Below are positions 1 through 64,000 of a stretch of 64,000 nt of DNA, one piece after another. Position 1 is the stretch's first letter, and each line of letters starts with the position of its first letter. The position numbers and the translations under genes were made by a program. The stretch is from a virus, in IMG/VR virus record IMGVR_UViG_3300047476_001386, positions 1-64,000 of that record; one strand, written 5' to 3'. The notes below the pieces were generated by a model. The model saw only the letters and a list, made by a program, of their open reading frames with translations. It made no database searches and was not told where the DNA came from.

Positions 1-29
1 CTTATCCATTTTATAGCATCACGTTTCAT
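1..29 (-). CDS. 5' end of an unidentified leftward gene (partial)
   Basis: Only the first nine codons are inside the window (MKRDAIKWI). The start is chosen because an ATG lies exactly 6 bases after the -10 box of a consensus leftward promoter, the arrangement seen repeatedly in this genome. The gene follows the terminase large subunit, where a portal gene often lies, but nine residues do not identify it. Confidence 0.5.
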
Positions 30-35
30 ACGATC

Positions 36-64
36 ATGATAATGTACAACACCTCGCTTGTCAA
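36..64 (-). promoter_or_regulatory. leftward promoter TTGACA-N17-TATCAT
   Basis: On the minus strand the -35 TTGACA (59-64) and -10 TATCAT (36-41) are 17 bases apart. The ATG of the next gene starts 6 bases after the -10, so the transcript should begin at or next to the start codon. Confidence 0.65.
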
Positions 65-73
65 GAACTATTT

Positions 74-1345
74 TTAAAAAGTTGATCCCATCGTTTCAAA
101 GCTATAAAGTGCGTATCTTAACGCGTCCGCCATGTGAGAGGCGTCATTATGCTTTGGCTTTTCTTTCAAGGTTGCTTTTGGGTCCCATTGGTACGCATCT
201 AAACACCTTAATGTCTCCACGCACGTTGGGGCCACTAGTAAACGATCGTTTTCAACTATAACGGCAACAGCTGCGATACCATCTAGTACGCTTTTCTTTG
301 CGTTATTCGTTGAAATTCCAAAGTTTTGAGCGAGATCGAATCTAGTCTGCTGTGCCGCGGAGTCAATGAAGATCATATCGATTCCCCATTTATCAATTAG
401 CTTATTAATATGCTCTGCATGCTCCTCAGTTGTGCGCTCAGCGGCATAGTACTCATCTACAACGTAAAATCTCTCATAGTCAGTGGCTATTACACAGAAC
501 GCTGTTGGGTCCTTAAATCCAACGTCTAGTCCAGCAAAGAAATCCATGCCAGTTGTGTCTAGATATTGAATGTTTTTGTGGTCAAAACTCCAAATCTGGC
601 CCTCATATGTGTTAAATGAGGCCATGTATTCCTGCTCAAACTCAGCTTTTGACATACTACGACGTGCTTCTTCAATGTCATCTTCGGAGGCCCTAGGATT
701 GTCTAAGTAGGTTGCCTTGATCGAGATCCAATTGGGGAATTCGTCCGAGAAACCCCGCTGGTAGAACTCGGAAAACCAGTTCGTGCGGCCTCGGGGCGTC
801 GAAATAAAGATCGCTTTTGAGTTTGGCTTGTCTAGTGTAGGTCGCAGAGCAACGTTAAAGGCTTCTTTTCCATCAGCAAGAGCGGCCTCATCGAAGATAA
901 TTAGGTCATACGAACGTCCAACCGCCGAATCTACTTGGTTTACGGAACCCATGCGGACTGTAGAACCATTTTCTAGTTCAATAATCTTGTCCTTTGAGTT
1001 ATCTCGGGCTACTTCTAGTGAGAATTTCTTGATTAGCTGCCTTTGAAGGTCAAAGGAGATTTGGCTAAGAGAATAGTTGGGGCTCATGATGAGCACGTGG
1101 CTATTTGGAATCAGCTGAACTAGTTGCCCAATGATATTTGCAATGTATGTTTTACCCTGACGCCGGGATAGTGCGGCGCAAATGAAACGGTACTTGGGGT
1201 TATTGACGGCATTGACCATTGCGATTTGACTAGGAATAGGCTCGACTCCGAGAAGATCGAGGTATGCCTTTGGGGGCACTTTGAAATAGCCGTTCTCATA
1301 GTGGACTATTTCATGGGTTGGGATATCAAGACGGCTTATTTCCAA
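74..1345 (-). CDS. terL: Terminase large subunit
   Basis: DNA-packaging motor: an ATPase that translocates DNA into the prohead, plus a nuclease that cuts it. The 423-residue product has a Walker A-like SRRQGKTY (about residue 60), Walker B DLIIFDEAAL (about 145), and an RNase H-like nuclease domain with acidic residues in FAGLDVGFKDPT, DMIFIDSA and HNDASHMADAL near the C-terminus. Length is normal for the family. The start is TTG with GGAGAAG about 8 bases upstream, overlapping the end of the small-subunit gene by 20 bases. Translation is probably coupled to terS. Confidence 0.95.
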   Translation of the reverse strand: MEISRLDIPTHEIVHYENGYFKVPPKAYLDLLGVEPIPSQIAMVNAVNNPKYRFICAALSRRQGKTYIANIIGQLVQLIPNSHVLIMSPNYSLSQISFDLQRQLIKKFSLEVARDNSKDKIIELENGSTVRMGSVNQVDSAVGRSYDLIIFDEAALADGKEAFNVALRPTLDKPNSKAIFISTPRGRTNWFSEFYQRGFSDEFPNWISIKATYLDNPRASEDDIEEARRSMSKAEFEQEYMASFNTYEGQIWSFDHKNIQYLDTTGMDFFAGLDVGFKDPTAFCVIATDYERFYVVDEYYAAERTTEEHAEHINKLIDKWGIDMIFIDSAAQQTRFDLAQNFGISTNNAKKSVLDGIAAVAVIVENDRLLVAPTCVETLRCLDAYQWDPKATLKEKPKHNDASHMADALRYALYSFETMGSTF

Positions 1346-1724
1346 GGAGCTTCTCCATCAGGGTTCCATAGTTATTCACCTGAATATTAGTTTGCTGTGG
1401 ATTTTGCGCTTTGAGCTCATCCATGCGAATTTTGTGCACCATCATTAGAAGGTCCGCGAGGTCTTTGCTAGAGTACATGCCGGTTTCCTGCGCTTCCTCC
1501 AGTTTGGAGTCGATAATGCGGTCAAGAACGGCGGCAAGTTTGGCTTTATTGCGGTAGCCTAGGTCTAGGTACACGGAGTCGATATATGAACGAACGTCGC
1601 GTTTTGCTAGAATCTCTGTGATGGTATGGGGCGGCATTGCAAGTTGATACGCTGTATCTGCAATGGACCCGGTTTGAAGATATGTGTTGGCAACTTCGAG
1701 CCATTCGGGTTGTGGTACTAACAT
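1326..1724 (-). CDS. terS: Terminase small subunit (putative)
   Basis: Directly upstream of terL and overlapping it. The predicted 132-residue protein has an N-terminal helix-turn-helix-like region (TGSIADTAYQLAMPPHTITE) followed by long helices, as in phage small terminases that recognise the packaging site. The frame is open further upstream to a TTG, but the ATG at 1724 is preferred: it lies 6 bases after a TTGACA-N17-CATAAT promoter, which would make a leaderless transcript. The family call rests on position and helical pattern, not on a diagnostic motif. Confidence 0.75.
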   Translation of the reverse strand: MLVPQPEWLEVANTYLQTGSIADTAYQLAMPPHTITEILAKRDVRSYIDSVYLDLGYRNKAKLAAVLDRIIDSKLEEAQETGMYSSKDLADLLMMVHKIRMDELKAQNPQQTNIQVNNYGTLMEKLLGNKPS

Positions 1725-2003
1725 GTGATAATTATGTCGTGGTTGAGGTTGCTTGTCAAGGAAAATTTTTTCCAATGTTACACGTGCGGGTGTGTCCGCC
1801 GCCTGGCTTACAGCGTAAGTCAATTAACCGCCCCTATGGACGCCTGGATTTCGATAGAAAAAATCTTCATAGGAAATTCCTATACGCCTGCCTGGGTCGA
1901 TAGAAACTTTCAATACACTTTTTTCATTTTAGGGCTTGGCAGGATAGGGGAGGGTCTATAAAAAGAAATGGTCAAGGGCAATCAAGCCTAGAGGACAAAG
2001 CAA
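1725..2003. other. divergent intergenic region with a 15-bp palindrome
   Basis: This separates leftward terminase genes from the rightward small-gene block. It holds a perfect palindrome ATAGGAAATTCCTAT (1869-1883) and two related segments containing TCGATAGAAA. A poor TATAAA near 1957 could serve the rightward genes. An operator or packaging-site role is possible but nothing here proves it. Confidence 0.4.
1731..1759 (-). promoter_or_regulatory. leftward terminase promoter TTGACA-N17-CATAAT
   Basis: Minus-strand -35 TTGACA (1754-1759), 17-base spacer, -10 CATAAT (1731-1736), then 6 bases to the terS ATG. It lies inside the longest open frame, which is why the longer TTG start is rejected. 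Confidence 0.8.
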
Positions 2004-2177
2004 ATGAACACTCTGGTTTCTAAGGTTGTGTCGATCAAGGGTTTCACGGAAAAGGACGTGCCGGTTGACGGCGTGGCCCTGACGGGCTGGGTCTCGATTA
2101 TTGAGGGGCGCAAGATTGCGCGGCTCTATAGTCGCCGGTCCGGGCTCCCTTGCCGGGTAGAGTATCGCCCGGCCTAA
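2004..2177 (+). CDS. small protein of unknown function (57 aa)
   Basis: Begins MNTLVSKVVSIKG and ends CRVEYRPA. A GAGGAC ribosome site lies about 7 bases before the ATG. It is first in a rightward chain of three small genes, the first two each followed by the same GNRA-loop hairpin. No recognised domain. Confidence 0.7.
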   Translation: MNTLVSKVVSIKGFTEKDVPVDGVALTGWVSIIEGRKIARLYSRRSGLPCRVEYRPA

Positions 2178-2182
2178 CCCTT

Positions 2183-2204
2183 GGGAGGGGCGCAAGCCCC
2201 TCCC
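2183..2204 (+). terminator. GC-rich GNRA-loop hairpin, copy 1
   Basis: GGGAGGGGC and GCCCCTCCC form a 9-bp stem closed by a GCAA tetraloop, 5 bases after the stop at 2177. A nearly identical copy follows the next gene. There is no long U-tract, so it may be a 3'-end stabiliser rather than a strong terminator. Confidence 0.6.
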
Positions 2205-2237
2205 TTCCTAGCAGTAACTCAACAACGGGAATTGAAA

Positions 2238-2480
2238 ATGTCTCTTAGCAATTATAGCACTTACTATGCAGTTGCCGCCTATATGGAAGGCAAGCTCATT
2301 GGAATTCGCATTGTGGAAACCTCGATTGAAGCTAGGCAAGTAATGGCGGAACTCATGATTGAATTTCCTAAAGCCGGGATTGATATTGGTTACGCCAATT
2401 TCTCGCATAGTAGGACTATCGCTTTTGAAGCATTCGGAGACGATGAGGGCGCAAGCTTGAACGTCGGTCTTATCGGCTAA
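2238..2480 (+). CDS. small protein of unknown function (80 aa)
   Basis: Starts MSLSNYSTYYAVAAY and ends SLNVGLIG. The frame is open back to a TTG inside the hairpin, but the ATG at 2238 with CGGGA upstream is the likely start. No known domain; looks like a small soluble alpha/beta protein. Confidence 0.65.
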   Translation: MSLSNYSTYYAVAAYMEGKLIGIRIVETSIEARQVMAELMIEFPKAGIDIGYANFSHSRTIAFEAFGDDEGASLNVGLIG

Positions 2481-2485
2481 CCCTT

Positions 2486-2507
2486 GGGAGGGGCGCAAGC
2501 CCCTCCC
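2486..2507 (+). terminator. GC-rich GNRA-loop hairpin, copy 2
   Basis: Same 9-bp stem and GCAA loop as the copy at 2183, again just after a stop codon. Confidence 0.6.
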
Positions 2508-2528
2508 TCCCTCACAAGGAAACCTCAA

Positions 2529-2756
2529 ATGGTCAGCGTTAAGAAAATCGGCGGCTTCCGCTTTCTGAAAATCGGCCGCTTTCAATTCATGTTTTGCCGG
2601 ACGCGCTCCAACGCTCCCCTTAAGGACGGCCGAATTGTCGGGCTTATGCCTGCCGGTCTAATCGCTCTAGGGCTGGCAAACTTGCTGGCAGGCGGGCCCG
2701 AAGGATTGTCAGGCATTGTGATTGGCGCTGGCGCGCTGTTAGGAGGGAGGGCTTAG
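2529..2756 (+). CDS. small putative membrane-associated protein (75 aa)
   Basis: Begins MVSVKKIGGFRFLK; a basic N-terminal half is followed by a Gly/Ala/Leu-rich C-terminus with a hydrophobic segment (GLMPAGLIALGLANLLAGG) and IVIGAGALLGG. AAGGA upstream supports the ATG. Function unknown. Confidence 0.6.
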   Translation: MVSVKKIGGFRFLKIGRFQFMFCRTRSNAPLKDGRIVGLMPAGLIALGLANLLAGGPEGLSGIVIGAGALLGGRA

Positions 2757-2779
2757 GCCCTCTTTCCTTTCTGCCTTGT

Positions 2780-2794
2780 TGAGAATGATTCTCA
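2780..2794. promoter_or_regulatory. Fur-box-like palindrome TGAGAATGATTCTCA
   Basis: A perfect 7-1-7 inverted repeat that closely resembles the classical Fur/iron-box pattern TGATAAT-n-ATTATCA. Two more 7-1-7 sites of the same type lie at 10629-10643 and 10655-10669, at the other end of the small-gene block. Which regulator binds, if any, cannot be told from sequence. Confidence 0.4.
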
Positions 2795-2809
2795 TTAGCC
2801 GCGCCAGAC

Positions 2810-2880
2810 TTTTGCTCATTTCGAGCAAAAGGGGTTCGTGTAGGTCGGACACTAAGGGGTTCGTGTCGGTCGGACACTAA
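2810..2880. repeat. hairpin plus 2 x 25-bp tandem repeat
   Basis: TTTTGCTC and GAGCAAAA (2810-2817, 2823-2830) make an 8-bp hairpin with a 5-base loop. It is followed by two tandem 25-bp units (2831-2855, 2856-2880) differing at one base, each with GGGGTTCGTGT and GGTCGGACACTAA. Non-coding. Confidence 0.75.
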
Positions 2881-2884
2881 GCCC

Positions 2885-2952
2885 CCGGCGCCAGAAAACG
2901 AGTGAGTGCGCAACATAAGCGCTCCGCGCCAGAACGAGTGAGTGTGCAATAT
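2885..2952. repeat. paired direct repeats carrying GCGCCAG
   Basis: Two related units of about 29 bp (about 2888-2916 and 2925-2953) share GCGCCAGAA and CGAGTGAGTG(C/T)GCAA. The GCGCCA core is the box found next to every hairpin of the intergenic cassettes further right, and also recurs at 10.68-10.85 kb. Confidence 0.6.
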
Positions 2953-2981
2953 ATTTTAACATGCCTGGCTAAGCATGTCAA
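2953..2981 (-). promoter_or_regulatory. leftward promoter TTGACA-N17-TAAAAT
   Basis: First of a series of leftward promoters in 2.9-10.8 kb: -35 TTGACA at 2976-2981 and -10 at 2953-2958. It points back across the repeats at 2.8-2.95 kb, with no leftward gene in its path. Confidence 0.55.
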
Positions 2982-3004
2982 GCAAACAACTCTGAATTTT
3001 TTAC

Positions 3005-3033
3005 TTGCATTTTTTGCCTGATGGGGGTATTAT
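3005..3033 (+). promoter_or_regulatory. rightward promoter TTGCAT-N17-TATTAT
   Basis: -35 TTGCAT 3005-3010, spacer 17, -10 TATTAT 3028-3033, followed by AAATCATCAA as in the mRNA leaders of this block. It drives a short transcript ending at the terminator at 3201-3228. Confidence 0.65.
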
Positions 3034-3039
3034 AAATCA

Positions 3040-3228
3040 TCAAGTCGAGGGGAGTCACGATCCCTGAGAGTTTAGCAGATGCCGTTGCTTGCGCCACGTA
3101 GGCCTGTGAACCGAAGCAACACAGCAGCGCTTCGTGCTAACTATGGATTGGCCACCTGACTTGTAGGCCCGCTGTTGGGAGCGTTCCAACCTAACTCGAA
3201 GGGGAGCGGTGGCCACCGCTCCCCTTTT
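3040..3228 (+). ncRNA. candidate small RNA of about 190 nt with its own promoter and terminator
   Basis: The stretch between the promoter at 3005 and the terminator at 3201 has no convincing gene. It contains clear stems, for example GTTGCTT/AAGCAAC, and ends in a perfect intrinsic terminator. A 26-codon frame starting ATG CCG TTG (3079) exists but has no good ribosome site. The leader resembles the mRNA leaders of neighbouring genes, so a decayed or tiny coding gene is the alternative. Confidence 0.5.
3201..3228 (+). terminator. intrinsic terminator
   Basis: GGGGAGCGGTGG and CCACCGCTCCCC form a 12-bp palindrome followed by TTTT. Confidence 0.85.
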
Positions 3229-3262
3229 AAAACTTGCGCCGCCAATTTTTCACGGTTATCTA

Positions 3263-3350
3263 AGTATACCATGGGCACAAATGCCTGTCAACAAAACATT
3301 TCGCTTGTTTTTATGTTTTTTCATGGTATAAATAATCATCAACACGGAGA
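3263..3350. promoter_or_regulatory. two-way promoter cassette 1
   Basis: Leftward promoter: -35 TTGACA (3286-3291), N17, -10 TATACT (3263-3268). Rightward promoter: -35 TTGTTT (3305-3310), N16, -10 TATAAA (3327-3332), leader ATCATCAACACGGAGA with GGAGA 5 bases before the ATG at 3356. Between and over the -35s lies the inverted repeat AAAACA-N7-TGTTTT (3293-3311). This is the first of a family of cassettes. Confidence 0.8.
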
Positions 3351-3355
3351 CAGAC

Positions 3356-3706
3356 ATGAACAATCCTCATATGGCCTATCTCGCCGTCGTCGCATGGGCG
3401 AACGGCGGAACCCTGCGCGGTGCCAACCTGCGTTATGATAACATGCGCCGCGCAGACCTGCGCGGTGCCTACCTGAGTGATGCAGACCTGGGCGGTGCGG
3501 ACCTACGCGGTGCGGACCTACGCGGTGCGGACTTGAGCGGTGCGGACTTGAGTGATGCAGACCTGCGCGATGCAGACCTGCGCGGTGCCTACCTGAGTGA
3601 TGCAGACCTGCGCGGTGCCAGCCTAATCGGTGCCAGCCTAATCGGTGCCAGCCTGCATGGTGCCGTTATCAGGCTGGGAAATCAGCGGTGCACCTTGTCG
3701 AATTGA
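3356..3706 (+). CDS. Pentapeptide-repeat protein
   Basis: 116 residues with about 15 consecutive A(D/N/S/Y)LxG-type pentapeptides (ADLRG, ADLSG, ADLSD, ASLIG) from about residue 19 to 102. The repeat builds a right-handed quadrilateral beta-helix; some relatives mimic DNA and inhibit gyrase, others have unknown roles. The near-identical DNA of the repeats suggests recent repeat expansion. It has its own promoter and is followed by the cassette hairpin at 3717. A gyrase or host-inhibition role is only a guess. Confidence 0.9.
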   Translation: MNNPHMAYLAVVAWANGGTLRGANLRYDNMRRADLRGAYLSDADLGGADLRGADLRGADLSGADLSDADLRDADLRGAYLSDADLRGASLIGASLIGASLHGAVIRLGNQRCTLSN

Positions 3707-3716
3707 CATTAATTAA

Positions 3717-3861
3717 GGGGTGTTGCAAATTTGCAACACCCCCAGCGCCGTAAAATGGCCCATCAGCCCATTGTAACACGTTGAAAAATGCCTGTCAACA
3801 AAACATTTCGCTTGTTTTTTATATAAAATGCGGTATTATAAATCATCAACGGAGAGCGGCC
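3717..3861. promoter_or_regulatory. two-way promoter cassette 2 (full description)
   Basis: The parts, left to right, are as follows. A 13-bp palindromic hairpin GGGGTGTTGCAAA/TTTGCAACACCCC (3717-3742). A GCGCC box (3745-3749). A leftward promoter with -10 TACAAT (3770-3775), N17 and -35 TTGACA (3793-3798). An inverted repeat AAAACA-N7-TGTTTT. A rightward promoter with -35 TTGTTT (3812-3817), N16 and -10 TATTAT (3834-3839). A leader AATCATCAACGGAGAG before the ATG at 3862. The two promoters are back to back; the leftward one should give a short RNA reading the box and hairpin in antisense. Confidence 0.8.
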
Positions 3862-3987
3862 ATGAACATTGTTTATATCGAGGTCATGCTTTTTTATCTC
3901 GACACGCTTGACATTCGGGATTTTGAGGATAGAATGGACTTCCTAGATCAAGTCGAGGATGAATACCTAGGATGCGAAACCCCGTAG
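3862..3987 (+). CDS. small acidic protein of unknown function (41 aa)
   Basis: Begins MNIVYIEVMLFYLDTLD; acidic C-terminal half (EDRMDFLDQVEDEYLG). GGAGAG lies 6 bases before the ATG, directly behind cassette 2. No recognised domain. Confidence 0.65.
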   Translation: MNIVYIEVMLFYLDTLDIRDFEDRMDFLDQVEDEYLGCETP

Positions 3988-4076
3988 CGCGGTATGCTGG
4001 AAAGTTCAATAAGCCTTCTGTGGTGAAGCCCAAAAAGGGCAAGGGCTCTTTTAAGAGAAAAGGGCGCTACAAATAG
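3972..4076 (+). CDS. small basic protein (34 aa)
   Basis: MRNPVARYAGKFNKPSVV followed by a Lys/Arg/Gly-rich tail ending FKRKGRYK, overlapping the previous gene by 16 bases. The composition suggests a nucleic-acid or ribosome binder. I recall short phage proteins beginning RNPVA-KF-K, but function is unknown. Confidence 0.55.
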   Translation: MRNPVARYAGKFNKPSVVKPKKGKGSFKRKGRYK

Positions 4077-4077
4077 C

Positions 4078-4105
4078 TTGACTTCCTAAAAAATCCTGCT
4101 AGTAT
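4078..4105 (+). promoter_or_regulatory. rightward promoter TTGACT-N16-TAGTAT
   Basis: -35 at 4078-4083, -10 at 4100-4105, followed by the shared leader AAATCATCAACACGGAGACA before the ATG at 4130. This unit has no hairpin or leftward promoter. Confidence 0.75.
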
Positions 4106-4129
4106 AAATCATCAACACGGAGACAGCCG

Positions 4130-4333
4130 ATGCCTACCTTTGAAGCTTGGTCTAAGCGCGTTAACGATTACTTCTTGCGGATTACAGGGCTGGATCGCGA
4201 TAGCTGGCCCGATCAATGCTATTGGGATATGTGGGACAGCGGCATGGAGCCTATGGAAGCCGTTTGTGAGGCGATTTATAACGAATACGGCGACGCGGGG
4301 CTAGAAGCTTTTAACATTAAGTGGGACCGCTGA
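4130..4333 (+). CDS. conserved small phage protein, DUF5419-like (67 aa)
   Basis: MPTFEAWSKRVNDYF, then TGLDRDSWPDQCYWDMWDSG and AVCEAIYNEYG. The W..VN..-TGL..DS..D..Y.D...G pattern resembles a small phage family I know as DUF5419; this is from memory. Good ribosome site GGAGACA. Function unknown. Confidence 0.65.
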   Translation: MPTFEAWSKRVNDYFLRITGLDRDSWPDQCYWDMWDSGMEPMEAVCEAIYNEYGDAGLEAFNIKWDR

Positions 4334-4342
4334 CCGCCGGGC

Positions 4343-4490
4343 GGGGTGTTGCAAATTTGCAACACCCCCAGCGCCAAAAATTTCAGGCATCACCCCATTG
4401 TAGCATATTGCAAAATGCCTGTCAACAAAACATTTCGCTTGTTTTTATGGTTTTTCATGGTATAAATAATCATCAACACGGAGAGCGGTT
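4343..4490. promoter_or_regulatory. two-way promoter cassette 3
   Basis: Hairpin 4343-4368 (identical palindrome to cassette 2), GCGCCAAAAATTT box 4371-4383, leftward -10 TACAAT 4397-4402 and -35 TTGACA 4420-4425 (N17), rightward -35 TTGTTT 4439-4444 and -10 TATAAA 4461-4466 (N16), leader with GGAGA before the ATG at 4491. Confidence 0.8.
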
Positions 4491-4694
4491 ATGCAGGTTC
4501 ATATCTCTAACAAGATGGCTCGCGAGTTTTCGGATACCTTTCAAAGTCTGCAAACCCTTAGCGGCTACCAGAAGCCGGGGTATTCCAATAATTTTCATCA
4601 ACTGCATCTGGACGCGGATTTTATGCGCGAATTGGCTAAGCGGCTTGAGGAACACGCTCATTCGATTGAGCTGGCAATCCAACTGGCCGACTAG
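4491..4694 (+). CDS. small protein of unknown function (67 aa)
   Basis: Starts MQVHISNKMAREFSD; its C-terminal half (DADFMRELAKRLEEHAHS) is predicted helical. Single-gene transcription unit between cassettes 3 and 4. Confidence 0.65.
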   Translation: MQVHISNKMAREFSDTFQSLQTLSGYQKPGYSNNFHQLHLDADFMRELAKRLEEHAHSIELAIQLAD

Positions 4695-4699
4695 CAAAA

Positions 4700-4849
4700 G
4701 GGCGTCCCAATTTGGGACGCCCGCCGCGCCAAAAATTTTCAGGCATCAGCCCATTGTAACACGTATACTCGTAAGCTGTCAACAAAACATTTCGCTTGTT
4801 TTTAAGAAAAAATCGGTTATTATAAATCATCGACACGGAGACAGAAGCA
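4700..4849. promoter_or_regulatory. two-way promoter cassette 4
   Basis: Hairpin GGGCGTCCCAA/TTGGGACGCCC (4700-4722), box GCGCCAAAAATTT (4727-4739), leftward -10 TACAAT 4753-4758 and -35 TTGACA 4777-4782 (N18), rightward -35 TTGTTT 4796-4801 and -10 TATTAT 4818-4823. Read leftward, the hairpin is followed by TTTTGC and would be an acceptable intrinsic terminator. Confidence 0.8.
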
Positions 4850-5011
4850 ATGTTCCAGCCCATTGAAGCTAATATCGAGTCACGCAACATGGCCGAGGAA
4901 TGGCCCGAGGATATGCCGTCGCCTCCCCATTGGGAACAATGGATCGGGCATGAGCCTAGCGAGTCGGAAGCCTGGGAATTTCAGGATTACCGGGACCGCT
5001 ACGCTTATTGA
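4850..5011 (+). CDS. small acidic Trp/Pro-rich protein (53 aa)
   Basis: MFQPIEANIESRNMAEEW with four further tryptophans and many acidic residues, ending YRDRYAY. Start supported by the shared leader (ACACGGAGACAGAAGCA). No recognised domain. Confidence 0.6.
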   Translation: MFQPIEANIESRNMAEEWPEDMPSPPHWEQWIGHEPSESEAWEFQDYRDRYAY

Positions 5012-5017
5012 CGGTCA

Positions 5018-5166
5018 GGGGTGTTGCAAATTTGCAACACCCCACGCGCCAAAATTTTCGCCCATCACCCCATTATAACACGTATACTCGTAAGCTGTCA
5101 ACAAAACATTTCGCTTGTTTTTATGTTTTTTCATGATATAAATAATCATCAACACGGAGACACCCC
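5018..5166. promoter_or_regulatory. two-way promoter cassette 5
   Basis: Hairpin 5018-5043 (same palindrome as cassettes 2 and 3), box GCGCCAAAATTTT 5046-5058, leftward -10 TATAAT 5072-5077 and -35 TTGACA 5096-5101 (N18, both boxes perfect consensus), rightward -35 TTGTTT 5115-5120 and -10 TATAAA 5137-5142, ATG at 5167. Confidence 0.8.
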
Positions 5167-5454
5167 ATGATTGTTGTCGCGAAAAAAATCGCTAAAAAAC
5201 TTGTTGACACTCTGCTAGAAAAGGGTTACTCTATCTCGGTCAATGATGGTGAGGAATGGGTCCTGTTTCGTTCCACTCACTATCCCAGCATTATTGCCAG
5301 TATGTTTTCAACGGACCATGACGTTATTGAAGCGTCCCTCGGTAAGGATAAAATTCGCTTTCTTCTGATTTATGAAAATGGCGAAGACGTTATCAGTGAC
5401 TTCACTGACACGCCGGAGGCGGAAGAAATTTTCAAAATTGTGGTTGACGGGTAG
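5167..5454 (+). CDS. small protein of unknown function (95 aa)
   Basis: MIVVAKKIAKKLVDTLLEKG, then alternating strand- and helix-like segments, ending EEIFKIVVDG. Single gene behind cassette 5; the next gene's promoter lies in its last codons. Confidence 0.65.
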   Translation: MIVVAKKIAKKLVDTLLEKGYSISVNDGEEWVLFRSTHYPSIIASMFSTDHDVIEASLGKDKIRFLLIYENGEDVISDFTDTPEAEEIFKIVVDG

Positions 5455-5472
5455 GGGAAACCGAGCTAGTAT
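5444..5472 (+). promoter_or_regulatory. rightward promoter TTGACG-N17-TAGTAT
   Basis: -35 at 5444-5449 overlaps the end of the preceding gene; -10 at 5467-5472; shared leader AAATCATCAACACGGAGA before the ATG at 5498. Confidence 0.7.
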
Positions 5473-5497
5473 AAATCATCAACACGGAGATAGAGCA

Positions 5498-5677
5498 ATG
5501 TTTGTTGTTTACGCAGTAACGCTTAACGGCAAGGGGTGCTATATGCACTTTGAAAATGCTAACGACATTGTTGAGTTTTGTAAGACGTGCCCTATTGACT
5601 TTCGCTCGATTGACGTTTACAGTAAGAGTTACATAGAGATTAGCACTAAGGAGATGAGTCTTCTTAAAGCGGCTTGA
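5498..5677 (+). CDS. small protein of unknown function (59 aa)
   Basis: MFVVYAVTLNGKGCYMHFEN, a short alpha/beta protein ending SLLKAA. Start fixed by the shared GGAGA leader. Confidence 0.65.
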   Translation: MFVVYAVTLNGKGCYMHFENANDIVEFCKTCPIDFRSIDVYSKSYIEISTKEMSLLKAA

Positions 5678-5715
5678 AAATCCCGGAGGGCCATGAAGGT
5701 CCGGTAGGGAGGTCG

Positions 5716-5866
5716 GGGGGTGTGACAAAAATGTCACACCCCCACTTGCGCCAAAAATTTGGAGTGCCCCACTAATCATAACACGTGCATCTAGGGCTGT
5801 CAACAAAACATTTCGCTTGTTTTTAAGGAAAAATGCGATATTATCAATCATCAACGGAGAACGGCC
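5716..5866. promoter_or_regulatory. two-way promoter cassette 6
   Basis: Hairpin GGGGGTGTGACA/TGTCACACCCCC (5716-5743), box GCGCCAAAAATTTGG (5749-5763), leftward -10 TATGAT 5775-5780 and -35 TTGACA 5798-5803 (N17), rightward -35 TTGTTT 5817-5822 and -10 TATTAT 5839-5844 (N16), ATG at 5867. Confidence 0.8.
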
Positions 5867-6019
5867 ATGTATGACATTTATGTGCGTCTGACAACTAATG
5901 AAGTTTTGCACGCTTTTACCTGGACAGGTAACCCTGACTCTGGTATTCTTAGGGCGGCTGGTGAAGCTATTGAACACGGTCTGTCAGTGGAAGATATATG
6001 GGCGGAGGAACGGAAGTGA
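5867..6019 (+). CDS. small protein of unknown function (50 aa)
   Basis: MYDIYVRLTTNEVLHAFTW, ending VEDIWAEERK. First gene of a four-gene overlapping unit; its stop overlaps the GTG start of the next gene (GTGA). Confidence 0.65.
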   Translation: MYDIYVRLTTNEVLHAFTWTGNPDSGILRAAGEAIEHGLSVEDIWAEERK

Positions 6020-6162
6020 GTGCTCTACTTGTTATTTTCCTTACTATTTTGCTGGTGATTGCCGTAATCTTAGCAGCTGTTTTAGTTGTTGCTATACCCT
6101 ATATTTTAGTGTATGCTACCTTTATGTATTTTTGGCGAAAGTGGGCAGAAAATGAATACTAG
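6016..6162 (+). CDS. single-pass small membrane protein (48 aa)
   Basis: GTG start with GGAGGA 7 bases upstream. Residues 3-40 are almost entirely hydrophobic (SALLVIFLTILLVIAVIL...), followed by a basic/aromatic tail FWRKWAENEY. Translationally coupled to the gene before and overlapping the next. Confidence 0.65.
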   Translation: MSALLVIFLTILLVIAVILAAVLVVAIPYILVYATFMYFWRKWAENEY

Positions 6163-6412
6163 ACAATTTTCAGATACCCTAGCTCATGACCTACAGGGCA
6201 CTTGTAATAGCCTGTATAGGCATATCGATAGCCTAGAAGAAGAAGTGCAAACTTTTTTCTATGAAAATGAGACTATTATTCTAGAGTATCTTGACAATCT
6301 CATTTTTGAGTGCGATACTTGCGGCTGGTGGTGCGAAATGTCCGAGGCTGTAGAGACAGATACGGGCTCCGTTTGTGACCAATGTAAACCAGAGGAACTG
6401 GATAATGACTAG
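6152..6412 (+). CDS. small zinc-ribbon protein (86 aa)
   Basis: MNTRQFSDTLAHDL, a helical N-terminal half, then two CxxC pairs (CDTC near residue 57 and CDQC near residue 78) able to bind one zinc. Overlaps the previous gene by 11 bases and the next by 8. Confidence 0.65.
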   Translation: MNTRQFSDTLAHDLQGTCNSLYRHIDSLEEEVQTFFYENETIILEYLDNLIFECDTCGWWCEMSEAVETDTGSVCDQCKPEELDND

Positions 6413-6683
6413 ATATGTAATGAAGTCTAATTGGGACCCTTATATTGGATCTGACTATGTGGAAGCCCTAGAGTCTGACAACCTTAAGGATGCCGAAGAA
6501 GAAGCCGAGCAAAAAATCGCTTGGGATAGTTGGGAAGGCTCAGACGACGACGATTATGAAGATGAGGGCCCCGATTGGATTGTTGAGGAATATGACCCGG
6601 AAAGGCATGATATGTATAAGTCCGGAGGCGGGTCCTTTGAAGACCAATTCAAGCGGTTTGAGGAGCGGCGTGTGTCAAATTGA
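6405..6683 (+). CDS. small highly acidic protein (92 aa)
   Basis: MTRYVMKSNWDPYIG, then an Asp/Glu-rich middle (GSDDDDYEDEGPDW) and a C-terminus FKRFEERRVSN. AGAGGA lies before the ATG. Its stop codon sits inside the stem of the cassette 7 hairpin. Acidic DNA-mimic-like composition, function unknown. Confidence 0.65.
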   Translation: MTRYVMKSNWDPYIGSDYVEALESDNLKDAEEEAEQKIAWDSWEGSDDDDYEDEGPDWIVEEYDPERHDMYKSGGGSFEDQFKRFEERRVSN

Positions 6684-6796
6684 CACACGCCCAGCGCCAA
6701 AAATTTGGAGGGCCCCACTAATCTTACCACGTTCGTCTATAGCTGTCAACAAAACATTTCGCTTGTTTTTGCAAAAAATTCTGCTAATATACTCCC
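6667..6796. promoter_or_regulatory. two-way promoter cassette 7 (leaderless rightward start)
   Basis: Hairpin GGCGTGTGTCAA/TTGACACACGCC (6667-6691), box GCGCCAAAAATTTGG, leftward -10 TAAGAT 6721-6726 and -35 TTGACA 6744-6749 (N17), rightward -35 TTGTTT 6763-6768 and -10 TAATAT 6785-6790. Unlike other cassettes it has no leader: the ATG at 6797 is 6 bases after the -10. Confidence 0.8.
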
Positions 6797-7045
6797 ATGA
6801 AGAAAACGGAACTCATGGGCTATATCGGAATGGTCCTTATTCATTCCGCAACAATGCCGGTCACGGTTAGGGCACTTTTTGGGCAAGCGGTAACTTTGCC
6901 GCCGCTTTCAATGGTGCTTATGATTTGGACGGGCCTAGCACTTTTTCTTGTTAGATCGGTTGACAATAACGATAAACTTGGTATTATCTCTAACGCCGCC
7001 GGATTTGTCATGCAAAGTATGATGCTGGCAATGATTGTCTTTTGA
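6797..7045 (+). CDS. small multi-pass membrane protein (82 aa)
   Basis: MKKTELMGYIGMVLIHS, with hydrophobic segments at about 8-24, 35-52 and 63-82, ending MMLAMIVF. Predicted leaderless start. Followed by three more small genes in the same unit. Confidence 0.65.
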   Translation: MKKTELMGYIGMVLIHSATMPVTVRALFGQAVTLPPLSMVLMIWTGLALFLVRSVDNNDKLGIISNAAGFVMQSMMLAMIVF

Positions 7046-7053
7046 GGTGAAAA

Positions 7054-7224
7054 ATGGTTAATATTAAGAAAGTATTTGCCGACTATGAAATCGGACTGAT
7101 TACGCTGGAACACTTAAGGGAAGAAATGGAAGCCCTAGAGGCGGAAGCCTATGAAGCGGGGCGAAGTGACGGCCAAACGGAAGGCTATGACGAGGGCTAT
7201 GCGGACGGAAAAGACGGTCTTTGA
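7054..7224 (+). CDS. small Gly/Tyr-periodic protein (56 aa)
   Basis: MVNIKKVFADYEIGLITLEH, acidic helix, then AGRSDGQTEGYDEGYADGKDG, in which glycine recurs every four residues. The same pattern appears in the proteins at 7512 and 26915. GAGGTGAAAA before the ATG is a good ribosome site. Confidence 0.65.
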   Translation: MVNIKKVFADYEIGLITLEHLREEMEALEAEAYEAGRSDGQTEGYDEGYADGKDGL

Positions 7225-7237
7225 AAGGAACAATGAA

Positions 7238-7477
7238 ATGACTAAAGATAAAGCACAACTTTATATGTCGTTTATTGTCGATACTCTAGAAGGGGTGGCG
7301 GACTGGACTTCTCAAGATGCCTCTACTAAGACTAAGGCAACCTATGTGGGAACTATTGGGGGAATTGCTATGTCAACCCTTCTAGAGCATAAAGGTTGGT
7401 GGTCTTTTCTTAGGGTTGTATTTGGAGCGATACTTATTCGCTATAAGCACCCCGGTCTTGTCAATTTGAAAAACTAA
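7238..7477 (+). CDS. small protein with a hydrophobic segment (79 aa)
   Basis: MTKDKAQLYMSFIVDTLEG, with a weakly hydrophobic region (YVGTIGGIAMSTLL) and WWSFLRVVFGAILIRY near the C-terminus. Start chosen by GAAAGGAA upstream; the frame is open further back inside the preceding gene. Confidence 0.6.
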   Translation: MTKDKAQLYMSFIVDTLEGVADWTSQDASTKTKATYVGTIGGIAMSTLLEHKGWWSFLRVVFGAILIRYKHPGLVNLKN

Positions 7478-7511
7478 CGCTTGAATTTTCTTAGTATAAA
7501 GGAGAAATGAA

Positions 7512-7805
7512 ATGGATAAGCTTATGATTTGCCGGGAACTTCTGAGGGATTTTGTCCTTGCGGAAGGCGCGGAAGTTGCATCGGGCGCTTGGGATGATAG
7601 CCGCGCAATGGCTCTAGCGCAAGCGGCTTTTGATGCCGGAACGGAAGCGGGGTTTGATGTGGGGTATGATGTGGGGTATGGGAAGTTTACAGAAACTTAC
7701 ATGGCCGGACGTGTGGCCGGATACAGGGAATGCCTTGACGACTATGAAATTACTGCTGAGGATGAACTTACGGAAGAAGACGCCCACTATTGGGGCGGAC
7801 AATAG
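7512..7805 (+). CDS. small Gly/Tyr-periodic acidic protein (97 aa)
   Basis: MDKLMICRELLRDFVLAEGA, a helical N-terminal half, then GTEAGFDVGYDVGYGKF and MAGRVAGYREC with glycines every three to four residues, and an acidic C-terminus ending HYWGGQ. GGAG precedes the ATG. Confidence 0.65.
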   Translation: MDKLMICRELLRDFVLAEGAEVASGAWDDSRAMALAQAAFDAGTEAGFDVGYDVGYGKFTETYMAGRVAGYRECLDDYEITAEDELTEEDAHYWGGQ

Positions 7806-7810
7806 CCGCC

Positions 7811-7953
7811 GGGGTGTATCAAATTGATACACCCCCTTGCGCCAAAAAATCGCGACACCCCACTAATCATAACACGTGCGGCTATCCCTTGTCAAGTCTA
7901 TTTTTCTCAAAAAAAGTGCTTGCAACCTAGGAAAAACGTGATATTCTCTTTTT
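7811..7953. promoter_or_regulatory. two-way promoter cassette 8 (leaderless rightward start)
   Basis: Hairpin GGGGTGTATCAA/TTGATACACCCC (7811-7835), box GCGCCAAAAAAT, leftward -10 TATGAT 7866-7871 and -35 TTGACA 7890-7895 (N18). The AAAACA operator is absent here. Rightward -35 TTGCAA 7920-7925, N16, -10 TATTCT 7942-7947, then 6 bases to the ATG at 7954. Confidence 0.75.
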
Positions 7954-8421
7954 ATGGATTGGAGAGAACAAATGAAAGTTGCTGTTTTTGATCTTGATGG
8001 AACTGTTATTGATAGCAGCCATCGTCACGCAAGCCTTCCTGACGGGTCTATTGACCTTGCCCATTGGCGTGAAAATTCTACCCCGGAAAAGATTGCACAA
8101 GATACCCTTTTGCCGCTTGTGCAAAAGATGCGGGATTATGCGAAGTCCCGTTATGTAGTTATCTGCACGGCGCGAGTTTTGTCAAGGGCTGATTACGCAT
8201 TTTTCTACAAGAATAATATTCCCTTTGACTTTGTGCTTTCTAGGCCCAAGGGGTGCGATACTCCCGATGGTGAATTGAAGGTTAAGCAACTTAGTGCGCT
8301 TATGTCGCGTTTGGGGCTTCCTCTTTCTCGCGTTACTATGTGGGATGATAACGACAAAGTAATTGCCGCAATGGGAGCGATTGGAGTTAGGTGTATTGAT
8401 GCAAAGGCGCTTCGCAAATGA
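7954..8421 (+). CDS. HAD-superfamily phosphatase, T4 PseT phosphatase-like
   Basis: VFDLDGTVIDSSHRH carries the HAD motif I (D-x-D-G-T), ICTARV fits motif II (T), and VTMWDDNDKV fits the late acidic motif (DD-ND). Size and order match the stand-alone phosphatase domain of phage polynucleotide kinase/phosphatases, which remove 3' phosphates from nucleic acid ends; the substrate is inferred. Two starts are possible: 7954 (leaderless, 6 bases after -10) or 7972, which gives the usual MKVAVFDLDGT start and has GGAGAG upstream. The next gene overlaps it by ATGA. Confidence 0.8.
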   Translation: MDWREQMKVAVFDLDGTVIDSSHRHASLPDGSIDLAHWRENSTPEKIAQDTLLPLVQKMRDYAKSRYVVICTARVLSRADYAFFYKNNIPFDFVLSRPKGCDTPDGELKVKQLSALMSRLGLPLSRVTMWDDNDKVIAAMGAIGVRCIDAKALRK

Positions 8422-8582
8422 CTAATGTAATGTATCTAACCCCGAAAACTGTAAGGCTTCTTTGCTTTGAAATTGAAAATATGCTAAAGCATTATGACAC
8501 TACAAATAAGCAAGCGGAAGAATTGCAAGAGTTGCTTTATGCTTTATCAGAATTTGATGAAGTCCGAATTTTCTTGTCCTAA
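8418..8582 (+). CDS. small helical protein (54 aa)
   Basis: MTNVMYLTPKTVRLLCFEIE, a single long amphipathic helix pattern ending EVRIFLS. ATGA overlap with the phosphatase gene indicates translational coupling. Confidence 0.6.
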   Translation: MTNVMYLTPKTVRLLCFEIENMLKHYDTTNKQAEELQELLYALSEFDEVRIFLS

Positions 8583-8585
8583 TTC

Positions 8586-8732
8586 GTGGTGTCCCAAAAT
8601 GGGACACCACTTGCGCCAAAAATTTGGCACACCCCACTAATTATACCACGCTAGGAAATGCGTGTCAACAAAACATTTCGCTTGTTTTTCAGAAAAATTC
8701 GTGTATGATGACACTTCAATAAGGGAAACCGA
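8586..8732. promoter_or_regulatory. two-way promoter cassette 9
   Basis: Hairpin GTGGTGTCCCA/TGGGACACCAC (8586-8610), box GCGCCAAAAATTTGGCA, leftward -10 TATAAT 8640-8645 and -35 TTGACA 8663-8668 (N17, perfect boxes), operator AAAACA-N7-TGTTTT, rightward -35 TTGTTT 8682-8687 and -10 TATGAT 8704-8709. The leader differs (AAGGGAAACCGA) before the ATG at 8733. Confidence 0.8.
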
Positions 8733-9446
8733 ATGAAGAAGTATTTTATCATTATCGACACTGAAACGACACAAACTGACAAGATTGCCGATTTTGGCGC
8801 GGTTGTTTGTGACAAGCAAGGGGAGATTGTAACAGAATGCGGGGTTCTTGTCAGGGAGTTTTATCTTGACAAGGAAAATCACCCTCTTTTCCACACTAAA
8901 GACGCTGATCCGCTTTGGGGCAAGCGTAACCTTCCTAAGCGTTACGCTGAATATGACGCTATGTTGAGCAACGGAAGCCGAATGCTTGCAAGCGTTAACG
9001 CTGTTAATGCTTGGCTCGCTAAGGTTGCGCTTAAGTATAAGCCCATTGCTACAGCATATAATCTTAACTTTGACCTTGGAAAATGCCGGAATACTGGTAT
9101 TGACCTAGACATTTTCTCGCAACAATTTTGCCTCTGGTATGCCTCTGCTAATCGGTGGATGCACACTAAAGAGTATAGGCAATTTGTGCTTGACAATGTG
9201 GCGTTTAACTCGCCAACAAAGTTTAAGAATATGTCTTTTCAGACTAAAGCGGAAATCATGGCGCGGTTTGTGTTGAATGATCCCGGCTTGCAAGACGAGC
9301 CACATACGGCCCTAGAAGATGCTAAGTATTATGAACTGCCAATTCTTAAGAGGCTTGTTCGCACTACTTCGCCAAAGGTTTATATGAACCCGACGCCAGT
9401 AACTTGGCGCGACGTTCAAGTAAAAGACTGGTATAGGCCCAAGTAA
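8733..9446 (+). CDS. DnaQ-like DEDD 3'-5' exonuclease
   Basis: The 237-residue product has Exo I IIIDTETTQ (Asp9, Glu11), Exo II TAYNLNFDLGK (Asp near 113) and Exo III HTALEDAKYY (His and Asp near 203-208), the set of a DEDDh exonuclease. This family proofreads or trims DNA or RNA. The DNA polymerase at 41.1 kb has its own exonuclease domain, so this one more likely acts in repair or RNA turnover. It is a single-gene unit flanked by cassettes 9 and 10. Confidence 0.9.
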   Translation: MKKYFIIIDTETTQTDKIADFGAVVCDKQGEIVTECGVLVREFYLDKENHPLFHTKDADPLWGKRNLPKRYAEYDAMLSNGSRMLASVNAVNAWLAKVALKYKPIATAYNLNFDLGKCRNTGIDLDIFSQQFCLWYASANRWMHTKEYRQFVLDNVAFNSPTKFKNMSFQTKAEIMARFVLNDPGLQDEPHTALEDAKYYELPILKRLVRTTSPKVYMNPTPVTWRDVQVKDWYRPK

Positions 9447-9451
9447 AGGAA

Positions 9452-9600
9452 GGGGTGTTGCAAATTTGCAACACCCCCAGCGCCAAAATTTTGGCATAGC
9501 ACTTCATTATACCACGTATGCGTCTAGCCTGTCAAGCAATCTTTTCTGAAAAAAGTTGTTGCAATCCGCGAAAAAACCTCTATATTCCTAATTGTTGAGG
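9452..9600. promoter_or_regulatory. two-way promoter cassette 10
   Basis: Hairpin 9452-9477 (same palindrome as cassettes 2, 3 and 5), box containing the perfect palindrome GCCAAAATTTTGGC (9482-9495), leftward -10 TATAAT 9506-9511 and -35 TTGACA 9530-9535 (N18), rightward -35 TTGCAA 9559-9564 and -10 TATATT 9581-9586. No gene starts close behind the rightward promoter. Confidence 0.75.
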
Positions 9601-9636
9601 CGGACAACCCGCCGACACAAGGGCCGAAAAAATCAC

Positions 9637-9665
9637 TTGACGCCCCGTTTAATTCGCGTTAGTAT
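9637..9665 (+). promoter_or_regulatory. rightward promoter TTGACG-N17-TAGTAT
   Basis: -35 9637-9642, -10 9660-9665; the transcript would carry a leader with GGAAAGGA before the ATG at 9693. Confidence 0.7.
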
Positions 9666-9692
9666 AGGTCATTCAATCGGAAAGGAAAAGAA

Positions 9693-10013
9693 ATGGCTGC
9701 CACTGTTAATTTTACCCCGGAACAAGAGGCGGAAATCCGGGCCTCTGCCCCGCTCAATCTGGAAAAGGCGACTGTCCTTGCCGCCAAGTTTGGCAAGGCG
9801 TCTTATAAGTCCATCGTCGCTAAGGCGGTTCGGATGAATGTCCGGTATGAGCGCAAGGCCCCGACTACTAAGACGGGCGAGCCCGTTATTCGGAAGGAAG
9901 AACTTGTTGACTCTATCGGCAAGTATGTTTCCGGTGATCTTGACGGGCTTGAAAAGGCCAGCAAGCCCGCGCTGCAAGCTATTCTTGCCGCGCTCACCGT
10001 TCGGGCGGAGTAA
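9693..10013 (+). CDS. putative DNA-binding protein, D5-like paralogue
   Basis: 106 residues. The N-terminal half (TPEQEAEI, then KASYKSIVAKAVRMNVRY) looks like a Myb/SANT-like helix-turn-helix, and the C-terminal half (EELVDSIGKYV, then LDGLEKASKPALQAILAAL) is a helical module. The same two-part plan is seen in the proteins at 12252, 34945 and 38118. It has strong transcription and ribosome signals and ends in an intrinsic terminator, so it may be abundant. A transcription or chromosome-organising role is inferred. Confidence 0.65.
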   Translation: MAATVNFTPEQEAEIRASAPLNLEKATVLAAKFGKASYKSIVAKAVRMNVRYERKAPTTKTGEPVIRKEELVDSIGKYVSGDLDGLEKASKPALQAILAALTVRAE

Positions 10014-10017
10014 CAAA

Positions 10018-10047
10018 AAAGCGGCGGGAAGCAATTCCCGCCGCTTG
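10018..10047 (+). terminator. intrinsic terminator-like hairpin
   Basis: GCGGCGGGAA / TTCCCGCCGC with a GCAA loop (10021-10044), flanked by A and T runs, directly after the stop at 10013. Confidence 0.75.
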
Positions 10048-10068
10048 ACACTCACTAGGAAAGGTGCT

Positions 10069-10287
10069 ATGTTTAAAATCTGGGCAGAATGGGATATCGG
10101 GACGGATGATTTTGTATTTTCTTCGCTTGACAAGGCGCGAGAATTTGCTAGAATTGCCCTAATGGATAATGACATTATTGGAGATACAGAAGAATTTGGG
10201 TTTGACTTTCAAACCCTAGAAGATGTAGAGGATGCGGGCCTGATTAGCTTTGACCCCGTAAAGCTTGACCCCGAAATTGTTAACTGA
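10069..10287 (+). CDS. small acidic protein of unknown function (72 aa)
   Basis: MFKIWAEWDIGTDDFVFSS, ending FDPVKLDPEIVN. AGGAAAGG precedes the ATG. Forms a pair with the next gene, which shows similar aromatic/acidic composition. Confidence 0.65.
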   Translation: MFKIWAEWDIGTDDFVFSSLDKAREFARIALMDNDIIGDTEEFGFDFQTLEDVEDAGLISFDPVKLDPEIVN

Positions 10288-10297
10288 GGAAAAGAAA

Positions 10298-10498
10298 ATG
10301 TTTACTGTAAGAATTGAAACTCCCGCTTATGGTGGTATGTGGGAATTTCCTTCAAAGGCGGAAGCGCTTGACAAGATTTCCGAATTCTGGCAAGATGCTT
10401 TCGATAATGAAAACGCCGAGCATTTTAATGGGGACCCTGATGTAACGCTTTGGGAACAAATTCCCCTTAAGGTTAACATTCGAGCCTTTGAAGCCTAA
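10298..10498 (+). CDS. small protein of unknown function (66 aa)
   Basis: MFTVRIETPAYGGMWEFPS, ending LKVNIRAFEA, with GAGGAAA before the ATG. No known domain. Confidence 0.65.
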   Translation: MFTVRIETPAYGGMWEFPSKAEALDKISEFWQDAFDNENAEHFNGDPDVTLWEQIPLKVNIRAFEA

Positions 10499-10503
10499 GC
10501 GGC

Positions 10504-10597
10504 GGGTGTGGCATTTTTGCCACACCCCATGCGCCGAAATTTTGGCAAGTCACTTCAGTATACCACGCCCGCTTGTGTCTGTCAAGCGGGCTTTTTT
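10504..10597. terminator. cassette 11: hairpin, leftward promoter and rightward terminator
   Basis: Hairpin GGGTGTGGCA/TGCCACACCC (10504-10527), box GCGCCGAAATTTTGGC, leftward -10 TATACT 10557-10562 and -35 TTGACA 10580-10585 (N17). In place of the rightward promoter there is a strong intrinsic terminator, GCCCGCTTG (10567-10575) / CAAGCGGGC (10583-10591) plus TTTTTT, closing the small-gene block. Confidence 0.8.
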
Positions 10598-10603
10598 GTG
10601 ACT

Positions 10604-10669
10604 CATTCGCACCACGCCTAGTTGCGATTGAGAATCATTCGCATCACGCCTAGTTGCGAATGATTCTCA
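10604..10669. repeat. tandem 32-bp repeat with two Fur-box-like palindromes
   Basis: Two adjacent 32-bp units (10604-10635, 10636-10667) both begin CATTCGCA(C/T)CACGCCTAG. Embedded 7-1-7 inverted repeats are TGAGAATCATTCGCA (10629-10643) and TGCGAATGATTCTCA (10655-10669), close to the site at 2780. Confidence 0.65.
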
Positions 10670-10856
10670 TTCTCACAGCGCTCCGCGCCAGAGTGCTAAA
10701 TCAAGTGCAAAATCAACACGTGCGCCAGTGGTTGGTCAAGGCATATAGTGTTCCGCGCCAGTGCGCGAGCTACGAGCCCCAAATTATACCACGCGCGGGC
10801 AGCCATGTCAAGTCCGAAATTTGGCTCTGCTGGCCGCGCCAGTGCTAAAATTACAC
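10670..10856. other. non-coding stretch with GCGCCAG boxes and a leftward promoter
   Basis: Contains GCGCCAG at several positions (for example 10686, 10756, 10836) and a leftward promoter with -10 TATAAT (10783-10788) and -35 TTGACA (10806-10811), N17, perfect boxes. No open frame of interest on either strand. Confidence 0.6.
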
Positions 10857-10884
10857 TTGACTTTGGCCCCCAATGTGATATAAT
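10857..10884 (+). promoter_or_regulatory. rightward promoter TTGACT-N16-TATAAT
   Basis: -35 10857-10862, -10 10879-10884, then a leader with AGGAGG 7 bases before the ATG at 10906. Confidence 0.8.
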
Positions 10885-10905
10885 GGTTTCCATAGGAGGC
10901 AACTT

Positions 10906-11058
10906 ATGAAACTTTCGCGTGGCAATGTTGAGACGCTCATCGAGCATCTGGAAGACTTCATTATTCAACTAGAGGAAAGGCTGGACGAATGTGACCTGAT
11001 TACCACACCTGTTGAGGAGGCATATATTGCTGAAGTGCTGCTGCGGAGCGGACGTTAA
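10906..11058 (+). CDS. small helical protein (50 aa)
   Basis: MKLSRGNVETLIEHLEDFII, a coiled-coil-like helix, ending AEVLLRSGR. Strong AGGAGG ribosome site. After its TAA the same frame stays open for 35 coding-looking codons containing a Cys/His cluster (to 11166), which could be a read-through extension or a remnant. Confidence 0.7.
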   Translation: MKLSRGNVETLIEHLEDFIIQLEERLDECDLITTPVEEAYIAEVLLRSGR

Positions 11059-11253
11059 ACCGCAACGTGCCATAATTACAGAACTTGCTTAGATTGTGGT
11101 TTAGGCACGCAAGCGCAAATTTTGTTCGGCTCCTCTGAGCAAGAGCAATTACGTACTGATTACTAGGAAAGAGCAGTTAGCACAGCTTGATCCGAAGCGC
11201 TGTAACACGTAGCGCGCCGGAAAATTTAATTTTAGAAGGGAGCACGGATTATA

Positions 11254-11457
11254 GTGGGAAATACCGAGCCAAGACGGTATGAGGTTATCGAAAAGGAAAT
11301 AATTCTGTTACAGACTGAACTGCGAAAGATTAGAGAAAAGTGCGAACACACAAACCTATCTAGAAAAGTATTTAGGCAGTGGGGGACTGGCTGGGAACAA
11401 TATTCCTGCATTGACTGTGGCCGTGAATGGCCCGCAAGAACGGAGCTGAAGGATTAA
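11254..11457 (+). CDS. small zinc-binding-like protein (67 aa)
   Basis: GTG start; N-terminal helix, then CEHTN and CIDCGREW, a Cys/His set that could bind zinc. AGGGAG lies upstream, rather far from the GTG, so the start is uncertain. Confidence 0.6.
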   Translation: MGNTEPRRYEVIEKEIILLQTELRKIREKCEHTNLSRKVFRQWGTGWEQYSCIDCGREWPARTELKD

Positions 11458-11458
11458 G

Positions 11459-11608
11459 ATGAGTGCAGTTGTAGAAATTACACATATTGAAGAACCCTGT
11501 GAACACCATGAAATAGTTCTAATGTATAAGACTGAGAATGAGGTAGTATACGGATGCCCGGAATGTTATAAAAAGTTTAGGATACCCAATGAACTATATA
11601 GTAGCTAA
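11459..11608 (+). CDS. small zinc-ribbon-like protein (49 aa)
   Basis: MSAVVEITHIEEPCEHHE, then GCPECYKKF: CxHH and CxxC could form a zinc site. AAGGATTAAG precedes the ATG. Confidence 0.6.
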   Translation: MSAVVEITHIEEPCEHHEIVLMYKTENEVVYGCPECYKKFRIPNELYSS

Positions 11609-11747
11609 ATGCTGGAACTACCATGACGATAGTGTGGTTGTACAAGAAGTACTGCCAGAAGTGTATAATTCCGTAGATGAAGCTAAGTATGAGTCTCAGT
11701 TTCATGGTAAAGAGTGGCAGGTTTTTGAATTGGTAAAGTATGAATAA
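11589..11747 (+). CDS. small protein of unknown function (52 aa)
   Basis: MNYIVAKCWNYHDDSVVVQE, ending FELVKYE. Overlaps the previous gene by 20 bases and the next by 8, in a translationally coupled series. Confidence 0.6.
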   Translation: MNYIVAKCWNYHDDSVVVQEVLPEVYNSVDEAKYESQFHGKEWQVFELVKYE

Positions 11748-12315
11748 GAACGCTAAGAAGTATACAGAGTGGGCCCTTAAATCCAACCGGGGCGAAGTTG
11801 AAGGGGAGGAATCCAACCGGGGTGAAGTTGACACAATTATCCTTGCTGAATCCAACCAAGTAGAAGAGCCCAAACGGCGATCAGTTGCTATAGATGAAGA
11901 ATTCGATCGAATTACAGGTAAGAGTATAATTGAAGAAGAGCTCATCATTGACTACCGTAAGCCCGATCTAGTCGATTTTGCCTGCAACATCCTAGGAATT
12001 CCTACTCCAGAGCTTCAACGAGGTTACTTCTCTCATTATGCTGAAGCTGAGCCCGGAATCATCCGAGTTAACTGCCCCGCTGATAAGCTAGCAGAAGTTA
12101 TATTTCATGAATGTGCTCATCAGTGGCAGTATGAGCATGGTCTAATCACTCCTTTCTATAGAGGCGTCGCATACGAAGGATCCTACTGGTGGGCTCCTTG
12201 GGAAATCGAAGCTAGAGGAATAGAAGGAGCAATTTTTCACGAGTGGAGCAAATGTACACAGAAAAAGAGGTCGAAGCACTTAAAGCGTACCCTAGCAAGA
12301 CTGTTGATGAGCTAG
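11740..12315 (+). CDS. HExxH metalloprotease-like protein
   Basis: 191 residues. VIFHECAHQWQYEHGL (about residues 126-141) is a zincin HExxH motif; a downstream glutamate in WEIEARGIE may be the third zinc ligand, as in SprT/ImmA-like peptidases. The N-terminal 50 residues contain two copies of SNRGEVxxE/D from a short DNA repeat (AATCCAACCGGGG) and look disordered. Substrate unknown; cleavage of a host regulator or of a phage protein are both possible. Confidence 0.65.
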   Translation: MNKNAKKYTEWALKSNRGEVEGEESNRGEVDTIILAESNQVEEPKRRSVAIDEEFDRITGKSIIEEELIIDYRKPDLVDFACNILGIPTPELQRGYFSHYAEAEPGIIRVNCPADKLAEVIFHECAHQWQYEHGLITPFYRGVAYEGSYWWAPWEIEARGIEGAIFHEWSKCTQKKRSKHLKRTLARLLMS

Positions 12316-12530
12316 CCCTTCAGCTAGGGAAATCCAACCGGAGCATCATAGCAAAGCTATCAAAGATGGGTCTCTACAGAAAAGAGAAGCTCAACAAGGT
12401 TGGTCAGCCTATAATGCCTAAGCTAGAAATGGTTGCAGAAATTGAAAATGCCCTAGGAATAAGTTGTCCAACCCTCGTGAAGTGTGGTAAGGACGATTTG
12501 AGGCTAATTATGCAAACTTTATGCGAATAA
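12252..12530 (+). CDS. small DNA-binding protein, D5-like paralogue (92 aa)
   Basis: MYTEKEVEALKAYPSKTVDE, then LALQLGKSNRSIIAKLSKMG: a clear Myb/SANT-like helix-turn-helix. The C-terminal half (MVAEIENALGISC, then DDLRLIMQTL) matches the helical module of the 9693 and 34945 proteins. It is the last rightward gene before a two-way terminator. Confidence 0.7.
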   Translation: MYTEKEVEALKAYPSKTVDELALQLGKSNRSIIAKLSKMGLYRKEKLNKVGQPIMPKLEMVAEIENALGISCPTLVKCGKDDLRLIMQTLCE

Positions 12531-12533
12531 AAA

Positions 12534-12564
12534 AAGCGGTTACGAGAGTAACCGCTTATTTTTT
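12534..12564. terminator. two-way intrinsic terminator
   Basis: AAGCGGTTAC (12534-12543) / GTAACCGCTT (12548-12557) with a GAGA loop, A-run before and ATTTTTT after. It ends the rightward block and could also stop leftward transcripts. Confidence 0.85.
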
Positions 12565-13090
12565 GCTTTGAATTTTGGAGTAAAAATTGTATTGGTGAGA
12601 GAATTGGAAATAAAAAAACGGATAAAAAGTAAGTAAATTTTCAAGTGAAAGCGGTGGGGCCCATGTGTTGTTCATTGAAAACACACTTCGAGCCGTAGAT
12701 CCTTAGTAATTTGTAAAGCGTTAATTTATAGATTTGTAAGGTGCTTTAATTTGAGGTCAATTGTATACGAATTTAAAAATTCGCTTTAGTCGTGACCGGT
12801 TACAACTTGTTATCAAGGGTGAATCAATTTATATGGCTTGTATTCTTAATTGATGCGAAGCAGTTCAACACTGGGGGATATGCATCTATGTGGTTAAGGG
12901 GCTCCCTTAGAGTCGCCCCTAACCCAAATGATGAATAACCCCCAGTTGAACAACTTCGCTTCTGGTCTGATTAATTGTTGAGTAGTCACTTGCCTCAGGC
13001 CCTCTCTAACAAATCTGTTATGATTGTATCACAAGTTTCTAGAAAATGCAAGAAATTTTTTTAACCATTTTTTGTTAGGGCACAAAAGAA
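12565..13090. other. AT-rich non-coding region with a long stem-loop
   Basis: No convincing gene on either strand. The main feature is a long imperfect stem: GCGAAG...GTTCAAC..TGGGGG (12855-12877) pairs with CCCCCAGTTGAAC..CTTCGC (12939-12959), enclosing a second stem (GGTTA-GGGGC / GCCCCTAACC). It sits between two convergent gene blocks. A non-coding RNA or a replication-related structure are both possible. Confidence 0.5.
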
Positions 13091-13091
13091 T

Positions 13092-13119
13092 AGGCACTAG
13101 AGATAACTCTCTAGTGCCT
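13092..13119 (-). terminator. intrinsic terminator of the leftward operon
   Basis: Read leftward: AGGCACTAGAG / CTCTAGTGCCT hairpin followed by ATTCTTTT. The last leftward open frame stops inside it. Confidence 0.75.
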
Positions 13120-13270
13120 TGTTCCATAGGGCTGCATAGTCTAGTGGATCGAGATTATCTGGAGTAGTTACCCAGAATTCTCCATTAAATACAACCGCTT
13201 CAGTCTGACTAAATGCAATAAGCTGTACAACTGATCCGCTGTATAGATTTTTCTTAAAATCCTTAATTAC
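13097..13270 (-). CDS. open frame without a standard start codon
   Basis: The 57 codons (VIKDFKKNLYSGSVVQ..., FNGEFWVTTPDNLDP, ending NKALESYL) look like real protein but contain no ATG, GTG or TTG start in a sensible place. The frame stays open upstream, overlapping the end of the previous gene in a different frame. A frameshift joining it to the gene at 13263-13445, a rare start (ATT or CTG), or a sequence error would each explain it. Confidence 0.5.
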   Translation of the reverse strand, partial: VIKDFKKNLYSGSVVQLIAFSQTEAVVFNGEFWVTTPDNLDPLDYAALWNKALESYL

Positions 13271-13445
13271 GGTCCAGCGTACCAGGTAACTTGGAAAATT
13301 GCTTTTGATACTCGGTTCGGTACTTATTTCGTGCCTCCTCCCAAACGGGCTTTAGGGCCGCCCAAAAGGCTCCCTCACTAGAACGTCCATATGCTAGAAG
13401 TTCTACATTGACCATCTCGTCATACGCTTCTAAATAATCTTTCAT
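13263..13445 (-). CDS. small protein of unknown function (60 aa)
   Basis: MKDYLEAYDEMVNVELLAYG, ending SKLPGTLDRN. AAGGA lies before the ATG. Possibly the N-terminal part of a frameshifted product with the open frame at 13097. Confidence 0.65.
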   Translation of the reverse strand: MKDYLEAYDEMVNVELLAYGRSSEGAFWAALKPVWEEARNKYRTEYQKQFSKLPGTLDRN

Positions 13446-13457
13446 TAATATCCTTTC

Positions 13458-13526
13458 TTAGTAAGGGTTTTTCATTCCAACCCATAACCAAATTACGAGT
13501 AAGACTAGCCAAAAAAGCTCAGCCAT
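13458..13526 (-). CDS. tiny membrane peptide (22 aa)
   Basis: MAELFWLVLLVIWLWVG ending MKNPY, one hydrophobic helix. Its start overlaps the stop of an even shorter frame (18 codons, MVMFSFCYVIWREIY, roughly 13522-13578) in an ATGGCTGA arrangement. Both are speculative links in a chain of overlapping membrane genes. Confidence 0.35.
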   Translation of the reverse strand: MAELFWLVLLVIWLWVGMKNPY

Positions 13527-13588
13527 CCTTATAAATTTCTCGCCATATTACGTAGCAAAAACTAAACATTACCATTAAGACTAAAAAC

Positions 13589-13789
13589 TTAAAAAACAAT
13601 TTGCAGTACCGCCAAAATAAGCACCTTAGCTAGGGCATATGTAATAACTACTAGCGGAGTAACACACCAGAAGTACGTCCAAATTTTAATTAAGATTTTA
13701 GGTACCTCAGCCCTTTCAAATACTAGCGCGAACACGAATCCAAATATAAAAGAACACACTAGAGTGAAATATGCGTGTAGTAGAGTCAT
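13589..13789 (-). CDS. two-pass small membrane protein (66 aa)
   Basis: MTLLHAYFTLVCSFIFGFVF, with hydrophobic segments at about 4-25 and 40-62. Overlaps the preceding gene by 4 bases. Confidence 0.65.
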   Translation of the reverse strand: MTLLHAYFTLVCSFIFGFVFALVFERAEVPKILIKIWTYFWCVTPLVVITYALAKVLILAVLQIVF

Positions 13790-13971
13790 CCCATAACCCC
13801 CTTAGTCCAAATAAAATAGAGTGGTGGTCCTAACCAGAAAAGTATCCATGCACCTAGTGCAAATCGCCTAGGCTTAGACAGAGACAGGTATTGCCAATAA
13901 CTTAACGCAGTAGCAGACATTGCTCCAATCATAAACATCCCCAAGAGAGCAAAAACTTGTTCTATGTCCAT
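13786..13971 (-). CDS. two-pass small membrane protein (61 aa)
   Basis: MDIEQVFALLGMFMIGAMS and a second hydrophobic stretch LGAWILFWLGPPLYFIW. The frame is open to an ATG at 13998, but 13971 has GGTGGGA upstream and is preferred. Confidence 0.6.
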   Translation of the reverse strand: MDIEQVFALLGMFMIGAMSATALSYWQYLSLSKPRRFALGAWILFWLGPPLYFIWTKGVMG

Positions 13972-14144
13972 CGTCCCACCAACCATATTAGTCCACAAAT
14001 AAAGGCCCAGTAGCCTAGAACCTCTAAAATCTCTCCCAGCGGAGCCGGAGTTGTCGAGGGCCTACTAGACGGTTCCTTAAATGCAGAACTAATTGCATTG
14101 AGAATGGGACCTACCAAAACGTCCCCCGCGAAAGTATTAATCAT
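13962..14144 (-). CDS. single-pass small membrane protein (60 aa)
   Basis: MINTFAGDVLVGPILNAISS, a Ser/Pro-rich linker (EPSSRPSTTPAPLG), then the hydrophobic LGYWAFICGLIWLVG. Overlaps both neighbours. Confidence 0.65.
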   Translation of the reverse strand: MINTFAGDVLVGPILNAISSAFKEPSSRPSTTPAPLGEILEVLGYWAFICGLIWLVGRWT

Positions 14145-14356
14145 TTGTACTTCGATCCCTTTTCTGTAAGAACTACATACGTCTGTCTGGTGCGACCTGT
14201 ACTTTGGGAGCGCTCATAACGAAGAAAACCCCTTTTGAGGAGGTTTTTCAAAATCGGTGTCTGATGTACCTGCATCTGCCATTTACAGTTAACAAGAAGT
14301 TTACCCTCCCTACTTGCTACCAGTTTCAGGAATTGAAGTTTTTCTTTGTTAATCAT
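14141..14356 (-). CDS. putative winged-helix DNA-binding protein (71 aa)
   Basis: MINKEKLQFLKLVASREGKL, then QTPILKNLLKRGFLRY and a beta-wing-like RTRQTYVVLTEKG. The layout matches a MarR/PadR-type winged helix. Likely a small regulator; target unknown. Confidence 0.6.
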   Translation of the reverse strand: MINKEKLQFLKLVASREGKLLVNCKWQMQVHQTPILKNLLKRGFLRYERSQSTGRTRQTYVVLTEKGSKYK

Positions 14357-14582
14357 CCAACGTAAACCTCAAATAATTGGCGAGTCTCTTTAGCTCATCC
14401 TTAATAACCATATCAACGGTTACTCCGCCATCTGCCACAGACTCACTCCAGTCCTCGATACTAGCGTATTCCTCTAATGCATACATAGTTTGCTCTATAG
14501 CTTGCTCTAGTTGCTTAGATCGCTTTAAAAGTACCTGAACTCTTTCATTGATATTATCGAGTCTTGTAAAAATGTTATCCAC
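14349..14582 (-). CDS. small coiled-coil protein (77 aa)
   Basis: GTG start (VDNIFTRLDNINERVQVLL) with AAGGACG upstream, inside the last codons of the preceding gene; a longer frame to an ATG at 14618 exists. Long helical heptad pattern, acidic. Confidence 0.55.
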   Translation of the reverse strand: MDNIFTRLDNINERVQVLLKRSKQLEQAIEQTMYALEEYASIEDWSESVADGGVTVDMVIKDELKRLANYLRFTLDD

Positions 14583-14763
14583 GTTTAGCGTCCTTCCATG
14601 TATTATAGAATACACCATCTTTAAACCATTTATCTTGTACCAAATAGATAAATCCCGGTTGATAGTCTATTCCTGTAATTTGCGAATTGTATTTCTGGAC
14701 TTTAAAATAGCTGCTATTGAGATAGCTATTGATAGCAAGTTTACTAGTACTATAATCATTCAT
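14575..14763 (-). CDS. small protein of unknown function (62 aa)
   Basis: MNDYSTSKLAINSYLNSSYF, then GFIYLVQDKWFKDG. No recognised domain. Confidence 0.55.
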   Translation of the reverse strand: MNDYSTSKLAINSYLNSSYFKVQKYNSQITGIDYQPGFIYLVQDKWFKDGVFYNTWKDAKRG

Positions 14764-15082
14764 AATAAACCTGACTCACAAAAGTAAACAAGTCGTTACG
14801 CTCATCAAATTCTAAAAAGCAAGGAATCCAAAAGTCATCATCTAGATACTCAAATCGAACCTCGCTAGGAACTCCATACTCATCAAACTCCCCACAAATT
14901 CTATGGTTTTCATCCAGAGTAATTCGGTACTCTTTGGAAACCCAAGAACCTCCTGTGCGATAGTTATACCAATCAGGTCGAACTTCAACGCGCATAGCAA
15001 GCTTAGCAATAGCTTGCTTATATGAATAATCGTCCTCGAAAGGTATAACGAGTTTACGTATTCTTTCCATCCAACTAGTCAT
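14756..15082 (-). CDS. protein of unknown function (108 aa)
   Basis: MTSWMERIRKLVIPFEDDYS, then alternating charged and aromatic segments ending VSQVYYE. The ATG at 15082 is chosen because it overlaps the preceding stop (ATGACTAG) and has GAAGGACG upstream; the frame is open to 15136. Confidence 0.6.
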   Translation of the reverse strand: MTSWMERIRKLVIPFEDDYSYKQAIAKLAMRVEVRPDWYNYRTGGSWVSKEYRITLDENHRICGEFDEYGVPSEVRFEYLDDDFWIPCFLEFDERNDLFTFVSQVYYE

Positions 15083-15257
15083 TATATCGTCCTTCATAAC
15101 TTCGGGGTTGTGGTGGTCGGTGAAAGCGCATTTCATCAGCGATTCGCTTTATGCTGACAGCAATTGAGACAAGAGCGGCGTCTGAAATGCTTGTGGTGAT
15201 AGTTTTTGCTTGAGGCTCAAACTTACCCTCCAAATTGTGAACAGTAAGATCGCTCAT
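15075..15257 (-). CDS. small protein of unknown function (60 aa)
   Basis: MSDLTVHNLEGKFEPQAKT, a central helix SIAVSIKRIADEMRF, basic C-terminus. Overlaps both neighbours by 4-8 bases. Confidence 0.6.
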   Translation of the reverse strand: MSDLTVHNLEGKFEPQAKTITTSISDAALVSIAVSIKRIADEMRFHRPPQPRSYEGRYND

Positions 15258-15436
15258 TGGTCAGTCTCCTTAAGTAAGGCCCTTTCAATTGGCTTGATAT
15301 CGTGTTTTTTAGAGCTGCAAGCCTGAAGCTCTGTCTCCAGAGCATCAGCACACTCGCTTAGTAGCATTTTTAATGCAGCAATTCTACGGCTTTTCTCTGG
15401 AATGCACTCTATTCTAGTTTTTGCGAGCTCGCTCAT
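15254..15436 (-). CDS. small helical protein (60 aa)
   Basis: MSELAKTRIECIPEKSRRIA, ending ERALLKETDQ. The C-terminal KET(D/E)Q is shared with the next two upstream genes and encoded by the same junction repeat. Confidence 0.6.
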   Translation of the reverse strand: MSELAKTRIECIPEKSRRIAALKMLLSECADALETELQACSSKKHDIKPIERALLKETDQ

Positions 15437-15798
15437 CGAGCCCTCTTGCGATAGGCAACTAGTCGATCGAGGTCAAAGCTACACTCCCAATCGGGATCAG
15501 CTGGACGCCAATATTTTACATGTTTCCAATTTATGTCTCCTGCTCGTCGCCTCTCGGAGCGCTGCTTATATTCATAGTAATGATCTGTAGACCACGTCTC
15601 TACAACAAGAAATTCCGGGCAGGGGCAGGGTCCCCCATCGTGTTTTACGGGAGGTTGATGTTCAATCCAGTCAGTCTGAACCCGAAGGGTTTCCTGCAAG
15701 GCAGCGTTCTCCTTCTCCAGTTCTTTGATCCTGCAGGTGTTTCTCCGAATGATGGCGTCCCGTCGCTCTAGTGCGCGGTCAAAAATATCGTCACTCAC
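15433..15798 (-). CDS. protein of unknown function, MSDDIFDR paralogue A (121 aa)
   Basis: GTG start. MSDDIFDRALERRDAIIRR, a coiled coil (IKELEKENAALQETL), a Cys-containing middle and a Trp-rich C-terminus. The first eight residues are identical to the gene at 15795. Confidence 0.6.
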   Translation of the reverse strand: MSDDIFDRALERRDAIIRRNTCRIKELEKENAALQETLRVQTDWIEHQPPVKHDGGPCPCPEFLVVETWSTDHYYEYKQRSERRRAGDINWKHVKYWRPADPDWECSFDLDRLVAYRKRAR

Positions 15799-15812
15799 TG
15801 TTCAGTCTCCTT
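15776..15812. repeat. 37-bp gene-junction repeat, copy 1
   Basis: Identical 37-bp sequence at 15776-15812 and 16058-16094. It contains the end of one gene (KETEQ stop), the ribosome site and the start of the next (MSDDIFDR) as an overlapping GTGA junction. Confidence 0.85.
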
Positions 15813-16079
15813 ATCCACGGTCGCCAAAAAGTCCTGCACATCAGTCATATGGCGTGCTGCCTTTGGCCACTGATCCCGCTCAAAAAGTACCTTCCGAGCA
15901 GCAATAATGGTGTTATCAAGAACATTCCAATCACGATCACCTGGACCCCCTTGAACCCAGTCGTAATCTTCAACTACTGCCAACAGCATTTCTTCTAGGG
16001 CCTCAATCCTGAGTTTTTGCTTTTCGATAACGACGTCCCGTCGCGCTAGATTTACACGGTCAAAAATATCGTCACTCAC
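15795..16079 (-). CDS. protein of unknown function, MSDDIFDR paralogue B (94 aa)
   Basis: MSDDIFDRVNLARRDVVIEK, helical, with a middle DWVQGGPGDRDWN and end VDKETEQ. Paralogue of the next gene at its N-terminus. Confidence 0.6.
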   Translation of the reverse strand: MSDDIFDRVNLARRDVVIEKQKLRIEALEEMLLAVVEDYDWVQGGPGDRDWNVLDNTIIAARKVLFERDQWPKAARHMTDVQDFLATVDKETEQ

Positions 16080-16094
16080 TGTTCAGTCTCCTTG
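16058..16094. repeat. 37-bp gene-junction repeat, copy 2
   Basis: Second identical copy (see 15776). A shorter piece (TCAGTCTCCTTA) recurs at the junction near 15260. Confidence 0.85.
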
Positions 16095-16393
16095 TGGGGT
16101 AAGACAACAACTTCCTGCCCCGTTGCGTCAGCTAGTATTTTTAGGACTTTGTAGTGATCTTCACCTGGAATAAACGCGGCTGGAATCAGCCTAATAGCCT
16201 TCATGAGGCCCTCCTTCAGCGCCTTGATCTTCGCGGCGGATGCGGCCTGTCCGGCGCGATAGCCTTTCGTCATTTCCGGGATTCCCCAATCATGGTCAGC
16301 GTGGCCATTTTTGATGGCGTCCCAATACACAGGGTTTGTGTATTCGCGGGCCCGCTTCCTCGCCCAGATCAGGGCTTCGTCGGGTTCAGTCAT
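16076..16393 (-). CDS. protein of unknown function (105 aa)
   Basis: MTEPDEALIWARKRAREYTN, then GYRAGQAASAAKIKALKEG and VLPHKETEQ. Resembles small phage proteins made of an N-terminal amphipathic helix plus an AGQ..A.KI..L coiled coil; function unknown. Confidence 0.6.
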   Translation of the reverse strand: MTEPDEALIWARKRAREYTNPVYWDAIKNGHADHDWGIPEMTKGYRAGQAASAAKIKALKEGLMKAIRLIPAAFIPGEDHYKVLKILADATGQEVVVLPHKETEQ

Positions 16394-16568
16394 CTAATGT
16401 ATCCTTTAAATAAATTTTAGGCGGAAACCGATCTCGGTACAGCCACTTGACGCCTCTAGCTCCTCGCACACCGGCTTCTAGTTGCTTAATGTAGATGTAA
16501 ACTGGCTCTGGAACATTAAATTGTTTCATTTCCGTTCCTTCATAGCAGGAAACAATAAACTCACTCAT
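16386..16568 (-). CDS. small protein of unknown function (60 aa)
   Basis: MSEFIVSCYEGTEMKQFNVP, ending YLKDTLDD. Overlaps both neighbours by 8 bases. Confidence 0.55.
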   Translation of the reverse strand: MSEFIVSCYEGTEMKQFNVPEPVYIYIKQLEAGVRGARGVKWLYRDRFPPKIYLKDTLDD

Positions 16569-16869
16569 CTAGTGCCTCCTCAAGCATTCTGACAAGACGC
16601 CGCGCAAGAAACAGCGCGGTATACCCATCTACCTTTGAGCGCGACTTTTTGTAGTCTTTAAGAGACGCCCGCAAAATACGAAGACTAAAGACCAAAGGAC
16701 GACTAGGGGCTACCCAATATTCAGTAATGCGGCAACCTTCATCAGCGGGTCCCCAATACCAAAAATCTGCTCGCTCAAATCCGGGGTCTACCCAGTTACA
16801 CCCAAAGCTTACCTTAACCATAGTGTCAGGAGGAACTGGGCATTCATCCCCAGTATGCTTAACCCACAT
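16561..16869 (-). CDS. HTGDxCPV-domain protein (102 aa)
   Basis: MWVKHTGDECPVPPDTMVKV. The N-terminal 55 residues are paralogous to those of the gene at 17166 (W-x-x-HTGD-CPV-P-T-V-V-F). The ATG at 16869 overlaps the preceding stop and has CGGAG upstream. Confidence 0.6.
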   Translation of the reverse strand: MWVKHTGDECPVPPDTMVKVSFGCNWVDPGFERADFWYWGPADEGCRITEYWVAPSRPLVFSLRILRASLKDYKKSRSKVDGYTALFLARRLVRMLEEALDE

Positions 16870-17176
16870 TGTAATTCTCCGAAAATTCAATTACTTTTTG
16901 TAGCATTGGCAGCTCCATAAGCTTCATATGACAGTCTCGCTTATGCAACCCCATAGCCTTCGCTAGTTCTTTGTACGCTTTTGATCGGCTCATTTGTCCT
17001 GACTTCCATAGCCTATCAAAAGCTACGTGAGCCTTAATTCTAACCGCATGAGTCTCCGCACTTACTAGTGGAGCATCCTCACCCCAAGACCATAGGCCGC
17101 AACACTCACGTCGCGGCCCGTAATGGGTTATTGTAACTGCTGGAATTGCCCCACAAGTTGGACAATTACTTGCCAT
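16859..17176 (-). CDS. DUF3268-like zinc-finger protein (105 aa)
   Basis: Begins MASNCPTCGAIPAVTITHYG and continues ECCGLWSWGED, VSAETHAVRIKAHVAFDRLW, SRSKAYKELAKAMGL, DCHMKLM. This Cys/His/Trp pattern matches the phage zinc-finger family known as DUF3268. Four cysteines (CPTC, ECC) and following histidines could bind zinc. The ATG at 17185 is an alternative start. Confidence 0.75.
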   Translation of the reverse strand: MASNCPTCGAIPAVTITHYGPRRECCGLWSWGEDAPLVSAETHAVRIKAHVAFDRLWKSGQMSRSKAYKELAKAMGLHKRDCHMKLMELPMLQKVIEFSENYNVG

Positions 17177-17579
17177 TAAGTACATATCCGAGTAGAAACT
17201 CAGCACGATCACACAAATCCTCGGGCCTTGAAGTTGCCGGAGTCGCAGCAACCGCCAGCTTCAGGCACTCCAGTCGCAGGGCGACGAGGTCGGGTTCGGG
17301 CTTGGTCGGGCCGTGGTGGTCGTCGCCACAATAGGCCAGTGCTGCTGCTTTCTGCTCGTCGGTAAGCGTTGCAATGAAGCCAGTCATCTCAGGCTCCGGG
17401 GGCTTGGCGGGGGTGATGATGCGGTAGTGGGTGATAGACCACTCCTCACCTTTTGTGGCCCAATCCATAAAACGCGACTTCACTATGGCGACGTCACCAT
17501 CGCAAAACAACACCTGCACCACCGTCTCCGGGTCTACCGGGCAGGTGTCGCCGGTGTGTTCGATCATCCAGTCCATCAT
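17166..17579 (-). CDS. HTGDxCPV-domain protein, GC-rich (137 aa)
   Basis: MMDWMIEHTGDTCPVDPET followed by a domain paralogous to the 16561 gene, a Pro-rich linker and a helical C-terminus. The coding DNA (17.2-17.58 kb) is clearly richer in G and C than its neighbours, suggesting import. The start overlaps the previous stop (ATGATGG) and AAGGAG is close upstream. Confidence 0.65.
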   Translation of the reverse strand: MMDWMIEHTGDTCPVDPETVVQVLFCDGDVAIVKSRFMDWATKGEEWSITHYRIITPAKPPEPEMTGFIATLTDEQKAAALAYCGDDHHGPTKPEPDLVALRLECLKLAVAATPATSRPEDLCDRAEFLLGYVLNGK

Positions 17580-17887
17580 TGTGTCTCCTTTCCAGCTTTG
17601 TATGCAGCAAGTGCATAAACCATAATGCATTCACCGTCTAGTTTACCCTCTAGAAAGTCCTCAGGCTCCATAACGGACCACCTACGTTTAGCAGATTCTT
17701 CGGCAAGAACCTTACGTACCACAAGTAGATCGGGATCAATTGGCTTCCAGCCTGCCCTAGTAAGACGAATTGCCTCTAAAGCAATCTCAACCGCTGGGTC
17801 GCAATAAGGTCGAGATTGATTATACCTTCGGGTCGCTTCCATTAGAATTTCGTAGTCTTCCGTAGTTGTCATTAAACTTCCATTCAT
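17576..17887 (-). CDS. protein of unknown function (103 aa)
   Basis: MNGSLMTTTEDYEILMEATR, then a helical protein ending AAYKAGKETQ. The ATG lies 5 bases after a consensus -10, so the message should be leaderless. First gene of the 17.9-13.1 kb leftward run. Confidence 0.7.
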   Translation of the reverse strand: MNGSLMTTTEDYEILMEATRRYNQSRPYCDPAVEIALEAIRLTRAGWKPIDPDLLVVRKVLAEESAKRRWSVMEPEDFLEGKLDGECIMVYALAAYKAGKETQ

Positions 17888-17892
17888 TCTGT

Positions 17893-17921
17893 ATTATACC
17901 CCAACGTAAGGAGCCTGTCAA
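17893..17921 (-). promoter_or_regulatory. leftward promoter TTGACA-N17-TATAAT
   Basis: Perfect boxes: -35 17916-17921, -10 17893-17898, spacer 17. ATG at 17887 follows after 5 bases. Confidence 0.85.
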
Positions 17922-18037
17922 ATATAATAACAGGCCACAATCCAAACTATAACTAATATGACTAAAAGGCCGCTTCCCGGAAGAAGCAGCTGAGCCAAAA
18001 AGAATGCACTAATAGCGCTTAACGCCAGTACCGTCAT
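17918..18037 (-). CDS. small membrane protein (39 aa)
   Basis: MTVLALSAISAFFLAQLLLP, almost wholly hydrophobic, ending VACYYI. Overlaps the end of the preceding gene by 29 bases. Confidence 0.5.
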   Translation of the reverse strand: MTVLALSAISAFFLAQLLLPGSGLLVILVIVWIVACYYI

Positions 18038-18305
18038 AGTACCACTTTCTATTTTCAGGGTCCAAGAAATACGTATATGCCCTAGAGAAAAGCCATTCCT
18101 TGTCCTTAGGGTCAATTCCTGCAAGAAGTCGCATATCCTTGTGTGCGCTTTCTCGCATAGATAGAATAGCTCCAAGGCCAGACCAGTGGTCTAGCTTTTC
18201 TCCAGCACGAAAATGCTCCACAATGGGAACCTTTCCATACTTATACTCTAGATAATCGCCACCAATCTTAATCAGGGCCTCATCAGTCAGTTCACTAAGA
18301 ATCAC
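18009..18305 (-). CDS. protein of unknown function (98 aa)
   Basis: GTG start (VILSELTDEALIKIGGDYL) with GAGGAG 8 bases upstream, overlapping the epimerase gene. Ends KWYYDGTGVKRY. Confidence 0.6.
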   Translation of the reverse strand: MILSELTDEALIKIGGDYLEYKYGKVPIVEHFRAGEKLDHWSGLGAILSMRESAHKDMRLLAGIDPKDKEWLFSRAYTYFLDPENRKWYYDGTGVKRY

Positions 18306-18987
18306 GTACAATCTCCTCAAGTGTGAAGGGTGAATCTACCATATAATTTCCGCCAATCAATCTAGCGGGTTCTCCGGGTCTTGCGGGGGCGTATTCTGGA
18401 TTAACGCCGCAAAGATCAGCAATATGCTTATTACTAGCAACATGGAAGCCTAAATCGTATGTGCCTTGAGGCTTTTTAAGTAGTGCCTTACATACATCTA
18501 CAACATGCACGTAAGTTCGAATGGCGGTTCCATCCGGAGTAGGATAGTCGTTTCCATAGATTACAGGATTAGATTCCCGCTTAAAAATAGGAATTAGCCG
18601 TCTATTGTGATCTTTTACTTTTTCCGTGCCCCCAGCTACGTTAAAAAGCCGGAATACAGTATACTTGGAATATTGCTGGACCAACCTTTCGGCCATAGCC
18701 TTACTGACTCCGTAAGGATTGATAGGCCCCGCTCCTTCGCCGTACACAGCGGCGCTACTAGCAAATACATAGTGATCGGCCTCCACTTTTCCAGGCCAGT
18801 ATGTATTATTTTGAATATACATTTCTGGGTTCTTAACAGACTCAGTTACTGAGTGATATGCTGCTAGATCAAAGACTACATCATATGATTTAGTAACTGA
18901 GTCCCCTTGATCTACAATGTCAGCCTCAATAAACTCTCTGAGTACGGAGCCAATAAAGCCCTTACCTCCTAGAATGAGATACCTCAC
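18295..18987 (-). CDS. NAD-dependent nucleotide-sugar epimerase/dehydratase
   Basis: Short-chain dehydrogenase fold: GGKGFIGSVL near the N-terminus is the NAD-binding Gly motif, FASSAAVYGEG carries the catalytic Ser/Thr region, and NPYGVSKAMAE is the YxxxK motif. At 230 residues it is shorter than typical GalE (about 330). With the glycosyltransferase at 20.5 kb it may supply or attach a sugar. GTG start, GTGA overlap with the previous gene. Confidence 0.85.
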   Translation of the reverse strand: MRYLILGGKGFIGSVLREFIEADIVDQGDSVTKSYDVVFDLAAYHSVTESVKNPEMYIQNNTYWPGKVEADHYVFASSAAVYGEGAGPINPYGVSKAMAERLVQQYSKYTVFRLFNVAGGTEKVKDHNRRLIPIFKRESNPVIYGNDYPTPDGTAIRTYVHVVDVCKALLKKPQGTYDLGFHVASNKHIADLCGVNPEYAPARPGEPARLIGGNYMVDSPFTLEEIVRDS

Positions 18988-19124
18988 CTATTGGCTCCGT
19001 AAACTAGTGCAATAATGAAAACTGTGTACGCAATTCCTGCAATACCTAGCAAAGGATTAATAACTATTACTCCTGCATAGATACACATGGCGAGAGTAAA
19101 CGCCATAAACATATTCTTATCCAT
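18984..19124 (-). CDS. two-pass small membrane protein (46 aa)
   Basis: MDKNMFMAFTLAMCIYAGVI, then LLGIAGIAYTVFIIALVYG. Coupled to the epimerase gene by GTGA overlap. Confidence 0.6.
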   Translation of the reverse strand: MDKNMFMAFTLAMCIYAGVIVINPLLGIAGIAYTVFIIALVYGANR

Positions 19125-19272
19125 TGTCTAGTTCCCACTTTAGCACTTTGTCAATATTCTCTTGTGCAACTCGGTAGACATAACCACTAGGTGCTGCCGA
19201 GTTTCTAATATGCACTAAAACTCCCTTAAGCTCTTGAATTAGCCTAAGTGCTTCCTTCAATTCTGTATCCAT
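19117..19272 (-). CDS. small helical protein (51 aa)
   Basis: MDTELKEALRLIQELKGVLV, ending DKVLKWELDNG; overlaps the next gene by 8 bases. Confidence 0.6.
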   Translation of the reverse strand: MDTELKEALRLIQELKGVLVHIRNSAAPSGYVYRVAQENIDKVLKWELDNG

Positions 19273-19435
19273 AATTCACCGTCATCCAATCTTCTAAACA
19301 ATTTTGTTCATTTATTAAGGGGCATCCGTCACCGTATTTAGAGATCATCCGTTCTTTCCACCAGGGGTAGAATTCTGATAGGATTTCTTCCTCAGTAAAT
19401 GATCTATTATTTAGGGGTGCCCAGTATCTAACCAT
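19244..19435 (-). CDS. small protein of unknown function (63 aa)
   Basis: MVRYWAPLNNRSFTEEEILS, then FYPWWKERM and DWMTVNYGYRIE. The frame is open to 19480, but the ATG at 19435 within the end of the previous gene is the likely start. Confidence 0.55.
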   Translation of the reverse strand: MVRYWAPLNNRSFTEEEILSEFYPWWKERMISKYGDGCPLINEQNCLEDWMTVNYGYRIEGST

Positions 19436-19779
19436 TTCTTTACCTTTACTGCATCTGTGGGTGTTACCCCAAATCTCCAATCTACAAGGTAGTTGGGTCC
19501 AATCTCGTCACTAGAAACTATCAATACGAAAGTATCTACAGTATTATTGTCTAAATAATCTACTGGATCAGCAATCGTAACTGGTAATCCAACTGCAGCA
19601 GTCAATTCAGCCGCAGTAAATGGAGAGCTTCGAGCCACCAGAGTAGCCCCCGAATCCTCCGCAATATTTTTCAATACTACACAATTCCATGAAGCTAACA
19701 TAGAGGGATCCTTAAAGATCTCCTCTACGTCATCTCCGACAACTAGTACACCTACTACGTCGAAAAATACTACTTTCAT
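19411..19779 (-). CDS. degenerate HAD-like protein (122 aa)
   Basis: MKVVFFDVVGVLVVGDDVEE aligns with HAD motif I (DxDGVL), but the second aspartate is replaced by valine; GATLVARSS fits the usual motif II strand (S/T). The family includes phage nucleic-acid-end phosphatases. Loss of the general acid suggests it is inactive as a phosphatase or has another role. Confidence 0.6.
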   Translation of the reverse strand: MKVVFFDVVGVLVVGDDVEEIFKDPSMLASWNCVVLKNIAEDSGATLVARSSPFTAAELTAAVGLPVTIADPVDYLDNNTVDTFVLIVSSDEIGPNYLVDWRFGVTPTDAVKVKKWLDTGHP

Positions 19780-20111
19780 TTTTCCTTATAGAAGTAATGG
19801 TTTCCAATTTTAATCTTGAAATCCATACTCTTTGCCCAGTAGGGTCGCTTTCCCGAGTGGAAATGCGTAGCCCCATATGTAACATCTAAAGTTGGGTTAT
19901 TCCATACATACCTAGCAACAGATTGAGCAACAATCCATGCCTGTCCATATGGGGCTTTTCTTGATCCGCATTTCCAGCTAAATTGGCTGCACGTAATAAC
20001 CTTACAGGGTTTACCCCTATTCAGAATAACATACGCAACAGCCTTTTGGCCTAATGTAGACTCACCACGAGCCTCATAATATACAGCCTGTGCTAAGCAG
20101 TCTAATTGCAC
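19776..20111 (-). CDS. SleB-like cell-wall hydrolase
   Basis: 111 residues. CLAQAVYYEARGESTLGQ, then AVAYVILNRG is the Hydrolase_2/SleB core, with the catalytic glutamate in YYEARGE. No signal peptide, and not in the lysis cassette at 55-56.6 kb, so it may act as a second lysin or in virion entry. GTG start, 4-base overlap with the HAD-like gene. Confidence 0.85.
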   Translation of the reverse strand: MQLDCLAQAVYYEARGESTLGQKAVAYVILNRGKPCKVITCSQFSWKCGSRKAPYGQAWIVAQSVARYVWNNPTLDVTYGATHFHSGKRPYWAKSMDFKIKIGNHYFYKEK

Positions 20112-20302
20112 TACAGAATTAGCTCTGCCTGCCTCTTGCGCTCTCGCACAATAGCTGCCTTGAGCTTTCTACGACGCCGTTGACTCGGCTTTTCGTAACG
20201 CTCCTTTTCAGCCAATTTCGCGAACATTCCATCCTCTGCTAGCTTTCGCTTTAGAGTCCGAAGCGCGCGATCCAGCTTATTACCTTTAACTTGTACTTGC
20301 AT
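20111..20302 (-). CDS. rpsU: Ribosomal protein bS21 homologue
   Basis: The 63-residue MQVQVKGNKLDRALRTLKRK, then KPSQRRRRKLKAAIVRERKR is a full-length bS21, the 30S protein beside the anti-Shine-Dalgarno region. Phage-encoded bS21 is known in large phages and is thought to steer initiation to phage mRNAs. Here it accompanies a large tRNA set, a tmRNA and leaderless mRNAs. Confidence 0.93.
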   Translation of the reverse strand: MQVQVKGNKLDRALRTLKRKLAEDGMFAKLAEKERYEKPSQRRRRKLKAAIVRERKRQAELIL

Positions 20303-20516
20303 TAATCATTTCCATAAAATCGGAGCATCCACCAATGTGGTCTCCATCAATAAAAATTTGGGGAGCAGTCTTTGGTACACTACCCGTCCAGTCTATCCAT
20401 TCCCATGTACTGGGTTCGTAGAAATCACTCTCTACAATCTCATAATTTAGCTCACGAGCAAGTTCCTTTGCTTTATCACACCATTTACAGTTAGGAATCG
20501 TATATATTTCAAACAT
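20286..20516 (-). CDS. Glutaredoxin
   Basis: 76 residues: MFEIYTIPNCKWCDKAKELA has the CxxC active site (NCKWC), and TAPQIFIDGDHIGGCSDF has the cis-proline and the glutathione-binding GG motif. It may reduce the phage ribonucleotide reductase at 52-55 kb. ATG at 20516 preferred (GAGG 7 bases upstream). Confidence 0.9.
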   Translation of the reverse strand: MFEIYTIPNCKWCDKAKELARELNYEIVESDFYEPSTWEWIDWTGSVPKTAPQIFIDGDHIGGCSDFMEMINASTS

Positions 20517-20530
20517 TACCATGCCTCAGC

Positions 20531-21625
20531 TTAAAAGTCAAATACTTTTTTATTTACAATCGGTTTATCTCTCAGAGTATACCAACCTTTTCCATTATAT
20601 ATATTTCTAACAGACTCAAAGTAATCCTCATATTGAGGTTTAATTGCCTCTAGGCTAAAATTAGCAACAGCAAACTTTCGACATACTTGAGGATCAATAT
20701 TGTCAATGTTCTTGGCAGCCCACACAAAATCCCCAAAGTTACGGCATCTATACCCTGTAACTCCATGAATATTGTTCTCAGTAAAAGCACCCCAATCTGT
20801 TGTAATTGTGGGAGTTCCACTAAGTAGGCACTCTACCTGAACACCTCCAAAAGGCTCATTATATAGCGATGGAACAAAAGCTGCTCTAGCGTGAGCCATT
20901 AGCCGCTTTCGGGTTTCATAATCCGCATAACCAACAAACTCGACATGAGAGGGACACTCCGTGTACCCCATAGCCTCTAGCGATCCTTGTCCAGCTATCT
21001 TTAGCTTAACGCCAGCTTCTTTAGCGGCCTGAATAGCAATATGAACGCCTTTACCATCGTATACACGCCCTAGAAATAGAAAGTAGTCTTCCTTAAATCC
21101 AACCTCAAAATCATTAACATCGAAATAATTAGGAATAACTACATCATACCAGTCCTGCTTACACGTTCCTACAGATTCGAGGCCATAGTAAGCATGATAA
21201 ATGGCGTAAGACTCAAAAACTTTAAATCGAGCCCAGTGTCCACCAGCATACCCAATTCCGGGCTCGATAGTAATTAGATCAGGGTGCGCATCGCACACAG
21301 GTCTAACTCCAGCGCCCCAAAATGGCAGAATAATGTCGCCGGGCTGTTTTCTAAGCCCAATCTCTCTAATGGCATTCTTAAAGAAAGTCTGATATGCATG
21401 ATCGTTCATATCAAACTGAAAAAAGTTGGTGCGCCAATCGTAATTATAAGCTTTTGCTAGGTCCGCATTGGTAGTAACGGGTACGTTATTTGGAACTGTA
21501 GAGTCTTCATGCCCATAATGGATAACATCCATCATGGAGCAGAACTTTAGCACTTTTTGAGTATACGCACACGCAGTATAGTCTTTACTAGTGACTGTAT
21601 GTGGAAGGCCTAGTACATGTATCAT
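20531..21625 (-). CDS. Glycosyltransferase, family 4-like
   Basis: 364 residues with a GT-B layout. [18 protein letters not shown] begins the nucleotide-sugar binding half, and [19 protein letters not shown] is the E-x7-E motif of retaining GT4 enzymes. It may glycosylate phage DNA, host surface glycan or a virion part. The start at 21625 overlaps the mini-Myb stop by ATGA; a GTG further upstream is rejected. Confidence 0.9.
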
Positions 21626-21774
21626 CCAAAGGTCCACTTTCTTTTTCTTAGGTAGTAAACCTGATTATAAATCGATTTTTCTGTTTTACCTGGAAAATGC
21701 TCAAGAAGCTCGTTCATTGGCATCGTTCCAAATAACTTTTTGAGTCGGCATTTTTCTTCCCAAGTCCATCGCAT
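21622..21774 (-). CDS. mini Myb/SANT-like DNA-binding protein (50 aa)
   Basis: [20 protein letters not shown], then [15 protein letters not shown] follows the W-x-x-EE...L..LF... and GKT..SI..(Q/K)...L pattern of a single Myb-like repeat. The ATG is 6 bases after a consensus -10 (leaderless), and the stop overlaps the glycosyltransferase start. Likely a regulator at the head of the operon. Confidence 0.75.
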
Positions 21775-21780
21775 TCATGT

Positions 21781-21809
21781 ATTATATACTAAATGGCATA
21801 AAAAGTCAA
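21781..21809 (-). promoter_or_regulatory. leftward promoter TTGACT-N17-TATAAT
   Basis: -35 21804-21809, -10 21781-21786; 6 bases to the ATG at 21774. Back to back with the rightward promoter at 21827. Confidence 0.85.
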
Positions 21810-21826
21810 GAATCATTTTTTAGTTC

Positions 21827-21855
21827 TTGACATTTGTACCGACATAGGGTAGTAT
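21827..21855 (+). promoter_or_regulatory. rightward promoter TTGACA-N17-TAGTAT
   Basis: -35 21827-21832, -10 21850-21855; 5 bases to the ATG at 21861, hence leaderless. Confidence 0.85.
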
Positions 21856-21860
21856 AGGGA

Positions 21861-22052
21861 ATGTTAAATATTGAGAAGGAAAACGGCCTAGTTACAATCT
21901 CAGTAGTGGGACCCAAAGGTAAAAACCTGCAGGTTCCTTATCAAGTTTGTACGCTAGAAGAATATCATAGCCCAAGCGAGATGTCAAGTAACTATTGGGC
22001 GCATTATGGATTTAATCCTTTTGGAGATGAAAATGACTCGTATTGTTATTGA
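21861..22052 (+). CDS. small protein of unknown function (63 aa)
   Basis: MLNIEKENGLVTISVVGPKG, ending GDENDSYCY. Leaderless start; overlaps the next gene by 20 bases. Confidence 0.65.
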   Translation: MLNIEKENGLVTISVVGPKGKNLQVPYQVCTLEEYHSPSEMSSNYWAHYGFNPFGDENDSYCY

Positions 22053-22329
22053 TGGGGGATTTGGAGAACATTTCCGCCTTTCTGACGCTGCTGTACAACT
22101 TTATGAAGAACTATCTGGAAGTACTCTAGATAATCATGCAGATATTGATCGTTCGGACCCTATTCTACTTCAAGTTGTTGATACACTCGGACTTAGAAAT
22201 GCCGAGGGACCCGACTGTATGTTTTGTATAGTTGAAGTAGCTGCAGGAACTCGGTATTGCATTATTACTGATGATGTACTTCCTGAGTATGTAGTAACTG
22301 AGTTTGACCTGGATAAGGTAGCTACTTAA
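22033..22329 (+). CDS. protein of unknown function (98 aa)
   Basis: MTRIVIDGGFGEHFRLSDAA, then SDPILLQVVDTLG and YCIITDDVLPEYV. TTGGAG precedes the ATG. Short proteins with this pattern are common in large phages; function unknown. Confidence 0.6.
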   Translation: MTRIVIDGGFGEHFRLSDAAVQLYEELSGSTLDNHADIDRSDPILLQVVDTLGLRNAEGPDCMFCIVEVAAGTRYCIITDDVLPEYVVTEFDLDKVAT

Positions 22330-22339
22330 AAAATAGTTC

Positions 22340-22368
22340 TTGACTTTTTGAGCTATCTGATATATACT
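22340..22368 (+). promoter_or_regulatory. rightward promoter TTGACT-N17-TATACT
   Basis: -35 22340-22345, -10 22363-22368. The ATG at 22381 is 12 bases after the -10, so the leader would be at most a few bases. Confidence 0.7.
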
Positions 22369-22380
22369 TATGACTGTTCG

Positions 22381-22767
22381 ATGTACAAGATATGTAAAAG
22401 TTGTAATAAAGAAAAATTAAAACAAGAGTTTCATTCTAATGGTACCACGACAAGGGGTACCAAAAAATATAAACCAATATGTAAAGAATGCACTAATAAA
22501 AATAGTGGACTAATAAAACAGTCAAAAATAAAACAAGTATTGTCTAGCTTAAATAGAGACTACGCTTGTGAGCTATGTGGATATAATAAAAATTATGCTG
22601 CTTTATGCTTTCATCATGTAGACTCATTGCATAAGAGCTTTGCTATTTCTGAGAAAAGCTGGACAGCTTCTATATCTTCTCTACAACTAGAAATAGACAA
22701 ATGTGTAGTATTATGTGCAAATTGTCATGCTGAAGTACATAATCCTACTTTAGAGAATTCCGTTTAA
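22381..22767 (+). CDS. HNH endonuclease
   Basis: 128 residues. An N-terminal zinc ribbon (CKSCNKEK and CKECTN) is followed by a C-terminal HNH domain: CELCGYN, CFHHVDSLHK (HH motif), VVLCANCHAEVHNP (N-CH-EVH). A free-standing homing-type endonuclease, inserted directly before the tmRNA gene. The AT-rich codon use differs from its neighbours. Confidence 0.85.
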   Translation: MYKICKSCNKEKLKQEFHSNGTTTRGTKKYKPICKECTNKNSGLIKQSKIKQVLSSLNRDYACELCGYNKNYAALCFHHVDSLHKSFAISEKSWTASISSLQLEIDKCVVLCANCHAEVHNPTLENSV

Positions 22768-22786
22768 CATCTATAAAAAACAATAT

Positions 22787-23062
22787 TGGACACCGGGGCA
22801 GTACCGGTTACCTCCACCATAGATATACAGGAAGATGCGGCCGCATAATTAAAGGTATAGTAACCTTGCTACTGTATATTCATCATGGGGGTAAAATAGA
22901 TCTCGACAATTTTGTGTAATAAATAGACTAGGAATCGGTAAGAAACGACCGCTAATCAGTTCAAATTTATAACTGCTAACGACAACGATAGCATTGAGGC
23001 ATACGCTCTAGCAGCGTAAGTACTCTTGGGTTTAGCGCCACCTAGAAACAGAACGGGGCAAC
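22787..23062 (+). ncRNA. ssrA: Circularly permuted two-piece tmRNA
   Basis: Acceptor piece first: T-arm stem ACCGG/CCGGT (22792-22796, 22804-22808) with a non-standard GGCAGTA loop, acceptor 3' strand TACCTCC (22809-22815), A, CCA (22817-22819). Intervening segment 22820-22886. Coding piece starts GGGGGTA (22887-22893), which pairs with TACCTCC and leaves a G-U wobble at the third pair, the alanine identity element. It continues into the tRNA-like GATCTCGAC region. The tag is GCT (22975) to TAA (23019): ANDNDSIEAYALAA, ending in the classic ALAA degron. The exact 5' and 3' ends are uncertain. Confidence 0.93.
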
Positions 23063-23065
23063 AAC

Positions 23066-23094
23066 AAGCCGTCCAAGATTACCTTGGACGGCTT
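23066..23094 (+). terminator. intrinsic terminator after tmRNA
   Basis: AAGCCGTCCAAG (23066-23077) / CTTGGACGGCTT (23083-23094), 12-bp stem with an ATTAC loop. Confidence 0.8.
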
Positions 23095-23113
23095 ACCCTT
23101 CTGGAGTTTGAAT

Positions 23114-23935
23114 ATGAAAATTGCACTTGGATCAGACCTTCACCTAGAATTCGGAGATATCGAGATTCCTAACGATTTGGGAGCCGATGTTCTCATTCTA
23201 TCGGGTGATATCATGGTAGCTCATTCGCTGCATGATTGGCCGATTGATCGCCCCTCAGAGGGCGGAAGAAACCAAGGTCAAGCTGTACGCTTTCGTGGCT
23301 TTCTAAAGCGTGTTAGTACCGACTATACTAGTGTAGTTATTGTTGCTGGTAATCATGAGTTTTACCATGGGCGTTTCCCAGAAGCTTATGATTGGCTTCG
23401 CGAAGAAGCTGCTAGGTATCCAAATGTACACTTTCTACAAAATAGTAGCGTAGTTATTGATGGGATCACGTTCCTGGGGGCAACTCTTTGGACTAATATG
23501 AATAAGCAAGATCCTACTACCCTTCATCTTATCGAGAATATGATGAATGATTTTAGGCTTGTTAAGCGTGGCGCACAGCATAACTATCGTAGGTTTTCCC
23601 CACAAGATGCAGTACAAGAGCATCTAAAAACTCTAGCGTACTTTAAGGAAGCTCTTGCAGCCCCTGGAAAGTATGTTGTAGTTACTCACCATGCTCCTAC
23701 TGCCCTTAGTATTCATCCTCAATATAAGGATGATACTATTATGAATGGCGGATACCACAGTGACCTCTCTGAGTTCATTTTGGACCATCCACAGATTGCT
23801 CTGTGGACTCATGGACACGTTCATAATCCGGTGACTTACAATGTTGGAAACACCATTGTAGCCTGTAATCCTCGTGGGTATATTGGCCACGATCCTAACG
23901 CTAACAACTTTCAACTTCAACTTATCGAGATTTAA
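23114..23935 (+). CDS. Calcineurin-like metallophosphoesterase
   Basis: 273 residues. GSDLHLEFG (D-x-H), LILSGDI (GD), VAGNHEFYHG (GNH), VVTHHAPT (H) and THGHVHNP (GHxH) are the five metal-binding motifs. Substrate unknown; such phage enzymes range from phosphodiesterases to DNA nucleases. ATG at 23114 with GGAG upstream; the frame is open into the terminator. Confidence 0.9.
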   Translation: MKIALGSDLHLEFGDIEIPNDLGADVLILSGDIMVAHSLHDWPIDRPSEGGRNQGQAVRFRGFLKRVSTDYTSVVIVAGNHEFYHGRFPEAYDWLREEAARYPNVHFLQNSSVVIDGITFLGATLWTNMNKQDPTTLHLIENMMNDFRLVKRGAQHNYRRFSPQDAVQEHLKTLAYFKEALAAPGKYVVVTHHAPTALSIHPQYKDDTIMNGGYHSDLSEFILDHPQIALWTHGHVHNPVTYNVGNTIVACNPRGYIGHDPNANNFQLQLIEI

Positions 23936-23936
23936 A

Positions 23937-24245
23937 ATGCTAAAGTATATTCTAGCAGCTGTTATTTTTGCTACGCCTGCAGTGGCAGCAACTCCTATTT
24001 GTACGGCCCAAGAGTCTTACGCTAGGTTTATTATGACCGAACGTCAAAAAGGTACGGCCCTTATTGATATCGTAGACTCCCTCACTAGGGCTGTTGTTGA
24101 GAGTTCGGCAAGCGGTACTGTAGTGAGTAACATGCTTGTTATCATTACTGCTGCTTATAGGCGTCCTATTGTTGCTGAAAAGCAACAAGCTATTAATGAT
24201 TTTAGTAAGGCCGTATACAATATCTGCGAGTCTTCACATACTTAA
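23937..24245 (+). CDS. small secreted or periplasmic protein (102 aa)
   Basis: MLKYILAAVIFATPAVA is a signal peptide with likely cleavage after AVA; two cysteines (PICTAQ, NICESS) could pair in the periplasm. Function unknown; superinfection control or envelope modification are possible. Confidence 0.7.
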   Translation: MLKYILAAVIFATPAVAATPICTAQESYARFIMTERQKGTALIDIVDSLTRAVVESSASGTVVSNMLVIITAAYRRPIVAEKQQAINDFSKAVYNICESSHT

Positions 24246-24321
24246 GCCGGCTTAGCTCAGTAGGTAGAGCGTCTGTTTTGTAATCAGAATGTCGTGGGTT
24301 CGATTCCTGCAGCCGGCACCA
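24246..24321 (+). tRNA. tRNA-Thr (UGU)
   Basis: Complete cloverleaf with GCCGGCT/AGCCGGC acceptor, anticodon loop TTTGTAA and encoded CCA. Very close to bacterial tRNA-Thr(UGU). Confidence 0.95.
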
Positions 24322-24327
24322 TTTAGT

Positions 24328-24359
24328 AATAGGGGTCCTTGCGGCCCCTATTATTTTTC
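24328..24359 (+). terminator. intrinsic terminator
   Basis: AATAGGGG / CCCCTATT hairpin followed by ATTTTTCT, after tRNA-Thr. Confidence 0.85.
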
Positions 24360-24388
24360 TTGACATTTATAGCTTCGGAGCCTATAAT
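24360..24388 (+). promoter_or_regulatory. rightward promoter TTGACA-N17-TATAAT
   Basis: Perfect boxes: -35 24360-24365, -10 24383-24388; 6 bases to the ATG at 24395 (leaderless). Confidence 0.9.
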
Positions 24389-24394
24389 AGTCTC

Positions 24395-24955
24395 ATGAAC
24401 ATTTTTGTACTAGACGAAGATTTTGATACCTGTGCGGAATACCATATTGACAAGCATATTGTCAAGATGCCTCTAGAAGCCGCGCAGCTTCTTTGCTCCG
24501 CACATTGGATTAGTCAAGTAGGTTTTATTCCCCGCAAGATTACTCCTACCGAACGTGCCGAAGCACAAAAGCTAGTTACTAGTGATTTTTATGGTATGAC
24601 CCACTATAATCATCCTTGTGCTATCTGGGCTCGTTCTAGTCTAGATAACTTCGAGTGGCTACATTGCTATGCCAATGCTCTCAATTCAGAGTATGGCTAT
24701 CGCTACGGAGGTAAGTCTCATAAGTCACTAGGAGTTGTCAACCGACTTCCCATTCCGAATATTCCTCGGCTTGGCCTTACTCCATTTGCTCTAGCTATGC
24801 CGGACGAACTTAAGTCTGACAATGCAATTGAGTCCTATAGAATGTTTTATATGCTTGACAAGAGTCCTTTTGCTTCTTGGAAGTATAGGTCTCCCCCACC
24901 TTGGTGGGACTCCTCAATTACTGATGGAGTAGAAACGAGGATTAGTAGACGATGA
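24395..24955 (+). CDS. conserved phage protein, MNIFxLDxD family (186 aa)
   Basis: MNIFVLDEDFDTCAEYHIDK, then HIVKMPLEAAQLLCSAH. This N-terminal pattern (LD.D...AEYH-DKH.VKM-LE.AQ-L..AH) is widespread in large phages, sometimes annotated as pyrimidine dimer glycosylase without good evidence. C-terminus PFASWKYRSPPPWW. Function treated as unknown. Leaderless start. Confidence 0.75.
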   Translation: MNIFVLDEDFDTCAEYHIDKHIVKMPLEAAQLLCSAHWISQVGFIPRKITPTERAEAQKLVTSDFYGMTHYNHPCAIWARSSLDNFEWLHCYANALNSEYGYRYGGKSHKSLGVVNRLPIPNIPRLGLTPFALAMPDELKSDNAIESYRMFYMLDKSPFASWKYRSPPPWWDSSITDGVETRISRR

Positions 24956-25416
24956 TTATTCCCGAATATAAGGATTTTCTTAAGCTTAAGGCCGAAATCC
25001 AACCGCAGCGTGCATTAATTTACGATGATGGTTGGACTGAAAATCCCGATATTCGGAGTACCGAAGTGCGTTTCATTACTAGAGACGCCTATCCTGAAGT
25101 GTTCAGGATTATGCAAGAATACGGCCGCCAAAATCAGGCCCGCTGTGGTATTGATCGAGTCCTCCAGATCAAAGACCATATTCAGCTTTCTACGTACCAT
25201 CCAGGGGACTTTTATGGATGGCACAAGGACGCTCGGCTCCTGTCCTGCTCTTTACTACTTACAGATGGTTTTACCGGAGGTAGGCTAGAGTTTCGTGACT
25301 GGGGTGGAACCCTGAAAAAGAAAGCTGGGCGTGCCGTATTCTTCCCTAATGTTGAACATAGAGTCCGCCCAGTACTGTCTGGTGTGCGAGACTCCCTAGT
25401 AGTGTGGTGGCAATGA
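24952..25416 (+). CDS. 2-oxoglutarate/Fe(II) oxygenase, PKHD type
   Basis: 154 residues. YGWHKDAR holds the HxD iron ligands, VEHRVRPV the distal His, and GVRDSLVVWW the 2OG-binding Arg. Compact, like phage prolyl-hydroxylase-type enzymes. A second enzyme of the class is at 56.6 kb. Substrate unknown. ATGA overlap with the previous gene. Confidence 0.88.
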   Translation: MIIPEYKDFLKLKAEIQPQRALIYDDGWTENPDIRSTEVRFITRDAYPEVFRIMQEYGRQNQARCGIDRVLQIKDHIQLSTYHPGDFYGWHKDARLLSCSLLLTDGFTGGRLEFRDWGGTLKKKAGRAVFFPNVEHRVRPVLSGVRDSLVVWWQ

Positions 25417-25862
25417 CAGTAGACAATGAACTTTTGAGAGCGATGGGGCTTCCCCCCGGTAAGGCAGGTCTCTCCCGACTGGTGCATGGTAAGACAGGTC
25501 CTGCACAGGCCTGTAGCCCGGCAAATTCTGGAGCAAGCGGTACTGTAGGGGTTAAGTACGACTCTAATAAGCCCCGCATGGATTTGCTTCCTCCGCGTGC
25601 TCTACTTGAGGTCGCTAAAGTATTAAGCTTTGGTGCTGCCAAGTATGCCCCCGGTAATTGGAAACGTGTGGATAACCTTCAAGCTCGGTATACCGCTGCC
25701 GCCCTTAGGCACATTGCAGATCATATGATTGATCCAAATGCGGTCGATGAAGAATCTCACATTGATACTCTAGCGCATGCTATTTGTTGTTTGATGTTCA
25801 AATTGGAAGATAAACTTGAAAAAGATCAAAGTACAAGCACACGAGCGACTGACGAAGGCTAA
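25413..25862 (+). CDS. dATP/dGTP diphosphohydrolase-like protein (DUF5664)
   Basis: 149 residues. GVKYDSNKPRMDLLPPRALLEV, FGAAKYAPGNWK and DTLAHAICCLMF match the phage family annotated as dATP/dGTP diphosphohydrolase N-terminal domain/DUF5664, related to MazG-like nucleotide hydrolases. May help balance the dNTP pool. ATGA overlap with the oxygenase gene. Confidence 0.8.
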   Translation: MTVDNELLRAMGLPPGKAGLSRLVHGKTGPAQACSPANSGASGTVGVKYDSNKPRMDLLPPRALLEVAKVLSFGAAKYAPGNWKRVDNLQARYTAAALRHIADHMIDPNAVDEESHIDTLAHAICCLMFKLEDKLEKDQSTSTRATDEG

Positions 25863-26508
25863 TATCGAGCGCGTTATCAAGCTGCTCGAAGACCCCAAGC
25901 CTATCACTAAGAAGGCTGCCTATGAAATTCTAAATATCAAGGAAAACCCCTCTCGCCTCGCTAAGATTATTGAGGAATTCAAAGCTGAAAAGGCCTATGA
26001 AGCCTCTCGCCGCGAGAAGAACCGAGGCAAGCCCGCTGATCCTAGTGAAATTCAAGCAATCATTGAACTTTATCTGGCTGGTGAAGGAACTACCGAGATT
26101 GCTCAAAGGCTCTTTCGTAACTCCTCATTCGTTACAGCAATTCTAGAGCGTATCGGAGTTCCTAAACGTCCTACTGGAGACGCTCGATTTGAAAAGGCAA
26201 TTCTGCCTGAAAATTGCGTCGCCGATAGCTTTGAAAAGGGAGAAATTGCTTGGTCCGCTAAGTATCATGCTCCTTGTCGTATCGAGCAAGTTCTTGATGC
26301 GGAATTTCTAGCTAAAAATCCCGGTATTTCCGGAAACTATGACTACCCTTGCTACAGGATTTATGTTACTGAAGCAATGGAAGACATTCCACCTCGTTTT
26401 GCTGGTGTTAGAGTTGGTGGACACTTTGCATATGCTTACGCGTACGATCTCGGTAAATTGACTCACCTTCAGGAATATGGGATTAATCTTGACAAACTTA
26501 GTTCATAA
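25816..26508 (+). CDS. putative DNA-binding protein of unknown function (230 aa)
   Basis: TTG start (MKKIKVQAHERLTKANIERV), overlapping the previous gene by 47 bases. Lys-rich N-terminal half; residues about 85-120 (LYLAGEGTTEIAQRLFRNSS) look like a helix-turn-helix, followed by a beta-rich C-terminal domain. Conserved-looking but not recognised. Confidence 0.6.
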   Translation: MKKIKVQAHERLTKANIERVIKLLEDPKPITKKAAYEILNIKENPSRLAKIIEEFKAEKAYEASRREKNRGKPADPSEIQAIIELYLAGEGTTEIAQRLFRNSSFVTAILERIGVPKRPTGDARFEKAILPENCVADSFEKGEIAWSAKYHAPCRIEQVLDAEFLAKNPGISGNYDYPCYRIYVTEAMEDIPPRFAGVRVGGHFAYAYAYDLGKLTHLQEYGINLDKLSS

Positions 26509-26857
26509 GCATCTTATCGTTCGAGCCACTCTTGGCTACTGCCCCGATAACCCTGAGTGGGTTAAGGAATGGCTGGCTCATCTAGTCAATGTTATTGACA
26601 TGAAGATTCTTAGTGGTCCTCATGTAGCTCGCGTTGACAATGTTGTAGGCAATATCGGTTGCACTGGTGTAGTCATTATCGAGACTAGCCATATTGCGGT
26701 TCATTTCTGGGAAGAAACGGGCCTTATGCAACTTGATGTTTATACGTGTGGGCAATTTAATAAGGACCTTATTTTTAGGGAACTTGCCTGCCTAGAGCCT
26801 ACGCATATGGATTTTAAGTTCCTCGATAGGGAATACGGCCTGATCGAGGTAATTTAA
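26477..26857 (+). CDS. speD: S-adenosylmethionine decarboxylase-like protein
   Basis: 126 residues. CTGVVIIETSHIAVHFWEET, then LMQLDVYTCGQF matches SpeD/SpeH AdoMet decarboxylase: the ETSHIAVH segment aligns with the self-cleavage ESH-xIH site and DVYTCG with the catalytic Cys loop. The residue before Ser is Thr rather than Glu. These enzymes make decarboxylated SAM for spermidine; homologues occur in cyanophages. A TTG 12 bases in is an alternative start. Confidence 0.8.
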   Translation: MGLILTNLVHKHLIVRATLGYCPDNPEWVKEWLAHLVNVIDMKILSGPHVARVDNVVGNIGCTGVVIIETSHIAVHFWEETGLMQLDVYTCGQFNKDLIFRELACLEPTHMDFKFLDREYGLIEVI

Positions 26858-26860
26858 CTC

Positions 26861-26914
26861 TTGACTTTGCTGCTCGGCTCCCTTATACTATATGGACAGT
26901 AAGGGAGCCGAGCG
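26861..26914 (+). promoter_or_regulatory. promoter inside a 14-bp perfect inverted repeat
   Basis: -35 TTGACT 26861-26866, N17, -10 TATACT 26884-26889. GCTCGGCTCCCTTA (26872-26885) and TAAGGGAGCCGAGC (26900-26913) are perfect inverted arms with a 14-base spacer covering spacer, -10 and transcription start. This could be a strong operator or an mRNA hairpin that hides the ribosome site of the gene at 26915. Confidence 0.75.
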
Positions 26915-27169
26915 ATGTTGCAATATTGTTATAATCCAGTAGAAACTCCCGCCTATGTATGGGCTAGAAGCCAAGACCCGAATCTTCATAGAATTTATTC
27001 GCAAGCCGGAATTGATGCCGGCCACGCAGACTATAGCCCCGCCATTCGCTACCGAGCAGAAGGCTATGAAGCGGGCTATGATGCGGCTCTTGCCGAAGGA
27101 TACTTGTGGATTTTGGCTAGTGCTTATTTGGGTTGGACGCCTGTAAATAGAGAACAAAATGAAACTTAA
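26915..27169 (+). CDS. small Gly/Tyr-periodic protein (84 aa)
   Basis: MLQYCYNPVETPAYVWARSQ, then AEGYEAGYDAALAEGYLW, the same glycine-periodic helix type as at 7054 and 7512. The GAGCG before the ATG is part of the inverted repeat. Confidence 0.65.
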   Translation: MLQYCYNPVETPAYVWARSQDPNLHRIYSQAGIDAGHADYSPAIRYRAEGYEAGYDAALAEGYLWILASAYLGWTPVNREQNET

Positions 27170-27557
27170 GATGTATACCATTTTTGCCCGAGAAAGTATT
27201 GTCAAAATGAACGGCAATCGTGGCAAGATGTGCACGCAAGCAGGGCACGCGTATCTTCATGCTTTCTGGGACTCCGCAAAGAGGTTTCAAGGCGAGCATG
27301 GATTTGCAGAGGATCAACCTAGCGATGCAGAGCGCTATCAAGACAGCGATCATGCATATAAGATTACTCTGGTTGTAGATACTGTAGAAGAACTTGTTGT
27401 ACTAAGAAATAAATACCAGCCTATCTGTGGTGTAAGTCTTGTAACAGATGCTGGGTTTACAGTGTTTAATGAACCCACCACTACTTGCCTAGGCCTTGGT
27501 CCAATTAGTGAAAACGATATTGGCGAAGATTTGAAGTCCCTCAAACTTTTTATGTGA
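27159..27557 (+). CDS. pth2: Peptidyl-tRNA hydrolase 2
   Basis: 132 residues. GNRGKMCTQAGHAYLHAF (Pth2 K-x-x-x-Q-x-x-HA), then VTDAGFTVF, PTTTCLGLGPISE (D-AG-T...P-T-T-C-LG-GP) cover the Pth2 fold. It frees tRNA from prematurely released peptidyl-tRNA, which suits a phage with 26 tRNAs and a tmRNA. Pth2 is the archaeal/eukaryotic type and uncommon in bacteria. Confidence 0.9.
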   Translation: MKLKMYTIFARESIVKMNGNRGKMCTQAGHAYLHAFWDSAKRFQGEHGFAEDQPSDAERYQDSDHAYKITLVVDTVEELVVLRNKYQPICGVSLVTDAGFTVFNEPTTTCLGLGPISENDIGEDLKSLKLFM

Positions 27558-27560
27558 CCT

Positions 27561-27737
27561 ATGAAAATTGAAATTCCCGACGAAGAAGCAGACTACATTA
27601 CGGTACAAAATCTAAAAGAGTGGCGGGATGAGCTGCCAAATGTCCAAGGAATGTTCTCTCTGGACCCTGAAGAAGATCGAGAACAGATTGCTATTCTTGT
27701 AGACGCATTTGATAAGGTTATTGCCTGGTACAGTTAA
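27561..27737 (+). CDS. small acidic protein (58 aa)
   Basis: MKIEIPDEEADYITVQNLKE, ending FDKVIAWYS. Sits between Pth2 and the tRNA array; short helical acidic proteins of this kind are common in phages. Confidence 0.65.
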   Translation: MKIEIPDEEADYITVQNLKEWRDELPNVQGMFSLDPEEDREQIAILVDAFDKVIAWYS

Positions 27738-27738
27738 C

Positions 27739-27822
27739 GGGGGTGTGGTGTAAAGGTAGCCACGACGGACTTAAAATCCGTTTCCGTATGGAGTGTCGGT
27801 TCGAGTCCGACCACCCCTACCA
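27739..27822 (+). tRNA. tRNA-Leu (UAA)
   Basis: Long variable arm, anticodon loop CTTAAAA, CCA encoded; G1-U72 wobble in the acceptor. Confidence 0.93.
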
Positions 27823-27826
27823 ATTC

Positions 27827-27901
27827 GGGTGATTAGCTCAGAGGTAGAGCAACGGGCCCTTAACCCGTCGGTCCTCGGTTCAATCCCGAGATCACCCTCC
27901 A
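27827..27901 (+). tRNA. tRNA-Lys (CUU), with C33
   Basis: Acceptor GGGTGAT/ATCACCC, anticodon stem ACGGG/CCCGT, loop CCCTTAA. The nearly universal U33 before the anticodon is C. CCA encoded. Confidence 0.85.
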
Positions 27902-27902
27902 T

Positions 27903-27977
27903 GCCCGGTTAGCTCAGTGGTAGAGCGTCTCCTTTACACGGAGAGGGTCGGCGGTTCAAGCCCGTCACCGGGTACCA
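27903..27977 (+). tRNA. tRNA-Val (UAC)
   Basis: Anticodon stem TCTCC/GGAGA with loop TTTACAC; CCA encoded. Confidence 0.95.
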
Positions 27978-27986
27978 AAATTTTTC

Positions 27987-28015
27987 TTGACTTATTGGTC
28001 ATTATACCCTATAAT
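27987..28015 (+). promoter_or_regulatory. rightward promoter TTGACT-N17-TATAAT
   Basis: -35 27987-27992, -10 28010-28015, inside the tRNA array, serving the small gene at 28038 and the following RNAs. Confidence 0.85.
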
Positions 28016-28037
28016 GGTTTTTCAAATGAGGAATGAG

Positions 28038-28184
28038 ATGTATACAAGCTTTGTGAACCGGGGTATTTACGTTTTTACGGCTATTGAAGGTTATCGGAAG
28101 GCTTTTAAGAGGCGCAAGCAACTTCACTGGCTGCCCTCTCCGGCTCGGAAGCCGAAGTTTCCGGTACCTAAGTTCGGTATCTAA
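28038..28184 (+). CDS. small basic protein (48 aa)
   Basis: MYTSFVNRGIYVFTAIEGYR, then a basic tail ending FPVPKFGI. GAGGAATGAG precedes the ATG; an in-frame ATG at 28026 is the alternative start. Confidence 0.55.
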   Translation: MYTSFVNRGIYVFTAIEGYRKAFKRRKQLHWLPSPARKPKFPVPKFGI

Positions 28185-28260
28185 GGGGAATTAGCTCATT
28201 TGGTAGAGCGTCTGCTTTGCACGCAGAAGGCGAGCGGTTCGATCCCGCTATTCTCCACCA
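28185..28260 (+). tRNA. tRNA-Ala (UGC)
   Basis: Anticodon loop TTTGCAC, stem TCTGC/GCAGA, CCA encoded. Confidence 0.95.
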
Positions 28261-29026
28261 ATTATTAGGTAGCTATGGTATCGCGTCCGGCACTCCGGAA
28301 TCGCCATCCCACAGCAATTACCTGCACTAACAAGTCAGGGCTGGCTGGCACGCTGCAACGTGTCGATCCGCGATTGCAGAGCGGGGTAGGTTAGTGAAAA
28401 ATTTTAGGGCCTAAGCTTTTTGCCGAAGGATAACCAAAGGGCCACCGTACGGGACCCCCCTAAATAGGCGGCCCTGAAAAGGTGTCCGTTTCCCGCAAGG
28501 GAGTGACTATCTTGAGGCACCGGGCTTAGCGCGCTTACCTCAAGATATTCTAGGTCTCCATGGCAGCCGCAAGGTCCCCACGGAGTTCCGAAAACAGTGA
28601 TTAGCTCAACGGAAGAGCCTTCGGGTTCTTGGTTCGAATCCAAGATCACTGTCTCCGCAAGTAGTTTACTACTTGCCCACCTTAGGTTCCGGCCTAAGGA
28701 TTAAGCTGACAACGCTGGGCACAGGGTTGTTAGTTTGCCCCCGAAAGAGTTGAGTGTGGCAGCACTTAAACTCCAAGTACCTGCTGCCGTAGGTAGCGAT
28801 GCGGAATCGTTGGGGAAGAATAGTCAAGCAGTTGAAAAGAACTATTCGCCGCCTGAAAAGGTCCACGCGTGATGCGAGATAACCAAGTGTTTACTGCGAC
28901 ATGGAGCTAAGTATCTTACCACTTATGCCTCCATTAGTTTAGGTAAGATGCTGTCTAGCTGCCCGCCGGCTAGAACTAAGTTGTAACATGAGGCCCCTGG
29001 GCTAAGTGTAGGGCGGGCCAGATTAT
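28261..29026 (+). ncRNA. large structured non-coding RNA region (about 770 nt), GOLLD/ROOL-like in setting
   Basis: No credible gene on either strand. It has many stable stems: TCCGG/CCGGA (28286), CACTAAC/GTTAGTG (28325 with 28390) enclosing a domain, TATCTTGAGG/CCTCAAGATA (28508 with 28538), GCAAGTAGT/ACTACTTGC (28657-28676), CCTTAGG/CCTAAGG, GAATAGT/ACTATTC and ATCTTACC/GGTAAGAT. An anticodon-less tRNA-like element is embedded (28595-28651). Size and placement inside a phage tRNA array recall the GOLLD and ROOL giant RNA classes; homology could not be tested. Confidence 0.65.
28595..28651 (+). ncRNA. tRNA-like element lacking an anticodon arm
   Basis: 7-bp acceptor CAGTGAT/ATCACTG, D-arm GCTC-AACGGAA-GAGC and T-arm CTTGG-TTCGAAT-CCAAG are all present, but only nine bases (CTTCGGGTT) replace the anticodon arm. 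No CCA. It lies in the middle of the large RNA region. Confidence 0.7.
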
Positions 29027-29109
29027 GCGAGTATGGCGAAATTGGTAGACGCACCAGATTTAGGTTCTGGCGGGCAACCGTGTGGGTTCGACTCCCTCTA
29101 CTCGCACCA
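29027..29109 (+). tRNA. tRNA-Leu (UAG)
   Basis: Anticodon loop TTTAGGT, long variable arm, CCA encoded. Matches the heavy use of CTA leucine codons in this phage. Confidence 0.95.
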
Positions 29110-29339
29110 AGGTCCCCTTTGGGGATTTAAGTCCTGCTTCTAGGGCAGGCAATAGTTTGTAGTCGTCAGCGTAAAATTGGGAGTAGGGAAAGCAACCTGG
29201 AAAGAGGGACTCATAGTACAATGAGTTGCAGAATCCTAAACACCTCCACGGTTCGAAACGTGATAGAGGAGACGCAATACCTCGGCTACAAATTCTATTT
29301 TTACTTATACAATATTTGTATAGCTACAAATAGAATTAT
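29110..29339 (+). ncRNA. structured non-coding segment between tRNAs (about 230 nt)
   Basis: No gene. TTTGTAG pairs with CTACAAA to enclose a domain with hairpins CTCAT/ATGAG and CACG/CGTG; CCTGC/GGCAGG lies before it; AATTCTATTT/AAATAGAATT closes a final hairpin. Candidate structured RNA or tRNA spacer. Confidence 0.5.
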
Positions 29340-29414
29340 TGGTTAGTAGCTCAATGGTAGAGCTCTCGGCTGTTAACCGAGCGGTTGTAGGTTCGAGTCC
29401 TACCTAGCCAGCCA
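29340..29414 (+). tRNA. tRNA-Asn (GUU)
   Basis: Anticodon loop CTGTTAA, acceptor TGGTTAG/CTAGCCA, CCA encoded. Confidence 0.95.
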
Positions 29415-29421
29415 ATAATAT

Positions 29422-29496
29422 GTCGGTGAGGGAAACTGGTAATCCGCGGGTCTCCAAAACCTTGAGAAGTAGGTTCGATTCCTACCGCCTTCGCCA
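29422..29496 (+). tRNA. tRNA-Trp (CCA)
   Basis: Anticodon loop CTCCAAA and good T-arm, but the acceptor stem GTCGGTG/CGCCTTC has mismatches at pairs 2 and 3. CCA encoded. Possibly weakened or edited. Confidence 0.8.
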
Positions 29497-29500
29497 TTAT

Positions 29501-29590
29501 GGAAGCGTGGCAGAGTTTGGTTTATTGCATCAGTCTTGAAAACTGACGAAGGTAACACTTCCGTGGGTTCGAATCCTACCGCTTCCGCCA
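29501..29590 (+). tRNA. tRNA-Ser (UGA)
   Basis: Anticodon loop CTTGAAA, long variable arm, CCA encoded. Confidence 0.95.
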
Positions 29591-29610
29591 TTTTTAACTA
29601 GGAAATAGCT

Positions 29611-30195
29611 ATGTCCGCTGTATTTTTAACGTCCGATACGCATTTTGGACACGCTAATATATGTAAGTTTACAAACTATGATGGAACACCTCTAAGACCT
29701 TGGGATGATGTGGCCCAAATGGATGAGGATATGGTAAAGCTATGGAACGATACAGTTCGTCCTAATGATAAAGTTTATCATCTCGGGGACGTAGTAATCA
29801 ATCGTAAGAGCCTAGCCATTCTAGACCGTCTTAATGGAGATAAGGTTCTTATTAAGGGCAATCACGATATTTTTCAACTTTCTGATTATACTAAGTATTT
29901 CAGAGACATTCGTTCTTATCATGTTATGAATGGTTGTATTTTATCACATATTCCTGTCCATAAGGATAGTATTGCACGTTTTGGGGCTAATATCCATGGA
30001 CACCTTCATGGTAACCGAGTTCGCAAAGTACGAGACGTCGATGTAAAAACTGGCGGCTTACTGTATAGTGACCAAATTGACCCGGATTATTTCTGTGTAT
30101 GTGTTGAGCATACTGGATTTAAGCCTATTCTTTTTGAAGATGTACTAACGCTTATTGAAAGCCAAGGTGGCCGGATCGGATTTAGGAATAAGTAA
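29611..30195 (+). CDS. Metallophosphoesterase
   Basis: 194 residues: TSDTHFGHANI (D-x-H), VYHLGDVV (GD), IKGNHDIF (GNHD), LSHIPVH (H), IHGHLHGN (GHxH). The TSDTHFGH...GNHD layout is the small phage phosphoesterase family. Substrate unknown. Confidence 0.9.
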   Translation: MSAVFLTSDTHFGHANICKFTNYDGTPLRPWDDVAQMDEDMVKLWNDTVRPNDKVYHLGDVVINRKSLAILDRLNGDKVLIKGNHDIFQLSDYTKYFRDIRSYHVMNGCILSHIPVHKDSIARFGANIHGHLHGNRVRKVRDVDVKTGGLLYSDQIDPDYFCVCVEHTGFKPILFEDVLTLIESQGGRIGFRNK

Positions 30196-30196
30196 T

Positions 30197-30439
30197 ATGC
30201 AGAATAAGATGTACTTTCTATCGAAAGAGTCAACTCCTAGTTGGACTTTTTATGCGGATGATTTGTCTGTCATTCTGAAGCAACTAGAGCCTTGTATTTG
30301 TGAAGATTGCTGGGAATACGAAACGTTATTTGCAGCGCAACCCTATATAGAGCTTGATACTAAGGATAAGATTAACGCGCTTCTTGCTACTTCTTGTGGC
30401 TGCCAATACTACTTTGGAGAAGATTATGCCCAAGCCTAG
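30197..30439 (+). CDS. small protein of unknown function (80 aa)
   Basis: MQNKMYFLSKESTPSWTFYA, with Cys-rich segments (CICEDC, SCGC). AGGA upstream. Overlaps the next gene by 14 bases. Confidence 0.6.
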   Translation: MQNKMYFLSKESTPSWTFYADDLSVILKQLEPCICEDCWEYETLFAAQPYIELDTKDKINALLATSCGCQYYFGEDYAQA

Positions 30440-30569
30440 GAAGAATGAAACTGAGCAGCAATTTATGAAGCGCTGCGTTCCAGCCCTTGTCAAGGAAGGA
30501 AAGGCCCAAGATCAAGCAGTTGCAGTTTGTCTCACTATGTGGTCAAACAAACCCAAAAATAAGTCTTGA
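30426..30569 (+). CDS. small protein with phage C...QAVAVC motif (47 aa)
   Basis: MPKPRKNETEQQFMKRCVPA, then KEGKAQDQAVAVCLTMW. This F-x-x-RC...G...QA.A.C...W motif is found at the ends of several phage structural proteins and as stand-alone peptides. GGAGAAG before the ATG. Confidence 0.65.
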   Translation: MPKPRKNETEQQFMKRCVPALVKEGKAQDQAVAVCLTMWSNKPKNKS

Positions 30570-30594
30570 CTTTGTAGGTTTTATACCCTATAAT
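30566..30594 (+). promoter_or_regulatory. rightward promoter TTGACT-N17-TATAAT
   Basis: -35 30566-30571, -10 30589-30594; 6 bases to the ATG at 30601 (leaderless). Confidence 0.88.
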
Positions 30595-30600
30595 ACATAA

Positions 30601-30804
30601 ATGAATTGCGAAGAACATACAAAACTTCGACTACAATACCTTTACGGGTATACTTGTGAAGTAGTCTCCTTTGACGATGCTTATGCACGGCTAAAGGGGA
30701 CTAATTCTTTTCAGGTATTTAGAAACCATCGAAGACTTAGAAATGATGGTTTTCTAATCAATGGCGTTTATCACCACAAAGGGAGGCAACAATCAGTAGC
30801 GTAA
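30601..30804 (+). CDS. small protein of unknown function (67 aa)
   Basis: MNCEEHTKLRLQYLYGYTCE, basic C-terminus with several His. Predicted leaderless. Confidence 0.6.
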   Translation: MNCEEHTKLRLQYLYGYTCEVVSFDDAYARLKGTNSFQVFRNHRRLRNDGFLINGVYHHKGRQQSVA

Positions 30805-30806
30805 AT

Positions 30807-30998
30807 ATGGTAGCTCTCAACGTTTTTGTGCGTGAAAGGGCCGAACTAGCTAGGCAAATTATCGAACTTGAAAACGTGGAATATGCTAATGCCACGGATA
30901 ATAACCTAGCTGACGATGAACGATGGACTCTTATTGAGGTCCATAAGTATTTTGATACTAGAATTAAGGAAATTCAGGGCCTTTTAGGAGGTGAATAA
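30807..30998 (+). CDS. small helical protein (63 aa)
   Basis: MVALNVFVRERAELARQIIE, acidic helices, ending QGLLGGE. Confidence 0.55.
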   Translation: MVALNVFVRERAELARQIIELENVEYANATDNNLADDERWTLIEVHKYFDTRIKEIQGLLGGE

Positions 30999-31014
30999 TG
31001 GCCCTGAATACTAT

Positions 31015-31088
31015 GCTTCTATAGCTTAATGGCAGAGCAAACGACTGATAATCGTTCGACCCAAGTTCGATTCTTGGTAGAAGCACCA
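31015..31088 (+). tRNA. tRNA-Ile (GAU)
   Basis: Anticodon loop CTGATAA, stem AACGA/TCGTT, CCA encoded. Confidence 0.95.
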
Positions 31089-31091
31089 ATT

Positions 31092-31167
31092 GTGCTGGTG
31101 GGCGGAAAGGCTACGTCTCGGTCTGCAAAACCGAATCATGAGGGTTCGAGTCCCTCCCGGCACTCCA
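31092..31167 (+). tRNA. tRNA-Cys (GCA)
   Basis: Anticodon loop CTGCAAA, stem TCGGT/ACCGA, CCA encoded. Confidence 0.93.
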
Positions 31168-31168
31168 T

Positions 31169-31244
31169 TGGGGGATGGTGCAACTGGTAGCACGCCGGAT
31201 TTTGATTCCGGAGGTTGTGGGTTCGAAACCTACTCCCTCAGCCA
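31169..31244 (+). tRNA. tRNA-Gln (UUG)
   Basis: Anticodon loop TTTTGAT, acceptor TGGGGGA/TCCCTCA, CCA encoded. Confidence 0.93.
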
Positions 31245-31251
31245 ATTTTTT

Positions 31252-31326
31252 GTTAGGGTAGCATAACGGTAGTGCTCTGGTCTCATACGCCAGTCTGTGT
31301 TGGTTCGAGTCCAACCTCTAACACCA
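31252..31326 (+). tRNA. tRNA-Met (CAU), copy 1
   Basis: Anticodon loop CTCATAC. No G-C triplet in the anticodon stem, so not a normal initiator; elongator Met, or Ile if its C34 is modified to lysidine. CCA encoded. Confidence 0.9.
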
Positions 31327-31327
31327 T

Positions 31328-31404
31328 GCACGCATCGTCTAAATGGTTTAGGATTACACTCTTTCAAGGTGTAGGTGCGGGTTCGAGTCCCGTTGCGTGT
31401 TCCA
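31328..31404 (+). tRNA. tRNA-Glu (UUC)
   Basis: Anticodon loop CTTTCAA, stem ACACT/GGTGT, CCA encoded. Confidence 0.93.
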
Positions 31405-31419
31405 TTTTAAGGATAGAAA

Positions 31420-31680
31420 ATGTCTGATGAAGCTACTAGATACGTAATACACGTAGTATATAGAGATTACTCTGAGCAAACCAAGAGATTTACTATGTCG
31501 CCTGAAAAGGCGCATGAACTAGCAGAAAAGGTTTTGATGTCAGATAATGTTAGAGCAATTACTCTTGGTGAAGTTCTACAATATGGACATAAGTCTTTTA
31601 CAGAGGACTTCGACGTTTTATGGCCGTGTAGCTCAGAGGAAGAGCATTCGCCTGTCGAGCGAAAGGTCGGGGTATCGTAA
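31420..31680 (+). CDS. small protein overlapping tRNA-Asp (86 aa)
   Basis: MSDEATRYVIHVVYRDYSEQ, an alpha/beta protein; AAGGA precedes the ATG. The last 19 codons lie inside the tRNA-Asp gene, and the TAA stop is formed by its unusual T-loop. Confidence 0.65.
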   Translation: MSDEATRYVIHVVYRDYSEQTKRFTMSPEKAHELAEKVLMSDNVRAITLGEVLQYGHKSFTEDFDVLWPCSSEEEHSPVERKVGVS

Positions 31681-31696
31681 TCCCTCACGGTCGCCA
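31622..31696 (+). tRNA. tRNA-Asp (GUC), unusual T-arm
   Basis: Acceptor GGCCGTG/CACGGTC and anticodon loop CTGTCGA are normal, CCA encoded, but the T-arm GGGGT-ATCGTAA-TCCCT lacks T54, A58 and the 53-61 G-C pair. Overlaps the 3' end of the gene at 31420. Confidence 0.8.
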
Positions 31697-31703
31697 TTAT
31701 TAA

Positions 31704-31780
31704 CGGGTATTAGCGCAGTCTGGTAGCGCATCTGCTTTGGGAGCAGAGGGTCGTAGGTTCGAATCCTACATACCCGACCA
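31704..31780 (+). tRNA. tRNA-Pro (UGG)
   Basis: Anticodon loop TTTGGGA, stem TCTGC/GCAGA, CCA encoded. Confidence 0.95.
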
Positions 31781-31782
31781 AT

Positions 31783-31836
31783 TTAGGGGGCGTGGGGACG
31801 CTAGTGCACTAACCAAGTTCGACTCTTGGCCCCTAA
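31783..31836 (+). ncRNA. second tRNA-like element without a proper anticodon arm
   Basis: Perfect 7-bp acceptor TTAGGGG/CCCCTAA, D-like stem GCGT-GGGG-ACGC, a 10-base palindrome TAGTGCACTA in place of the anticodon arm, and a normal T-arm CCAAG-TTCGACT-CTTGG. No CCA; only 54 nt. Confidence 0.7.
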
Positions 31837-31928
31837 TTTTATTACGCGAACACACTGATACCTACAGGGAACTTAATCTGCTCGGGTATAGTAGACTGTG
31901 AACTGACAGTGTGTTCACGTAATAAAAT
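31836..31928 (+). ncRNA. 22-bp hairpin following the tRNA-like element
   Basis: Arms 31836-31857 and 31907-31928 pair over 22 positions with a single mismatch, enclosing a 49-base loop. Directly joined to the tRNA-like element; together they look like one processed small RNA. No coding potential. Confidence 0.6.
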
Positions 31929-31929
31929 T

Positions 31930-32005
31930 GTATCTCTGGTGTACGTGGTCGGCACGTGGGACTGAAAATCCTGAGGTTAGGGTTCGATTCCCTGGGGATG
32001 CACCA
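31930..32005 (+). tRNA. tRNA-Phe (GAA)
   Basis: Anticodon loop CTGAAAA, several wobble pairs in acceptor and anticodon stems, CCA encoded. Confidence 0.92.
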
Positions 32006-32007
32006 AC

Positions 32008-32098
32008 GTCCTATAGCTTAATGGTAGAGCGGTGCCCTTATAAGGCATGAGCAGCAGATGGCTGCACGATCTCGGTTCGAGTCCGAGTAGGACAACCA
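32008..32098 (+). tRNA. tRNA with UAU anticodon and a long variable arm
   Basis: 91 nt. Anticodon loop CTTATAA reads AUA (Ile), but the variable region is 22 nt with a 5-bp stem GCAGC/GCTGC, a class II feature of Leu, Ser and Tyr tRNAs. CCA encoded. Amino-acid identity is therefore uncertain. Confidence 0.88.
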
Positions 32099-32103
32099 TT
32101 TCC

Positions 32104-32179
32104 GGGTCTAGGGCCATCTGGGAATGGCAAGTGACTTTTAATCACTTCGTTTTGGGTTCGAATCCCATTAGACCCACCA
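32104..32179 (+). tRNA. tRNA-Lys (UUU)
   Basis: Anticodon loop CTTTTAA, stem AGTGA/TCACT, CCA encoded. Confidence 0.93.
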
Positions 32180-32180
32180 A

Positions 32181-32258
32181 GCTTCGGTAGCTCAACGGAA
32201 CAAGAGCACTACGCTACGGACGTAGGGGTTGAGGGTTCGAATCCTTCTCGAAGCGCCA
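32181..32258 (+). tRNA. tRNA-Arg (ACG)
   Basis: Anticodon loop CTACGGA, stem CTACG/CGTAG, CCA encoded; needs A34-to-inosine editing to read CGU/C/A. Confidence 0.93.
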
Positions 32259-32265
32259 CAATTAC

Positions 32266-32336
32266 GCCTAAGTAGCTTAATGGTAAAGCAGCGCATTGTG
32301 GATGCGCATATAAAAGTTCGATTCTTTTCTTGGGTA
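32266..32336 (+). tRNA. tRNA-His (GUG)
   Basis: Anticodon loop TTGTGGA, stem GCGCA/TGCGC. CCA is not encoded; the next tRNA begins one base later. The base before G1 is C, so G-1 would have to be added. Confidence 0.9.
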
Positions 32337-32337
32337 C

Positions 32338-32423
32338 GGAAGGTGGGCAGGCTGGTAATGCAGCAGATTGCTAATCTGTACAACCTTAGGGTTGAGTGGG
32401 TTCGATTCCCACACCTTCCGCCA
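32338..32423 (+). tRNA. tRNA-Ser (GCU)
   Basis: Anticodon loop TTGCTAA, long variable arm, CCA encoded. Confidence 0.93.
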
Positions 32424-32432
32424 AAATTTTTC

Positions 32433-32461
32433 TTGACTTTTTAGTTAAACTGATATATTAT
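32433..32461 (+). promoter_or_regulatory. rightward tRNA promoter TTGACT-N17-TATTAT
   Basis: -35 32433-32438, -10 32456-32461, 12 bases before tRNA-Gly. Confidence 0.8.
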
Positions 32462-32472
32462 ATAAAAATATC

Positions 32473-32547
32473 GCGGACATGGTATAGGGGATGTGCCCAA
32501 GCCTTCCAAGCTTGAGAGGACCGGTTCGATGCCGGCTGTCCGCTCCA
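32473..32547 (+). tRNA. tRNA-Gly (UCC)
   Basis: Anticodon loop CTTCCAA, stem CAAGC/GCTTG, CCA encoded. Confidence 0.93.
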
Positions 32548-32553
32548 ATTTAC

Positions 32554-32646
32554 GGGTGTGTTGCAGATATGGTGTGTTCTGCTTGGGACTGTAAATCCCA
32601 TCCCACTGGGTAAACAATCTAGGTTCGACTCCTAGCACACCCACCA
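32554..32646 (+). tRNA. tRNA-Tyr (GUA)
   Basis: Anticodon loop CTGTAAA, long variable arm, CCA encoded. Confidence 0.94.
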
Positions 32647-32651
32647 TATTT

Positions 32652-32727
32652 GCGCTGATAGCTCAATGGTTAGAGCCGACCGCTCATAACGGTCTGGTTG
32701 TGGGTTCGAGTCCCTCTCGGCGCACCA
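32652..32727 (+). tRNA. tRNA-Met (CAU), copy 2
   Basis: Anticodon loop CTCATAA, stem GACCG/CGGTC, CCA encoded. No initiator features; elongator Met or an Ile2 type. Confidence 0.9.
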
Positions 32728-32728
32728 T

Positions 32729-32803
32729 GCTCCCTTAGCTCAATGGAGAGAGCAGCAGGTTTCTACCCTGTAGATGAGGGTTCGATTCCTTCAGGGAGTG
32801 CCA
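32729..32803 (+). tRNA. tRNA-Arg (UCU)
   Basis: Anticodon loop TTTCTAC, stem GCAGG/CCTGT, CCA encoded. Last of 26 tRNAs. Confidence 0.93.
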
Positions 32804-32846
32804 ATTTAATACCGGAAGTGTGTTACTTCCGAAGTTTGGAGATACA

Positions 32847-33143
32847 ATGGCTAATAGTGAGCACACTACAAGGCAATTTGATTTTAGTTCAGGACAAACA
32901 GTAGCAATTGGAGCCACAAGCGCCCGCTCTACCGTTATTCCTTTTGAAGAAGTTTTAGTTACAGCTAGTATTGCTTGCTATATTTCAGTGGGCGGTTCTA
33001 CAGTAACTGCAGCAAACAATGGTAACTCAATGGCACTCGCTGCCAATGAAAAGATTTTTCTACGGATTCCTATGAACTCCTATATTGCGGTTCTTCAAGC
33101 TTCCGCAGCTGGAACTCTAAGGATTCTTCCGGTACAGCTATAA
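32847..33143 (+). CDS. putative virion-associated beta-sandwich protein (98 aa)
   Basis: MANSEHTTRQFDFSSGQTVA; a Ser/Thr/Ala-rich all-beta pattern ending TLRILPVQL, like small decoration or fibre-head proteins. TTGGAG precedes the ATG; a longer open frame starts at 32820. It is odd to find it beside the tRNAs. Confidence 0.6.
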   Translation: MANSEHTTRQFDFSSGQTVAIGATSARSTVIPFEEVLVTASIACYISVGGSTVTAANNGNSMALAANEKIFLRIPMNSYIAVLQASAAGTLRILPVQL

Positions 33144-33152
33144 AAATATTCC

Positions 33153-33181
33153 TTGACTTTTCTAGGTCAATCGGTTATAAT
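33153..33181 (+). promoter_or_regulatory. promoter of the giant RNA, TTGACT-N17-TATAAT
   Basis: -35 33153-33158, -10 33176-33181; predicted transcript start near 33188 with no gene for 1.25 kb. Confidence 0.88.
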
Positions 33182-33187
33182 ACTTAT

Positions 33188-34428
33188 ATTGAGAGTGAGG
33201 ACTACAAAGCCAACCTCTCAATAATAGATAGGCAAATCTAATAAATACCTATCTAGAGTAGCTCGCCCGCGAATTGCATAAGCGGACCTTATGGAATGCA
33301 TCTACCGGCTCTGATGGCCATTATCCGGGGACCTGACCGTAGTAAACTACTCTACTATTGAAGTAGATGAAAAACAATAGGCTTTCCTATATAAGGTTTA
33401 GCGGCGCGCTTGTAAAAGTATTTCTACACATTAACGACCCGTTTGGCTAATGAACCTACCGGTCTAGTAAGTATGCTCAGATGAGCTCTACCTCAGTCCA
33501 GCCCTGGAAACACTGATGGATATCTCTTTATTGTTCGACTCGGCCGGCTCTTTATATCCGGTATCAGCGAATAGAAAACTACTTGCGGGAAGTTCCTAAG
33601 TAATTAGGCTTCTTTGGGTACAGCCGAGAGCTGTATCTTAAAAAGTCTAATAGCCGCGTGTGGCAAGAGCTGTAGTGATACAGTGACAGAAAGCTAGCGA
33701 TCCTTATAGCTTTCGACGTTGAAAAACGGTTAATCACGCAGGGCAACTTCTTAAAAGACTTCCCTAAAAAGGAGTCTGCTTCCTACGATATGCCGAACAA
33801 GTGGCACTCGGGCAGAGTGTCATTTCCTACCGCAAATAGGATACGGATGCAACTTATCTAAGAAGTGAGAGTTACTGCCCCAGGTACAATAGTCTGAGTC
33901 TAGCAAACAAAGGCGTGTACCAGTTGTTAGGATAAACGTGTAAAAGCGTTCCGGTTCTAATGACCACTTAGTAGGGTGCCAACCGAAAAGTACGTAGGTG
34001 TGTGGTATTTTGATCTTCAAAAGAGATCGGAGCTACTGGCAAGCACATCTGCAGGATCTAGTCTTTACTAAACGCTATATGAAGCAATCAAAAGCAAAAG
34101 ACTTGCCAGGCATTTGAAGTAAGAAGCCAAACACTCCAGTGAAAACAATGGAGTCATGTAGTAACCGCAAGTTACTTCATGTTGATTGAAAATGCTGTCC
34201 TAGAGGTTTAGCGGCCTCGAACTGCCTTAAGCAGAGGGTAGACTATCAGTCGAGTATTCAGATGCTTAGCGCTACAGCCTGCGCTATATAAATTGGGCGG
34301 CTTTGACGGGATAGGTGTTACACCTGGATACGCACGAAACCCTATAAGGAATACAGTGCTAAGACCCGTTGTACCAAGCAGTAATCTCATGCTTGGCTTA
34401 ATTCTAGCCCCATTTTGGGGCTATTTTT
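33188..34428 (+). ncRNA. giant structured RNA gene (about 1.24 kb)
   Basis: Bounded by its own promoter (33153) and an intrinsic terminator (34405), with no gene on either strand. Many hairpins are visible: TTGAGAG/CTCTCAA at the 5' end, TAGATAGG/CCTATCTA, TACAGC/GCTGTA, AAAGCTA/TAGCTTT, GGCACTC/GAGTGTC, GTAAC-CGCAA-GTTAC, ACTCCA/TGGAGT, TAGCGC/GCGCTA and CCAAGCA/TGCTTGG near the 3' end. AGGTTTAGCGGC occurs twice (about 33397 and 34205). Size and place beside a phage tRNA array resemble GOLLD and ROOL RNAs, but family membership is untested. Confidence 0.75.
34405..34428 (+). terminator. intrinsic terminator of the giant RNA
   Basis: TAGCCCC / GGGGCTA with an ATTTT loop followed by TTTTT. 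Confidence 0.9.
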
Positions 34429-34440
34429 GTAAGGAAAATC

Positions 34441-34890
34441 ATGTTAGAATCTGCTAAGAAAGCTATTAAAAATAGCTCAAAAGAAAGTTCCGTTTATATT
34501 GGTTGCGACTCTGTTAGATTTAAGAAGGAGGGTCGTTGGTACGCCCGATACTCTACAGTAGTTGTTCTCCATATTGATTCTAATAGAGGTTGTTCTCTAT
34601 TCTACGACACTGTAGTTCTTCCGGATTATGGTAACATGAAGCAGCGACTGTTAATGGAAGTTATGAATACTGTTAATGTGGCGCTAGAATTGCTAGATTC
34701 GGTTGGAGATAGGCACCTAGAAATCCATCTTGACCTAAATCAAAACCCTAAGCATAAATCAAATGTTGCAGTAAAGGAAGCCCTATCATATGTAAAAAGT
34801 ATGCTACCTTATGTTGAAACTAGGATCAAGCCTTTTGCTTTTGCTGCGGCACATTGTGCCGACCATCTGGCCCGAGGTAAGAAAATATAG
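34441..34890 (+). CDS. RNase H-like protein, DUF458/YkuK type
   Basis: 149 residues. SSVYIGCDSVRF has the first acidic residue of an RNase H fold, LEIHLDLNQNPKHKSN a second, and KPFAFAAAHCADHLA a third. The layout matches the YkuK-like DUF458 family, predicted nucleases. It starts 12 bases after the giant RNA terminator, so some read-through may express it. Confidence 0.8.
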   Translation: MLESAKKAIKNSSKESSVYIGCDSVRFKKEGRWYARYSTVVVLHIDSNRGCSLFYDTVVLPDYGNMKQRLLMEVMNTVNVALELLDSVGDRHLEIHLDLNQNPKHKSNVAVKEALSYVKSMLPYVETRIKPFAFAAAHCADHLARGKKI

Positions 34891-34893
34891 TTC

Positions 34894-34922
34894 TTGACAA
34901 CTTGGTTGTTCTATAGTATTAT
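34894..34922 (+). promoter_or_regulatory. rightward promoter TTGACA-N17-TATTAT
   Basis: -35 34894-34899, -10 34917-34922; leader with GAGAGG before the ATG at 34945. Confidence 0.85.
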
Positions 34923-34944
34923 ATCTTTTCAATGAGAGGTATTG

Positions 34945-35385
34945 ATGGGCGACCGTTTTTATCAAGCACAAATCAAAGAACTGGGCACTTGCCCAGGTTA
35001 CACAGGAAAAGGAAAGAAAAAGAAAATGGCATGGGACGACACTAAGAAGCAAAAGGCTATCAGCATGTATACGGATGCTGGTCCTACTCCCGAAACGTCT
35101 ATGGAAATTGTCAAGGACATTGCCGAAGATCTTGACGAAAGCCCTAATGGTGTTCGTATGATCCTGACTAAGGCAGGTGTTTACGTTACTAAGGGCCCTG
35201 CGAAGGCTGGCTCAGCTGCCCCTAAGGGTGACGGTGCTCCTCGTGTTAGCAAGGAAGCTGCCCACGCTAAGCTTACCGCTGCTATTAATGACATTGGAGC
35301 CGATGTTGACTCAGAGATTATCTCTAAGCTGACTGGTAAGGCTGCTCTGTACATTGCAGATGTTCTTGCTCAAGCTAGTAAGTAA
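34945..35385 (+). CDS. D5-like DNA-binding protein (146 aa)
   Basis: A Lys-rich N-terminus, then WDDTKKQKAISMYTDAGPT and DLDESPNGVRMILTKAGVYV as a Myb-like module, an Ala/Pro/Gly linker, and a C-terminal helical module (LTAAINDIGADVD, then GKAALYIADVLAQ). Same plan as the 9693, 12252 and 38118 proteins. GC-rich, optimised codons suggest high expression. Likely phage transcription or DNA-organising factor. Confidence 0.7.
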   Translation: MGDRFYQAQIKELGTCPGYTGKGKKKKMAWDDTKKQKAISMYTDAGPTPETSMEIVKDIAEDLDESPNGVRMILTKAGVYVTKGPAKAGSAAPKGDGAPRVSKEAAHAKLTAAINDIGADVDSEIISKLTGKAALYIADVLAQASK

Positions 35386-35394
35386 TCTTCACCA

Positions 35395-35421
35395 GCCCGC
35401 TCAGTTTTTAACTGAGCGGGC
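35395..35421 (+). terminator. intrinsic terminator
   Basis: GCCCGCTCAGTT / AACTGAGCGGGC hairpin after the D5-like gene, followed by ATTAGTGTTTT. Confidence 0.85.
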
Positions 35422-35487
35422 ATTAGTGTTTTCCGAAGCATGTAAGGAGCAAAGAGGTTTGCCAACCTACTGATAAGGAGTAACGCT

Positions 35488-35778
35488 TTGAAAAAAGAAG
35501 ATTTGAGAGCAGCATTGCTAGAGCATGGAGACTGCATTATTGATTACCGAAGTGCTGAGTCACAGAAGTTAAAGTATAATGTATGTACCCTAGATTTCTC
35601 TACGCCATATGTTGCCACCAAGCAAAATAGAGCCAAAGAATCTGATGATACAATCCTGGTATTTTGCTGGGATACAGACTCTTTTAGATTATTAAAACCA
35701 GCGAACGTAGTAAAAGTAGAACCTCTAGCACACGCACTTCAGCGTAGTCTAGAGAGGAGTAATAATGTTACTCCATGA
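35488..35778 (+). CDS. small SH3/WYL-like phage protein (96 aa)
   Basis: TTG start with AAGGAG. MKKEDLRAALLEHGDCIIDY, then TILVFCWDTDSFRLLKPANV, a beta-barrel-like stretch resembling phage proteins with an R-x-L-x-P core. Overlaps the next gene by 14 bases. Confidence 0.6.
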   Translation: MKKEDLRAALLEHGDCIIDYRSAESQKLKYNVCTLDFSTPYVATKQNRAKESDDTILVFCWDTDSFRLLKPANVVKVEPLAHALQRSLERSNNVTP

Positions 35779-36064
35779 AGCACCTACAGCCTATGAACGC
35801 ATAATCCATTATGATCCTATAAAGGAACATCAGGTCCGACTTACTGTCAATACTTTTCGAGGAGTAGAATATCTACATCTTAGAAAGTATTACCAAGATT
35901 TTGATGAAACCTGGAAGCCTTCTAGTGAAGGAATCGCTATGCCAATAGACCTAGAGAACTCTCAGGAGTTATTCGCTGGTCTAGTAGAGATTCTTTCTCT
36001 CGCTGAAAGTAGGGATATTATTATAGCCCACTTCGAGGATTTAATTAAGCATACTTACCAATAA
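35765..36064 (+). CDS. PC4/p15-like transcriptional coactivator domain protein
   Basis: 99 residues. HQVRLTVNTFRGVEYLHLRK, then EGIAMPIDLENSQELFAGLV matches the PC4 ssDNA-binding fold (beta strands with W/Y/K plus a C-terminal helix). Related phage proteins bind ssDNA and act in replication or late transcription. Confidence 0.8.
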   Translation: MLLHEAPTAYERIIHYDPIKEHQVRLTVNTFRGVEYLHLRKYYQDFDETWKPSSEGIAMPIDLENSQELFAGLVEILSLAESRDIIIAHFEDLIKHTYQ

Positions 36065-36067
36065 GAC

Positions 36068-36096
36068 TTGACTTTCTCCGAATTATAAGGTAATAT
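36068..36096 (+). promoter_or_regulatory. rightward promoter TTGACT-N17-TAATAT
   Basis: -35 36068-36073, -10 36091-36096; 5 bases to the ATG at 36102 (leaderless ligase mRNA). Confidence 0.85.
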
Positions 36097-36101
36097 ATAC
36101 T

Positions 36102-36998
36102 ATGATTTTAGAACAGGCAAGTAAAGCATATTATGAAGGCGCTCCCATCTTAACGGATGAGGAGTTTGACGCTATTTCCGATAATTATGATGTTATTGGA
36201 TACGCTGTAGAAGGCGAAAAGCATACCCATGCATATCCTATGTGGTCCCTTCAGAAAGCCTATGATGGTGCCGATCCTCTGGATTGGTACACTGGCGTAA
36301 CTCATACTACCCCTAAACTCGATGGTGCCGCGGTATCTGTAGAATTTGATAATGGTCTTAAGGTTGCCGCTACACGTGGCAATGGCAAGCAAGGTCTTGT
36401 TATTACTGATAAGATGCGAACTCTAGTTCCTGATATTAGCAAAGGAACATTTCAGGTAGTCGGAGAAGTGGTTGCGCCGAAGAGCATAAAAAATTCTCGT
36501 AACTACGCCGCGGGTGCTCTAGGACTCAAAGACTTGAATGAGTTTAAGTCTCGTGAGCTAACCTTTATTGCTTACGGCTGTAATCCAACCGGAGCAAGTT
36601 GGTACGAGGCTATGGAGTGGCTTCGCTCGCTCGGATTTAGGACGGTTCTTGATCCAGTGGATGAATTTCCCCAGGATGGAACGGTCACCAGAATTGACTC
36701 TACGCTCGACTTTGAGACTGCCGGATATACTGCTAAGCATCCCCGAGGCGCCTATGCCTCCAAGGAGCGTGCTAGTGGTTCTATTACAACACTTCTTGAT
36801 GTTGAATGGAACGTCGGCCGCTCAGGTGTCGTTTCACCTACGGCTATCCTAGAGCCCGTTCTTGTTGGTGATGCTCTCGTATCCCGAGCTACTCTACATA
36901 ACATTGCCTATATCAATGCTCTTGGGCTTGAACTAGGCTGTCAGGTAGAGGTCATTCGATCCGGAGAAATTATCCCTAGAATTGTGAGGCGTGTGTGA
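36102..36998 (+). CDS. ligA: NAD-dependent DNA ligase, N-terminal part (adenylation and OB domains)
   Basis: 298 residues. TPKLDGAAVSVEF is the KxDG nucleotidyltransferase motif (Lys at about residue 71), VVGEVVAPK and EWNVGRSGVVSPTAIL are later motifs, and the chain ends GEIIPRIVRRV where the zinc finger would begin. The other domains are in the separate gene at 37409, as in T5 where ligase is also encoded by two genes. The short N-terminal Ia region suggests a minimal enzyme. Confidence 0.93.
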   Translation: MILEQASKAYYEGAPILTDEEFDAISDNYDVIGYAVEGEKHTHAYPMWSLQKAYDGADPLDWYTGVTHTTPKLDGAAVSVEFDNGLKVAATRGNGKQGLVITDKMRTLVPDISKGTFQVVGEVVAPKSIKNSRNYAAGALGLKDLNEFKSRELTFIAYGCNPTGASWYEAMEWLRSLGFRTVLDPVDEFPQDGTVTRIDSTLDFETAGYTAKHPRGAYASKERASGSITTLLDVEWNVGRSGVVSPTAILEPVLVGDALVSRATLHNIAYINALGLELGCQVEVIRSGEIIPRIVRRV

Positions 36999-37360
36999 GT
37001 GGTGTCTATAATGAAACCTTCTTTTCTACTAGGCCTGAGATTGCTTCTTCTCCGGGTATCCTCTATTGTATCATTTTGGTTAATAAAAATTCCCTAGAGC
37101 GGGAAGTTTTAAAGATCGGAATTGCTAAGGGTAAAACCTGGAAGGATGCCGTACGGAGAGGCTTTGGATTTAAAGGATACGACCTTCGTATTCAGAAAAT
37201 CTATTCTGCAACTCTTTACGAAGTCTGGAAGCTAGAGCAAGAATTGCACGCTAAATGGAAGCATAAACAAAAATCACCTTCCATCAAATTTGGAGGACAC
37301 ACTGAGTGCTTCGAAATTTGTCCCGAAATTATTGCTAGCGTGCCTAAAAATAATTCTTGA
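36995..37360 (+). CDS. GIY-YIG family endonuclease-like protein
   Basis: 121 residues. GILYCIILVNKNSLEREVLK-IGIAKG is a GIY-YIG-like core (T5orf172/MUG113 type), followed by KLEQELHAKWKHK and FGGHTECFEI as in stand-alone phage nucleases. GTG start overlaps the stop of the ligase N-part. It lies exactly between the two ligase halves, as a homing endonuclease would. Confidence 0.8.
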   Translation: MSGVYNETFFSTRPEIASSPGILYCIILVNKNSLEREVLKIGIAKGKTWKDAVRRGFGFKGYDLRIQKIYSATLYEVWKLEQELHAKWKHKQKSPSIKFGGHTECFEICPEIIASVPKNNS

Positions 37361-37385
37361 CTTTCTCGGTTATATGGACTATAAT
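37357..37385 (+). promoter_or_regulatory. rightward promoter TTGACT-N17-TATAAT
   Basis: -35 37357-37362 overlaps the end of the GIY-YIG gene; -10 37380-37385; leader with GAGAGG before the ATG at 37409. Confidence 0.85.
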
Positions 37386-37408
37386 CACTATATTGAATTG
37401 AGAGGCAT

Positions 37409-38116
37409 ATGGAACCCCCGAAGCACTGTCCATCATGTAATGGACCTCTAACCCTAGTAAAAGATCAACTGTACTGCACTAACACAGAATGTGGAGATCG
37501 GCAGTACAAGAAGGTAGAGCACTTTTCTTCTACCCTCAAGATCAAGGGTCTCGGACCCGCTGCTATCCGTAAGCTAGATATTCGTAACTTTTACGATATT
37601 TATACTGTGGATACTAGCCCTCTCGGCATAAAGCTGGCAGACAAGCTTAACGAAGAAATCGAAAAATCAAAGTCTGCTCCCTTAAATCTAGTTTTGCCCG
37701 CTCTAGGTATTCCCCTTGTTGGTAGTTCCGCCGCGGATAAACTCTCTGCTCTCGTGAATACTTTGCAAGAAGTTACTCCCGAGATTTGCCGAGAGGCTGG
37801 ACTAGGTGAAAAAGCTACGAATAATCTGACGGAATTTCTACAAAAATTCAATTACGATCTTCCGTTCAATTATACGTTTGCTAAGAAGTCCGCTACTAAC
37901 GGAGTTGTGTGTATTTCCGGTAAACTTATTAGCTTCAAAAACAAAGACGAGGCTAAGAAAGTACTAGAGGCTAAGGGATACATTGTAAAGCCCAGTGTCA
38001 CCAAAGAAGTGACTATTCTAGTAAATGAGAGCGGAATTGAGTCCGCCAAAACTTTGAAGGCCAGAGAGTCTGGTGTTCGTATTATTAACAATCTAACAGA
38101 ACTATTAGGAGACTAA
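37409..38116 (+). CDS. ligB: NAD-dependent DNA ligase, C-terminal part (zinc finger, HhH, BRCT)
   Basis: 235 residues. CPSCNGPL and YCTNTECGD form the Cys4 zinc finger; KIKGLGPAAIRKLDI and VLPALGIPLVGSSAADKL are helix-hairpin-helix segments; the C-terminal NGVVCISGKLISFKNKDEA is a BRCT domain. Complements the N-part at 36102 and has its own promoter. Confidence 0.92.
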   Translation: MEPPKHCPSCNGPLTLVKDQLYCTNTECGDRQYKKVEHFSSTLKIKGLGPAAIRKLDIRNFYDIYTVDTSPLGIKLADKLNEEIEKSKSAPLNLVLPALGIPLVGSSAADKLSALVNTLQEVTPEICREAGLGEKATNNLTEFLQKFNYDLPFNYTFAKKSATNGVVCISGKLISFKNKDEAKKVLEAKGYIVKPSVTKEVTILVNESGIESAKTLKARESGVRIINNLTELLGD

Positions 38117-38117
38117 A

Positions 38118-38852
38118 TTGACTTTACCCAAGTGGAATGATGAACGTACCAACGAACTGCTTAACGCCATTGGTGGCGAGACGCCAGTTTCCGTTGAAAC
38201 CGTAGCGAGTGTTGCGGAATCTCTCGGAACTAGCCCTCGTTCGGTAGCTAGCAAGCTTCGTAAGATGGGTTACGACGTTCAATCTGCAGCGGCTGCCGCT
38301 GCTGTTAAGGCTTACAGTGACGAGCAAGAGGCCGCTCTGGCTGCTCTTGTTACCAACAACTCTGGTGTTTTCACCTATGGTGAAATTGCTGAGCAGTTCG
38401 AAGGTGGATCGTTCACGCCTAAGTCTATTCAAGGTAAGATCCTTTCGATGGAACTTACCGAGCACGTTCGCCCAACCCCTAAGGTTGAGGCCGTTCGTAC
38501 TTATACTGCCGATGAAGAAGCTACCTTCATCAGCCTTGCTTCTCGTGGAGCTTCTATCGAAGCTATCTCTGAGGCTCTTGGCAAGGCCATCAACAGCGTT
38601 CGTGGTAAGGCTCTGAGCCTTCTGCGTGCTGGCCAAATCGAAGCCATCCCTCATCAGGCTAACAAGGCGGCTGCTAAGGTCGATGCCCTTGACGAGCTTG
38701 GTGACGTTAGCGACATGACTGTCCAAGATATTGCTGATAAGCTTGGAAAGACTGCCCGCGGCGTTAAGACTATGCTTACTCGCCGTCGGATTAAGGTTGC
38801 CGACTACGATGGTGCTACTAAGGCGGAAAAGGCAGCAGCAGCCGCTGCTTAA
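38118..38852 (+). CDS. T5 D5-like DNA-binding protein
   Basis: 244 residues. TTG start with AGGAG. Three Myb-like helical repeats (DERTNELLNAIGG..SVASKLRKMG; SDEQEAALAALVT..SIQGKILSM; TADEEATFISLAS..SVRGKALSLL) and a final module VQDIADKLGKTARGVKTML. T5 D5 is a DNA-binding transcription factor in the same operon position beside ligase and helicase. Ala-rich C-terminus. Confidence 0.8.
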   Translation: MTLPKWNDERTNELLNAIGGETPVSVETVASVAESLGTSPRSVASKLRKMGYDVQSAAAAAAVKAYSDEQEAALAALVTNNSGVFTYGEIAEQFEGGSFTPKSIQGKILSMELTEHVRPTPKVEAVRTYTADEEATFISLASRGASIEAISEALGKAINSVRGKALSLLRAGQIEAIPHQANKAAAKVDALDELGDVSDMTVQDIADKLGKTARGVKTMLTRRRIKVADYDGATKAEKAAAAAA

Positions 38853-38879
38853 CTAGCTTTTCCTTCGAAAAAAGCTATT

Positions 38880-38912
38880 GGCGGGAGCGTGGAGATCATG
38901 CTCCCGCCTTTA
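38880..38912 (+). terminator. intrinsic terminator
   Basis: GGCGGGAGC (38880-38888) / GCTCCCGCC (38900-38908) then TTTA. An A/T hairpin (AGCTTTT/AAAAGCT) precedes it. Confidence 0.8.
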
Positions 38913-38928
38913 TATTGGGGAAAAGCAT

Positions 38929-40269
38929 TTGAATATAGCTAGTGCGCTACTAAAGAAAGTACTGGAGGCAAGTGACCTAGATACATGGTCTAATCTTAGA
39001 AAGCATTATCTTCCCTCTGAGTACCATACTCTATTTGGAGTAATTACTAAACATTGCGAATCCCATCATACGCTTCCCTCATTTGAGGAGCTAAAATTAG
39101 GGGTACGCGATGCCCAAACGCGTGCCAAATTGTTTGCAGTTGAAGCTGTTGAAGTTGACGCTGATCCTTCGCTCCTGCTAGAATTCCTAAAAAATGAATA
39201 TGCCCAACGTGAGATACTGTCAAAGCTAGAGAATTACATTGATAATTCAATTGCTTTTGAAACGGCAGAAGAAAGTCTTACGCACTTACACCAGATCGTC
39301 CTAGATGTAGAAGAACAAGTAGAGATCAAGGATCCTGCTGAGTCTATGGAACGCATCACACTCTTTGAGTCTGATGAAGAACTCTCTAGGTATATTGCTC
39401 TGGGGTTAAATACAGAGTATGACCACGAGATAAAGTTCTCTCCCAGAGACTTCGTTCTTATTGGTGGTAAGCGAGGAGCAGGTAAGTCAGTTACTTGTGC
39501 CAACTTAGCTGTTAATATCAAAAACAGTGGTAAAGCTAGTGCTTATTTTACTATCGAAATGGATAGTAGAAACATTCTACAACGGTGTGGCTCTATTGAT
39601 ACAGGTATTCCTTTTGGAAGACTTCGTAATAAAGAGCTTTCTGTTACAGAGTGGGAAATTGTGGCAAAATGGTGGGCAGATCGTCGAGAACACGGCGGTT
39701 TCCACTACGAACAATATCTAGAGCACAGAGACTTTTCTAAGTTACATCGAGGGCTCATTCAGGAAAAACTAGCAAAGAACCAGATTGAGATTATTTATGA
39801 TCCTGTGCTTACTTTGGGCAAAATCCAAAGTGAAGTGGATAAGCTATATAGAACCCAAGACCTGGGTATTATCATAGTGGACTATCTAAATCAGGTTAAG
39901 CGAGGCACTGGTAGGGGTGGTCAATATGACTGGACTGAGCAGATTGAAATTGCCAAGGCGCTAAAAGCTATGGCACAGGAATATAACGTTCCTGTAATCA
40001 GTCCATATCAGATTGATGCTACTGGAGAGGCTAGATTTGCTAAGGGTATTCTAGACTCTGCTGATGCTGCTTACACGATGAACACTTGGTCCCATGGGGA
40101 CGCTTGTATTACATTTGATTGCGTAAAAATGCGAAATAATGAGCAAAAGTCCTTTACATCTGAAGTAGACTGGTCTAGCCTTAGAATTGGACCGGCTAGC
40201 GCTCTTACTCCGAAAGAGAAAGAGGCTATGAAAAAGGCTTCTTCAGAAGAACCAAACGAGGTGTTCTAA
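38929..40269 (+). CDS. Replicative DNA helicase, DnaB-like
   Basis: 446 residues. Helical N-terminal domain, then a RecA-like core: Walker A GGKRGAGKSVTCA (about residue 197), IEMDSRNI, Walker B LGIIIVDYLNQV and VPVISPYQID. Unwinds DNA at the phage fork with the primase encoded next. TTG start at 38929 with GGGGAAAA upstream; a longer frame would begin before the terminator and is rejected. Confidence 0.92.
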   Translation: MNIASALLKKVLEASDLDTWSNLRKHYLPSEYHTLFGVITKHCESHHTLPSFEELKLGVRDAQTRAKLFAVEAVEVDADPSLLLEFLKNEYAQREILSKLENYIDNSIAFETAEESLTHLHQIVLDVEEQVEIKDPAESMERITLFESDEELSRYIALGLNTEYDHEIKFSPRDFVLIGGKRGAGKSVTCANLAVNIKNSGKASAYFTIEMDSRNILQRCGSIDTGIPFGRLRNKELSVTEWEIVAKWWADRREHGGFHYEQYLEHRDFSKLHRGLIQEKLAKNQIEIIYDPVLTLGKIQSEVDKLYRTQDLGIIIVDYLNQVKRGTGRGGQYDWTEQIEIAKALKAMAQEYNVPVISPYQIDATGEARFAKGILDSADAAYTMNTWSHGDACITFDCVKMRNNEQKSFTSEVDWSSLRIGPASALTPKEKEAMKKASSEEPNEVF

Positions 40270-41103
40270 ATGAAAGTGGATGAGCTACTAAACAAGAAGG
40301 GAATATATTTCATGCCTAAAGGGCAGGATTATATTCTTTCTTGTTTAAATCCAGATCATGATGACAGTAATCCTAGTATGCGAGTAGATCGTATTACTGG
40401 AATCTACCATTGTTTCTCATGTGGATTTAAGGGTAATATCTTTACTTATTTTAATGTAAAATCAAACCCCTTTCAAATCAGACGTGAGCTTCTTAAAAAG
40501 AAAATTCAGCATAAACTAGCTGAAAGTATTGGAATTCTTATTCCATCAGATGCAGTTCCCTATGAAGGTGACTGGAGAGGAATAAGTGCCGAAACTTATA
40601 AGAAGTTCGAGGCATTTCAAAGCACTCTTAGTGATTTTTCTAGTAGGATTGTTTTTCCTATTAAAGACGTAAGTAATAGAACAGTAGCACTAATTGGTAG
40701 ACATACTAACTTAGTGCATACTCCTAAGTACTTAATCTACCCTAGGGAGGCTAAGATGCCTCTATATCCAGTAGTAGAGCCAATTCAAGGAAGGATTATT
40801 CTAGTCGAAGGCATCTTCGATATGCTTAATCTTCATGATAAAGGGCTAACCAATACGGTCTGCACTTTTGGGACTAGGACTATTACGGAAGAAAAGCTAG
40901 AACTTCTAAAGATACAAGGAGTCGAAGGAATTGATATTTTCTTTGACGCAGATGAAGCGGGTCAAACCGCTACAAACAAAGTAAAAGAGCTTTGTGATCG
41001 CCTAAACTTAGATTATCGAAATATTGAAATAAAGCAAAATGACCCTGGGTCTCTAAGCGAGGCGTCAGTGCTAAACTTAAAAAGGAAATTATATGGTAGC
41101 TAA
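40270..41103 (+). CDS. DNA primase, DnaG-like
   Basis: 277 residues. Zinc-binding CLNPDHDDS..HCFSCG at residues 26-58; TOPRIM motifs ILVEGIFDML and IDIFFDADEAGQ. Starts immediately after the helicase stop and overlaps the polymerase gene by 11 bases. Shorter than host DnaG: no C-terminal helicase-binding domain. Confidence 0.92.
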   Translation: MKVDELLNKKGIYFMPKGQDYILSCLNPDHDDSNPSMRVDRITGIYHCFSCGFKGNIFTYFNVKSNPFQIRRELLKKKIQHKLAESIGILIPSDAVPYEGDWRGISAETYKKFEAFQSTLSDFSSRIVFPIKDVSNRTVALIGRHTNLVHTPKYLIYPREAKMPLYPVVEPIQGRIILVEGIFDMLNLHDKGLTNTVCTFGTRTITEEKLELLKIQGVEGIDIFFDADEAGQTATNKVKELCDRLNLDYRNIEIKQNDPGSLSEASVLNLKRKLYGS

Positions 41104-43363
41104 AGTAGCAATTATAGAAAGTAAGAAGTCTCGAACTGATTATAGTAAATACTTTGATTTTCCTTTTGATAAGTATGCCCTTGCTTCTGATCCTACTCTT
41201 AAGAAGATTCTTAAGAAGGATGTGGATATTGAAATTAATCTAGATAATTATGAGTGGATTCTTCTAATCGGTAGCGAGCCCCTAAAGTACTTCACTAGTG
41301 TTACTTCGGTGACCGAGTACTCGGGTAAGGTTGTTGATGGTAAGTTTATCCCCCTAATTAATCCAGCAATGCTGGCATTTAAGCCTGAGTCAAAGACCCT
41401 TTGGGAAGACTCGGTAGCATCTGCCACCGCCATGGTGACCGGCGCCAAACAGTCATTTGTTTTGGATAGCTCATATTACGTGGGTATCACCGATACTCAG
41501 GAAGCACTCGCGTATATTCAAGCTGCTATAGACGATTCAGGGGAGGCAGTCGCCTTAGACTCCGAAACTTCGGCACTTTATCCTAGAAATGGTTATCCTC
41601 TAGGTATTAGTCTTTGTTATAAAGAAGACTTTGGTGCTTACATTAGTACAGAGTGCTTTACTGAGGAAGTAGAGCAAAAGCTGCAAGAACTTTTCAAAAA
41701 GAAGATTGTAATCTTCCATAACGCTAAGTTCGATATGTCGTGGTTCACCTACCATTTTAAGTGGGAATTTCCTAGATTTGAAGATACAATGCTTATGCAT
41801 TATCTTATCGACGAAACCCCTGGAACTCACGGTCTAAAGCAACTTGCTCTTAAGTATACTAAGTTTGGAGATTACGAAAAAGAACAACAAGAGTGGATTA
41901 CGGATTTTTGTAGGCGTACTGGTATAAATAAAGAAGACTTCTCATTTGAGTATATTCCTTTTGAGATTATCACTCCATACGCTGCTATTGACTCGGTAGT
42001 GACTTATCTACTATACTTTAAGTTTAAGCCAGTTATTACTAAGAACCCCAAGTTCCTCAAAGTTTATACTCAAATCCTTATTCCTGGGTGCCGGTTCCTT
42101 ACTCAAATGGAAAACAATGGAGTTCCATTTGATAACGATAGGCTAGTAAAGGCCCAAGACCTTATGCAGCAAGAGATTGATCTTGCTATACAAGAGCTGT
42201 ACAAGCATGAGATCGTAAAAGAATTTGAGCAGTATCAAGGCAAGCAATTTAATCCAAATAGTGTCAATCAACTTAGAGTGCTACTGTTTGACTTTCTAAA
42301 GCTACGTCCCAGTAAGAAAACCAAAAAGGGAGAAAACTCCACTGATGCGGAAGTACTTAAGGAACTTAGCGAAGAACATGAAATTCCTGGCCTAATTCTA
42401 GATATTAGACAAAAGTCTAAAATTAAGAATACCTATCTAGACAAGATTATTCCGCAGCTAGATAGGGATAGCAGACTACGGACTAACTTCAATCTGCATG
42501 GTACTACCAGTGGTCGTCTATCTTCCAGTGGTAAACTTAATATGCAGCAGCTGCCACGAGATAATCCTATTGTTAAGGGTTGTATTAAGGCAGCTCCAGG
42601 GCACAAGATTGTGTCCATGGACTTGAAAACTGCCGAAGTTTATATCGCGGCAGTTCTTTCAGGGGATCAAGGCCTTATGGACGTTTTCCGTAACAAGGAA
42701 GACTTCCACTCTAGTATGGCTAAGAAGGTATTCAAGCTTCCTTGTGAAGTTTCTGAAATTAAAACCCTCTACCCCGAACGTCGTAGTGCGGTAAAGGCTG
42801 TTACCTTTGGTATTCTATATGGTGCCGGTCCCTCAAAGATTAGTGCTGAAGTTACCAAAGATACCGGAAAGTCCTTTACTATTAAGGAAGCCGAAAAAGT
42901 TATCTCTGACTATTTCGGAGCGTTCAGTAAGCTTAAGTCTTGGATCGAAAATAACCAAAACTTTATCGCTAATAATGGTTTTATTTATAGCTATTTTGGC
43001 AGAAAGCGTAGACTTGCTAATGTCTTTTCTGAAGATAAGGCAATCGCAGCTCATACAGTTAGGTCTGGAATTAACTTTCTAGTGCAGTCTGCATCAAGTG
43101 ATGTAAATCTACTTGGAGCTATCGATATGCAAGCCTACATTGTAGCTAACAAGATGAAGTCTAGGATTTTCGCTCTTGTACACGACTCCATTCTTGCAGA
43201 AGTACCTGATGAAGAACTAGAGCTTTATCAGGAGAAGCTGCAGCATTTCATTCAAGTTGATAGAGGCATCAGTATTCCTGGAGTTCCTATCATGTGTGAC
43301 TTTGAAATTGGAGAGGACTACTCTACCGGCAAGTTTGAAAAGACTTACGAAGACCTACTATGA
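41093..43363 (+). CDS. DNA polymerase, family A with 3'-5' exonuclease
   Basis: 756 residues. Exonuclease: AVALDSETSALYP (DxE), IFHNAKFDMSWF and YAAIDSVVTYLL. Polymerase motif A VSMDLKTAEVYIAA, motif B RRSAVKAVTFGILYG, motif C LVHDSILAEVP. Motif B has Phe where T7-type polymerases have a Tyr/Phe dideoxy-selectivity residue. About 160 extra N-terminal residues are unassigned. Main replicative polymerase, as T5 D9. Confidence 0.95.
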   Translation: MVAKVAIIESKKSRTDYSKYFDFPFDKYALASDPTLKKILKKDVDIEINLDNYEWILLIGSEPLKYFTSVTSVTEYSGKVVDGKFIPLINPAMLAFKPESKTLWEDSVASATAMVTGAKQSFVLDSSYYVGITDTQEALAYIQAAIDDSGEAVALDSETSALYPRNGYPLGISLCYKEDFGAYISTECFTEEVEQKLQELFKKKIVIFHNAKFDMSWFTYHFKWEFPRFEDTMLMHYLIDETPGTHGLKQLALKYTKFGDYEKEQQEWITDFCRRTGINKEDFSFEYIPFEIITPYAAIDSVVTYLLYFKFKPVITKNPKFLKVYTQILIPGCRFLTQMENNGVPFDNDRLVKAQDLMQQEIDLAIQELYKHEIVKEFEQYQGKQFNPNSVNQLRVLLFDFLKLRPSKKTKKGENSTDAEVLKELSEEHEIPGLILDIRQKSKIKNTYLDKIIPQLDRDSRLRTNFNLHGTTSGRLSSSGKLNMQQLPRDNPIVKGCIKAAPGHKIVSMDLKTAEVYIAAVLSGDQGLMDVFRNKEDFHSSMAKKVFKLPCEVSEIKTLYPERRSAVKAVTFGILYGAGPSKISAEVTKDTGKSFTIKEAEKVISDYFGAFSKLKSWIENNQNFIANNGFIYSYFGRKRRLANVFSEDKAIAAHTVRSGINFLVQSASSDVNLLGAIDMQAYIVANKMKSRIFALVHDSILAEVPDEELELYQEKLQHFIQVDRGISIPGVPIMCDFEIGEDYSTGKFEKTYEDLL

Positions 43364-43848
43364 TAAGAACGTATAGGGAAATTCCTAGTATCGTGTTCCC
43401 TATATATCGGCTACCATCGGATAATGTAGAGTTATCCGATGGACTGCTATTTTTAGACGGAGAGATACTAGATGATACAAATATGCCCGGAGAAACTTTA
43501 GGACGTCGTAGGTTACAAACTCCTATGAAGGGGCTGTTTCAGCTTCCTAGAGGCTCCTATGAATTACAGTACTTATTCAAGTACAAATTCTACTTAGATT
43601 CTGCGGGCAAAGTATTTATTTATCAAAAGACTAAATCACAGGAACTAAAACACTATAAAATCAAAAGAGTTGAGAAAAAAGATACTAAATCTTTAATCTG
43701 GTTCTTTGATATACCATTTCCAATTGAGGCTACTAGACCTCCAAACGAGAAGTTTCCTTATGCTAGGATTCTGTGTCTTAACGGCCACCCTTGGTTTGTC
43801 TACGATTTTGTCCTAGAGAAGGGCAAAGATACTAAAAGGAAAGTATGA
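43360..43848 (+). CDS. unknown protein in the replication operon (162 aa)
   Basis: MIRTYREIPSIVFPIYRLPS, beta-rich, with KGLFQLPRGSYELQYLFKYK and a basic C-terminus. ATGA overlaps on both sides show tight coupling to polymerase and PhoH. Confidence 0.65.
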   Translation: MIRTYREIPSIVFPIYRLPSDNVELSDGLLFLDGEILDDTNMPGETLGRRRLQTPMKGLFQLPRGSYELQYLFKYKFYLDSAGKVFIYQKTKSQELKHYKIKRVEKKDTKSLIWFFDIPFPIEATRPPNEKFPYARILCLNGHPWFVYDFVLEKGKDTKRKV

Positions 43849-44516
43849 GTAAATCAAGAAAGAGAGGTATCCAACAACAAAACTTTGACCTGGTAGCTGT
43901 TGCTCCTAGAACGGAAAACCAACGAAAAGTTTTTAACGCAAAAGGCCATCTAGTATTACATGGCGTTGCTGGTACTGGAAAGACCTTTCTGAGTCTCTAT
44001 TTAGGCCTTAAACACCTATTTAACGGAGATTATGACAAGATTGTTCTAATAAGAAGCGCTGTACCCACAAGAGATATAGGGTTTCTTCCAGGAAATGACA
44101 GAGATAAAGCAGAGATTTACGAAAGTCCATACAGAGATGTTTGTGAGGAGCTTCTTGAGCGAGGGGATGCCTACCAAATATTAAAAGCACAAAATCAACT
44201 TGAATTTAGGACAACATCCTTTATTCGTGGAACAACTATTAGAAATTCAGTCATTGTTGTTGACGAATGTCAAAACATGACCATGCATGAACTAGACTCT
44301 ATTATTACGAGAGTCGGGGATAACTGTAGAATTATATTTTCAGGAGACTTTAGACAATCAGACCTTAAGTCTAATGGATTAAATCAATTCTTTACTATTC
44401 TAAGGAACATGGGTGAATTTGAATACGTTGACTTCACTGTGGATGACATTGTAAGAAGCGGCCTTGTCAAAAATTACATAAAGGCAAAAACAGAATATGA
44501 AAGCAGTTTTAAGTAA
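43845..44516 (+). CDS. phoH: PhoH-like ATPase
   Basis: 223 residues. HGVAGTGKTFLSLYLGLKHL (Walker A), VIVVDECQNMT (Walker B, DECQN), RIIFSGDFRQSD (sensor). Common in large phages; related to SF1 helicases, role in RNA or phosphate metabolism unclear. Confidence 0.92.
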   Translation: MSKSRKRGIQQQNFDLVAVAPRTENQRKVFNAKGHLVLHGVAGTGKTFLSLYLGLKHLFNGDYDKIVLIRSAVPTRDIGFLPGNDRDKAEIYESPYRDVCEELLERGDAYQILKAQNQLEFRTTSFIRGTTIRNSVIVVDECQNMTMHELDSIITRVGDNCRIIFSGDFRQSDLKSNGLNQFFTILRNMGEFEYVDFTVDDIVRSGLVKNYIKAKTEYESSFK

Positions 44517-45774
44517 TAGAATTTATATGGATGTAACTCCAGAATTTGAGGAGCATCTAGATAAAGAACTGACATATAAAATACCTTCTTATAATGAAGA
44601 AGCACCACCAACTGTAATTAGAAATATGAGTTTAGTTCGTCCAGGCATTGTAACAATACCAATTGGACGAACTGACTTAATTCCTTCTAATTATGAGATT
44701 GTGGATAAAAGAATAAAGAGTCCCTGTGACTTTCCTGACTTCAAATTTTCACTAAGACCTAGCCAACAAGAAGTATATGATGCGTTAAATGATAACGCTA
44801 TTATTAACGCTTGGGTTTCTTGGGGTAAGACTTTTACAGGACTAGCTATTGCTGGAAAGTTAAAGCAAAAAACCCTTATCGTTACACATACGATTCCACT
44901 AAGAAACCAGTGGGCTAGAGAAACTGAAAAAGTTTATGGGTTTTCTCCTTCTGTGATTGGAAGCGGAAGCTTTGATATGAGTAAGCCCATAACTGTTGCT
45001 AATACCCAAACTCTCTACAGAAATATACCCAAAGTCAGTAGAGAGTTTGGGACTATTATTCTTGATGAAATGCACCACGTATCTAGTCCCACTTTTTCTA
45101 AAGTACTAGACAGTAACTATGCTAGGTATAAAATTGGTCTAAGTGGTACACTTCTGAGAAAAGATGGCAAGCACGTAGTCTTTAGGGATTACTTTAGTAA
45201 CAACATCTTTAAACCTCCAAAAGAAAACTATATGGTTCCGGAAATTCATATTGCCGAAACAGGTATTCGGTTTATGGATGGAGCAAATATTCCTTGGGCC
45301 AACCGAGTTAATAACTTAACTCAAACCGAAGAATATAAAGTACTTGTTACCTTACTAGCAAGAAAATATGCTGACCAAGGGCACAAAGTGCTAGTTCTAT
45401 CTGATAGAGTAGAATTTCTAGAAACTATTTCTAAAATGATTGGCGATAAAGCTGTTGCAGTAACCGGAAAGGTTAAGGGAGATAGAGAGAGCATAATCAA
45501 CTCTATTAACTTTGATAAAGATGTTATCTGTGGAACTCAGCAAATTTTCTCTGAGGGAATTTCACAAGATAGCTTAAGTTGCTTAATTCTAGCAACACCT
45601 GTCAATAATGAGTCTCTACTAACTCAGTTGGTTGGACGAGTTGTGCGGGAAAAGAAGGGGAAACAAACCCCCGTAATTGTAGACCTAAAACTAATTGGCA
45701 AAACTGCAACACGGCAATTTAACAGTAGGCTCGGTGTTTATATGAAGGAAGGGTATAAGGTAACTTATCTATGA
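44497..45774 (+). CDS. SF2 helicase, T5 D10/UvsW-like
   Basis: 425 residues. Motif I AWVSWGKTFTGLAI (GKT without the usual G-x-G), motif II IILDEMHHVSS, motif III IGLSGTLL, motif VI TQLVGRVVREK. Branch-migration-type helicase acting in recombination-dependent replication. Starts 20 bases inside phoH. Confidence 0.9.
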   Translation: MKAVLSNRIYMDVTPEFEEHLDKELTYKIPSYNEEAPPTVIRNMSLVRPGIVTIPIGRTDLIPSNYEIVDKRIKSPCDFPDFKFSLRPSQQEVYDALNDNAIINAWVSWGKTFTGLAIAGKLKQKTLIVTHTIPLRNQWARETEKVYGFSPSVIGSGSFDMSKPITVANTQTLYRNIPKVSREFGTIILDEMHHVSSPTFSKVLDSNYARYKIGLSGTLLRKDGKHVVFRDYFSNNIFKPPKENYMVPEIHIAETGIRFMDGANIPWANRVNNLTQTEEYKVLVTLLARKYADQGHKVLVLSDRVEFLETISKMIGDKAVAVTGKVKGDRESIINSINFDKDVICGTQQIFSEGISQDSLSCLILATPVNNESLLTQLVGRVVREKKGKQTPVIVDLKLIGKTATRQFNSRLGVYMKEGYKVTYL

Positions 45775-46172
45775 AGGAACTAAATATTATTAATAATGAA
45801 ACTGTAATGATCGAAGACGGTATTAACACTCTTGTTGAGAAGTGTTTTCGTAACTCTGTAAAGTCTGGATGGTGGACAGATATCAATACCGGAGCACCTC
45901 TAGAGCGTAATCAGGGTGAAATGCTTATGCTAATCGTATCTGAGATTGCAGAAGCTATGGAAGCGTGCCGAAAGAATCTTGTAAGTGACAAGATCGATGG
46001 GTACCTTGGCGTAGAAGAAGAACTTGCTGATGCAGTTATTCGAATCGCTGACTTTTGTGGTGGATTTGACCTTGACCTAGCTGGGGCAATTCTAGATAAG
46101 TTAGAGTATAATGCCACTAGAGAAGATCATAAGATCTCCAACAGACTGCTGGAGGATGGAAAGAAGTGGTAA
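45771..46172 (+). CDS. MazG-like NTP pyrophosphohydrolase
   Basis: 133 residues. IVSEIAEAMEACRKNLVSDK and GVEEELADAVIRIADFCGG give the E-x-x-E...E-x-x-D metal sites. Removes selected (d)NTPs; phage MazGs may tune nucleotide or alarmone pools. Confidence 0.9.
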   Translation: MKELNIINNETVMIEDGINTLVEKCFRNSVKSGWWTDINTGAPLERNQGEMLMLIVSEIAEAMEACRKNLVSDKIDGYLGVEEELADAVIRIADFCGGFDLDLAGAILDKLEYNATREDHKISNRLLEDGKKW

Positions 46173-46918
46173 GACTTATAGCCATTACGCAACCCGTAAA
46201 AGGGCTAGAAGTAGCTACTCCTGAAGACTTAGTTGCCTATATGGCTAGAGTTTCCAACCCGAGTAATAGAGCTAATGTCAAAACAGCAAAGAAGCTCCTA
46301 AAAAGCCTTATTAGGGACGCCCATGTAAGCCCTCTTGAAATGGTAAACGTAGTCATGGAGATTACCACGACTAGGGATATCAGTAGGCAAATAATTAGGC
46401 ATAGAAGCTTTACTTTTCAAGAGTGGAGTCAGCGGTATGCAGTAGTTCCGCCAACACCGCATCTACGTGAAGCTAGAATGCAAGACCCTAAAAATAGGCA
46501 AAATAGTATAGAGACAGATGATAAAAATCTGAAAGAAACTTGGAATATGAAACAAGCTTCTTCTTTCTCTAAAGCTATGGAGCAGTATAATTGGGCTTTA
46601 GATGAGGGAATAGCAAAAGAGCAGGCAAGAGTTGTATTACCCGAGGGTAATACAGAAACTACTTTATTTATGAATGGTACTCTACGTTCCTGGCTTCATT
46701 ACTGCCTACTTAGAATGGGTAATGGGACGCAGAAAGAGCACATGCAAATTGCAAGAGAATGCTGGGACTTAGTCAGGGAACAGTTTCCTGTCATTGCACA
46801 AATAGCTCTAGAAGTAAACGAAACCAATGAGTTTAAGCAAAAGCTTGTTGACTTTATGGAAGAGTTTATGCCGGACACCTTGCATAAAATAAAGCTTGAC
46901 TTTCAACGCTATCTGTGA
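46166..46918 (+). CDS. thyX: Flavin-dependent thymidylate synthase
   Basis: 250 residues. RHRSFTFQEWSQRY fits the ThyX motif RHR-x7-SxRY; HVSPLEMVNVVMEI and LPEGNTETTLFMNGTLRSWLH complete the fold. Makes dTMP without ThyA. Confidence 0.95.
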   Translation: MVRLIAITQPVKGLEVATPEDLVAYMARVSNPSNRANVKTAKKLLKSLIRDAHVSPLEMVNVVMEITTTRDISRQIIRHRSFTFQEWSQRYAVVPPTPHLREARMQDPKNRQNSIETDDKNLKETWNMKQASSFSKAMEQYNWALDEGIAKEQARVVLPEGNTETTLFMNGTLRSWLHYCLLRMGNGTQKEHMQIARECWDLVREQFPVIAQIALEVNETNEFKQKLVDFMEEFMPDTLHKIKLDFQRYL

Positions 46919-46922
46919 TAGA

Positions 46923-47315
46923 ATGACTATTCTGTATGATTGGAACAAGATAAATAGAGCAGCTCAAGGAAAAGTAAGTAATATCATAACTATACTTGAT
47001 ATGATTACTTTTAAGAGAAAACCCCGTAGTAAGATTGACCCTAGGTACAAATTCTACGGTAAAGATTTCTCCGGACTGTCCTACTTACTAAATCCAGAAG
47101 AATTACTAGAGTATAAGAACACTGTAACATCAAAAGAAATAGCCCAGTACCTTGCTCTGGCTAGTTATAGAAGTCACGCAGAATTCGTTATGACAGGAGA
47201 TAGGAGTCTAAGTCTCCTAAAAAATCCTGTTAGATTAGACTTAATAAAACACAACCGCTTGCTACAGATTGACAACAGCATAAAATTTCTGTACGAAGAA
47301 TTAAAGGAGATATAA
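46923..47315 (+). CDS. unknown protein (130 aa)
   Basis: MTILYDWNKINRAAQGKVSN, basic, helical C-terminus ending FLYEELKEI. ATG at 46923 follows the thyX stop; the open frame extends back into thyX. Immediately before the SSB-like gene. Confidence 0.6.
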   Translation: MTILYDWNKINRAAQGKVSNIITILDMITFKRKPRSKIDPRYKFYGKDFSGLSYLLNPEELLEYKNTVTSKEIAQYLALASYRSHAEFVMTGDRSLSLLKNPVRLDLIKHNRLLQIDNSIKFLYEELKEI

Positions 47316-47948
47316 ATGGCTTTAGGTTTCGCAAATCAAAAGGGTTCCGCTCAAAAGAGTTCAGTAGATACCTACAAGTATAAGGACGGAGAAAACTCTG
47401 TTCGTATCGTAGGAGACATTCTAGCCCGTTACGTTTACTGGGTAAAAGGTGAAAACAACAAGGATATTCCTATGGAGTGCCTTGAATTCAACCGCGACAC
47501 TGAGCGCTTTGACAAGGCTGAGCACGACTACGTAAAGGAGTACTTCCCAGACATTAAGTGTGGATGGGCCTACGCAGTTCAGTGTATTGCCGATGGTAAG
47601 CTAACTGTTCTCAATCTTAAGAAGAAGCTTTGGGAGCAAATTATTCTTGCCGCTGAGGACCTTGGCGATCCTACCGATCCTGAAACTGGATGGGATATTG
47701 TCTTTGAAAAGAAGAAGACTGGTCCTCGTCCTATTAACGTAGAATACACCCTGCGAATTCTGCGTTGTAAGCCTCGTGCTCTTAATGAGCAGGAGCTAGC
47801 TCTTATTGCTGACCTAAAGTCTATGGATGAAGTTATTCCTCGTCCTACGGCTGAGGCTCAGAAGGCTCTACTTGAGCGTCTGAGAAATGGTGGTAATAGC
47901 GAAAATATTGATGAAGAAACGATTGAGGACGAATACTCAATCTCGTAA
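47316..47948 (+). CDS. single-stranded DNA-binding protein-like
   Basis: 210 residues. Residues 10-150 form an OB-like beta-rich region (NSVRIVGDILARYVYWV, then WAYAVQCIADGKLTVLNLKK), and the C-terminus is acidic (ENIDEETIEDEYSIS), as in phage SSBs that recruit partners by an acidic tail. AAGGAG ribosome site and a terminator after it suggest high expression. Assigned by layout and context. Confidence 0.75.
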   Translation: MALGFANQKGSAQKSSVDTYKYKDGENSVRIVGDILARYVYWVKGENNKDIPMECLEFNRDTERFDKAEHDYVKEYFPDIKCGWAYAVQCIADGKLTVLNLKKKLWEQIILAAEDLGDPTDPETGWDIVFEKKKTGPRPINVEYTLRILRCKPRALNEQELALIADLKSMDEVIPRPTAEAQKALLERLRNGGNSENIDEETIEDEYSIS

Positions 47949-47957
47949 TATCTATAG

Positions 47958-47984
47958 CGGGGGCCTAACAGCCCCCGTATTTTT
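47958..47984 (+). terminator. intrinsic terminator
   Basis: CGGGGGC / GCCCCCG with a CTAACA loop followed by TATTTTT. Confidence 0.9.
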
Positions 47985-47996
47985 ATCAGGAGTATT

Positions 47997-48932
47997 ATGA
48001 TTTTATTCATAGCTGATATCCATATAAAGCTAGGGCAGAAGAATGTTCCAGTTGAGTGGGCTCGAAATAGGTATTTAAGTTTCTTTAATCAAGTATGGAA
48101 TATCTCATGCTCTAGAATTATTCTAGGTGGAGATATTTTTGATAGACTTCCATCAATGGAAGAACTACAATTATACTTTACTTTCATTAAAGGAATTACA
48201 GTTCCTACATATATTTACAGTGGAAACCATGAATCCACTAAAAAAGGAAAGTCATTCTTTTCTTTTCTAAAAGAAGCTACTACTGCTATAAATCCTCTAG
48301 TTGAGGTAGTAGATGAGGTTCTAGTTACTGAGGAATTCACAATTGTACCATACGAATTTATACACACAGTGGACTGGGCTAGTCTTCCCCAGCAGCCTTT
48401 ATATACTCACGTTCGCGGAGAAATTCCGCCGCACGTAAAGCCAGAAATAGATTTAAGTCTGTTAGATAGATTTCCAATAGTATATGCTGGCGACTTACAC
48501 TCCCATTCTAATACGCAAAGAAATATAATATACCCGGGTAGTCCAATGACTACTTCTTTCCACAGAAAGCACGTAGAAACTGGGTATCTACTAATAGATG
48601 GCACAGAGTGGAATTGGTACAAATTTGAACTGCCACAGTTAATTAGAAAAACTGTTACAAGTGACAAAGACATGGTCCCTACAGATTATGACCATACTAT
48701 CTATGAACTTGAGGGTGATCTGGTAGAACTATCTAATGTTAAGTCAAACGATCTACTAGATAAGAAACTTGTAAAGCGTGCTACAGATACAACTTTAGTT
48801 CTTAGTAAGGATATGACTATGGAACAAGAGTTAATTGAGTATTTTCTCTACGTCATGGAAATTCCCGAGGAAAAAATACCAGAACTAATAGGAGTTTTTA
48901 ATGATAAAGTTAAAAAGACTGACATGGGATAA
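47997..48932 (+). CDS. sbcD: SbcD-like nuclease subunit (T5 D12 type)
   Basis: 311 residues. FIADIHIKLG (DxH), IILGGDIFDRL (GD), YSGNHEST (GNHE), VYAGDLHSHSN (GD-H-H) make the Mre11 phosphoesterase core; a capping region follows. Works with SbcC at ends and hairpins. Overlaps sbcC by 32 bases. Confidence 0.93.
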   Translation: MILFIADIHIKLGQKNVPVEWARNRYLSFFNQVWNISCSRIILGGDIFDRLPSMEELQLYFTFIKGITVPTYIYSGNHESTKKGKSFFSFLKEATTAINPLVEVVDEVLVTEEFTIVPYEFIHTVDWASLPQQPLYTHVRGEIPPHVKPEIDLSLLDRFPIVYAGDLHSHSNTQRNIIYPGSPMTTSFHRKHVETGYLLIDGTEWNWYKFELPQLIRKTVTSDKDMVPTDYDHTIYELEGDLVELSNVKSNDLLDKKLVKRATDTTLVLSKDMTMEQELIEYFLYVMEIPEEKIPELIGVFNDKVKKTDMG

Positions 48933-50703
48933 CTGCTTTAGCTATGGTAAAGATAATTATCTAGACCTAGATGAGCATACTATTACACAGATTATTGGAT
49001 TAAATGGAACGGGTAAATCCTCTATTCCACTAATAATCGAAGAAATTCTCTTTAGTAAAAACTCTAAGGGAATTAAAAAAGCTGATATCGCTAATAGAAA
49101 TACTGGTAGTGACTCTTATAATATAACACTATCTTTTGAAGTAGGAACATCAGATTATGTACTAAAGCTCACTAGAGGTTCTGCTTTAAAAGTGGTTCTT
49201 CTAGAAAATGGTACCGATATTTCTAGCCATACGGCTACTAATACACTAAAAACAGTACTTGATCTACTTGGTATGGATTTCAAGACAATGTCTCAGTTAT
49301 TCTACCAGAATACAAATGCTAGCCTACAGTTTCTAACAGCTACAGATACAAATAGAAAGAAGTTTCTAATTGATCTTCTACATCTAGAAAATTATGTAGA
49401 GCTGTTTGATATTTTCAAGGAAGCAGTAAAAGAAAGTTCGCTACAAGTATCTGGACTAGCTTCTAGGGTATCGACCATTCAAAAATGGTTGGACACAAAT
49501 AAGTTGGAGGCTACGGAAGTACTGCCCCTTATAAATTTAGATATTTCTTCGGATAAAGACGAGATTGAATTAGGTTCATTAACGCAGGAACTTAAAAGTA
49601 TCTCCGAGAAAAATAAAAAAATCTCCATCAATAATGATAATATTGAACGGTTAGCTAAGATTGATTTTTCCCAGTACGCGAAGATACCGGCGAACGAAAT
49701 ACTATCTTATGATAAAGAACAGCAAGAACTTGGAGCTAAGAAGAGCCAAACTCTTAGCCTTAAAAAGTCGATAGAAAAGCTACAAGGTCTAGGAGATCAA
49801 TGTCCCACGTGTGAGCAGGATATTGCTCCAGAATTCAAACAAAGGTTAATTGAAGAAGATCGTGTAAATCTAGCACAGCTAGAGACAGACATTGAGTCCC
49901 TTCAAGAAACAATAGATAAAATTCAACTTAATAATACGCAGTTTAATAAGAAGGTTAAACTTCAACGTGATTATGAAGATGCGCTTAGAGCTGTAGATAA
50001 AAGTCTGCCAACTACGCTACTTGATCGTCAAGAGTTTGAAGTTAAAATTGAGACCCTTAGAAAAACTATTGCCGATACTCAAGCAGAGATTGCTCGTATT
50101 ATTAAAGAGAATGAGCGCAGAACAAAAAGCAACACTAGAATACAAGTTATAGAGGAACAAACAGCTTCCTTTTTAGCTGAATTAAATGAGGCATCTACAA
50201 GTCTTGACCTCGAAAACGATAGACTTGGTAAACTAGAGATTCTAAAGAAAGCCTTTAGTTCTAATGGTCTCATTGCATATAAGATTGAAAACCTAATCAA
50301 GGAACTCGAAGAGCTTACTAATACATACTTAGCAGAACTATCTGACGGTAGATTTACTATCGAGTTTGTAGTTTCTAATGATAAGTTAAATGTAGAAGTT
50401 ACGGATTTTGGTAAGCCTGTGGATATTATAGCTCTTTCAAGTGGAGAACTTGCACGAGTTAACACAGCAACGCTCCTAGCCCTTAGAAAGCTTATGAATA
50501 GCATTTCTAAGTCCAAACTCAACGTATTATTCCTAGACGAGGTGATTAACGTATTAGACGAAACCGGTAAAGAGAAACTAGTAGAAGTGCTATTAAATGA
50601 GGATTTAAATACCTTTATTGTTTCTCATAACTGGACACACCCATTGCTCGAAAAGATTGAGATAATCAAGGACGAGAACGGTGTAAGTCGCATAGAAAGG
50701 TAA
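48901..50703 (+). CDS. sbcC: SbcC-like ATPase subunit (T5 D13 type)
   Basis: 600 residues. Walker A IIGLNGTGKSSIP (about residue 36), coiled coil with zinc-hook CPTCEQDI near residue 300, ABC signature LSSGELARVN (about 508), Walker B VLFLDEVINVL. Short coiled coil, as in other phage versions. Confidence 0.94.
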   Translation: MIKLKRLTWDNCFSYGKDNYLDLDEHTITQIIGLNGTGKSSIPLIIEEILFSKNSKGIKKADIANRNTGSDSYNITLSFEVGTSDYVLKLTRGSALKVVLLENGTDISSHTATNTLKTVLDLLGMDFKTMSQLFYQNTNASLQFLTATDTNRKKFLIDLLHLENYVELFDIFKEAVKESSLQVSGLASRVSTIQKWLDTNKLEATEVLPLINLDISSDKDEIELGSLTQELKSISEKNKKISINNDNIERLAKIDFSQYAKIPANEILSYDKEQQELGAKKSQTLSLKKSIEKLQGLGDQCPTCEQDIAPEFKQRLIEEDRVNLAQLETDIESLQETIDKIQLNNTQFNKKVKLQRDYEDALRAVDKSLPTTLLDRQEFEVKIETLRKTIADTQAEIARIIKENERRTKSNTRIQVIEEQTASFLAELNEASTSLDLENDRLGKLEILKKAFSSNGLIAYKIENLIKELEELTNTYLAELSDGRFTIEFVVSNDKLNVEVTDFGKPVDIIALSSGELARVNTATLLALRKLMNSISKSKLNVLFLDEVINVLDETGKEKLVEVLLNEDLNTFIVSHNWTHPLLEKIEIIKDENGVSRIER

Positions 50704-50704
50704 T

Positions 50705-51145
50705 ATGGTAGACTCACGAGCAAAAGGAGCCCGTGGTGAATATCTAGTAAGAGATTTACTTAGAGATTATACCGGACTACAATTTGAGAGAGTCCCCATG
50801 TCGGGGGCTCTCGAATATCTCAAGGGAGACCTATACATTCCTAACTCTAGTAATGTATTCTGTATAGAAGTGAAGAACTATGCAGACTCTCCCTTGACAG
50901 ACAAGATATTTACACAAGAAAAAACCAACAACTTAGTCAAATGGTGGATAAAGATTAAACACCAGGCTTCTAATTGTAATCAAGAACCTTTGTTATTCTT
51001 CAAATATGATAGGTCCAAAGTATTTGTGGCTACAGTAAGAAAGCCAGAACGAACTGAAAAGTTTCTTTACATTGGCTGGTTATCATGCTATATTATATTA
51101 GCAGAAGAATGGCTAGAAAAAGAAAAAGTGGAATTTATAAAATGA
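50705..51145 (+). CDS. Hjc-like PD-(D/E)xK nuclease (T5 D14 type)
   Basis: 146 residues. KGARGEYLVRDLL (Glu), ERVPMSGALEYLKGDLYI (Asp), FCIEVKNYAD (E-x-K) match the Holliday-junction resolvase-type restriction fold. Position between SbcC and FEN equals T5 D14. Confidence 0.85.
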   Translation: MVDSRAKGARGEYLVRDLLRDYTGLQFERVPMSGALEYLKGDLYIPNSSNVFCIEVKNYADSPLTDKIFTQEKTNNLVKWWIKIKHQASNCNQEPLLFFKYDRSKVFVATVRKPERTEKFLYIGWLSCYIILAEEWLEKEKVEFIK

Positions 51146-51981
51146 AGTTTCCTGAAAACAAAGAACGGCCAAGTGGTAATCTTATGGTTGTGGATGCGCT
51201 CAATCTAGCCTTTAGATGGAAGCATAACAAAGAACTTGTATTCGCAACTAAGTATCGAGATACAGTAAAGTCCCTAGCAAAGTCTTATGACTGTGGCTCT
51301 ATTATAATTGCCGCAGATTGGGGTAAATCTACATTTAGGCGAGAAATTTATCCTGAGTATAAGCAAAATCGTCAAGAAATTGTAGATGCTCAAACTGACG
51401 AGGAGCGTGAGGAGTCTGAACTCTTTTTCGCCGAGTATGAAAACACTCTTGCGCTTCTAGCAAAGGAGTTTCCAGTATTTCGCTACAAGGGTGTAGAAGC
51501 CGACGATATTGCAGCTTGGGTTGTCCGTAATCGAAAAAAGTTCAACTACGAAAACGTCTGGCTTATTAGTTCTGACCGAGACTGGGACCTCCTAATTAGT
51601 GAAGACGTAAGTCGCTTTTCTTATGTCACTAGAAAAGAGACTACTTTGGCAACTTGGGACTACGATGTATCTCCCGAGTTTTATATCTCTTATAAGTGCC
51701 TAATCGGCGATAAGGGAGATAATATTCCTGGAATTGCAGGAGTCGGTCCAAAGAAAGCCGCAAAGCTTATCGAAGACTACGGCGACGCATTTGATATTCA
51801 TGCAGCGTGCCCAATTCCTAGCACTTATAAGTATATACAGACTCTGAATGAAAACAAAGACCAACTACTGATTAATTACGAATTGATGGATTTAATTACT
51901 TATTGCGAAGAAGCAATAGGGAAGTCTAACGTATTAGACTTGGAGTGGAGATTAAATGAATATCGACTACAGCAGGGATAA
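51142..51981 (+). CDS. 5'-3' exonuclease/flap endonuclease (T5 D15 type)
   Basis: 279 residues. VVDALNLAFRW, GVEADDIAAW, ISSDRDWDLLI and GDKGDNIPGIAGVGPKKAAKL (acidic cluster plus helix-three-turn-helix). Removes RNA primers and flaps. ATG at 51142 overlaps the previous stop by ATGA; the frame is open to 51085. Confidence 0.94.
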   Translation: MKFPENKERPSGNLMVVDALNLAFRWKHNKELVFATKYRDTVKSLAKSYDCGSIIIAADWGKSTFRREIYPEYKQNRQEIVDAQTDEEREESELFFAEYENTLALLAKEFPVFRYKGVEADDIAAWVVRNRKKFNYENVWLISSDRDWDLLISEDVSRFSYVTRKETTLATWDYDVSPEFYISYKCLIGDKGDNIPGIAGVGPKKAAKLIEDYGDAFDIHAACPIPSTYKYIQTLNENKDQLLINYELMDLITYCEEAIGKSNVLDLEWRLNEYRLQQG

Positions 51982-53716
51982 GTTTCTATCCCCTTTTGGT
52001 ATTGCTACCGTAAAGGATAGGTACCTAGTTCCAGGGGAGGAGTCTCCCCAAGATGCTTTTGCTAGAGCAGCTAAAGCCTTTGCAGATGATGAGGATCATG
52101 CGCAACGCCTTTATGACTACATTAGCAATCTGTGGTTCATGCCTAGCACTCCAATTCTGTCGAATGGGGGGACTAGTCGTGGACTCCCGATTAGCTGTTT
52201 TCTAAACTATGTAGATGACAGCCGTAAAGGAATTACTAATCATTACGAAGAAAATGCTTTTCTAAGTTCTGTAGGAGGAGGTATTGGTGGATACTGGGGA
52301 CGCGTTAGGCCTGTTAGTAGTAAAACTTCTAATGGCTCTGAGTCTACTGGTGTTATACCTTTCATTAAAGTAGTAGACTCCGAAATGTTAGCTTTCTCTC
52401 AGGGAATTACTCGTAGAGGAAGTTACGCCGCCTATCTAGACGTATCTCACCCAGAAATTGAGGAATTTCTAGATATTCGTAAGCCTACTGGGGGAGATAT
52501 TAATAGAAAGTCTACTAATCTTCACCATGCGGTAATTATTCCTGACAGCTTCATGGAATTAATTAAAAAGGCCGCAGAAATTCCTGGATTTGATGATAGT
52601 TGGCCCTTAATTGATCCTAATACTGGTAAAACTGTTAAAACTGTTCCAGCTAAGGCAATCTGGGCAAAGATTTTAGATAATCGTGTAGAAACTGGAGAAC
52701 CTTATATTATGTTCTCTGATACGGTTAATAGGTCACTTCCTCAATGGCTTAAAGATAAAGGATTAAAAGTCCATCACTCTAATCTCTGCACAGAGATTGT
52801 TCTCCCTACTAATGAGGATAGAACTGCTGTATGCTGCTTATCTAGTGTTAATGTAGAAGAATACGATAGCTGGAAAAATAATAAGAATTTTATTCCAGAT
52901 ATCGTTAGGATGTTAGATAATGTTCTAACTTACTTTATTAAGAATGCCCCTCCTGAACTGCATAAGGCAGCATATAGTGCAGCAATGTCGCGGGATATCG
53001 GGCTAGGAGCTATGGGACTTCATGCATATCTTCAAAGACACAATGTTGCGTTTGAAAGCGTTTTCGCTAAAAAGATCAACAAGGAGATTTATCGTCATAT
53101 TAAGCAGGAGGCTCTTAGGGCCGACGCTATCCTTTTTGCTGAAAGGGGTGGAGCACCTGATGCTGCTGGCTACAATCGCCGCTTTTCTCATCTTCTTGCC
53201 CCTGCTCCTAATGCTTCTAGTAGTATTATCTGTGGCAATACTAGCCCTAGCAATGATCTATATACCGCTAATGCATTTGCGCAGAAAACTATGTCCGGAA
53301 CAGCTTTATTAAAGAATGAGTACTTAGAGCATCTATTACAAGAATACGGACAAGATACTGAAGAAGTTTGGAAGAGTATTATTACTAATCAAGGTAGTGT
53401 GCAACATCTTGATTTTCTTACTCAACATGATAAAGATGTTTTCAAAACAGCTAATGAGATAGACCAACGTTGGGTAGTTGAACTGGCTGGAGATAGAGCA
53501 GAGGATATTTGTCAATCACAAAGTGTAAATCTTTTTTATCCTCCTACAGTTTCTAAACTTAAATTGCATCAAGATCATCTTGCTGCATGGGAAAAAGGCA
53601 TGAAAAGTCTATACTATATTCGTAGTCAAGCAATTAAGCGAGCAGACAAAATCTCTGTAGAAATTAACAAGAGTGATTTTTCTACAGAAAATGACTGTTT
53701 ATCCTGTGAAGGGTAA
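51956..53716 (+). CDS. nrdA: Ribonucleotide reductase class I, alpha subunit
   Basis: 586 residues. FMPSTPILSNGGTSRGLPISC, SSVGGGIGGYWGRVR, LHHAVIIPDSF, LCTEIVLPTNEDRTAVCCLSS are the NrdA core with active-site Cys and the N-x-C-x-E region in related form; C-terminal CLSCEG holds the redox Cys pair. No N-terminal ATP-cone, so overall dATP inhibition is probably missing. Confidence 0.93.
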   Translation: MNIDYSRDKFLSPFGIATVKDRYLVPGEESPQDAFARAAKAFADDEDHAQRLYDYISNLWFMPSTPILSNGGTSRGLPISCFLNYVDDSRKGITNHYEENAFLSSVGGGIGGYWGRVRPVSSKTSNGSESTGVIPFIKVVDSEMLAFSQGITRRGSYAAYLDVSHPEIEEFLDIRKPTGGDINRKSTNLHHAVIIPDSFMELIKKAAEIPGFDDSWPLIDPNTGKTVKTVPAKAIWAKILDNRVETGEPYIMFSDTVNRSLPQWLKDKGLKVHHSNLCTEIVLPTNEDRTAVCCLSSVNVEEYDSWKNNKNFIPDIVRMLDNVLTYFIKNAPPELHKAAYSAAMSRDIGLGAMGLHAYLQRHNVAFESVFAKKINKEIYRHIKQEALRADAILFAERGGAPDAAGYNRRFSHLLAPAPNASSSIICGNTSPSNDLYTANAFAQKTMSGTALLKNEYLEHLLQEYGQDTEEVWKSIITNQGSVQHLDFLTQHDKDVFKTANEIDQRWVVELAGDRAEDICQSQSVNLFYPPTVSKLKLHQDHLAAWEKGMKSLYYIRSQAIKRADKISVEINKSDFSTENDCLSCEG

Positions 53717-53718
53717 CT

Positions 53719-54308
53719 ATGGACTATCTACAATGTTATATACATTTAATAGACTCTAGGAGCTATAAACCCCTTAATAGAGAGTTAGGGTACGAAATAC
53801 ATCATGTAGTACCTAAGTGTATGGGGGAGAAAACTCTTCCCATAACCTAGTCAAATTAACTTATAGGGAACACTTTATAGCCCATAAATTACTGTGTAAA
53901 ATATTTCCAGACAATAAAAGCCTAAACTATGCTTTTTTATGTATGATAAGGGACCCCTATGGGTATAGAAATTTTTCTAGTAGACAAGTAGACAATATAA
54001 AAGTATCTTTTTCAAAATTCAGGTCTAAAGAACTTAAGGTAAATAATCCTATGTTTACAGAAAAGGCAAGAAAAGTTCATTCAGATAGAATGAAGATAAG
54101 TAATCCTACTAGAAATAATCCTTCTTGTAATAGGACTGCTCAGCCCATAGAAGTATACTATATAAATGGGTCAATAGAAAAATATACTTATGCAAAAGAG
54201 CTAACTATAATCAAAAATATACCATATGGTACTGTAAAACACATGCTCAAGTATAGTGTTGGTTGCAAAAAACATGGAGTGCTAAAATTGGTACGGTTGG
54301 AGAAATAA
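53719..54308 (+). pseudogene. HNH endonuclease with a frameshift
   Basis: Frame 1 (53719-53850) encodes MDYLQCYIHLIDSRSYKPLN and GYEIHHVVPKCMG; frame 2 continues from 53817 with GGENSSHNLVKLTYREHFIAHKLL and runs to 54308. Together they make a normal HNH homing nuclease (HH-P-C-GG...N...HF-AH). One extra G in the GGGGG run at 53823-53827 would join them. Either a broken gene, a programmed slip, or a homopolymer error. It sits between nrdA and nrdB. Confidence 0.8.
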
Positions 54309-55265
54309 ATGTTAACTGAAACGAGAGAATACTATAAACCTTTTGAGTACCCTTGGGCATTTGAATACTACAAAACCCAGCAACATATGCACTGGCTGCC
54401 TAATGAAGTGCCTCTAGCCGATGACCTGAAGGATTTTAGAGATAAGCTAGCTCCTGAAAGTCAACTGCTGATTACAAGGCTGTTTCGCTTCTTTACGCAG
54501 GCAGATAGTGATGTGGCAGGAGGCTATGCTAGTCACTATCTTCCGACCTTCAAGCCGCCAGAAATTAGAATGATGCTATCTGCCTTTGCTTCTATGGAAG
54601 GTGTACATCAAGAAGCTTACTCTCTACTACTAGAAACTCTTGGGTTTCCTGATGATGAGTATAAGAAGTTCATGGAAATTAAAGCCATGGCAGAAAAGCA
54701 TGAGTATCTAAGCCATTTTGGAATGGATACTAAGGAAAATATTGCTAAGACTCTGGCTATTTATAGCGGATTTACTGAAGGTGTACAACTATTCTCTAGT
54801 TTTGCAATCCTTTTGAACTTCCCTAGACATAACCTAATGAAGGGCATGGGCCAGATTATTACTTGGTCTGTTCGAGATGAGACTCTACACGTAGAAGGTA
54901 TGAGCCGTCTATTTAGGCAGTATGTTCAAGAAAATCCTGAAATATGGACGGATGAAGTAAAGAAAGAAATCTATAGTGCAGCCGAAAGAACTGTAGAACT
55001 AGAAGATGCTTTCATTGATACTTGTTTTGAAAATGCTAGTGTACCGGGACTAACGCCGGAAGAAGTAAAAGAGTACATTAGATTTATTGCAGATAGACGA
55101 CTAGTGGGATTAGGCCTAAAGAAAATCTTTGGTAGCGAGAAAAACCCATTAGATTGGTTAGACTATATTCTCAACGGAGTTGAACATACTAACTTCTTTG
55201 AAAATAGGTCTACTGAATATGCAAGAGCTTCTACAAGCGGCACTTGGTCAGACGTATTTAAGTAA
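54309..55265 (+). CDS. nrdB: Ribonucleotide reductase class I, beta subunit
   Basis: 318 residues. FTQADSDVAGGYASHYL, SMEGVHQEAYSLLLETL, YSGFTEGVQLFSSFAIL and SVRDETLHVEGM supply the carboxylates, histidines and candidate radical tyrosine of the di-iron helical bundle. Ends TSGTWSDVFK, the usual NrdA-binding tail. Confidence 0.93.
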   Translation: MLTETREYYKPFEYPWAFEYYKTQQHMHWLPNEVPLADDLKDFRDKLAPESQLLITRLFRFFTQADSDVAGGYASHYLPTFKPPEIRMMLSAFASMEGVHQEAYSLLLETLGFPDDEYKKFMEIKAMAEKHEYLSHFGMDTKENIAKTLAIYSGFTEGVQLFSSFAILLNFPRHNLMKGMGQIITWSVRDETLHVEGMSRLFRQYVQENPEIWTDEVKKEIYSAAERTVELEDAFIDTCFENASVPGLTPEEVKEYIRFIADRRLVGLGLKKIFGSEKNPLDWLDYILNGVEHTNFFENRSTEYARASTSGTWSDVFK

Positions 55266-55270
55266 AAATA

Positions 55271-55300
55271 AACCCCCACAGGAAACTGTGGGGGTTTTTC
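55271..55300. terminator. two-way intrinsic terminator
   Basis: AACCCCCACAG / CTGTGGGGGTT with a GAAA loop and TTTTC, between convergent nrdB and the lysis genes. Confidence 0.9.
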
Positions 55301-55630
55301 TTATTTAGAAAGTAGTTTAATTACTTCCTTATTTCTTTTATCGCAAAACTCAACTATAGCTAAAGCATCTTTGAGCTTTCCGTTTGCTTTATCTAAATTG
55401 CCCGTTTGGGAGTCTAAGGCTACTGCTAAGTCTCCTACAGTAGCATTTGGAGGTAACTTAGCTACTCCCTGTACTTCTTTACGAATTTCCTCTGGAATAC
55501 TTGCAGAACATTCAATTGCTAGAACAGCCAGGCGTTGATTCGTACTCGCACAACCCCCGATTGATACTACTGACAAGCTCAGGGTTAAGGCGCTCAGAAG
55601 CCCCACTACTCTTTTGTATTGTTGACGCAT
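55301..55630 (-). CDS. outer-membrane spanin lipoprotein (Rz1-like)
   Basis: 109 residues. Signal peptide ending VVSIGGC (lipobox-like, Cys27), then a helical region KANGKLKDALAIVEF. The gene overlaps the Rz-like gene by 119 bases in another frame, the classical Rz/Rz1 overlap. Would span the periplasm with its partner and fuse membranes at lysis. Confidence 0.75.
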   Translation of the reverse strand: MRQQYKRVVGLLSALTLSLSVVSIGGCASTNQRLAVLAIECSASIPEEIRKEVQGVAKLPPNATVGDLAVALDSQTGNLDKANGKLKDALAIVEFCDKRNKEVIKLLSK

Positions 55631-55874
55631 TTTTGGTACCTATCCCTTCTATAGTAGAATTCCTTTGGCTTGATCTTACTATTACTTTTGTAGAGTCCTT
55701 ATATAATCCAGCTTCTTGCTGAGCTTTTACTGCGTCCCCTCTACTTAGTGCTGCAGCAACTTCAGCCTTTTCTAATTTACTTTCTTTCCATCCGAAGGGA
55801 TCGTATAAAAAGCCGGCTACTGCTATCACTCCTATAAGTAGTAACACAGCAACCCCAATTCTTAAATACATCAT
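55512..55874 (-). CDS. inner-membrane spanin (Rz-like)
   Basis: 120 residues. N-terminal anchor MMYLRIGVAVLLLIGVIAVA, then a charged periplasmic helix (KESKLEKAEVAAALSRGD). Follows the endolysin gene with a 4-base overlap. Confidence 0.75.
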   Translation of the reverse strand: MMYLRIGVAVLLLIGVIAVAGFLYDPFGWKESKLEKAEVAAALSRGDAVKAQQEAGLYKDSTKVIVRSSQRNSTIEGIGTKNASTIQKSSGASERLNPELVSSINRGLCEYESTPGCSSN

Positions 55875-56389
55875 GCTTCATTCTCCGAAAGCTTACCTGT
55901 AGCTTTCACAATATAAGGTTTAACAGAGACAGGTCTATTCATATAAAAAGGTCTACGGCCTCCTAGGCATCTAATTTTAGAAATTCTAGTAATAGTTACT
56001 GCATCAGATTGATTTCCCCCTAATACATGGTAAGCGGTATCATCTTCGGCTATATAGAAGCCAACATGGCCTCCCCCATTCCTAACGAATACTAGCACAT
56101 CCCCTAAGCCAGGAGTTCCTACTGCCGAACCAAAGTTCATCCAGTTTCTAGCCCATAGTGGATTTTCAACTACTTCTTTTCCAGCTCGTTTTGCTACTAT
56201 TGCAGCAAAAAGTCCGCACCAAGGAATACTATCATCTGAATAAGTTTTTGATAGGCCTACTTCAGCAGCCCAGTCAAGAATAATCTTATTACTTTTAGGT
56301 CCTGGAGTTTCTACGGTTCCTAGCAGTTTGATTCCTTCCTTAATGGTTTTTGGTAGTGTTACATTAGCTAACCATGCGTATTCACTCAC
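55871..56389 (-). CDS. Endolysin-like CHAP/NlpC-type hydrolase (TIGR02594 family)
   Basis: 172 residues. DSIPWCGLFAAIVAKRAG holds the catalytic Cys, GLGDVLVFVRNGGGHVGFYI the His, and LGGNQSDAV the conserved family end. Cleaves peptidoglycan cross-links. Between holin and spanins in a complete lysis cassette. Confidence 0.88.
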   Translation of the reverse strand: MSEYAWLANVTLPKTIKEGIKLLGTVETPGPKSNKIILDWAAEVGLSKTYSDDSIPWCGLFAAIVAKRAGKEVVENPLWARNWMNFGSAVGTPGLGDVLVFVRNGGGHVGFYIAEDDTAYHVLGGNQSDAVTITRISKIRCLGGRRPFYMNRPVSVKPYIVKATGKLSENEA

Positions 56390-56627
56390 TTTTTCCCTTC
56401 CATCCAGCGGCTAGTTTAGCGTAGTCTAATACTGATGCACCTGCTAAATATAGTGTATCAATAATGACCTTCGCCCCTATAAGTGCTAGAGCTATCCATT
56501 TAAGTACGTCGTTATCTTCTACTTTTAGGATTATAGTTGTTAATGCTGCTGCATAGAAAATAGAGCTAACAAATGTGTACCATCTTCTATAAAACCAGCC
56601 TTTTTCTGGTGGAGTTTGATCTTCCAT
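56382..56627 (-). CDS. Holin-like membrane protein
   Basis: 81 residues: charged N-terminus, two hydrophobic segments (about 18-36 and 42-62), basic C-terminus GWKGKSE. Size, topology and position just upstream of the endolysin support a class II holin. Confidence 0.8.
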   Translation of the reverse strand: MEDQTPPEKGWFYRRWYTFVSSIFYAAALTTIILKVEDNDVLKWIALALIGAKVIIDTLYLAGASVLDYAKLAAGWKGKSE

Positions 56628-56633
56628 GGGTTC

Positions 56634-57218
56634 CTATCTAAACTTGGGGCCCCCTACCCATGCAACTAAACTTTTTCTAATACCTGAAGTAACTGGGGTT
56701 ACTCTATGTAGAGTAAAAGAAGGAAAGGCTGTTATTAATCCTTTTTTCTTTTCTACTTTAACAGGGGTGGCAGAATTAAAAAGTTCTAAATCGCCACCCT
56801 CGTACTCAGAAGGGTCACTAAGCTGCATAACTAGGCTAAGTTTTCTTGGGGGAAGGTCCGATAGCATCTTATCTAAATGCCAATCGTAGTGAGATCCTTC
56901 CTCGTCATACACTGTAAATTGAAGGCTCTCATAAAAGCCCCCTAAGTCAAAATCAAAAAATTCTCCATTTAATTGCCTACAAATATACGCTAGTCTATCA
57001 TATATGTAGTTTGTTTGTGGTGTATAGTGTATCCAAGCATTTTTACTATTACGTATAGTTGGAGCAAGTTCTCCTCCTGATATAATAGAATTATTGCTTG
57101 GTAAAGAATCCCCTAATTCTATTATATTATTTAATTCTACTTCTGTAAAACCTCCGTGCCAAAAAGCATGGGTAGTTTCTTTCGTAGCTTTCGAAGGAGA
57201 GGGAGATAGTATATACAT
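56634..57218 (-). CDS. 2-oxoglutarate/Fe(II) oxygenase, PKHD type
   Basis: 194 residues. HYDWHLDKM (HxD), LHRVTPV (distal His) and GIRKSLVAW (Arg). Found between tail-fibre and lysis genes, as such hydroxylases often are in large phages; a virion-protein target is possible, for instance the collagen-like fibre upstream. Confidence 0.88.
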   Translation of the reverse strand: MYILSPSPSKATKETTHAFWHGGFTEVELNNIIELGDSLPSNNSIISGGELAPTIRNSKNAWIHYTPQTNYIYDRLAYICRQLNGEFFDFDLGGFYESLQFTVYDEEGSHYDWHLDKMLSDLPPRKLSLVMQLSDPSEYEGGDLELFNSATPVKVEKKKGLITAFPSFTLHRVTPVTSGIRKSLVAWVGGPKFR

Positions 57219-57228
57219 TACGTTTCCT

Positions 57229-58643
57229 TTATATTATAGATTGAAAATGTGTTATTACTTTAGGTAATAAAATTTGATTTACACGAGCTTCTGTAGGATG
57301 AAGTCCATCATTATTTATTGTCCAAGCGGCAGCATTAGTGCTCGTTACAACTAGAGACCCGCTAGAGGTGAAGGTATGGATTGTTTGTCCATTAGCTGTA
57401 GTAACATCACCTCCGCTAATAACACAAGATCCTGTAGGATATGATAATATGAATATTCCCGAGCCCCCTACACCACCACTAAGCTGTACATTTGGACTTC
57501 CAACAGTTCCTCCTCCACCGCCCATACCAGTATTTGGGGTACCGGGACCCCCTACTTGTTGATCTCCAACTCCACCATTAGGACTTGCTCCTATACCTCC
57601 AGGACCTGTTAGTCCTCCACCACCTCCTCCTGGTCCATAATAAACACCAGAACCAGAGATTGTTAAGTATAGTCCAGGTCCCCCATTACCACCCATACCA
57701 GTACCAAAGAAAGTACTAGCATCGGAGCCAGGGCCACCTGCTCCACCACCACCTCCGCCTGCGGCGTTTGACTGAGGACTGGTAGAATTTCCTCCTGGGT
57801 ACCCTGCTGTACCTGCACCTCCATACTTGGTACCACCACCACCCCCAGCGCCACCTCCATTGGCCCCTGCTTGTGCTGCATATACATAGACTCCACCGCC
57901 TCCGCCTCCTAAAGCAGTCATTCCTAGTGCGGTAGTACTTTGACCATTACCACCAACTGTAAAGTATCCGTATCCCGCGGTACCCCCGTCTCCTATTACA
58001 ATATTATAAGTGCCTGGAGCTATAGAATCAAGAGAGCCTGTTAATACTTGGCCTCCACCACCCCCTCCACCTGCAGTACCGAGGTAGCCTCCACCACCTC
58101 CACCTCCACCTCCACCTACTAATAGGTAAGAAATTCCAGCAGGAAAACAGTATTGGGTAGAAGCACCGAGTGCAGCTAACCAATCAGCATTTATGTTTAA
58201 AAACCGACATCCTTTATTAGACGCAATTGTAGCATCTGAGGCGTAAAAAGAAGCTAAGTCAGGTCTAAGTGTAGCTCCATCTAACCCCAGAGGGCTCATA
58301 GAAGCTAGGGTAATATCTATAGATGGATTATAAGTGCGTAATCCATCTATAATTGCGTTCATATTAGTGGTATGCCCAGATAAGCCACCAGTAAATAAAG
58401 AAGGAGCAGCATCATTAATAGAAAATTCTATGATAGCAGCATTTGGTTTATGCTGCCCAGCATTAAATATATTTGCTACTCCCCAATCAGATGTTTGACT
58501 ACCTTTTCCAACATCAAAAACTCTAATAGGCCTATTAACGCTAGAGGATAAAGCATTTTGAAGTTTAGTAGGCCATCCTCCGGATAGCCTACCTGTTGTT
58601 AAACTTGTACCAAAACAAGCAATAGTGTATGGTCTAGGTATAG

Positions 58644-58647
<4 letters not shown>
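57229..58647 (-). CDS. GDSL/SGNH hydrolase tail-fibre protein with inserted glycine-rich domain
   Basis: 472 residues. SGNH block I is FGTSLTTGR (Ser), block [12 protein letters not shown] (Asn), block [11 protein letters not shown] (D-x-x-H) at the very C-terminus. Between blocks III and V, about residues 170-430 are a Gly-rich domain (GGGG runs, [12 protein letters not shown]). The hydrolase is thus split in sequence around a fibre tip-like domain. Likely deacylates host surface glycan. Start overlaps the collagen-like gene by 4 bases. Confidence 0.8.
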
Positions 58648-61777
<3,130 letters not shown>

Positions 61778-61785
61778 ATCAATCC

Positions 61786-62076
61786 TTAACTAGAGTAAAC
61801 TAGTGCTGTACCAACGTATATTTTAGATACTTGTATATTTCCTATATAGAATTTAAGAGGTGTACTGGTTCCCATTCTTATATAGTTTAAGACAGAAGCA
61901 ATTATTGTTAGCTGATTACTAGCCTGTCCAACTTGCATGAAAACATAGTTAGATAAAGCACTAGCAAGTAGGGGCCCTTGAGCAGCACTTCCGTAGAAGT
62001 GCTGCTCTTGAACTGGTCCAGCGGTGCCTATATCTCTAACTAATACTATAGATCCTCCCCCTACCTGTAAGTCCAT
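61786..62076 (-). CDS. small tail-associated protein (96 aa)
   Basis: MDLQVGGGSIVLVRDIGTAG, then FYIGNIQVSKIYVGTALVYSS: beta-rich virion-like protein with a C-terminal K-(I/V)-Y-G pattern common in phage tail proteins. Confidence 0.65.
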   Translation of the reverse strand: MDLQVGGGSIVLVRDIGTAGPVQEQHFYGSAAQGPLLASALSNYVFMQVGQASNQLTIIASVLNYIRMGTSTPLKFYIGNIQVSKIYVGTALVYSS

Positions 62077-62077
62077 A

Positions 62078-64000
62078 TTATGCCACCACTATTTTTGCGT
62101 AAAGGGCAACTCCGCCAGGTAGGGAACCTGTTGGAGAAAATCTACGTCTAGTTCCAAGCGTGTCGGATCCTAGCCCATTTACCCAAGCTGAACCATCCCA
62201 ATACTGGAAGTTACCGTTAGTAGACCCAGTGCTAGCTTGTGTTAGTACTAAAGCATCTGTATCTGCTCTATATATATTTATAGTATGCGTAGTTAAAGCT
62301 GCTCCAAATAAAGCTTTTTGAATCCACGCAAAGATACCTGTAGAAGTTGAGAAGTCAGCATCATTCCATCTATACTGAGATGGCAGATCATCTGTAGTTT
62401 CATAAAGAAGGGCTAAAGATAGTACACGAGCAGGAAGCATAATTACTCCAGCGGTTCTGAACTGGAATGCAAACTGAATATTTGCCGCGGGTAAAACTCC
62501 TGAAATGTCACCTGTTTGAGGAACATCAGCCCAAGCTCCTGTATTATCATCGATTCCGGAGGTACGATATTGGATTTTATAAGCGTCCGGGGTCACGCCC
62601 ATGGTCGCGTCGCCGATGTTTTCCGCGCAGTTGACCATGACGCGATAGAGCTTGGCGGGCGTGTCTCCAAGGCTGATCTTCGGGCAGATGATGCGGTTGT
62701 TCACATCGGCCTGATATTCCCAGTCCGCCGCGAGGGGGTAGACGGTCAGCGCGTTGATGTTGGCCGTGATGGCCTGTTGATAAATCCAGAAGAGCCAGCC
62801 GTCCTCGACCCAGACAAACGGCGCACCACCGCCCGACGAAGCGAAGTGGACAAAGATCGGGCTTCCGGGGGCGCGGCTCGCAGACGGAAGTTGAGGGGTC
62901 AGGCATCCCGCCCTGCGGTCAAGCTGCTGACCGCCCGTGTAGTAGTCCGTAACGTAGAGCGTGCCGAAGTTGGTGGCACCGGCGATGACCAGCTTGTCGA
63001 GGGAGCCCGCGACGTCCAGCGAGGTGAAGCCGCCCGTGCCCGCGCTCGTGTTCGCGCCTCCGGGCGGAAGCTCCGTCATCTGGTCGGCAATGAAGGTTGT
63101 GCTTCCGCCGATGATGTTAGCCAGCGGGATGCGAAGAATGCGGGTCAGGGTGAACAGGTAGAGCGAAGGCACGCCTGCGCCAGCACCATGATTGAGCGTC
63201 GCCACCCGCCCGTTGTTCGCTTGCGAGAGGTTGCCGCTTACCGCTTGAGCGCCCGTGATGACAATGTCCGCACCGGTCAGCGTATGAGCGCCCGCAGTCA
63301 GGGTGAGTGGCGTCCGGATGTTGTAGCGGTAGAGGATGAGGTTCGTCGCAGCGCCGTTGCTCGCATAGACAAATTGCTGTGTCCACGAATCCCGGTCGCC
63401 TAGGGCGCACCCGCCAATGAGCGTATTGGTGACGGTGGCGGCGTCCTTGAGCCAGTAGGTCGCCTTGATACGGTCCACTGTGGTCGCCGCCGGAATCGCG
63501 GTCGCCGGGTTTTGGAAGTCGGCGAACTGGAGCCCCTTGGTGACAAACAGGCCACCGTTGGTCGCGGTCGCATTAGTGTTGGCGTGGATCAGCATCAGGT
63601 CCTGGATCACGAATGCCGTGCCCGCCGCGACAGTGCCCGCCGAAGCGGTCAAGGTCAGAGAGCCATCCGACGCGATGGCCTGAATCTGGTACCACGTGGT
63701 GATTTGCGTCGGGTCGGTCGAGCCGAAGCCGATCCGCGAGCCCACGCACTGCGTGAGGAAGGCGGTCCCGGTTCCAGTGACAGCGGTTCCAGAGACAGCG
63801 ATCGTTCCGGTCGTATAGTTTTCGAGGATCACCCGGAAGCCGCGAACGGTGTGGGTTGTCGCCGTGGGGAAAGTCAGGGTGACAGCGCCCACGAAGGTGT
63901 AGCCAGCCGAGCCGAGGCTAGGCTGGAATGTCCAAAGCTGCACGCGTCGGGTCGCCGCCGCAGTCGCACCATCCGGGCCGAAGACCCAAAACAGGTCCTC
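62078..64000 (-). CDS. tail structural protein (partial, runs off the window)
   Basis: The frame is open through 64000, so the N-terminus is outside; the GTG at 63943 is not needed as a start. The visible 640 residues (EDLFWVFGPDGATAAA..., GSAGYTFVGAVTLTFPT, ending LPGGVALYAKIVVA) are beta-rich with repeated T-G-A motifs, like large tail or fibre proteins. DNA right of about 62580 is strikingly GC-rich compared with the rest of the gene. Confidence 0.75.
   Translation of the reverse strand, partial: EDLFWVFGPDGATAAATRRVQLWTFQPSLGSAGYTFVGAVTLTFPTATTHTVRGFRVILENYTTGTIAVSGTAVTGTGTAFLTQCVGSRIGFGSTDPTQITTWYQIQAIASDGSLTLTASAGTVAAGTAFVIQDLMLIHANTNATATNGGLFVTKGLQFADFQNPATAIPAATTVDRIKATYWLKDAATVTNTLIGGCALGDRDSWTQQFVYASNGAATNLILYRYNIRTPLTLTAGAHTLTGADIVITGAQAVSGNLSQANNGRVATLNHGAGAGVPSLYLFTLTRILRIPLANIIGGSTTFIADQMTELPPGGANTSAGTGGFTSLDVAGSLDKLVIAGATNFGTLYVTDYYTGGQQLDRRAGCLTPQLPSASRAPGSPIFVHFASSGGGAPFVWVEDGWLFWIYQQAITANINALTVYPLAADWEYQADVNNRIICPKISLGDTPAKLYRVMVNCAENIGDATMGVTPDAYKIQYRTSGIDDNTGAWADVPQTGDISGVLPAANIQFAFQFRTAGVIMLPARVLSLALLYETTDDLPSQYRWNDADFSTSTGIFAWIQKALFGAALTTHTINIYRADTDALVLTQASTGSTNGNFQYWDGSAWVNGLGSDTLGTRRRFSPTGSLPGGVALYAKIVVA

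Follow-up and report, generated by a model that had tools for sequence, protein, structure and literature searches.

An alphaproteobacterial-type permuted tmRNA gene preceded by an HNH endonuclease gene in a T5-like phage

The mycobacteriophage Bxz1 group, Wildcat and Bacillus phage G encode one-piece tmRNAs from standard, non-permuted genes. The gene described here likewise specifies a phage-encoded trans-translation RNA, but it is permuted. Phages carrying ssrA have been listed previously (PMC4131195), and B. elkanii phages are described as carriers of tmRNA genes. Two-piece tmRNAs were reported in 2022 in 53 phages, mostly marine or aquatic, by a survey based on ARAGORN, and the carriers named there include Melnitz, an OM43 myophage related to the pelagimyophages, the Pelagibacter phage Mosig and a Prochlorococcus phage (PMC9004378). 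A homing endonuclease has also been described in tmRNA genes of the tmRNA_intron form, where it resides in a self-splicing group I intron in the T-loop region (PMC11915505).

Here we describe a complete permuted tmRNA gene at 22757-23094 (+) of a 64,000-nucleotide stretch of viral DNA, hereafter the window, which is part of a 71,343-base IMG/VR virus record of an uncultured, metagenomically recovered phage. Like the Melnitz and Mosig set, it represents a phage-encoded permuted tmRNA, of the alpha type as in Melnitz, in a carrier with no integrase on its record. Unlike the carriers named in the survey (PMC9004378), the window phage is T5-like and possesses 26 tRNAs and a GOLLD RNA, with no glutamine riboswitch found by Rfam. 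As in the tmRNA_intron form, a putative homing endonuclease gene is associated with the tmRNA gene; however, the HNH gene of the window is free-standing and lies between the promoter and the RNA, and there is no intron. Since two-piece phage tmRNAs are already published and many viral contigs match the motif, this gene adds to a known kind, and the novelty implied by an earlier, sequence-only reading of the locus was overestimated. With the window phage, a T5-like carrier joins the phages equipped with their own ribosome-rescue RNA.

Architecture of the permuted tmRNA gene

The Rfam scan matched the tmRNA_permuted model (RF04321) at 22757-23019 (+) with 116.2 bits (E 5.5e-22, model positions 1-213 of 213) and the alpha_tmRNA model (RF01849) at 22711-23063 (+) with 97.1 bits (E 3.1e-25, positions 1-355 of 355), above the respective curated cut-offs of 47 and 50 bits. 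Within the Rfam clan, the alpha model was the match retained, over the beta and cyano models. The alpha_tmRNA search had been proposed by the sequence-only reading, and it returned the whole model. The claim of a phage-encoded, permuted two-piece tmRNA therefore stands at the level of the gene, given the viral record and the full-length matches, while the processing into two pieces is a prediction. The model matches are far beyond what chance would give. The T-arm and acceptor motif was found a single time in the window, and none of 100 shuffles contained it.

All elements of the gene lie on the + strand, with the acceptor half 5' of the coding half and a putatively excisable spacer in between. 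The acceptor piece (22757..22819), delimited by the cmscan alignments, the sequence and cofolding, begins with the P2 5' strand AUUCC (22757-22761), which pairs with GGAAU at 22931-22935; within the P2 region, UCUA also pairs with UAGA in the Rfam alignment. This pairing places the 5' end of the gene at about 22757, upstream of the start at 22787 given earlier, whereas the earlier 3' end at 23094 is retained. The T-arm ACCGG/GGCAGTA/CCGGT (22792-22808) is followed by the acceptor 3' strand TACCTCC (22809-22815), the discriminator A (22816) and an encoded CCA (22817-22819). The intervening segment of 67 nt (22820..22886), predicted to be excised, extends the acceptor stem (AUAUACAG/CUGUAUAU) and when folded alone is of modest stability (-15 kcal/mol, z -1.7).

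The coding piece (22887..23063, or to about 23094 with the 3' hairpin), defined by the alpha_tmRNA and tmRNA_permuted alignments, consists of the acceptor 5' strand GGGGGTA (22887-22893), which forms a 7-bp stem with TACCTCC, the D-domain, the P2 3' strand GGAAU (22931-22935), a hairpin CGGTAAGAAACGACCG (22936-22951), the tag frame and, according to the model alignments, a 3' region with ACCUAGAAACAGAA. The frame runs from GCT to GCG (22975-23016), closes with the stop codon TAA (23017-23019) and encodes ANDNDSIEAYALAA, which ends in small apolar residues (AA), as permuted tmRNA requires. The acceptor pairing with a G-U at the third pair, the CCA after the acceptor strand, the tag and the order of the two halves had all been read correctly from the sequence. 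The G3-U pair, the discriminator A and the CCA together make up the alanine identity set. Downstream, a 12-bp hairpin, AAGCCGTCCAAG-ATTAC-CTTGGACGGCTT (23066..23094; -21.2 kcal/mol, z -8.3), with a weak T tract, is probably the terminator or the 3' boundary.

In its permuted order, the GGCRGUA T-loop and the CUCCACCA acceptor with its G-U pair, the gene resembles Caulobacter ssrA and RF01849, and it shares with alphaproteobacterial tmRNA the AND-type tag ending in ALAA and the 3' ACCU-G-AACAGAA block. The T-loop GGCAGTA does depart from TTCRA, as was noted earlier, but it fits the alpha_tmRNA consensus GGCgGUA and is thus the normal alphaproteobacterial loop and no anomaly. The differences from alphaproteobacterial tmRNA are that the gene is phage-borne, has an HNH gene upstream and carries one base more than the alpha consensus in the D-domain (GGGGGUAAAAUAGAUCUCGAC), and that neither the tag, searched with one codon left free, nor a 28-base signature of the coding piece (GGTAHGAHACGACCGCTAATCAGTTCAA) matched any of 84,980 species genomes. 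The exact tag also had no match in viral contigs. The second check proposed earlier, a tmRNA finder, did not bear the reading out, as ARAGORN found no tmRNA in the window; the miss probably reflects the one-base-longer D-domain, and it is not counted here as evidence against the gene.

Conservation in the sibling phage and position of the HNH gene

The closest record (G001, a sibling phage whose DNA polymerase is 77% identical) contains a permuted tmRNA of 121.1 bits, located upstream of the same phosphoesterase gene as in the window phage. Outside the invariant parts the two tmRNA sequences differ greatly, and yet the helices are kept. The T-stem is ACCGG/CCGGU in the window and GGGAG/CUCCC in G001, acceptor pairs 6 and 7 are UA,AU and CG,GC, respectively, and P2 varies in a compensatory manner from AUUCC/GGAAU in the window to UGUUC/GAACA in G001 and AAUCC/GGAUU at locus L236 of another T5-like relative (G021). 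The G001 tag, ANDNEAFVELALAA, has diverged from ANDNDSIEAYALAA, its frame is open, and it ends in ALAA. The spacers (67 nt in the window, 84 nt in G001) are unlike in sequence, but on cofolding each forms a single long hairpin that prolongs the acceptor stem, and a canonical terminator occupies in G001 the position of the 3' hairpin of the window. Across eight phage tmRNAs, the seven acceptor and five T-stem positions hold standard pairs throughout, with an invariant G-U at the third acceptor position, whereas the other pairs vary on both sides; P2 forms four of five pairs in each of L257 and L266. The shared locus and the compensatory changes indicate that the tmRNA gene is maintained and is no relic. 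A pseudogene was ruled out by the compensatory changes, and a one-piece tmRNA by the permuted gene order. Among 80 loci of phosphoesterase homologues, a regular-expression search found an adjacent permuted tmRNA in none, and an Rfam scan of ten of them found none either.

The two loci differ in the free-standing HNH endonuclease gene (22381..22767 (+); 128 aa, MYKICKSC...ENSV; PHROG 2255, E 5e-30), which is absent at the G001 tmRNA locus. At its 3' end it overlaps the 5' strand of the tmRNA by 11 bases, and its final codons (GAG AAT TCC GTT TAA) supply the P2 5' strand of the window, with the old strand TGTTC remaining upstream. The region at 22319..22399 (+) aligns with the promoter and first transcript bases of G001 (L211, 3326-3402; blastn 81.5% over 65 nt, E 1e-12) and would represent the inherited tmRNA promoter with the old transcript start. 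It contains a consensus-matching candidate promoter, TTGACT at 22340 and TATACT ending at 22368 with a spacing of 17 nt, in a region where promoter-like matches are no more numerous than in shuffles; the layout TTGACT-16/17-TATACT-TATGACTGTTCG is common to both phages. In G001 the promoter leads directly into the tmRNA, so that, relative to G001, the HNH gene of the window separates the promoter from the acceptor half, and the promoter-to-RNA distance is about 380 nt. This interposition could alter tmRNA expression in the window phage. The HNH gene is located within the predicted tmRNA transcription unit, and it probably depends on the promoter of the tmRNA, which is intact.

In G021 (L236), a homologous HNH gene (43% identical) directly precedes the tmRNA with an overlap of about a dozen bases, while L239 and L243 possess an HNH gene (62% identical to that of L236) directly followed by the same methyltransferase-like gene (72%), without a tmRNA. 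The relatives thus display three states of the locus, HNH with tmRNA (the window phage and G021), tmRNA only (G001) and HNH only (G023 and G033). These states leave room for a tentative and rather doubtful proposal, that the HNH gene and the permuted tmRNA form a linked unit in T5-like phages, and that cleavage at sites linked to a tmRNA may allow the HNH gene to spread and to take the tmRNA along from phages of one host to those of another. Homing itself is a putative activity of the HNH protein. Members of this HNH family account for 2 of 120 ORFs directly upstream of viral permuted tmRNAs, as expected from the window phage and L236, so the association is not general. The order promoter-HNH-tmRNA, which was not met among the titles of the matches listed in a narrow literature search, is an unusual and new detail on a known kind of gene. 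The apparent insertion with its rebuilt P2 shows how phage tmRNA genes may be gained, lost and remodelled.

Proposed function and alternative explanations

We consider it likely, with a probability of about 0.8, that this phage ssrA gene, which is of the permuted alphaproteobacterial type, is functional, giving rise to one precursor and two pieces, charged by the host and tagging stalled products. The steps from transcription and promoter use through two-piece processing, charging and tagging to the benefit for the phage are proposed from established tmRNA biology and the gene context. The gene would be transcribed as a single precursor. RNase P and 3' processing enzymes of the host would excise the 67-nt spacer, so that the acceptor piece (about 22757-22819, with its CCA end) stays paired with the coding piece via the acceptor stem and P2. 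Host alanyl-tRNA synthetase would then charge the tmRNA via the G3-U pair, and with host SmpB and EF-Tu it would reach ribosomes that have stalled on broken mRNAs. Translation would move to the internal frame and append ANDNDSIEAYALAA, and the tagged product would be destroyed by host ClpXP-type proteases. The likely benefit is that ribosomes would be kept free during the degradation of host mRNA, with the tmRNA belonging to a group of translation aids that also comprises the 26 tRNAs, a PTH2-type peptidyl-tRNA hydrolase and the GOLLD RNA. Tagging of a different set of proteins and ribosome recycling late in infection, both suggested by the sequence-only reading, are hypothetical roles. No SmpB gene was found on the 71-kb record, indicating that host SmpB is needed; since the record is a fragment, SmpB may also be encoded elsewhere in the phage.

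An inhibitory role is conceivable for phage RNAs. The RNA of mycobacteriophage DS6A, which lacks a tag and consists of the TLD only, has been proposed to act as a decoy, and a TLD-only phage RNA inhibited tmRNA upon expression in E. coli (PMC11915505, PMC4131195). By analogy, the tRNA-like domain encoded in the window could titrate host SmpB or alanyl-tRNA synthetase and thereby block host trans-translation. A decoy, however, requires no tag, and the window gene retains the tag frame, the resume context (UAACUGCUAAC), the stop codon and the 3' conserved region, just as the diverged G001 tag remains open and ends in ALAA; the retained tag counts against such a role, which we regard as improbable. 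Still less credible is a relic of a host ssrA captured by integration or imprecise excision as an attachment-site remnant. Integration commonly takes place at tmRNA genes, and prophages are known to contain fragments of them (cited in PMC9004378), but the gene of the window is complete, the record is without a tyrosine integrase, the T5-like genome is probably lytic, the tag and signature matched none of the 84,980 genomes, and the gene is syntenic in G001 with compensatory changes.

A further alternative takes the HNH insertion as its starting point: the tmRNA may have functioned in the ancestors and now be silenced or decaying. The promoter homologous to that of G001 is on the far side of the HNH gene, about 380 nt upstream of the RNA, and the sole nearer candidate, TTGTCA-18-TACTTT at 22722-22751, is weak and absent from the promoter scan output. 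P2, however, was re-formed with the 3' codons of the HNH gene (five of five pairs), the other helices are intact, the tmRNA would remain co-transcribed with the HNH gene, and L236 combines the same HNH-tmRNA order with an intact tmRNA. Silencing is thus unlikely, to about the same degree as the decoy, and the working ssrA gene is the preferred reading.

Carrier phage, host and other phage tmRNAs

The T5-like placement of the carrier is based on its genes for terminase, DnaB-like helicase, primase, polymerase, NAD-dependent ligase, SbcCD and RNR. The nearest isolates share 44% identity in DNA polymerase and 53% in terminase, and those among the matches listed are all T5-like phages of gammaproteobacteria. 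No tyrosine integrase was found on the 71-kb record, and the T5-like genome suggests a probably lytic phage. The 26 tRNAs (24246-32803 (+)) cover all 20 amino acids, with small ORFs interspersed, and the cluster ends with the GOLLD RNA (33993-34393 (+), 158.3 bits in Rfam), which is also present in G001 (L003) and in L007. Rfam found no glutamine riboswitch in the window. The PTH2-type hydrolase (27159-27557 (+); PF01981, E 1.4e-14) was not found in the G001 record; within the control set, the PTH2 family was found only in archaea. A glycosyltransferase gene (phrog_3408, 20531-21637 (-)) encodes a product 66% identical to Synechococcus cyanophage proteins, and 51 of the 56 phage records matching it are Synechococcus phages.

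The sequence-only reading had taken the permuted form to point to an alphaproteobacterial host. Such a host is plausible for the window phage, but the tmRNA is only suggestive of it: Melnitz carries an alpha-type tmRNA in a host that is not alphaproteobacterial (PMC9004378), and for the tmRNA of G021, a T5-like relative, the highest score comes from the beta model. The alpha type therefore does not fix the host, and the host range of tmRNA phages is not readable from tmRNA type alone.

A single alpha-type motif matches at least 120 IMG/VR contigs, some of which look cellular, with ribosomal L12 and transporter genes among the upstream neighbours. ARAGORN reported a tmRNA in 74 loci, as against 122 candidate sites from the motif scan. 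A blastn search of phage and plasmid sequences with the tmRNA as query gave one weak true match, to Sinorhizobium phage Phosso, the rest being noise from the HNH region. Phosso (L002/L009), an S. meliloti isolate, encodes an unannotated permuted tmRNA (PV764938.1, 349596-350198 (-), 113.3 bits, tag ANDNVSTKVALAA), in whose region ARAGORN found no tmRNA. It is of the alpha type like that of the window phage, but the carrier is a jumbo phage (469 kb), the spacer is about 410 nt, and no HNH gene is adjacent. Covariance models thus detect phage permuted tmRNAs that ARAGORN misses.

The ORFs directly upstream of the viral permuted tmRNAs in IMG/VR (L011-L130) include an exonuclease (phrog_298) in 23 of 120 cases, with 22 matching Pfam PDDEXK_1, and an SNase-type endonuclease in 11 of 120; these repeated neighbours suggest that the location of the tmRNA recurs within some groups of phages. 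One 235.8-kb viral record (G030) carries two permuted tmRNAs, a beta-like one (L264, 117.6 bits), in which no standard tag was read, and another that is only marginally alpha-like (L266). In the T5-like relatives L256 and L265, the tag frame apparently starts with GGC (GNDDIYDIAA and GNDDIYDMAA) and not with an alanine resume codon. For the viral permuted tmRNAs of L047, L060, L083 and L097, ARAGORN reported tags that are long and atypical, among them ANTKALGFADLTVGMSELRLAA and ANRKALGFADLTVGMSKMRLAA.
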